Source of the DNA: Clostridiales bacterium
GTDB taxonomy: Bacteria; Bacillota; Clostridia; Lachnospirales; Lachnospiraceae
DNA: 32,221 nucleotides
NCBI GenBank assembly: GCA_021202175.1
Contig: JAJQDO010000334.1
Span: 1 to 32,221, forward strand
Direction: 5' to 3'
Part shown: one piece after another, positions 1-32,221 of the stretch
How the letters are laid out: every line of letters begins with the position of its first letter
Position numbering within the stretch: the first letter of the stretch is position 1
Made by a program: the position numbers and the translations under genes
Notes under the pieces: generated by a model
Seen by the model: only the letters and a program-made list of their open reading frames with translations
Database searches by the model: none
Told to the model about the DNA's origin: nothing

Positions 1-2
1 GC

Positions 3-1274
3 GAACCGACGGCTGCGGCGGTTGCTTACGGTTTGTATCAGAGGAATGAAAACAGTCAGTTCCTCGTGTTTGATCTGGGAGGAGGGACGTTTGACGTTTC
101 TGTTCTGGAATTGGACGATGATATTATGGAAGTTCATGCCGTGGCCGGAGATAATTATCTGGGCGGTGAGGATTTCACCAATGTCATCCTGGATACCTTC
201 CTGGAGGAACACGACATCGATAAAAATACTCTGACCGAAAAAGAGAGAATCTATCTTCGCAATCAGGCGGAGAAATGTAAATGCCAGAATAATATGGATT
301 CCTTCTATCGGATGCAGGCCGTTCGAAACGGAACGCATCTGGAGACGATCATCACAAAAAAAGAGTATGAAAAGAAGACGGCTATGCTGTTTGACCGCAT
401 CAAACAACCAGTACGCAGGAGCCTGTCCGATGCCGGCGTGCGTATTCGCGATATTGATGAAATCGTGCTCGTGGGAGGAACGACCCGTATGCCAACGGTG
501 CGAAAATTTGTCGGCAAGCTGTTTGGACGCATGCCGGATACCAGTGTGAATCCTGACGAGGCAGTGGCCCTTGGCGCCGCTATTCAGGGAGCGATGAAGG
601 AAAGGAAACGTTCTATACGGGAAGTGATTCTGACCGACGTCTGTCCCTTTACTCTGGGAACGGAAGTTTCTGTAAAGACAGAAGAAGGACGCCTGGAGAA
701 CAACCATTTCTGCCCGATTCTTGAACGTAACACGGTCATTCCCGCCAGCCGCACGGAGCGTTTTTATACGGTGTATGATCATCAGACCGAGGTGGAGATT
801 CATGTCCTGCAGGGAGAGAGCCGTTTCGCTTCGAATAATGTCTCGCTGGGCACGATTCGCCTGGATGTGCCGGACAATAAGGCGGGAGAGGAAGAGATTT
901 CCGTCACCTATACTTATGACGTCAATGCTTTGCTGGAAGTGGAGGCGAAAGTAAAATCGACGGGAGAGACGGTGACAAAGCTGATTCAAAATCAGGATTC
1001 GGATATGACTTTGGAGGAAATGCAGGCCAGGATGAAGGAACTTGCTCATCTGAAGATTCATCCGCGAGACCAGGAGGCCAACAAGGTACTTCTGCTCCGG
1101 GGTGAGCGGCTTTATGAAGAGACGACCGGGGAACTGCGGGAGCAGCTGGAAATGGTGACCAGGCAGTTTGAACATATTCTGGACAAACAGGACCCTGATA
1201 AGATCAGGGAGGCTAGAGAGGATTATGAGGATGCTTTGGACTGGATCGAGGAGGAAATGTGGACCGGCCAGTGA
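3..1274 (+). CDS. Hsp70 family chaperone (HscC/DnaK-like), 5'-truncated by the window edge
   Basis: Open frame continues upstream of the listed ATG: EPTAAAVAYGLYQRN..., then FDLGGGTFDVSVLEL, VGGTTRMPTVRKFV, NPDEAVALGAAIQGA, and the substrate-binding domain ERNTVIPASRTERFYTVYDHQTEVEIHVLQGE. These are Hsp70 signatures. Confidence 0.93.
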   Translation, partial: EPTAAAVAYGLYQRNENSQFLVFDLGGGTFDVSVLELDDDIMEVHAVAGDNYLGGEDFTNVILDTFLEEHDIDKNTLTEKERIYLRNQAEKCKCQNNMDSFYRMQAVRNGTHLETIITKKEYEKKTAMLFDRIKQPVRRSLSDAGVRIRDIDEIVLVGGTTRMPTVRKFVGKLFGRMPDTSVNPDEAVALGAAIQGAMKERKRSIREVILTDVCPFTLGTEVSVKTEEGRLENNHFCPILERNTVIPASRTERFYTVYDHQTEVEIHVLQGESRFASNNVSLGTIRLDVPDNKAGEEEISVTYTYDVNALLEVEAKVKSTGETVTKLIQNQDSDMTLEEMQARMKELAHLKIHPRDQEANKVLLLRGERLYEETTGELREQLEMVTRQFEHILDKQDPDKIREAREDYEDALDWIEEEMWTGQ

Positions 1275-1430
1275 CCGCAGGAACTGAGAACCTGTCGGGA
1301 CTGGCTGGTGATTGTAGGAATTGGGAACCTGTCGGAGAAGGCTGACACAGAGTATGGAAACTGACAGGCGATGGATATACGATATACCGGAAGAAACTGA
1401 CGCGCGAAAAGGAAATGAGGAAGGGGTATC

Positions 1431-1904
1431 ATGATTCCGACGACTTTATGCTACATAGAAAAAGAGGACAGCTATCTGATGTTGCATCGGATCGCGAAAA
1501 AGGTAGATATCAATAAAGATAAGTGGATTGGCGTAGGCGGGAAGTTCGAGGACAAAGAAAGCCCCGAAGAATGTCTGCTGCGGGAGGTCAAGGAGGAAAC
1601 GGGTGTGACGCTCACCTCCTATCGGCTGCGGGGCATCGTGACTTTCGTCTCTGATCGCTGGGTCACCGAGTACATGTTTTTGTATACGGCGAATGCCTAT
1701 GAGGGAGAGATTCAGGCCTGTAATGAGGGCACGCTGGAGTGGGTGCCGAAAAAGGACTTGTACCGCTTGCGTCTGTGGGAAGGAGATAAGATTTTTTTGA
1801 AATTGATCGCGGAAAATGCGCCATTCTTTTCTCTAAAGCTGTCGTATGAGGGAGATGAACTGGTCTACGCCGCGCTGGACGGAAAAACGCTGCCGTTGCA
1901 TTAA
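1431..1904 (+). CDS. NUDIX hydrolase (8-oxo-dGTP diphosphatase-like)
   Basis: Nudix box GGKFEDKESPEECLLREVKEETG; preceded by GAGGAAGGGG. Confidence 0.93.
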   Translation: MIPTTLCYIEKEDSYLMLHRIAKKVDINKDKWIGVGGKFEDKESPEECLLREVKEETGVTLTSYRLRGIVTFVSDRWVTEYMFLYTANAYEGEIQACNEGTLEWVPKKDLYRLRLWEGDKIFLKLIAENAPFFSLKLSYEGDELVYAALDGKTLPLH

Positions 1905-1952
1905 ATTGCAGGAGCGAGAGATTGGACGGTATGAGGTATGAATTTGAAACAG

Positions 1953-1995
1953 AAAAACGCTGCCATGGCATTCAATTGCAGGGGCAGCGTTTTTT
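1953..1995. terminator. Bidirectional intrinsic terminator between convergent NUDIX and ALDH genes
   Basis: AAAAACGCTGCC...GGCAGCGTTTTTT, 12-bp stem with a T-run on the right and an A-run on the left. Confidence 0.85.
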
Positions 1996-2033
1996 AATTA
2001 ATAACAAATGAAAATCAGTAACAGATGAAAGAT

Positions 2034-3422
2034 TTATCGCAAAAACAGATGAATCATCTTATCGTACACAGAACGATATGGCTGGTAGCGCATGGGGAGA
2101 TCGAGCCATGTTTTTTTGTCGACGATGCTCTTAGTATGAGAGAAGGTGTTAAATCCATCTTTTCCATGATAGGAACCCATGCCGCTGGTACCGAATCCGC
2201 CAAATCCCATCTCACTGGTGGCAAGATGAATGATGGTATCGTTGATACAGCCACCGCCGAAACCACATTCGGTTGTCACTCGTTTTGCAGCGGCCTTATC
2301 ACTGGTGAACAGATAGAGAGCCAGCGGATGTAGCAGGCTGTTGACCTTCTGTATCGCCTGATCCAGACTGCTGTAGGTAAGAACCGGCAATATCGGTCCA
2401 AACATCTCCTCCTGCATCACGGCATCATGAAACGTGATAACATCCAGAACAGTCGGCTCTATCTTTAAAGTGTCGCTGTCAGATTTTCCACCACAGATGA
2501 TTCTTTGGCTGCCTGTTGCTTTGATGAGAGAGCAAAGCCTTGTAAAGTGCTTTTCATTGATAATTTTGCCGTAATCAGGATTCGTCAATGGCTCTTTGCT
2601 ATATTGTTTTCGGATCTGTTTTTTGATTTCAGTAACCAGATCATCCTTTATCATGGCGTCGCAGTAAATGTAGTCCGGCGCCACGCAGGTCTGTCCGCAG
2701 TTCAGGTACTTTCCGAACACGATGCGCTTCGCCGCCAGCTTGAGGTTGGCGGTCTTGTCCACGATGCAAGGGCTCTTTCCGCCCAGCTCCAATGTGATCG
2801 GTGTCAGATGCGCGGAAGCCTTCCGCATCACTTCTTTGCCTACCGTTTGACTGCCGGTGAAGAAAATGTAATCAAAGTCCTGTTCTAACAGGCAGGTATT
2901 TTCTGCCCTTCCTCCGGTGACAACGGTGACATATTCCGGTGAGAAGCATTTTTTAATGATTTTGACGATGACATCACTGGTGTGCGGCGAGTAGGCGCTT
3001 GGTTTCAGGACGACTGTGTTGCCGGCGGCGATGGCGTCCACCAGGGGGTCTATGGTCAGCAGGAATGGATAGTTCCAGGGACTCATGATCAGGACCGCGC
3101 CATAAGGGGAAGGCTTTTTGAAACTCCTGGAGTGAAACTGGGCCAGTGGCGTGAGCACCGTTTTTTCTCTGGCAAAAGCGGGAGTGTGCCGGATCATGTA
3201 ACTGATCTCACTGTAGACAAGACCCGTTTCGCACATATAGCTCTCAAAGGCGCTTTTGCCCAGGTCGACACGGATGGCGTCATGAATCTCTGTTTCATAT
3301 TTTTTGATACATTTTCTTAATCTTTCCAGAGCATGGATGCGGTATTCAATATCCAGGGTAGCGTTTTTGTGGAAAAAGGACCGCTGTTTGCGGATAATCT
3401 GCTGAATCTGTTGTTCGTTCAT
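2034..3422 (-). CDS. NAD(P)-dependent aldehyde dehydrogenase family protein
   Basis: SPWNYPFLLTIDPLVDAIAAGNTVVLKPS, FFTGSQTVGKEV, LELGGKSPCIV, NCGQTCVAPDYI (catalytic Cys), EEMFGPILPV. Confidence 0.95.
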   Translation of the reverse strand: MNEQQIQQIIRKQRSFFHKNATLDIEYRIHALERLRKCIKKYETEIHDAIRVDLGKSAFESYMCETGLVYSEISYMIRHTPAFAREKTVLTPLAQFHSRSFKKPSPYGAVLIMSPWNYPFLLTIDPLVDAIAAGNTVVLKPSAYSPHTSDVIVKIIKKCFSPEYVTVVTGGRAENTCLLEQDFDYIFFTGSQTVGKEVMRKASAHLTPITLELGGKSPCIVDKTANLKLAAKRIVFGKYLNCGQTCVAPDYIYCDAMIKDDLVTEIKKQIRKQYSKEPLTNPDYGKIINEKHFTRLCSLIKATGSQRIICGGKSDSDTLKIEPTVLDVITFHDAVMQEEMFGPILPVLTYSSLDQAIQKVNSLLHPLALYLFTSDKAAAKRVTTECGFGGGCINDTIIHLATSEMGFGGFGTSGMGSYHGKDGFNTFSHTKSIVDKKTWLDLPMRYQPYRSVYDKMIHLFLR

Positions 3423-3552
3423 GTTGTTCCTCCTCGAACCTAGTCTGCTGAATCATTGGAAAGTAGCAAAATCTGCTTGTCTATTTGTCCAGCTACTGTA
3501 TCATTTTGTTCATTATATTCTATCTGAAAACTTATGTCTGGAAGCGAAAATT

Positions 3553-4755
3553 CTATTTTTTCATTACCATATAATAAAACTGTTCCAATTCTTTGGCATC
3601 CATTAATACCGGAACCGGATACAGGGGATTCGCCTCTTTATCCGCGTAGCGGGAAAGCTTGGGAATGTCCTTTTCCCGGATTTCTTTGATCGTCTCTCCG
3701 ATACCATAGCGCGTATTCATATCTTTAATGGCCTGGATGAAGATGGATGCACCCTCCGCGTCAGACATATCCTTGTTTGCGATTCCGGCGGCAATTGCCA
3801 GTTCATGAAGCTTTTTGTGAATACAGACTCCATAGGATTCCAGGACGAAAGGCAGCAAAACCGCATTCGCAAACCCGTGGGGTACATTGTAAGCACCTCC
3901 CAGAGAATGGGCTACCGCATGCACGTAGCCGACATAGGATTTGGAAAAAGCGCAGCCGGCATAATAAGCAGCTTCCAGCATCTTTCTTCTGGCTTTTAAG
4001 TCTTCCCCATGTTCTACAACCGTATCCAGATTTTCAAAAATCAGGCGTACCGCGATACGCGCGTCTTCCCGTGCTCCGGGTGTAGTAGAATTCCCGATGT
4101 AGGCTTCTACTGCATGTGTCAGAGCATCCATTCCGGTACAGGCGGTGATGAATGGTGGCAGACTTTTCGTTACCTTGGGATCGAGAACCGCATATCGTAG
4201 AATGTTAGGGAAATCATTGATGGCATATTTGTGCCGTGTTTTTGCATCGGTAATAACAGCGGCGATGGTCGTCTCACTTCCGGTTCCGGCGGTGGTCGGA
4301 ACCGCGATCAACGTCGGCAGCTTCGCGTGGACTTTCAAAATCCCTTCCATATGTGACAGGGAAGTATGTGGCCTGGCCACCTTGATGCCCACGCCCTTCG
4401 CACAATCGATGCTCGAGCCACCGCCAAAGCCAATGATAGCAGAGCAGTTATGCGCATGGTATACTTTGACTGCCGCGTAGACATTAGCTGTCGTTGGATT
4501 CGGCACGGTCCTGTCATAAATGGCATAGGAAATATTTTCTTCGTCCAGAGCACGTTCCAGTCGCTTAAGCAGTCCCAGATGGACGATGCTGCGATCCGTG
4601 ACAATGAGGACAGAGCGACATTTTTTCTTTTTCAAAACCTTTGGAATACCCGTCACGCTGCCGACAATCTTCGGATTACGGTAGGGGAGAATCGGGATGG
4701 CCATTTTCAGAACGGTTTGAAATGAGCGGCAGTATACTTTTTTGATTGTATTCAT
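3553..4755 (-). CDS. Iron-containing alcohol dehydrogenase
   Basis: GFGGGSSIDCAKG, AVPTTAGTGSETT, GMDALTHAVEAYIG, HAVAHSLGGAYNVPHGFANAVLLP metal-binding region. Confidence 0.95.
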   Translation of the reverse strand: MNTIKKVYCRSFQTVLKMAIPILPYRNPKIVGSVTGIPKVLKKKKCRSVLIVTDRSIVHLGLLKRLERALDEENISYAIYDRTVPNPTTANVYAAVKVYHAHNCSAIIGFGGGSSIDCAKGVGIKVARPHTSLSHMEGILKVHAKLPTLIAVPTTAGTGSETTIAAVITDAKTRHKYAINDFPNILRYAVLDPKVTKSLPPFITACTGMDALTHAVEAYIGNSTTPGAREDARIAVRLIFENLDTVVEHGEDLKARRKMLEAAYYAGCAFSKSYVGYVHAVAHSLGGAYNVPHGFANAVLLPFVLESYGVCIHKKLHELAIAAGIANKDMSDAEGASIFIQAIKDMNTRYGIGETIKEIREKDIPKLSRYADKEANPLYPVPVLMDAKELEQFYYMVMKK

Positions 4756-4783
4756 AGTGTAGTTCCTTTCGTGATGTCAAATA

Positions 4784-4825
4784 TGATTAGGGAATCAAAA
4801 TGCATGGCTTTTGACATTTTGATTA
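4784..4825. repeat. 42-bp dispersed intergenic repeat, copy 1 (contains 10-bp inverted repeat AATCAAAATG/CATTTTGATT)
   Basis: TGATTAGGGAATCAAAATGCATGGCTTTTGACATTTTGATTA; matches 13158..13199 at 39/42 positions by hand alignment. Confidence 0.85.
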
Positions 4826-5010
4826 AATGTGTTATTACGTTGCGAGGCATAGTATCATGTCGTTATGCATGTTAGACAATATGTTGTCATAATGTTATTG
4901 TGTATTTATGTGTATTGTTATAACATTGTGTCTGTTGTAGATGCGAGATGGCAATCTATTTAAAACAATTTTGATGTTTATTATTTTTCTACGCTCATTT
5001 GATGAAATAT

Positions 5011-5724
5011 TCAGGCGACAAAAGCCTGTTTTCCAAAATTTGAGCACAGTATATGGTACTGTTTGAACTCGATTATATACAAAATATGGTGCTCAACAAC
5101 TATAGATAGGGCTTTTATCGGCCAAATCATGAAATGTATCTTTTTTTCGGATTTACGGTACATACTCGGCGTCATATGTGTCTCCCTTTTAAAAGCCCGG
5201 ATAAAGGTTTCTGTATTTTCATAGCCGAGAGACAGGGCGATATCATTGACGGTCTGGCTGGTGTTAATCAACATATGTTCTGCGCATCGAATGCGAAAAA
5301 TCCGTTTCCAGCTGTTGAAACCCATCCCTGTTGTAGATTTGATCAGCTTCGAACAATGCGACACGGAGAATCCGAAATGATCGGCAACCTCTGTCAGGGT
5401 AATATCGGCAATATGATCCTGGATATAGTTTATCACCATAAAGTTCTCCTGATGCGAATTTTGAATCGTAGAATAAGAAGATTCCAGTGTATCCCCATCG
5501 CCTTCTTTAAAATACTCGTCATCATTCATTTCATAGGAAATAATTTCCGGGAGAAGCTCCGGAATTACCAGATGACGGCGAATAGCATCCTCACGGTCTA
5601 CCTGTGCCAGAAATTGTTTTAGCGTAGCTTGGTTTTTGCTGGCATAATAATAATCTTTATAAAACTGTTCATCGTCATTTAATGAGATGAGTTGCTTGTG
5701 TATATCATGTTCCTGAGAATTCAT
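5011..5724 (-). CDS. AraC-family transcriptional regulator
   Basis: Two-helix-turn-helix AraC C-terminal signature: ITLTEVADHFGFSVSHCSKLIKSTTGMGFNSWKRIFRIRCAEHMLINTSQTVNDIALSLGYENTETFIRAFKRETHMTPSMYRK. Confidence 0.9.
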   Translation of the reverse strand: MNSQEHDIHKQLISLNDDEQFYKDYYYASKNQATLKQFLAQVDREDAIRRHLVIPELLPEIISYEMNDDEYFKEGDGDTLESSYSTIQNSHQENFMVINYIQDHIADITLTEVADHFGFSVSHCSKLIKSTTGMGFNSWKRIFRIRCAEHMLINTSQTVNDIALSLGYENTETFIRAFKRETHMTPSMYRKSEKKIHFMIWPIKALSIVVEHHILYIIEFKQYHILCSNFGKQAFVA

Positions 5725-5986
5725 CAGATTCGGCTCCTCTTAAAATAATCCTGTGTGATTTTTGACCATCTGTCTTTTATCATACCATGTTTTTATAAAA
5801 ATGGATTTGGATAATCATGTATGATGTTTGAACTTTTATAAGGGAAAAACTGAATATATTTTCTCATACATATCAAAAAATGTCAATCATATGAGCAATT
5901 TTCCCAATTAAAAAACAAATATAATTAATCTATAATGCATTTACAACAAAACAAACAACGATACAAAAGAAAGAAAGGTGGAAAAC

Positions 5987-7302
5987 ATGAATCAATCACA
6001 AAACGCGCAACCATTAACAAAAAGTTTTATCTACAGGCAGAGATTCGGCTACGGCCTCGGTGATTTTGCCTGCAACCTGATCTGGCAGGTCATTTCCCTG
6101 TATCTGCTGTATTTTTATACGGACATTATGCAGCTGAATGCCGCTTCTATCACTGCGATGTTTGTCGTATGTCGTTTCATCGATGCCGTTACAGATGTTT
6201 TAGTAGGATTTGCTATTGACAAGACGAAAACGAAATGGGGCAAAAGCAGGCCTTGGTTCTTATTTGGGGCGGTTCCGTTTGCGTTAGCTGCTTTTCTTGC
6301 GTTCAGCGTTCCGAACATTTCTCCGAGTGGAAAACTGGCTTATGCTTACGTAACTTATATCTTTTTATCCTTTATGTACACGGTAGTAAACATTCCGTTG
6401 GCTTCCATTTTACCGGCATTGACGGATGATATGAATGAAAGAACCGTGCTGGCAACCTGGAGAAAATTCCTTGCCTTCCTGGGTTCCACGATCGTATCTG
6501 CTACCGCTCTCACTCTCGTAGGATTGATCGGAAAAGGCAATGAAGCATTAGGTTTCCGTGTTGTTATGGGAATGTTCGGTATCATCGGCTGCCTTTGCTT
6601 CTTCCTGACGTTTGCTTTAGTTCGGGAAAATAATCTTCAGGAAAATGTAAAGAGTGCTTCTCTGAAAGAAACGATTGCTTCTCTGGCAAGCAACACACCA
6701 TGGAAATTATTCGCGCTGAATATTCTTTTATGTGGACCGGTTATTTTATGCAGTCTTCTGCGCTAGTGTATTATTACAAGTATTATATTGGAAGCACGGC
6801 CATGAGTTCTCTGGTGGCAACCATCATGACTATGGTGCCGATGGTAGCAAATCTGACAGTTCCGTTCCTGGCAAAACGATTAGGCAAGAGGAATCTGTAT
6901 TCGACAGCAGCCACGGTTCAGCTGGTTGGACTTGTAATCATCTTTATCGGAAATCTGAATACGACGATTATTATTGTAGGCGCTTTCATCTCCGCTTGTG
7001 GATATGGCGTGAAAGAAAGCATATACTTCTCCATGCAGGCCGACCCGGTAGATTATGGTGAATGGAAAACAGGCATTCAGGCGGCTGGCACCCTGTCTTC
7101 CGTAAATGGATTTCTGGGGAAAGTAGCACAGGCGGCAGCGGGTGGAATCTCTGGATTGTTGCTCGCATGGGGCGCTTACAGTTCCACAGCAACGGTGCAG
7201 ACCGCAGAAGCTCTTTTAGCCATCAAAGCGATGTATCTGTACATTCCGATGATTCTGTTGGTATGCTCGATTGTTACCATGTCATTTTATAAATTGGATA
7301 AA
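5987..7302 (+). pseudogene. GPH-family (glycoside-pentoside-hexuronide:cation) MFS sugar symporter, frameshifted near 6725-6732
   Basis: FGYGLGDFACNLIWQVISLYLLYFYTDI, DAVTDVLVGFAIDKTKTKWGKSRPWFLFGA are GPH signatures. Reading continues in another frame from 6700..7497 (MWTGYFMQSSALVYYYKYYIG ... FYKLDK). ATG 5987 preferred over the GTG at 5978. Confidence 0.85.
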
Positions 7303-8200
7303 CTAAGGCTGCAGGCATTGGCCAATTACGCGACGTTTGATAATGTCGAGTTAGTCAAACGCTGCCTCTACCTTTTTGCCGGCATGACGACGGAAGAAGG
7401 GAAGATTTCGTCGAATGTTTTCGTCAAACCGGAGAATATTCCGGATGATACTTTTCTTTATGAATACAGTCTGTTTTTTTATCTCCGTTCTCTATGATCT
7501 ACACCAGGCGCACCCGGATTTGGAGCTGGTGAAGGAACTGTATCCTACCTGCAAAAAACAGATGGATATTACCATGAGGATGTTCGATCAGGAAGGAAGA
7601 TTTCTGCCGGATGAGGAGTATCCCATATTTGTGGACTGGTCGAATGATTTTAACAAAGATACAGCCGGTCATGCAGAAACCATTTATGTAATGAAGCAAT
7701 TTATCAGCCTGGCAGAGTTGGCAGAAGAGAAGGAAAATGATAAATACAGGACATTTCTACAACGAATCGTAATATATGCTCGGGAAAGTCTATATGATTC
7801 GGAGAAAAAGTTATTTGTTACCGGAGATCAGGAATATAATATTGCCAGTCAGGTTTGGATGGTGCTGGCACATGTAATGTCTGAAGAAGAAAATCGAGAG
7901 ATTATGACTTCTATGGTGGATAATCTTTTTCCGGTGAAAAATATAGCGACACCTTATATGTATCATTGCATTGTAGAAGCTTTATATGAGGGTGGATTAC
8001 ATGAAGAGGCGACAAAACTCATGAGAGATTATTGGGGCAAAATGATTGATCTGGGAGCGGATACCTTTTGGGAAGCTTTTGACCCGGATGAGCCGGAATA
8101 TTCCCCTTACGGCAGCCCGATTGTGAACAGCTATTGCCATGCATGGAGCTGTACGCCTGTATATCTGATCAGTAAATATGGTACATGTCCACAAGTATAA
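7303..8200 (+). pseudogene. C-terminal half of a GH78-like (alpha-L-rhamnosidase-type six-hairpin) glycosidase, fused in frame to the symporter and frameshifted near 7463-7478
   Basis: LRLQALANYATFDNVELVKRCLYLFAGMTTEEGKISSNVFVKPENIPDDTFLYEYSLFF | ISVLYDLHQAHPDLELVKELYPTCKKQMD...FVDWSNDFNKDTAGHAETIYVMKQ...GADTFWEAFDPDEPEYSPYGSPIVNSYCHAWSCTPVYLISKY resembles the GH78 catalytic barrel. No N-terminal half is present. Confidence 0.75.
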
Positions 8201-8295
8201 AGAATGACACGAAAAATGCCAAAAAATGTAAAAAACAAGGATTGAAAGATGTTAAATTTCTGGTATAATAAAAACAAAAAGGAAGTAGACTAGAA

Positions 8296-8568
8296 ATGAA
8301 TCTTCAATTCTTTGCGGAAAAGGACATCGGAAAACAAAGTTCCAGTTCCATAAAACGAGTGATTAGAAAGTGTGAGTCACGTATTGCAGAGCATGAAGAT
8401 AAAATTATCAATCCGGATGCATGGTATCCTGAATGGAATACATTTGATGAAAGATATCAAGAAGGACTGAAGCGACATTGGAAGAAGGAAATAATAGTAT
8501 TCCGTCAATCTGTTCAGGATAGACTTGACGAACTGGAGAGGAGAGGTGATTATGATGGGCAGGATTAG
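8296..8568 (+). CDS. Small hypothetical protein, possibly phage-derived (begins MNLQFFAEKD)
   Basis: 90-aa ORF with upstream TTGAAA-16-TATAAT promoter-like sequence. The N-terminus resembles those seen in phage structural proteins, from memory only. Confidence 0.55.
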   Translation: MNLQFFAEKDIGKQSSSSIKRVIRKCESRIAEHEDKIINPDAWYPEWNTFDERYQEGLKRHWKKEIIVFRQSVQDRLDELERRGDYDGQD

Positions 8569-8779
8569 TGAAGAATCATTGAAATACATCATCGCGAGGT
8601 TGGTCGAAAATGCAAACGAAGCTGTGGAGGAATGTGAGAAAGACAAAAATGACGCTTTTATTCAGGTTCGCAGACTCGCTTATTCTGAGGTGTTGGACAT
8701 TTTGAAAAATGAGCTGGATGTAAGAGATGCTGATTTAAAAGAACTCGGATTAGATATCGATGTTGATAAGATTGCATAA
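8552..8779 (+). CDS. Small hypothetical protein, overlaps the 3' end of 8296..8568
   Basis: ATG at 8552 preceded by GGAGAGGAGAGGTGATT (strong SD); followed directly by a terminator. Confidence 0.6.
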   Translation: MMGRISEESLKYIIARLVENANEAVEECEKDKNDAFIQVRRLAYSEVLDILKNELDVRDADLKELGLDIDVDKIA

Positions 8780-8780
8780 T

Positions 8781-8828
8781 TGTAAAAGCCCCGTCTGTCA
8801 GTAAGGGTAGACAGACGGGGTTTTACAA
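8781..8828. terminator. Intrinsic terminator (possibly bidirectional)
   Basis: TGTAAAAGCCCCGTCTGTC agtaagggta GACAGACGGGGTTTTACA. Confidence 0.9.
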
Positions 8829-9195
8829 TATTTGGCATATTGATATATATTTTCATGCCTTATTTCAATGTGAAGTCGACTAAAATAATAAAAAGTCGAT
8901 TAAAACAATAACCAGAGGAGAGGGTAATTTTTTGCCTAAGGTAAATTGTTAGTTTGTCTGATAATTTCGTCATTTCGACGGCATAGTAATGTAAATGTTA
9001 CATAAATGTTTCAAAAAAATTGAGCAAAAAGCTGATTTTGTACTGTTAAAAACAAGATTAATCTGTTATAATAAATAAAAATAAGCGGCGCTGATAATTT
9101 CGATGGAATATTAAGCATGTGCGGGAATATCGCGAGGAAGATGATTTCTGTGCTTTTCCGCTTGTTGTTTTCTAATTTTTAAGGAGGATTGAAAA

Positions 9196-10404
9196 ATGGG
9201 CAAAGAAATGATTGCAATGCTTCTTGCCGGAGGACAGGGATCCCGTCTTTACGCGCTTACTGAGAAGTTAGCAAAACCAGCAGTACCATTTGGAGGAAAG
9301 TATCGTATTATCGATTTCCCCATTTCTAACTGCGTGAACTCAGGAATTGACACGGTAGGTATTCTGACACAGTATCAGCCACTGGTGCTGAATGAATTCA
9401 TCGGCAATGGACAGCCGTGGGAGCTGGACCGTCTTTACGGGGGAGTTCACGTACTGCCGCCATACCAGAAGGCATCCGGTTCTGACTGGTACAAGGGTAC
9501 TGCCAATGCGATTTACCAGAATATCTCTTTTATCGAGAGATATGATCCGGAATATGTCATCATCCTTTCCGGCGACCAGATCTGCAAACAGGACTACAGT
9601 GATTTCCTTCGCTTCCACAAAGAGAAGGGTGCGGAATTCAGCGTAGCCGTTATGGAAGTTCCGTGGGAAGAGGCTCCGCGTTTTGGCCTCATGGTAACAG
9701 ACGAGAACGACAAGATTACAGAGTTCCAGGAGAAACCGAAGAATCCGAAGTCCAACCTGGCTTCCATGGGTATCTACATATTTAACTGGGATGTTCTGAA
9801 AAAATATCTGGAAGAAGATGAAGCAGATCCAGAGTCTGAGAACGACTTTGGTAACAACATCATCCCGAACCTGTTAAGAGACAAGCGCGATATGTACGCA
9901 TATCATTTCAGCGGATACTGGAAAGATGTTGGAACGATTTCCTCTCTGTGGGAAGCAAACATGGAAGTGCTTGATCCGGAACACAGCGGCATCAATCTGT
10001 TTGATGATGACTGGAAGATTTACAGCCGAAACAGTGGTATGACCGGTCACAGAATCAACCCTGGCGCTACGGTGGAGAACTCCATGATTACCGATGGTTG
10101 CCGTGTATCGGGCAACGTGAAGCATTCGATTCTTTTTGCTGGTGTTAAGGTAGAAGAAGGCGCTGACGTAGAGGATGCAGTTATTATGGGTGGCTCGATT
10201 ATCAAGAAGGGTGCCGTTGTCAAACATTGTATCGTAGCGGAGAATGTTGTTATAGGCGAAGGCGCACAGGTTGGTGCGATGCCGACAGAAGACGAGAAGG
10301 GCGTTGCCACGGTTGGCGCTGGCGTTTATGTTGGTGATAATGCGAAGGCTGGCCCGAATGCCATGGTTAGAAATAATGTAAAGGATGGTGAAGAACAATG
10401 GTAG
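9196..10404 (+). CDS. glgC: Glucose-1-phosphate adenylyltransferase, catalytic subunit
   Basis: [90 protein letters not shown]; preceded by AAGGAGG. Confidence 0.97.
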
Positions 10405-11540
10405 GATCCAATGCAACTGCTCTGGGAATCGTTTTCCCGAATATGTATGATAAACTGGTACCAGATCTGACAAGTGAGCGTTTGATGGCATCTATTCCGT
10501 TCGGAAGCCGTTATCGTCTGATTGACTTTGTACTTTCCAGCATGGTGAATTCCGGTATCAATAACATTTCTATTCTTGTGCGTGAGAATTATTATTCCCT
10601 GCTCGATCATCTGGGATCTGGCGGAGAGTGGGATCTGGCCCGCAAGAATGGTGGTATCAATATTGTTCCTCCTTTTGCACAGAAAAACGCGGGTATGTAC
10701 AGTGGTCGGATTGAGGCACTCGAAAACATTCTTGGCTATTTGAAATCTCAGAAAGAGAAATATGTCGTAATGTCCGACTGCAATATCGTTGCGAACTTTG
10801 ATTATAACGCATTGATTGATGCACATATCGCTTCCGGCGCGGATGTAACCGTGGCCTACACGAAGACAGAACTGCCACAGAATGCAAGGGAAGCGGATGA
10901 TGCCAGCAAGGGTATGTACTATACTTTTGATCTTGATGGCGACAGAGTTACAAAGATTTATATAAACTCTCAGACGTCCGGCGAGAAGAATTTCGGCATT
11001 AATATCTATGTGATGGATCGTGAATTCCTGATTGATACCGTGAAGACTTCCTTCGTTAACGGCGGCGTTTACTTTGAGAGAGATGTTCTCCTCAATCGCC
11101 TGGATGAATTGAAAGTTTGCGGATATGAATTTACAGGATACGTATCCCGCATCGACAGCCTGAAGGGATATTTCGATGAGAATATGAGACTTCTCGAAGA
11201 GGATAACCTTGATAAGTTATTTGACCCGGCTCCTGTTTATACGAAGATTCGTGATGACAACCCGACAAGATATGTCAGCGATGCCAAAGCTTCTAACGTG
11301 ATGGTAGCTGACGGCTGTGTCATTGAAGGTACCGTGGAAGACAGTATTTTGTTCAGAGGTGTTAAGGTTGGCAAGGGTGCAGTTGTAAAGAACTGTATCC
11401 TCATGCAGGACACCGTAATCGAAGATGGCGCTGATGTGGAATATGTTATCTCTGATAAGAGTGTTACGGTTACAGAAGACAAAGAACTGAAAGGAACGGA
11501 TAGCTTCCCTGTTTTCGTGGCGAAGAGACAGACAGTATAA
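10398..11540 (+). CDS. glgD: Glucose-1-phosphate adenylyltransferase subunit GlgD
   Basis: GlgC-like fold without the catalytic GGxGxRL loop ([20 protein letters not shown]...[27 protein letters not shown]); start overlaps the glgC stop. Confidence 0.95.
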
Positions 11541-11570
11541 GAGATAGAATATTCTATTAAGTAATAATAA

Positions 11571-11626
11571 AAAACAGGTTGCCTGCAATATCGAAATTCT
11601 TCGATGATTGCGGGCAACCTGTTTTT
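11571..11626 (+). terminator. Intrinsic terminator after glgD
   Basis: AAAACAGGTTGCC...GGGCAACCTGTTTTT with inner TCGAA/TTCGA pairing. Confidence 0.92.
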
Positions 11627-11745
11627 ATAACATTTTTTATATTTGGGTAGAATTGAGATAATATAATTAATTTTGTACTTTACGAAAAAATAAAGTCAGA
11701 TTATAATAAAAAACAGTCCTGTCCCTATTATCCAGGACAGAAATC

Positions 11746-11780
11746 AATATAGTAAACGACGTCACGTTGTTTACTATATT
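11746..11780. promoter_or_regulatory. Near-perfect palindrome upstream of the aldo/keto reductase (operator or hairpin)
   Basis: AATATAGTAAACGACG tca CGTTGTTTACTATATT, arms match at 15/16 positions. Confidence 0.6.
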
Positions 11781-11896
11781 TTATGGAGATTTTGATATGA
11801 GGATGAAAAGTTTCATTTCCAGTAAAGGGAATATATGATTTTTTATACTTATATCATTTTTTGACGGGCTAGAAAGATGAATACCAGGAGGAGAAT

Positions 11897-13015
11897 ATGA
11901 GCGCAAAAAAATTAGGATTTGGATTGATGAGACTTCCATCTCTGGACAAAAATGATTCTTCAAAAATTGATATTGAACTGACCAAAAAGATGGTCGATGT
12001 TTTTATAGAAAGAGGATTTACCTATTTTGATACCGCATGGATGTATTGTCAGTTCCAGAGTGAACCGGCGACGAAAGAGGTGCTGGTTGACCGATATCCG
12101 CGAGACAGTTACACGCTGGCGACGAAATTACATGCTGATTTTATCAAAACAGAAGAAGACCGGGATAAAATATTTAATCAGCAGCTGGAAAAAACCGGTG
12201 TGGAATATTTTGATTACTATCTACTCCATGATGTTGGAGTCAGCCATTATGAAGTTTATGGAAAACTGGACTGCTTTACCTGGTTGAAAGAGAAGAAGGA
12301 ACAGGGTCTGGTGAAGAAGATGGGCTTTTCTTTCCATGACACCGCAGAGTTTCTGGATAAAGTATTGACGGAACATCCGGAGATGGAGTTTGTGCAGTTA
12401 CAGATTAATTATCTGGACTGGGAGAGTGAAAAGGTGCAGTCACGGAAATGCTATGAGGTTGCGGTAAAACATGGAGTGCCAGTTATTGTTATGGAACCGG
12501 TGAAGGGCGGCACACTGGCCAATGTACCGGCGGAGGCAGAGCAGTTGTTTAAAGATTGTCATTCAGACTGGTCGGCTTCTTCCTGGGCGGTTCGTTTTGT
12601 GGCGAGTCTTGACAACGTGATGATGATTTTGAGTGGAATGAGCAGTCTGGAGCAGATGTTCGACAACACAGCATATATGGCAGATGTCTGTCCGCTGAAT
12701 GAGGAAGAACAAAGCATCATCCAAAAGGCTACGGACATTATTAAGAATTATGTAGCGATTCCCTGCACGCAATGTGAATACTGTATTGATGGCTGTCCGC
12801 AGAATATCTGTATCCCGAAATATTTCTCGCTTTACAATAAGGAGCAGCAGAAGACAGAAAATATTTTTGCATTAAAAGAGAATTATAATGAATTGACAAA
12901 GGAATTTGGCAAGGCCAGTGATTGTGTTGCCTGTGGTCAATGTGAGGCGATTTGTCCGCAACATCTGCCGATTATTGAGAATCTGAAAAAAGTGGCGGAA
13001 GATTTTGAGGGATAA
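11897..13015 (+). CDS. Aldo/keto reductase with C-terminal 4Fe-4S dicluster domain
   Basis: LGFGLMRLPSLD, YFDTAWMY, ATKLHADFI, YFDYYLLHDV, IVMEPVKGGTLA; C-terminal CTQCEYCIDGCPQNICIP and CVACGQCEAICPQHLPI. Confidence 0.95.
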   Translation: MSAKKLGFGLMRLPSLDKNDSSKIDIELTKKMVDVFIERGFTYFDTAWMYCQFQSEPATKEVLVDRYPRDSYTLATKLHADFIKTEEDRDKIFNQQLEKTGVEYFDYYLLHDVGVSHYEVYGKLDCFTWLKEKKEQGLVKKMGFSFHDTAEFLDKVLTEHPEMEFVQLQINYLDWESEKVQSRKCYEVAVKHGVPVIVMEPVKGGTLANVPAEAEQLFKDCHSDWSASSWAVRFVASLDNVMMILSGMSSLEQMFDNTAYMADVCPLNEEEQSIIQKATDIIKNYVAIPCTQCEYCIDGCPQNICIPKYFSLYNKEQQKTENIFALKENYNELTKEFGKASDCVACGQCEAICPQHLPIIENLKKVAEDFEG

Positions 13016-13157
13016 TATGAAATATAATTTGGCATCATTGTTTGTTTAGGTATTTAGAAGTCGACGGAATGGATGATAAGAGTGGAAATATGTTCCGATA
13101 GCATTTGCATTGTTGACTGAAACATGGTGACATAGATTGGCAGACAGGTTGGATTAT

Positions 13158-13199
13158 TGATTAGGGAGTCAAAATGTATGGATTTTGACATTTTGATTA
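13158..13199. repeat. 42-bp dispersed intergenic repeat, copy 2
   Basis: TGATTAGGGAGTCAAAATGTATGGATTTTGACATTTTGATTA; 3 differences from the copy at 4784..4825. Confidence 0.85.
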
Positions 13200-13282
13200 T
13201 TATTTTGAAAATGTAAAGATGGCAGGCATTAGGCGAGAAAAACTAGTCTGATGCCTGCCAGGTATTGTTGAGGAGTGGATTT

Positions 13283-14731
13283 ATGTCAAACACGTTATAT
13301 CTGGAATGTAATGCAGGAATCAGCGGAGATATGACAGTGGCAGCGCTGCTTGATCTAGGCGCCAGTCAGGAAGTCCTGATGAAAGCGTTAGACAGTATTC
13401 CTGTACAGGGATTTTCTGTAGCAATCAGTCGAGTAAAGAAATCTGGGATTGATTGCTGTGATTTTAATGTCATTTTGGACGCAGATTATGAGAATCATGA
13501 TCACGATATGGAATATCTACATGATTGTGATTACGTACATCACGGTCATGAACATCACCATCATGGGGATGCAGGCCATGATCACGAGCATCATGAAAAT
13601 AATCATCATCATGAAGGTGAGGAACATGACCGTGACCATAGCCACCATCGTGAAGATGAGGAACAAGAGCATAGTCACCATCATCACAAAGGGGAAGAAC
13701 ATGAACACAGCCATCATCACGGAGATGAGGGACATACGCATATCCATCGCGGAATGAAAGAAGTTACGGAAATTATCCAGGGGACGACAATGACAGAGAG
13801 CGCAAGAAAGATTGCCTTGCATATTTTTAACATCATTGCCCGAGCAGAGGCAAAGGCCCATGGGTTGCCGGTCGATCAGGTTCATTTCCATGAAGTGGGA
13901 GCGATTGATTCGATTGTGGATGTGTTGGCTGTTGCTGTTTGTCTGGATGATTTGCAACTGGATGGGGTGATTGTGCCAAAACTCTGTGAAGGAACAGGAA
14001 CGGTTCGCTGTCAGCATGGAATATTACCAATACCGGTTCCGGCTGTGGCCAATATTGTGCAGGAAAATGGGTTGAATCTTGAGATTCTTCCTGTACAGGG
14101 AGAATTTGTGACACCAACGGGGGCGGCTATCGTTGCGGCGGTGAAGACCTCAGACTGCCTTCCGAAATCCTTCCGAATCAAAAAGATTGGTATTGGAGCA
14201 GGAAAACGTTCCTATGAAAGACCAAGTATGCTTCGTGCCATGTTGATTGAACCAGTGAAGAGGACCGTGGAGGAGATATCTGCAGATAGCCCGGAGGATT
14301 GTGTGTATCGACTGGAAACCAACATTGATGATTGCTCTGGAGAAATCTTGGGATATACGATGGAACTGTTGTTTGCTGCAGGAGCCAGAGATGTGCATTA
14401 CCATCCTGTCTATATGAAAAAGAACCGTCCGGCCTGGCAGTTGAATGTACTTTGTGATGAGAAGGATATTTCCCGGATGGAAGAAATTATCTTTCGAGAA
14501 ACGACGACGATCGGTATCCGGCGAGTTTGCATGGAACGAACGGTGCTTTCCAGAGAGAGCCGACAGGTGGAGATTCCTTACGGTACAGCGAAAGTAAAAG
14601 TTTGCCGTTATGGCAGTAATATAAAATACTATCCGGAATATGAGTCAGTGAAAGTGCTTTGTCAGGAAACGGGACGCTCGTATCAGGAAGTGTATCGGGA
14701 TATTGTTTGTGTTTGCGAGAAACAGAGTTAA
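13283..14731 (+). CDS. larC: LarC-family nickel insertion protein (TIGR00299/DUF111 type) with His-rich insert
   Basis: LYLECNAGISGDMTVAALLDLGAS, HFHEVGAIDSIVDVLAVA, EFVTPTGAAIVAA, ETNIDDCSGEILGYTMELLFAAGARDVHYHPVYMKKNRPAWQLNVLCDE; His-rich region between N- and C-terminal modules. ATG 13283 preferred. Confidence 0.92.
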   Translation: MSNTLYLECNAGISGDMTVAALLDLGASQEVLMKALDSIPVQGFSVAISRVKKSGIDCCDFNVILDADYENHDHDMEYLHDCDYVHHGHEHHHHGDAGHDHEHHENNHHHEGEEHDRDHSHHREDEEQEHSHHHHKGEEHEHSHHHGDEGHTHIHRGMKEVTEIIQGTTMTESARKIALHIFNIIARAEAKAHGLPVDQVHFHEVGAIDSIVDVLAVAVCLDDLQLDGVIVPKLCEGTGTVRCQHGILPIPVPAVANIVQENGLNLEILPVQGEFVTPTGAAIVAAVKTSDCLPKSFRIKKIGIGAGKRSYERPSMLRAMLIEPVKRTVEEISADSPEDCVYRLETNIDDCSGEILGYTMELLFAAGARDVHYHPVYMKKNRPAWQLNVLCDEKDISRMEEIIFRETTTIGIRRVCMERTVLSRESRQVEIPYGTAKVKVCRYGSNIKYYPEYESVKVLCQETGRSYQEVYRDIVCVCEKQS

Positions 14732-14801
14732 ATTATGAAAAGAATTATTATCATTAGCTTTTGATTTATTTTTACTTTATATAGAAAAGAAGGTATCAGA
14801 G

Positions 14802-16202
14802 ATGAGTGGAGAAAATAAAGAAATGCAAAAGAAAGGAAATCCCCTTGGAGTAGAACCGATTCCCAGCCTGTTGGTTCAGTTCGCGATACCTAGCATTATC
14901 GCAATGCTGGTCAGCGCTCTTTACAATATCGTGGACCAGCTGTTCATCGGACAGGCTGTCGGGACACTGGGAAATGCGGCGACCAATGTGGCGTTCCCTC
15001 TTTCGACATCTTGTGTCGCTCTGGCTTTGATGTTTGGTATCGGTGGCGCGTCCTGTTTTAATCTTGATATGGGACGAGGTGAAAAAGAAAAGGCAGTCTA
15101 TTATATTGGAAATGCCATCACCTGTCTGTTTGGTGCTGGATTGATTTTGTGTATTTTTGCACAAATTTTCCTGACGCCGATGCTGAAAGTTTTCGGAGCA
15201 CCGGACGATGTTCTGCCTTATGCACAGGCTTATGTGCGAGTGACATCGATAGGATTTCCTTTTTTGATTCTTACCACAGGAGGGGGACATCTGATTCGTG
15301 CGGATGGGAGTCCGCGCATGGCGATGATCTGTAATCTGACTGGAGCAATTATCAACACGATTTTGGACGCATTGTTTGTGTTAGTTTTTGGATGGGGGAT
15401 GACCGGCGCGGCGCTGGCGACGATTATCGGCCAGATTATCTCGGCTTTTATTGTGATCCGTTACCTCCTTCATTTTAAAACATTGCCTCTGGGAGCGAAA
15501 CATCTTCGCCCACAGGGAAAATATGTGATAGAGGTTGCACAAATTGGCATGGCTTCCTTCTGCAATCAGATTGCCATGATGGTCGTACAGATTGTGATGA
15601 ATAATTCACTTACTTATTATGGAGCTTTATCTGTCTATGGAGAGTCGATTCCTTTGGCTTGCGCCGGTATCGTCGTCAAAGTGAATCAGGTATTTTTCTC
15701 GATTGTCATCGGAATTTCTCAAGGAAACCAGCCGGTGGTGAGTTTTAACTATGGTGCAAGAAATTATGATCGAGTGAGGAAGGCATATCGTCTGGCTATT
15801 ATTGCCGGGTCTGTCATTTCTATTATTTCCTTCATAGTGTTTCAGACATTCCCGCGGCAGATTCTTGCATTGTTTGGCACAGGGACACCGGAATATTTTG
15901 AATTCGGAACACGCTTTTTCCGTATTTATCTCTTTTTTGTATGGGTGGATGCTCTGCAGCCGATTACGTCTACGTTTTTTACGTCCATCGGTAAGCCGGC
16001 AAAGGGTGTATTTCTGTCTTTGACCAGACAGATTATTTTTTTCCTTCCGTTACTGTTGATTCTCCCGTACTTTATGGGCGTAGAAGGATGCACGTATGTG
16101 GCGCCGATTGCGGATTGCCTGGCAGCAATTGTCACGGTGATTATGGCGTTTCTGGAATTCAGGAGCATGCCGAAAGGAAATCTGTCCGTGTCGGAATCGT
16201 AG
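14802..16202 (+). CDS. MATE family efflux transporter
   Basis: IPSLLVQFAIPSIIAMLVSALYNIVDQLFIGQAVGTLGNAATNVAFPLST, GISQGNQPVVSFNYGARNYDRVRKAYRLA. Confidence 0.95.
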   Translation: MSGENKEMQKKGNPLGVEPIPSLLVQFAIPSIIAMLVSALYNIVDQLFIGQAVGTLGNAATNVAFPLSTSCVALALMFGIGGASCFNLDMGRGEKEKAVYYIGNAITCLFGAGLILCIFAQIFLTPMLKVFGAPDDVLPYAQAYVRVTSIGFPFLILTTGGGHLIRADGSPRMAMICNLTGAIINTILDALFVLVFGWGMTGAALATIIGQIISAFIVIRYLLHFKTLPLGAKHLRPQGKYVIEVAQIGMASFCNQIAMMVVQIVMNNSLTYYGALSVYGESIPLACAGIVVKVNQVFFSIVIGISQGNQPVVSFNYGARNYDRVRKAYRLAIIAGSVISIISFIVFQTFPRQILALFGTGTPEYFEFGTRFFRIYLFFVWVDALQPITSTFFTSIGKPAKGVFLSLTRQIIFFLPLLLILPYFMGVEGCTYVAPIADCLAAIVTVIMAFLEFRSMPKGNLSVSES

Positions 16203-16404
16203 GGCGATGAGGATTTTGGCATGCACCGAATTTGTTGGTTTACATTTTAAAAAGTGGTTTTGAATAATTTGACATGTATAGTCCGGCTTATTTTAATGCC
16301 GTGTATGTAGTTCCCTGTGAATAATGATAACCAGAGAAATCTTATAAAACAATTTATTGATTGCAATATGATAAAAATGCGTTATAATACTTATAATAAT
16401 AAAA

Positions 16405-16493
16405 AGGGGAGCTTGTGGAAAGCAGGCTGAGAGGAGACTGTATCGTCTCGACCCGGAAACCTGATGTGGATAATGCCAACGTAGGGATGCATC
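16405..16493 (+). ncRNA. TPP (thi-box) riboswitch
   Basis: Core motifs AGGGGAGC...GGCTGAGAGG...GACCCGGAAACCTGATGTGGATAATGCCAACGTAGGGATGC. Confidence 0.97.
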
Positions 16494-16507
16494 TTGATGA
16501 ATTTAAG

Positions 16508-16536
16508 CGGATATGTCCTCGGACATATCCGTTTTC
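16508..16536 (+). terminator. Attenuator/terminator hairpin of the TPP riboswitch
   Basis: CGGATATGTCC tc GGACATATCCG TTTT immediately downstream of the aptamer and upstream of thiM. Confidence 0.88.
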
Positions 16537-16565
16537 TATTGTAAGAATATAAAGGAGAAAAGAAA

Positions 16566-17387
16566 ATGCTTGGTAATTGTATCGATAATGTAAGAAAAAC
16601 CGTGCCGCTCGTGCATAATATTACGAATTATGTGACGGTAAATGATGTGGCAAATGTGTTGCTGGCCTGTGGCGGCAGCCCGATTATGTCGGATGAACCG
16701 AAGGATGTGGAAGATATCACTTCCATCTGTGGTGGATTGAACATCAATATTGGAACTTTGAGCGAGAGAAGTATCCAGGGCATGTTTGCTGCTGGAAAAA
16801 AAGCCAACGAACTGAATCATGTGGTTCTTCTTGATCCGGTGGGAGCCGGTGCCAGTGCGCTCCGGACGCAGACAGCGGTGGAATTGATGGAGACGTTGAA
16901 GTTAACTGTAGTGTGGGGAAATATTTCCGAGATAAAGACGTTAGCGCTTGGTAGTGGCACGACAAAGGGCGTAGATGCTGACGTAGCGGATGCGGTGACA
17001 GAAGACAGTCTGGACAGTGCAGTGGCATTTGTGAAAGATTTCGCCAAAAAAGTCGGATGTATCGTCGCAATCACTGGAGCCATCGATTTGGTCAGTGATG
17101 GGGAGAAATGTTATGTGATCCGTAACGGTCGCCCGGAGATGGGGAAGATTACAGGAACAGGCTGCCAGCTTTCCGGCATGATGACCGCTTTTGTGGTGGC
17201 GAATCCAGAGCAGAAGCTTCTGGCAGCGGCAGCGGCTGTAGCTACTATGGGCCTGGCCGGAGAGATTGGCTGGAGCCGTATGCGGGAAGGCGACGGCAAT
17301 GCTACCTACCGCAATCGGATTATAGACGCTATTTACAACATGGATGGCGTGACCTTGGATCAGGGAGCGAAATATGAAGTGCGATGA
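16566..17387 (+). CDS. thiM: Hydroxyethylthiazole kinase
   Basis: VPLVHNITNYVTVNDVANVLLACGGSPIMSDEPKDVEDI, DPVGAGASALRT, GNISEIKTL, GRPEMGKITGTGCQLSGMMTAFV; under a TPP riboswitch. Confidence 0.97.
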   Translation: MLGNCIDNVRKTVPLVHNITNYVTVNDVANVLLACGGSPIMSDEPKDVEDITSICGGLNINIGTLSERSIQGMFAAGKKANELNHVVLLDPVGAGASALRTQTAVELMETLKLTVVWGNISEIKTLALGSGTTKGVDADVADAVTEDSLDSAVAFVKDFAKKVGCIVAITGAIDLVSDGEKCYVIRNGRPEMGKITGTGCQLSGMMTAFVVANPEQKLLAAAAAVATMGLAGEIGWSRMREGDGNATYRNRIIDAIYNMDGVTLDQGAKYEVR

Positions 17388-17411
17388 AGTTCGATAAGGA
17401 AGGGACAAAGT

Positions 17412-18053
17412 ATGAGATGCGATAAGAAAGATTTACTGCTTTATGCGGTGACGGACCGGAGCTGGTTAAACGGGGCTACTCTTTACAGTCAGGTGGAAGC
17501 AGCCTTAAAAGGCGGGGCTACTTTTGTGCAGCTGCGGGAAAAGGAATTGGACAGTGAGCATTTTCTGGAAGAAGCGAAGGAGATACAGAAGCTTTGCAGG
17601 GCGTATCATGTTCCTTTTGTCATCAATGATAATGTGGATATCGCTCTGGCAATTGACGCCGATGGTGTTCACGTAGGGCAAAGCGATATGGAAGCCGGTG
17701 ATGTGCGAGCGAAGCTGGGACCGGATAAGATTATCGGCATTTCGGCTCAGACTGTGGAACAGGCCGTTCTGGCAGAAAAGAGGGGCGCTGATTATCTTGG
17801 CGTGGGCGCTGTTTTCCCTACCGGGTCCAAGGACGATGCTGTGGAAGTAGACCATGACACCGTAGAGGCCATCTGTGAAGCGGTGCATATCCCGGCCATC
17901 GCGATTGGCGGTATCAGCCGCGCAAATGTGTTGGAACTTTCTGGTAAAGGGTTGAGCGGCATTGCGGTTATCAGCGCGATTTTTGCACAGCCGAATATCG
18001 AGGAGGCTACCAGAGAACTGAAAAGCCTGACGAAAAAGATGGTAGAAGCGTAA
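17412..18053 (+). CDS. thiE: Thiamine phosphate synthase
   Basis: YAVTDRSWL, GGATFVQLREKELDSEHFLEEAKEI, VPFVINDNVDIALAIDADGVHVGQSDM, IGISAQTVEQA, YLGVGAVFPTGSKDDA, AIGGIS. Confidence 0.97.
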   Translation: MRCDKKDLLLYAVTDRSWLNGATLYSQVEAALKGGATFVQLREKELDSEHFLEEAKEIQKLCRAYHVPFVINDNVDIALAIDADGVHVGQSDMEAGDVRAKLGPDKIIGISAQTVEQAVLAEKRGADYLGVGAVFPTGSKDDAVEVDHDTVEAICEAVHIPAIAIGGISRANVLELSGKGLSGIAVISAIFAQPNIEEATRELKSLTKKMVEA

Positions 18054-18176
18054 TGTGGGACAGGATTCATAGGGATGGATCTGCAGTATGCAAAGTTAAG
18101 GAACTGTTACGATTTAGACTAGGCAGATGTACAGATTAATTCATTAACACTTCCTAATTTGGAGTGAGAACAAAAC

Positions 18177-18896
18177 ATGCATCATAATAGATATGAAAAT
18201 CATGACAAGAATGTGGTAAAAGTTATGAATTGTAAAAATGGGGAAATAAGAATACGAGGAGCCATCTTTGATGTGGATGGAACCCTGCTGGATTCCATGA
18301 GCATTTGGGATGATCTGGGCGCCCGCTATCTGCGAAGCTTGCAGGTGGAGCCGGAATCAGATTTGCAAAATATCTTAAATACGATGACAGTGGAAGAGGG
18401 TGCGGCCTATATGAAAGAACGGTATCATCTCGAAACTTCTGAAGAAGAAATCGGTCGAGCTACCCTTCAGGTTGTCGAAAGCTTTTATTATGAGGAGGCA
18501 CCTCTGAAATCGGGCGTTCGGGAATTGCTGGAAGATTTCCGGCAAAGAGGAATACCGATGGTAGTGGCTTCTTCCAGCGCAAGAGATCATATTGAAGCAG
18601 CCTTTCGCCGTCTGGGAATTCTTGAATATTTTGAACGCATTTTTACATGTACGGAAATCGGTGTGGGAAAAACCAGACCGGACATCTTCCTGACAGCGGC
18701 TGAGTTTCTGAAAGCGAAACCGGAAGAAGTTTATGTATTTGAGGATGCCATTCATGCGGTGGAAACGGCAAAAAATGCTGGTTTTCCAGTTGTTGCGGTT
18801 TACGATGAAGCCAGTAAGATGGAATGGTCGCAGATTTGCGAGATGGCGGATGTGGCTGTGGTAGATCTGGGAGAGTTTTGTGTAGATAAACTGTGA
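18177..18896 (+). CDS. HAD family hydrolase (beta-phosphoglucomutase/phosphatase-like)
   Basis: GAIFDVDGTLLDSM (motif I), VVASSSARDHIEAAFRRLGI (motif II), KTRPDIFLTAA and VFEDAIHAVETAKNAGF (motifs III/IV). Confidence 0.93.
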   Translation: MHHNRYENHDKNVVKVMNCKNGEIRIRGAIFDVDGTLLDSMSIWDDLGARYLRSLQVEPESDLQNILNTMTVEEGAAYMKERYHLETSEEEIGRATLQVVESFYYEEAPLKSGVRELLEDFRQRGIPMVVASSSARDHIEAAFRRLGILEYFERIFTCTEIGVGKTRPDIFLTAAEFLKAKPEEVYVFEDAIHAVETAKNAGFPVVAVYDEASKMEWSQICEMADVAVVDLGEFCVDKL

Positions 18897-19242
18897 TTTT
18901 TATCGCAAAAATCATGTTATGGCAGAGGGTGTTTAAAATCTGGTGTGGTTTACTTAAAAACGTCATAAATTTACAAGGATGTGAACAATGATGATTTAGT
19001 ATTCTTGAGAGTCAGATACTGGGAAACTAAAAATTAACTGTGACAAAACTTATATGTAAATTATAAACAAGGCGTAAACGATAACTTGACTGGATAAAAC
19101 CAAATTCATAAAAACTTTATAACATTTAATAAAACATTATTAAAAATATTATTTCAATATAATATCAATAGAAAAACCGCGGTACATTGGGGGCACCACC
19201 TTGTATCGCGTAACAAAATTAATGCAGAAAGAAGGAATATGT

Positions 19243-20106
19243 ATGAGAACAGCATTAACAATCGCTGGGAGTGATTCCAGCGGAGGCGCCGGCATCCAGG
19301 CAGATATCAAGACAATGATCAGCAATGGCGTATATGCCATGAGCGCGATCACTGCTCTGACTGCGCAGAATACGACCGGTGTAACAGGCATCATGGAGGT
19401 ATCTCCAGAATTTCTCGGAGAGCAGATTGACAACATTTTTACCGATATTCGCCCGGATGCAGTAAAAATCGGCATGGTTTCCTCCGGCAACCTCATCGTA
19501 GAGATTGCCAAAAAACTGAAAGAGTATGATGCCAAAAATATTGTAGTGGACCCGGTAATGGTCGCTACCAGCGGAGCAAAACTGATCAGCGATGATGCCA
19601 TCGCCACTTTAAAAGAGTATTTGCTGCCGATGGCTACCGTTTTGACACCGAATATTCCCGAGGCGGAGGTTCTGTCCGGCATGTCCATCAAATCAGAAGA
19701 AGACATGATCGCAGCAGCTCGCGTCATCAGCGAGAAATATCATTGTGCTGTACTGTGCAAAGGAGGCCATCAGCTAAACGATGCCAATGACCTGTTATAC
19801 CGGGATGGTTCATTCCGATGGTTCCACGGCAAGAGAATCGACAACCCCAATACGCATGGAACCGGCTGCACCCTTTCTAGTGCGATCGCTTCCAATCTGG
19901 CCAAAGGTTTTGATCTGGATGCTTCTGTGGAACGGGCAAAAAGGTACATTTCCGGAGCATTAGCTGCCATGCTTGACCTTGGGAAAGGCAGCGGGCCGAT
20001 GAATCATGGCTTCGCCATCGTGGGGGAATTCATGAAAGAATATGGTCAGGAGGCATTTGCACAAGACTCTGAAGAAAATGCCTCTGAAAATAGTGGGGAG
20101 GTGTGA
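19243..20106 (+). CDS. thiD: Hydroxymethylpyrimidine / phosphomethylpyrimidine kinase
   Basis: TALTIAGSDSSGGAGIQADIKTMISNGVYAMSAITALTAQNTTGV, DPVMVATSGAKL, LTPNIPEAEVLSG, NTHGTGCTLSSAIASNLAKG. ATG 19243 preferred over the upstream TTG. Confidence 0.97.
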   Translation: MRTALTIAGSDSSGGAGIQADIKTMISNGVYAMSAITALTAQNTTGVTGIMEVSPEFLGEQIDNIFTDIRPDAVKIGMVSSGNLIVEIAKKLKEYDAKNIVVDPVMVATSGAKLISDDAIATLKEYLLPMATVLTPNIPEAEVLSGMSIKSEEDMIAAARVISEKYHCAVLCKGGHQLNDANDLLYRDGSFRWFHGKRIDNPNTHGTGCTLSSAIASNLAKGFDLDASVERAKRYISGALAAMLDLGKGSGPMNHGFAIVGEFMKEYGQEAFAQDSEENASENSGEV

Positions 20107-20108
20107 TT

Positions 20109-21281
20109 ATGATGGAGGAAAGACGCACCGGTATATTTGAAAATGGCCTCATCTGGTTTGGAGCCGGCGTTTCCATCGCCGAGATTCTGACGGGAACATA
20201 TTTCGCACCACTTGGCTTTCAAAAAGGCCTTCTGGCGATTCTTGTGGGCCATGTCATCGGTTGTTTGATGTTATTTTTCGCTGGCGTCATTGGCGGCAAG
20301 GCCAGAAAAAGTGCCATGGAAACGGTGAAGATGAGCTTCGGTCAGAAAGGCAGTCTGTTATTTTCCATCTTGAATGTAGCACAGCTCGTTGGCTGGACAG
20401 CCATCATGATTTATGACGGCGCTTTGGCTGCAGACGGCATCACGAATACCGGGCGGCTGATCTGGTGCCTGGTGATCGGAGCCCTGATTATCGCCTGGAT
20501 TTTTGTGGGGATCACCAACCTGGGTAAGATTAACACCGTTGCTATGGCAGCCCTTTTCCTCCTTACACTGGTTTTGTGTAAGGTCATTTTCTTTGACAAC
20601 AGTCCGATGGGGATTGTCGATGACGGTAGCTTGACCTTTGGCGCGGCAGTAGAGTTGTCCGTAGCGATGCCATTATCCTGGCTTCCGCTGATCAGTGATT
20701 ACACCAGGGAAGCCAAAGAACCGGTGAAAGCCACGGCGGTCAGTGCCGTTGCCTACGGTCTGGTCAGCTGCTGGATGTACATCATTGGTATGGGTGCGGC
20801 CATCTATACGGGAGAATACGACATTGCTAGCATTATGTTAAAAGCTGGTCTGGGTATTGTCGGCCTGTTGATTATCGTATTTTCCACAGTGACCACCACT
20901 TTTTTGGACGCCTACTCCGCAGGAGTATCCAGTGAATCTATCTGGTCCGGTTTCAAGGGAAAATATGCAGCCATCGTGGTAGCTGTCATCGGAACCATTG
21001 CGGCCATCGTATATCCGATGGATAATATCACGGACTTCCTGTATCTGATTGGTTCGGTTTTCGCGCCGATGATCGCTGTTCAGATTGCAGATTTCTTCTT
21101 CCTGAAAAAAGATGCAGAAGATAAAGACTTTGACGTGGCGAATCTGATCATCTGGGTGATTGGATTTATTGCCTACCGTATTCTGATGAACATTGATATG
21201 CCTCTGGGTAACACCTTGCCAGATATGGTCATTACTATCGTGATCTGCCTGATCGTGGGGAAGATTCGCGGGAAAGAGTGA
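20109..21281 (+). CDS. cytX: Putative hydroxymethylpyrimidine transporter CytX (NCS1 family)
   Basis: GLIWFGAGVSIAEILTGTYFAPLGFQKGLLAILVGHVIGC, VAMPLSWLPLISDYTREAK; adjacent to thiD. Confidence 0.88.
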   Translation: MMEERRTGIFENGLIWFGAGVSIAEILTGTYFAPLGFQKGLLAILVGHVIGCLMLFFAGVIGGKARKSAMETVKMSFGQKGSLLFSILNVAQLVGWTAIMIYDGALAADGITNTGRLIWCLVIGALIIAWIFVGITNLGKINTVAMAALFLLTLVLCKVIFFDNSPMGIVDDGSLTFGAAVELSVAMPLSWLPLISDYTREAKEPVKATAVSAVAYGLVSCWMYIIGMGAAIYTGEYDIASIMLKAGLGIVGLLIIVFSTVTTTFLDAYSAGVSSESIWSGFKGKYAAIVVAVIGTIAAIVYPMDNITDFLYLIGSVFAPMIAVQIADFFFLKKDAEDKDFDVANLIIWVIGFIAYRILMNIDMPLGNTLPDMVITIVICLIVGKIRGKE

Positions 21282-21674
21282 AGTGATAAGCAGATTTTAT
21301 TAAGGAGATTCCTGTCTGCGTCACAAGATTAAAAATGGCATCAGAAAATATAATAGAAAGAATTGAAATAGCAGGAATAAATCATATGGGATGAAAAGAG
21401 CTTTCCTTCTGGCAACTTGATTGTCGGAAAGAAAGCTCTTAGTGCAGTGTATGACGATGGGTCATATTATTTCGTTGTTCAGTTTATCCTGCTATTTTTA
21501 ATTCATTTGGTTTATCTTGTTATTTACATTACAATACAGTTCGCTGTGTTTCAGTTGAAGGAATAAAAATAAATCGTGATATAAATGTATTTTCACAGTA
21601 TTCACTCATATCGCTTCTTTTCGATTGGCGTTAAAAATAGTTAAGAAAATACATTTTACACACTATAGTTTTGA

Positions 21675-21815
21675 TTATTTGTTAAGTAATGCCTCTACTT
21701 TTTCTTTTGCTTCTTCCAAATTCTTATATTCATTTAATAGAGCGAGGATTTTTCTGGTCTGGTTCTCTTCGGTGATTTGAATGAGAAGCTCACCGATATT
21801 TATTTCTTCTTCCAT
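21675..21815 (-). CDS. Small hypothetical protein, 46 aa (not in the supplied ORF track)
   Basis: Reverse-strand ATG...TAA encodes MEEEINIGELLIQITEENQTRKILALLNEYKNLEEAKEKVEALLNK; preceded by AAAAGGAGTTATAT (good SD spacing). Confidence 0.65.
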   Translation of the reverse strand: MEEEINIGELLIQITEENQTRKILALLNEYKNLEEAKEKVEALLNK

Positions 21816-22010
21816 ATATAACTCCTTTTAGCCTTTTTATCTTTACATGTTATGAATACTCTGAAATATATTAATAATATAATATATATTAAATTATAAT
21901 GCAAGAATAAATCGGAAAAAGAGTTATGATTTGTTAATCAACAATTTTTTTGATGTGAGAATCAAAGATCCGAAACATTAGTAAGCAAAAGGAATGTATA
22001 GCTTTGGTTC

Positions 22011-22562
22011 TTATATCATTTTATCAATCAGAACTTCCAGATCGTTATAAATGCCAAATCGTGCAGATTCTGCAAAAGGCACAATCATGGGTGCCTCATC
22101 CTTTTCATAATAATAAATGGTGGTGCGTTTTCTGGCAGGATCGACAATCCAATATTCACGAACTCCGGCTAAGGAATAAAGATTATTTTTGACTTGATAG
22201 TCCATTCGTCTGCTGGAAGGAGAAACAATCTCTATGATCAAATCTGGAGCACCATAGCAACCGTTGTCAGTTATTTTATTTTTATTGCAAATGACGCTGA
22301 TATCTGGTTCTACGTAAGTGGCATCATCGCCGTTCAAAAATACAGCAAAGGGAGAGGGGAGTACTTCACATGGACCATTCTGTGCTTTTATATGATTTCG
22401 CAGAGTGGCAGAAAGTTCCATCACCAGTTTCTGGTGAATATATCCGGGAGGTGCCATATTATATAATGTGCCATCAATGAGTTCGGCTCGCTGTCCGTCG
22501 GGCAGATTATAGATATCATCGACAGTATAATGTTGCTTTTCAGGTAATGGCAATGCATACAC
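22011..22562 (-). CDS. Uma2 family (DUF820) putative restriction endonuclease-like protein
   Basis: YTVDDIYNLPDGQRAELIDGTLYNMAPPGYIHQKLVMEL, YVEPDISVICN, GAPDLIIEIVSPSSRRMDYQVKNNLYSLAGVREYWIVDPARKRTTIY. Confidence 0.93.
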   Translation of the reverse strand: MYALPLPEKQHYTVDDIYNLPDGQRAELIDGTLYNMAPPGYIHQKLVMELSATLRNHIKAQNGPCEVLPSPFAVFLNGDDATYVEPDISVICNKNKITDNGCYGAPDLIIEIVSPSSRRMDYQVKNNLYSLAGVREYWIVDPARKRTTIYYYEKDEAPMIVPFAESARFGIYNDLEVLIDKMI

Positions 22563-22659
22563 ATCCTTTCGCGCAGTGATACAATCGTAAATGAGGAAAT
22601 AGGAAAGTTTGGTCTGTTATATTAATTCGAGTGTCCACTGTTATGGGTATATTATATTG

Positions 22660-22956
22660 TTAAAACATCAGTGTTTTTGTTGGTGATAGTATAGTATAAA
22701 AAGGAATTCCTTGCAAGATATAATAATCATCCAGAAATAATTCCCTGGCCACTTTCACCGCCAACGGAGTCACAATAGACATTTCATGATATCGAAACAA
22801 AATAGCAGTATTATAGCAGACAATCATTTCCTTCGTTTCTTTCCATGTTGGAGTGTTTGGCGGACACCTGTGACTTCTTCCGTATATACTGCATCCATAG
22901 CGACATTTATATACCATCCATGCAGCAGTAACAATTGTTTTAGGGTCAATCACCAT
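22660..22956 (-). pseudogene. DUF2284-like metal-binding protein, apparently truncated
   Basis: MVIDPKTIVTAAWMVYKCRYGCSIYGRSHRCPPNTPTWKETKEMI...VARELFLDDYY has the N-terminal Cys pattern; the C-terminal Cys-rich segment expected after the DDYY region is absent. The open frame extends upstream without an ATG to about 23139. Confidence 0.55.
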
Positions 22957-23371
22957 TGCTCCATCCTCCCTACAATCAGTTATCGCTCGGCGGTATTCAC
23001 CCTCTGTTTCTCTTGCTTTTGTGTTTCTGGCTGGATAACACGGTTCACAGTCCTTATGCCGGACAGGGAATGTAGGCGGGAAAGAGGGTGAGCATCGCAG
23101 ATCGCACAGAATATCCGCAAAGATATAGAAAGTGTGCCCTTACAAGTAAGGGATTAAATGAGTTACAGTTGGGAGGCTTTTTGTCCAATATTCATAGTAT
23201 AGTCACACATTTTTCGTTTTCGAGTGCTATAATATATAGCCAAATGAAGCAGACGAGGTTTGAGCTTTTTATTTTTTGTCATATATTCCTACTAAATAGA
23301 TAGGTAATTATGGTTTTAGCAAAGTATATATTTCCCGTCTGTCTGCAAACAGAAAGTCGAGGTATAAAATT

Positions 23372-23941
23372 ATGCGAAAGAAAGCTATCTGTGTGATTGC
23401 GGGAGTTGTTATAGTAATCGCGGCAGGTGTTGTAATTGCAACATCAAACCGAACGGACAATACAACTGATACAGTCCTGAGCGAAAGTGCTTCAACTGAA
23501 GTATCAGAAAATACACAAAATGCTGCAAACGGCACGGAAGATACAGAGGATGAGCAATCTTCTTCCACATCAGATGGCGGTATTGAAATTTCTATAGCTG
23601 AAGTAGGAACACAGGCAAGTTATTATGATACTGAAATTGACGGAACCACGGTCGAAATCCTCGCTGTCCTCGCTTCTGACGGAACGGTACATTTGGCGAT
23701 GAACACTTGCCAGGTGTGCAACGGTTCTCCATATGCGTACTTTGAGCAGGATGGGGATTATTTTGTCTGCCAGAACTGTGGAAACAAGTTTTCCTCCGAC
23801 GAAATCGGGCTTGTAAGCGGCGGTTGTAATCCCGTTCCGGTTATTGAGGATGATTACACGGAAAGTGATGGCATTATAACTGTTTCCGAGTCTTTCCTTG
23901 AGGAAAACGCCTACCGTTTTTCTAAGTGGAAACAGTTTTAA
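23372..23941 (+). CDS. DUF2318 (FtrD-like) membrane-anchored metal/Fe-S binding protein
   Basis: N-terminal TM/signal anchor, low-complexity Ser/Thr/Glu linker, then MNTCQVCNGSPYAYFEQDGDYFVCQNCGNKFSSDEIGLVSGGCNPVPV. Confidence 0.88.
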   Translation: MRKKAICVIAGVVIVIAAGVVIATSNRTDNTTDTVLSESASTEVSENTQNAANGTEDTEDEQSSSTSDGGIEISIAEVGTQASYYDTEIDGTTVEILAVLASDGTVHLAMNTCQVCNGSPYAYFEQDGDYFVCQNCGNKFSSDEIGLVSGGCNPVPVIEDDYTESDGIITVSESFLEENAYRFSKWKQF

Positions 23942-23953
23942 AGGAGGCAGTAT

Positions 23954-25237
23954 TTGAGCAGAACAGTTATTCATGTCACAGGCATGACCTGCGTGAGCTG
24001 CGAACGTAGGCTTATAGGCGCTGTCTCAGCTTTGGACGGGGTTCAGTCAGTGACGGCAAATTATGGAAAAGGAGAGCTTTGCGCCGAATTTTCCTCTCCC
24101 TGTACGGAAGACATTATCATTGAAACAATAAAAAAGACCGGCTATGGTGTTTCAAAGGATGCAAAAAATACCGGGAATGCCATTGCTATACTCATTATTA
24201 TTCTTGGTTTGTACGTTATTGCAAGACAACTGGGATGGACGGAAGTGTTTCAGAATATCCCGACAATAAGTGCAGAACGGATGAGTTACCTTGCATTGTT
24301 TTCGATAGGCCTGCTTACATCCGTCCACTGCATTGCCATGTGTGGGGGCTTAAATCTTGTGCAGAGCATTTCGGCAGGAAACACAAAACCCCTGCGCCGC
24401 AGTATTTTATACAATCTTGGCAGACTGACAAGCTATACTCTGATAGGCGGCATCTTGGGCCTCATCGGGGAAAAAGCCTCCATCACCCTGCAGGTAAGGG
24501 GAATTATTGGCCTGATAGCCGGTGGCTTCATGCTCCTTATGGGCATAAATATGCTCGGAGGTTTTTCTTTTTCACTGCGTTTGTTTCCTAAACTGTCCGG
24601 CAAATTGTCGTCCGGAATACAGAGCATTGGAAAACACAGCTCTTTTGCTGTTGGTCTTGCAAACGGTCTGATGCCCTGCGGTCCACTGCAATCCATGCAG
24701 ATATGCGCAATCGCCAGTGGGAGTATGTTAGCAGGCGCACTTTCCATGTTCTCTTTCTGTCTAGGCACAATCCCGCTCGTTTTTGCATTCGGTATCGCCG
24801 CCGGTGCGCTTAAAAACCGCTGGCGCCAGCTTATGCTCCAGGTCGGATCTGTCCTTTTGATTATTATGGGTGTCTATATGGTTCAGAACAACCTTGTTCT
24901 TACAGGTTTTATGAACCAGACTGCAGGTTCAGATTTTGAAAATATGGTTGTGTCTACAGTAGAAGGTAATGTACAATATATCACAACAACGCTTCACTCC
25001 AACGGATATGATGATATCCAGGTTACGGCTGGTATCCCTGTTGTGTGGACAATTGAGGCAGATGAAGATAGTTTGAATGGCTGCAACAATCAGATTGTAC
25101 TGTCAGCATTTAATCAGCAGGTGACGCTTAGTGAAGGAGAAACGGTCATCGAGTTTACGCCGGAGCAGACGGGCACATACACCTATTCCTGCTGGATGGG
25201 TATGCTAAAAAATACAATTACAGTTGTTGATGACTAG
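23954..25237 (+). CDS. HMA domain - SafE/DsbD-like transmembrane domain - cupredoxin-like C-terminal domain protein
   Basis: GMTCVSCERRL (HMA CxxC); GLLTSVHCIAMCGGLNLVQSI and GLANGLMPCGPLQSMQICAIASGS (SafE/DsbD_2 signature); C-terminal GIPVVWTIEADEDSLNGCNNQIVLSAF...FTPEQTGTYTYSCWMGM. TTG start at 23954-23956, 12 bp after the DUF2318 stop, with AAAGGAGG. Confidence 0.88.
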   Translation: MSRTVIHVTGMTCVSCERRLIGAVSALDGVQSVTANYGKGELCAEFSSPCTEDIIIETIKKTGYGVSKDAKNTGNAIAILIIILGLYVIARQLGWTEVFQNIPTISAERMSYLALFSIGLLTSVHCIAMCGGLNLVQSISAGNTKPLRRSILYNLGRLTSYTLIGGILGLIGEKASITLQVRGIIGLIAGGFMLLMGINMLGGFSFSLRLFPKLSGKLSSGIQSIGKHSSFAVGLANGLMPCGPLQSMQICAIASGSMLAGALSMFSFCLGTIPLVFAFGIAAGALKNRWRQLMLQVGSVLLIIMGVYMVQNNLVLTGFMNQTAGSDFENMVVSTVEGNVQYITTTLHSNGYDDIQVTAGIPVVWTIEADEDSLNGCNNQIVLSAFNQQVTLSEGETVIEFTPEQTGTYTYSCWMGMLKNTITVVDD

Positions 25238-25396
25238 TATGATTTATCAACAGACAGTATTGCGTCTGCGATTAAAATAAACTTTTTCAGAGGAGTGCAA
25301 AAATCATGGAATTAGTAGAAGGTATATTAAACTGACTACGAAGAAAGTCAGGTGCATTTCGAGAAATGGTAATGTGTCGGTAATAATCATCATTTG

Positions 25397-25433
25397 AAAA
25401 GAGTGGTCTTGAGAATCAGGGCCACTCTTTTTT
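25397..25433 (+). terminator. Intrinsic terminator downstream of the HMA-SafE gene
   Basis: AAAAGAGTGGTC ttgagaatcag GGCCACTCTTTTTT. Confidence 0.88.
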
Positions 25434-25597
25434 CCAACATCAAATCAATTCTATTTGAGCTAATATACTGTACCCGGCAGGAGGGATTTCTGCAGGCAGC
25501 GGGATTCCATTTTTATGAAACTGTGATTATCTGCTGCGTCTGCGTTTTGTGGTATAAATGGCTATAGCTTCATATTGGAAGCCGCTGTACAACATTT

Positions 25598-26149
25598 CTA
25601 TCCTTTGTGTGCTGCCCTGTAATACTTCCAGAACGACACCGCAAACGATACAAATAAGACAAGATAAACGATAAACAATACACAGAAAATTACAAATAAA
25701 AGCCTCTCAACTGCCGCATTTTCCATGCCCAGGTTAAAAATATTCGGAATGATGATTAAGAGAAAAATTATTATAAGCGGAATTATTCGCCCCTTAAAGA
25801 CGCGTTTCACCATCTCCAGTCTCGAATCATCGTCGCAGAATATCTCTTCCTCTGTGCCGTCCATCTGTGAGTTAGATTTGCGAAAATAACTGTATCCCGC
25901 GTAGTTCTGCAAATATTCCCAGCCGCAGTCTTCAAATATCTGAATATATTCATCCTTCCGGGTTTTGCTGTCGGGATGGTAATCCAGCTGATAGATCACA
26001 TCCTCCGGCTTACACTTCCTGAAATGGTACACAGCCCCTCTGATCTTTTCGAATTCCCAGCCGTTTTTATGCTGCCATCTTAAGTACTGCTCTTCCTTTT
26101 TCCACTGTAAAACAGAAAAAAACTTAAGTTCTCTTTTCGTCTCCTTCAT
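25598..26149 (-). CDS. DUF2812 domain-containing membrane protein
   Basis: FFSVLQWKKEEQYLRWQHKNGWEFEKIRGAVYHFRKCKPEDVIYQLDY...GWEYLQNYAGYSYFRK followed by two hydrophobic segments; paired with PadR. Confidence 0.88.
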   Translation of the reverse strand: MKETKRELKFFSVLQWKKEEQYLRWQHKNGWEFEKIRGAVYHFRKCKPEDVIYQLDYHPDSKTRKDEYIQIFEDCGWEYLQNYAGYSYFRKSNSQMDGTEEEIFCDDDSRLEMVKRVFKGRIIPLIIIFLLIIIPNIFNLGMENAAVERLLFVIFCVLFIVYLVLFVSFAVSFWKYYRAAHKG

Positions 26150-26150
26150 A

Positions 26151-26465
26151 CTATCTGGCCTCCATCATACTTTTATACAGACGTTCTATCCTTTTCATTT
26201 CCAGTTCGAGCACCTGCGTTCCAAGCTCAGTAATGCAATAAATTTTACGCTTTTCTTCCTCTCTCACAAACCTTATCAGACCGTCTTTCTCCATCTTTGA
26301 CAGGCTCCCATAGAGTGTCCCCGGACTGATTTTTATTTCCCCGTCTGTCAGCTGTTCCGTTTTTTTTACAATACTGTAGCCGTGGGACTCCTCTCTTAGA
26401 AAGAGCAAAATATAGAAGCCAGTCTCTGTCATCGGTACATACACTTTTTTAATATGATTATCCAT
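26151..26465 (-). CDS. PadR family transcriptional regulator
   Basis: MTETGFYILLFLREESHGYSIVKKTEQLTDGEIKISPGTLYGSLSKMEKDGLIRFVREEEKRKIYCITELGTQVLELE. Confidence 0.95.
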   Translation of the reverse strand: MDNHIKKVYVPMTETGFYILLFLREESHGYSIVKKTEQLTDGEIKISPGTLYGSLSKMEKDGLIRFVREEEKRKIYCITELGTQVLELEMKRIERLYKSMMEAR

Positions 26466-26487
26466 CTTTGAACCTCACTGTGCGCTG

Positions 26488-26541
26488 CGATATATCGTGC
26501 TTCGATATATAGAGCATAGCACTGCGATATATACTTGTCAA
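26488..26541 (-). promoter_or_regulatory. padR promoter with three CGATATAT operator-like repeats
   Basis: Reverse strand TTGACA (26541-26536) - 17 bp - TATGCT (26518-26513); CGATATAT at 26488-26495, 26503-26510, 26525-26532. Confidence 0.75.
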
Positions 26542-26590
26542 GAGCTTTATAAACTATTTTCAATTTTAGATTCATACTGGATACTCACAA

Positions 26591-26656
26591 ATTAGCAATC
26601 CCGCTTGAAACACGGTACATTTTTCTATACGCTTACTTTCAAACGGGATTGCTAAT
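26591..26656. repeat. Long inverted repeat (20-bp arms, 26-nt loop)
   Basis: ATTAGCAATCCCGCTTGAAA ... TTTCAAACGGGATTGCTAAT, 19/20 complementary. Confidence 0.85.
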
Positions 26657-26926
26657 GTAATATAAACGGAATAGTGGCGATGGCTGTCTCTGTCTGTGTT
26701 ATTGTTCCCTGCTTCTTTATTAACCATGAGCATTTGCGCATGAGTGAAAACACAAAAATAGGATTGAGAAAAAAGGGGTTGGAAGGTATAATAGTATAAG
26801 TAGTGTCAAGTAGATTATGTGAAAAATTAAGCTAAAAAGCAAGAGGTTATTTCATGAAGATGGTGGGGCAAATGATTTGCATGTAGGCGATAGAGCAGTT
26901 ATGGATATGAGAAGAGGTGGTTGAGC

Positions 26927-28528
26927 ATGGGATTATATTTCAATCCGGGATATGGTGGATTCGAGGAGATCAGAAGAGATATTTATGTAGATAAAACAGG
27001 CTTGATTACTCATATGAACAGCTTAATTGGAAAACCGAAACCCCTGGTCTGTTTTAGCAGACCCCGGAGGTTTGGAAAGACATTTGCCGCCGATATGCTG
27101 TGTGCGTATTACGATAAAAGCTGTGATTCCAGGTTTTTGTTTAAAGACCTGGAAGTGGGCAAATCAGATAGTTTTGATACGTATATCAATCGTTTTAATG
27201 TCCTTTCTTTTGATATGACGGGTTTTATAGCGGATGCAAAAGAACATGAGACCAACGTACTCGCAGAGATGCAGACTGCTCTTCTGGAAGAAATCAGGGA
27301 GGCGTTTCTCGGTTGCGTGGATGAGAAGGAAAAAAGTCTGGGAAGCGCTTTGTATGATGCTGTTTCCAGGGGAAATTCGAAATTTGTGTTTGTGATTGAT
27401 GAGTGGGATGCCCTGTTTCGAGAGTTTAAGGATGACCACAAGCTGCAAGAAGATTATATTTTGTTTTTAAGAGGACTTTTTAAGAATAAGGACCGAACAA
27501 AAAAGACGATTGCGGCAGCATATATGACAGGCATTCTCCCGGTAAAAAAATATGGAACGGAATCGGCATTATCTGATTTTAAGGAATATACGATGACAAA
27601 TCCTGGAAAGCTAGCGGAATATGTGGGATTTACAGAGACAGAAGTGAGACGGTTGTGCAAGGAGTATCATGTGGACTTTGAAGAACTGCAGGCTTGGTAT
27701 GATGGATATTCTTTCAGCCGAATCAGTCACGTGTACAGTCCAAACTCAGTGATGAATGCCATAACGGAAGGAGAGATCCATAATTATTGGGCACAGACAG
27801 GTTCTTTTGAAAGTCTGAAGAGATATATCTGCATGAACTATGATGGCCTGAAGGATATCGTTGTCTCCATGCTTGGCGGTGAGTCTGTTAGAATGAAGAT
27901 CAGCACCTTTCAGAATGATATTACTTCATTTAAAAGCGCCGATGATGTTTTGACTTTGCTTATTCATTTTGGTTATATCGCTTATGATCAGAAAAAACGA
28001 ATGGTAATTATTCCTAATCTGGAAGTTTCGGAAGTGTTTGAAGATGCAGTAAGCGGAGATTACTGGGGATCGGTAGGCGATGCTATTGCGGATTCAGAGA
28101 ATCTGCTGGATGCCACGATTCGCCGCGATGAAAATGCAGTGGCAGATGCTCTGGAAAAAATCCATGATTCTGTTTCTTCCGTATTACAATATAATAATGA
28201 AGCCTCCTTGAGATGTGCGATTACGATTGCTTATTATACTGCAAAAAGATTTTACAATGTTGTCCGGGAACTTCCGGAAGGAAAAGGATTTGCGGATTTG
28301 GCGTTTATTCCCAGAAGAGATACGGATAAGCCGGCTATGATTGTCGAATTAAAATATGATAAAGATGCAGACACTGCCATCAAACAGATTCATGATAATC
28401 GTTATGACGGAGCTCTGAAGGATTACTATGGAAATCTGCTCCTGGTTGGTATTAATTATGATAAAGAGAAGAAGAGCGGCAGCAATAAAAAGCATAGTTG
28501 CGTGATTGAACAGGTAGAGAAAGGTTGA
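26927..28528 (+). CDS. AAA-ATPase-like / PD-(D/E)XK nuclease domain protein (pfam09820 + pfam08011 type)
   Basis: YVDKTGLITHMNSLIGKPKPLVCFSRPRRFGKTFAADML (P-loop-like), FVFVIDEWDALF (Walker B), C-terminal GKGFADLAFIPRRDTDKPAMIVELKYDKDADTAIKQIHDNRY. Confidence 0.94.
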   Translation: MGLYFNPGYGGFEEIRRDIYVDKTGLITHMNSLIGKPKPLVCFSRPRRFGKTFAADMLCAYYDKSCDSRFLFKDLEVGKSDSFDTYINRFNVLSFDMTGFIADAKEHETNVLAEMQTALLEEIREAFLGCVDEKEKSLGSALYDAVSRGNSKFVFVIDEWDALFREFKDDHKLQEDYILFLRGLFKNKDRTKKTIAAAYMTGILPVKKYGTESALSDFKEYTMTNPGKLAEYVGFTETEVRRLCKEYHVDFEELQAWYDGYSFSRISHVYSPNSVMNAITEGEIHNYWAQTGSFESLKRYICMNYDGLKDIVVSMLGGESVRMKISTFQNDITSFKSADDVLTLLIHFGYIAYDQKKRMVIIPNLEVSEVFEDAVSGDYWGSVGDAIADSENLLDATIRRDENAVADALEKIHDSVSSVLQYNNEASLRCAITIAYYTAKRFYNVVRELPEGKGFADLAFIPRRDTDKPAMIVELKYDKDADTAIKQIHDNRYDGALKDYYGNLLLVGINYDKEKKSGSNKKHSCVIEQVEKG

Positions 28529-28624
28529 TTTTCCGCTATTTTTAAAAATGATACCAGATGGTTTTCAACTACCCCATGAACAGTAACATTTCTTCTGGCT
28601 AAATACCGTGCCGGTACAAATTTC

Positions 28625-28757
28625 TTGACGGCAGACGTTGGTCTGTATTATAATCGGATTGTCAAAGATATATATCTAAAATGAGATGTGGATTTTTCTG
28701 GATTTACCATTTTCGCCACACAATCACTGAGAGAGTGATTGTGTGGCATTTCTTTTG
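28625..28757 (+). ncRNA. Candidate small RNA transcription unit (promoter to terminator)
   Basis: TTGACG (28625-28630) - 18 bp - TATAAT (28649-28654); perfect 14-bp stem GCCACACAATCACT gagag AGTGATTGTGTGGC (28715-28747) followed by ATTTCTTTT. Confidence 0.45.
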
Positions 28758-28925
28758 TGAGGAGTTTTTGACTCCGTTATCCATTTTGTTTTTTGTAAAA
28801 AATGAAAATATTTCGTTAGTATTGTTTATCTGCTCATTTGCAAAGTGATATAGCATAATATGGGGTAGCCTGAAATATATAAAATATTTAGGGATTTCAC
28901 AAATCAAATAGGAGGATTTTTACAT

Positions 28926-30257
28926 ATGAACGAAACATTTATGAAAGACAAACCGGTGTTGCCGCTCATTTTTTCTATGGCGATGCCCATGGTTCTGTCA
29001 ATGTTGGTGAATTCGTTGTATAATATTATCGACAGCTATTTTTTCGCGAAAATCAGCGAAGACGCCATGACGGCATTCTCTTTGGTTTATCCGGTGCAGA
29101 ATATCATCAATGCTATTGCTATCGGTTTTGGCGTGGGCATCAGCGCAACAATTGCTATTTATCTTGGGGCTGGAGAACAGCAAAAGGCAAATGCTGCGGC
29201 AACGCATGGCTTTGCCTTATCTCTGCTTCACGGAGTGGTCATGATGGTAATTACCATTGCGATTATCCCGACTTTTCTGAAAATGTTTACCATATCGGAT
29301 TATGTGTTGGATTACGGAATCCGTTACGCCCGCATCGTATTTGCGTTTGCGATTGTGATGGCAACCAGTCTGGCATTTGAAAAGATTTTCCAGGCTGTGG
29401 GGCGGATGAAGGTCACCATGGTTGCTTTACTGGTGGGATGTATTACGAATATTATACTGGACCTGATATTGATTTTTGGATTAGGGTCTTTTCCGGCGTT
29501 AAACATTGAAGGTGCGGCAATCGCTACCGGAATCGGACAGTCCGCTACGGTAGTTGTTTATCTCGTTGTTTATGCGCGTCGTCCAACCGTAGCCAGACTT
29601 GGACGGCGATATCTTGCGCCGGTAGAAGGACTGGAAAGACAACTGTATTCTGTTGGAATACCCGCTACGCTGAATCTCGCTCTGCCATCCTTGTTAGTTT
29701 CTGCGTTGAATGCGATTCTGGCACAATATGGACAGATGTACGTGGTGATTCTTGGCATCTATTATAAGCTGCAGACATTTCTTTATCTGACAGCGAATGG
29801 ACTGGTGCAGGGGATGCGCCCGATCATCGGATATAATTATGGAGCGAAAGAATATAAACGAGTGGGACAGATTTATACATATACGCTTGTTATGAATGCG
29901 ATGATTATGTTTGTGGGAACATTGATTTGCCTCCTTGTTCCAGACCGTCTAATGGGACTATATGCGACGAATCCGGAAACCATATCCGCAGGAGCGACGG
30001 CATTACGAATCATCAGCGGTGGATTTATTATTTCTTCTATGTCGGTTACTACTTCCGGAGCATTGGAAGGTCTGGGAAAAGGGACACCTTCTTTTGTCAT
30101 CTCTTTATTTCGTTATGTGGTGATTATTATCCCGGTGGCCTTCGTTCTGGGGTGTATCTGGGGGCCGGTTGGCGTGTGGAATGCATTTTGGATAGCAGAA
30201 GGAGTGACGGCGGTGGTTGCGGTTGTGATATATCGGCGGGTGAATAGGAGAGAGTGA
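28926..30257 (+). CDS. MATE family efflux transporter
   Basis: PLIFSMAMPMVLSMLVNSLYNIIDSYFFAKISEDAMTAFSLVYPVQNI, GLVQGMRPIIGYNYGAKEYKRVGQIY. Confidence 0.95.
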   Translation: MNETFMKDKPVLPLIFSMAMPMVLSMLVNSLYNIIDSYFFAKISEDAMTAFSLVYPVQNIINAIAIGFGVGISATIAIYLGAGEQQKANAAATHGFALSLLHGVVMMVITIAIIPTFLKMFTISDYVLDYGIRYARIVFAFAIVMATSLAFEKIFQAVGRMKVTMVALLVGCITNIILDLILIFGLGSFPALNIEGAAIATGIGQSATVVVYLVVYARRPTVARLGRRYLAPVEGLERQLYSVGIPATLNLALPSLLVSALNAILAQYGQMYVVILGIYYKLQTFLYLTANGLVQGMRPIIGYNYGAKEYKRVGQIYTYTLVMNAMIMFVGTLICLLVPDRLMGLYATNPETISAGATALRIISGGFIISSMSVTTSGALEGLGKGTPSFVISLFRYVVIIIPVAFVLGCIWGPVGVWNAFWIAEGVTAVVAVVIYRRVNRRE

Positions 30258-30307
30258 GTTGAGTTCTGGATGGATTCCTATGTGTGATGCAAAAGAGGAG
30301 ATTAAAA

Positions 30308-30940
30308 ATGGATAAATTATCATTAAATCAGGTGCAAACAGCAGTTAGAACAATGTGCAGAGTAGCAGAGGAGAAAAAAGAATATTTTTCTGATTTGGAT
30401 GGCGTGATGGGGGATGCGGATTTTGGCGTTTCTCTGGCGATGGGATTTCGCAGTGTGATGAAAAGATGGGATACGTATGACGTGTCGTCTATTGGAAGCT
30501 TTCTACTCGGTGTGGCAAATCAGATTTTAAATAATACCGGTGGATGTTCCGGCCCAGTATGGGGGACTCTTTTTGAAAGGCTGGGACAAACATTTGTTGG
30601 AAAACAGGAGTTGAATCTTTCAGATATTATGGAAGGCTTTGAAAATGCTGTAGAGGGAATCAGAAAGAGGGGTGGAGCACAGCTTGGCGATAAAACAGTT
30701 GTGGATGCTCTGCAGGCCATCGTAGATTCTCTCAAAGATTCGGCTGGAAAAAACATTTGCTTAAACGAAGCGCTTGATTTGGCGGCCAGGGATGCATATG
30801 AGATGAGGGAAGTATCAAAAGATTGGATGGCCCGGAGAGGGCGACAGAGATTCACGGGAGAAAGAAGTATCGGCACCTATGATCCGGGTATCGTTGCCGT
30901 TGGTGAGATGGCTGTCGCTATTGCTGCAACGTTGAAATAA
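30308..30940 (+). CDS. Dihydroxyacetone kinase subunit L (DhaL)-like protein
   Basis: YFSDLDGVMGDADFGVSLAMGF, NNTGGCSGPVWGTLF, GDKTVVDAL, ARRGRQRFTGERSIGTYDPG. ATG 30308 preferred. Confidence 0.9.
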   Translation: MDKLSLNQVQTAVRTMCRVAEEKKEYFSDLDGVMGDADFGVSLAMGFRSVMKRWDTYDVSSIGSFLLGVANQILNNTGGCSGPVWGTLFERLGQTFVGKQELNLSDIMEGFENAVEGIRKRGGAQLGDKTVVDALQAIVDSLKDSAGKNICLNEALDLAARDAYEMREVSKDWMARRGRQRFTGERSIGTYDPGIVAVGEMAVAIAATLK

Positions 30941-30969
30941 TTAGTTCTTACCATAAAAGTTCAAAGGGG

Positions 30970-31012
30970 AAAATCCGTTTGGCCGTAATTTTGAGATCAG
31001 ACGGATTTTACT
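30970..31012 (+). terminator. Probable intrinsic terminator after dhaL-like gene
   Basis: AAATCCGT ... ACGGATTTTA, T-run weak. Confidence 0.5.
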
Positions 31013-31058
31013 TTGTCAGGAAGAGTCGTTCTGGTAAAATATAAATGATTTATGTCAA

Positions 31059-31072
31059 TGTAAACATTAGCT
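31059..31072 (+). promoter_or_regulatory. Candidate CcpA cre site upstream of the GH36 gene
   Basis: TGTAAACATTAGCT versus the cre-type consensus TGWAARCGYTWNCW: 13/14 by hand. Confidence 0.45.
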
Positions 31073-31178
31073 AAAAACTCTGCGTAACTTTAATTAAAAA
31101 ATGTATTGACAAATGCCCCAAAATAGTGAATTATAATTAAAGTGTTAGCTTAAAATGAATTAAATCAGGGAGAATATA

Positions 31179-32213
31179 ATGAACATTGTTTTTGATAAAG
31201 AAAAAGAAGTCTTTCTGTTGCAAACAGAACGCACAACTTATGGCATTACCATTGTAGATGATAGATATGTAGAACATTTATATTATGGAAGAAAGATAGA
31301 GGATACGGATATCCGCTATCTGTTGCGGGAAGAGGAATATCCTACACCGCCTTCCTCGAATCGGAGAGAAGAGGTTTCTTTCCTGAACTGTGCGCAGATG
31401 GAGTATTCCGAGACAGGGATGGGAGATTTCCGGGAGTCCGCGTTTTGTGTGCGTAGTACTGATGGTTTTCGGGCCGGTGAGCTTGCTTATGAGGGTTACG
31501 AGATTCAGAAAGGGAAACCGGAGATTCCGGGACTTCCGGCGACCTGGGGCTCGGAAGAGGATGTGATGACACTGAAGATTTTCTGTCAGGATGCTTTGCT
31601 CAGGATACGGGTGACCCTGCTGTATTCGGTATTTGCCGGGACGGATGCAATCGCTCGTTCTGTAATCGTGGAAAATGGAGGGACGGAAGCTTTTTATCTG
31701 GAAAAGGTCTTGAGTGCCTGTCTGGATATGGATGACCGTGGTTTTGAGGTGATGGGATTGTTCGGCTCCTGGGCGAGAGAACGCCATATACAGAGATTGC
31801 CATTGGGATACGGACGCCAGAATATCGCTTCCTTCCGAGGCGAGTCCAGTCACCAGGAGAGCCCCTTTATGGCGCTGGCGACGCCGGAGACCAATCAGGA
31901 GGTTGGAGAGGTTTATGCGATGAATTTCGTATATTCCGGGAACTTTATCGCGCAGGCAGAGAAGAGCCAGCATGATTCGGTGCGCATGACGATGGGGATT
32001 CATCCGGAAGGATTTACCTGGAAGTTAGAGCCCGACGAGACATTTTTTGCGCCGGAAGTGGTGATGGTTTACTCTGGAGAGGGTTTGGGAAGGATGACGT
32101 CGAGTTTCCATGATTTGTACCGGGAACATTTGATGCGTGGCCCGTGGGTGCATCGCAAGAGACCAGGAGTGGTGTACAAGTTGGAAGCGCCGTTTATTGA
32201 TTTCGTTGAATAG
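31179..32213 (+). pseudogene. GH36 alpha-galactosidase, N-terminal part ending at an apparent premature stop
   Basis: GH36 N-terminal beta-sandwich features (YEGYEIQKGKPEIPGLPATW, SHQESPFMALATPETNQEVGEVYAMNFVYSGNF, HPEGFTWKLEPDETFFAPEVVMVYSGEGLGRMTSSFHDLYREHLMRGPW) then KRPGVVYKLEAPFIDFVE-stop, exactly where the catalytic barrel should begin. Confidence 0.75.
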
Positions 32214-32221
32214 AGGGTTTT

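Follow-up and report, generated by a model that had tools for sequence, protein, structure and literature searches.

A frame-broken symporter-rhamnosidase chimera in a Lachnospiraceae genome and its probable origin by internal deletion in a rhamnoside-uptake operon

Genes and gene remnants at the locus

The window analyzed here was a 32,221-nucleotide stretch of contig JAJQDO010000334.1 from a Clostridiales bacterium of the family Lachnospiraceae (GenBank assembly GCA_021202175.1). When the window was searched with protein profiles, the N-terminal half of a GPH symporter was found on the forward strand at positions 5987-6766 and the C-terminal half, ending in ...MSFYKLDK, at 6748-7302. The two halves matched positions 1-233 and 233-427 of PF13347 (MFS_2) with E values of 1.3e-56 and 1.2e-36, respectively, and were 85-87% and 84-87% identical to the symporters of the two relatives L005 and L006. 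The full profile of 427 positions was covered, but in two pieces, and the TIGR00792 gph model also matched the window symporter. Homology of the N-terminal half to its relatives persisted to approximately position 6730, after which the frame was lost and a stop was reached at 6766. The switch of frame fell within a T-run on the same strand (6730-6747), and no single uninterrupted symporter frame was found.

At 7303-7479, still in the frame of the symporter, lay the first stretch of a GH78 rhamnosidase remnant, which was 83-86% identical to the GH78 proteins of L005 and L006 and aligned with their residues 247-305 and 232-290, respectively. By itself this stretch gave no Pfam match. The GH78 homology switched frame in a second T-run (7476-7483) and continued at 7484-8200 to the natural C-terminal end of the enzyme with 70-72% identity; there the six-hairpin domain PF17389 (Bac_rhamnosid6H) was matched at 7484-8197, at profile positions 109-335 of 339 only (E = 7e-12). 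The initial annotation had described an in-frame passage from a GPH symporter into the C-terminal half of a GH78 enzyme, and this was confirmed by PF13347, TIGR00792, PF17389 and the alignments to L005 and L006. Both of the frame breaks it had noted were present in the sequence.

The second frame of the symporter ran stop-free across 7302/7303 into GH78, so the reading frame was indeed kept over the junction. No one reading frame spanned the fusion: the first stopped at 6766 and the next, 6700-7497, comprised the symporter C-terminal half and approximately 65 GH78 codons. Because the two frame breaks interrupt the fusion, the protein of approximately 740 amino acids that had been proposed is hypothetical and could not be translated from the locus as sequenced. 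The junction and the frame breaks were read from the assembly of one draft genome of 357 contigs.

A divergent gene for an AraC-type regulator was found on the reverse strand at 5011-5724, truncated and with an unusual C-terminal extension. Both ends of its product could be aligned with the regulators of L005 and L006; approximately 160 amino acids between were absent, with the junction near position 5500. Only the HTH domain was found by domain search, and the cupin/ligand-binding domain was missing, whereas the L006 protein contained both cupin and HTH domains. The araC remnant is overlain at its 3' end by a repeat of approximately 120 bp (5009-5128), which accounts for the odd extension. 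The ends of the repeat (GCGACAAAAGCC ... GGGCTTTTATCGG) are complementary, and a strong fold is predicted whichever strand is taken. Six further copies or part-copies, 76-127 bases long and 78-94% identical, were present on other contigs of the genome together with two short matches, and the copies checked (L055, L057 and L058) were intergenic. Searching Rfam gave no match, just two chance-level ones far under the gathering scores. The repeat has the look of a small, mobile, non-coding element. Elsewhere in the window, a 98-amino-acid open reading frame at 22660-22956 matched the DUF2284 profile at no more than positions 2-57 of 161, so that a further gene may be truncated or frame-broken here.

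Intact operons in relatives and the missing interval

When the GH78 part was used to scan genome contigs, six relatives were found. In L005 and L006, two Lachnospiraceae MAGs, the full operon was intact and contained, in order, a divergent araC gene, a GPH symporter of 449-456 amino acids, an MFS transporter of 419 amino acids and a KoRha-type GH78 enzyme of 526-539 amino acids. The initial annotation had proposed comparing sister strains for an intact symporter followed by an intact rhamnosidase-type gene; in L005 and L006 both were present, but with the second transporter between them. The view that two neighboring genes had been joined must accordingly be amended, since the whole gene for the 419-amino-acid transporter is gone from the window as well.

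After FYKLDK, the L005 and L006 symporters continued with QFPQIQKELEERR... and then stopped, and in their GH78 enzymes ...EDGPKRDRRLWLGD (KRDRRLWLGD) immediately preceded LRLQALANYATFD. In the window, FYKLDK was directly joined to LRLQALANYATFD. Since the two abut in the window and stand in separate contexts in L005 and L006, the deletion junction on the forward strand was placed at 7302/7303, exact within 1-3 bases, where symporter homology stops and GH78 homology starts. This agrees with the deletion near 7294-7304 that the initial annotation had proposed. The natural symporter tail of approximately 17 residues was missing after ...MSFYKLDK, and related symporters did, as had been supposed, end in a short tail different from the sequence in the window. 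In L005 the interval missing from the window measured 2284 bp, and in L006 it measured 2069 bp. The breakpoints shared at most approximately 1 base in these relatives, and within the window no repeated word of at least 10 bases was found at the junction.

By sequence, the nearest solved structure was KoRha, PDB 4XHC (E = 4.5e-135 with the intact L006 enzyme). In KoRha, Asp222 is the putative catalytic acid, Glu486 is the likeliest water-activating residue, and Trp226, Asp229, Tyr498, His508 and Trp510 surround the bound rhamnose (PMC4690510, whose numbering is used here; the chain numbering in the printed alignment is 20 higher). The deleted portion of GH78 included the start of the six-hairpin domain and the N-terminal domain PF21104, which a domain search placed at residues 37-178 in the L006 protein. 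The acid motif KRDRRLWLGD lay within the deleted part and the base motif TFWEAFDP was retained; of the pair of catalytic acid (Asp222) and general base (Glu486), the window remnant has kept the base and lost the acid. Judged from its sequence, the remnant would not be expected to have enzyme activity.

Other relatives were rearranged or reduced. On the Lachnospiraceae contig L008, positions 72-4297 contained GH78, an opposite-strand AraC gene, a GPH symporter and then a transposase-like gene in a rearranged order, and the second MFS transporter was absent from this stretch. In the same-genus genome G009, different deletions were found in the corresponding locus (L047:1959-3363, contig C106): a 110-amino-acid fragment from the end of the second MFS transporter lay beside a gene for a molybdate-type ABC transporter ATPase, and the GH78 gene had at least two internal deletions, one beginning just past LGDLRLQALA. 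A 711-amino-acid open frame in G124 (L033) was considered as a natural fusion and rejected, as its first 260 residues were an ordinary GH78 N-terminal region with no transporter.

Further copies and rates of change

A junction query of 93 residues was searched against 397 family genomes, one per species and including the genome of the window itself. The junction was crossed in none of the 396 others. Matches were obtained in 21 of them. In 20 the match was confined to the GH78 side (within residues 32-93), and in one it lay on the symporter side (residues 3-44). An intact fused frame in relatives would have spoken for a true fusion gene; it was found in none of these 396 genomes, and in L005 and L006 the genes were separate. 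When the DNA of the locus was compared with 60 relatives, G009 was matched at the GH78 end and G030 over a 50-base piece, with no other match. A plasmid collection gave no match. In the draft genome carrying the window, no second GH78 C-terminal half was found, nothing credible was found for the second MFS transporter (only a match of 24% identity), and the GH78 N-terminal half was not found in a search that had no positive control in that genome, although a full-length GH78 query matched relatives in 20 other family genomes. Nothing directly relevant emerged from the literature searched for fusion pseudogenes and for Lachnospiraceae rhamnosidase clusters.

Relative-rate counts with L008 as outgroup were used in place of dN/dS, pairwise dS being saturated. 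The GH78 remnant had 32 unique amino-acid changes compared to 15 in L005 (two-sided binomial p = 0.019), and 38 compared to 14 in L006 (p = 0.0012). The symporter part showed no acceleration, with 19 changes against 25 in L005 and 15 against 24 in L006. Among 33 columns invariant in 25 relatives, none was broken by the GH78 remnant. Since the symporter is not accelerated and no invariant GH78 column is broken, decay would be recent or partial. The rates fit a history in which constraint on GH78 relaxed once the deletion had occurred and the symporter broke later, an order that they do not prove.

Origin of the chimera and comparison with known systems

We consider it highly likely that the locus is a pseudogene formed by internal deletion in a rhamnoside-uptake operon, that it is degenerating, and that the in-frame chimera is the deletion scar. 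The ancestral operon would have comprised an AraC regulator, a GPH symporter, a second MFS transporter and a KoRha-type GH78 alpha-L-rhamnosidase, with rhamnosylated glycosides as the probable substrate. Approximately 2.1-2.3 kb would have been lost from it, namely the last 17 or so symporter codons, the entire second transporter and the first 230-246 or so GH78 codons. The ends would have been joined with almost no common sequence and the frame preserved by chance, and the enzyme would have been destroyed by removal of its N-terminal domain, its catalytic acid and an active-site Trp and Asp. Degeneration appears to be locus-wide because, in addition to the two frame breaks, the ligand-binding domain of the regulator was separately deleted.

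It is improbable that the cell has an intact operon and that the assembly joined pieces that are distant or stem from two strains, the frame breaks being sequence errors in T-runs. The genome is a draft of 357 contigs with an estimated contamination of 3.87%, and both breaks do lie inside T-runs, but with almost no sequence shared between the breakpoints and no repeated word at the junction there was nothing to mislead an assembler. Moreover, the missing parts were found on no other contig, other long genes of the window, among them 2034-3422, 3553-4755, 9196-10404 and 14802-16202, were each in one frame, and araC bears a second deletion of its own. A functional fusion, that is, a working symporter with half of GH78 as a cytoplasmic tail and frame breaks that are sequence errors, is very unlikely. 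The frame kept at the junction, the normal rate of the symporter part and the unbroken invariant GH78 columns would agree with it; the two frame breaks as sequenced, the acceleration of the GH78 part, the missing catalytic acid and barrel start, the absence of such a fusion from every relative searched and the truncated regulator argue against it. Because the symporter is unaccelerated and the remnant breaks no invariant column, a fusion expressed now or recently, as a working GPH symporter with a catalytically dead half-rhamnosidase tail, can be conceived should both frame breaks prove to be sequence errors, although we give it only the slightest chance.

The fusion remnant is probably real but ordinary, a decaying pseudogene left by deletion. 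As such, it would be a clear small example of the loss of a glycoside-utilization operon in Lachnospiraceae, in which one deletion removed a transporter and inactivated an enzyme, yet left an in-frame junction that annotation could misread as a fusion protein. The findings suggest that the species of the window, and G009 via different deletions, have lost this route for rhamnosylated glycosides.

The intact L006 enzyme aligned along its entire length with KoRha, the two-domain GH78 alpha-L-rhamnosidase of Klebsiella oxytoca (PDB 4XHC; PMC4690510). In comparison with KoRha, the window remnant retained the counterparts of Glu486, Tyr498, His508 and Trp510 but had no N-terminal domain and no counterparts of Asp222, Trp226 and Asp229. 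Compared to the GPH:cation symporter family (TIGR00792, PF13347), of which the window halves together covered all profile positions, the window copy was frame-broken near 6740 and had its own tail swapped for GH78 sequence. In deletion-generated fusion pseudogenes, the intervening DNA is lost, two genes of one operon are joined and further frame breaks accumulate. The window locus resembles them with no notable difference; the frame at its junction happens to survive.
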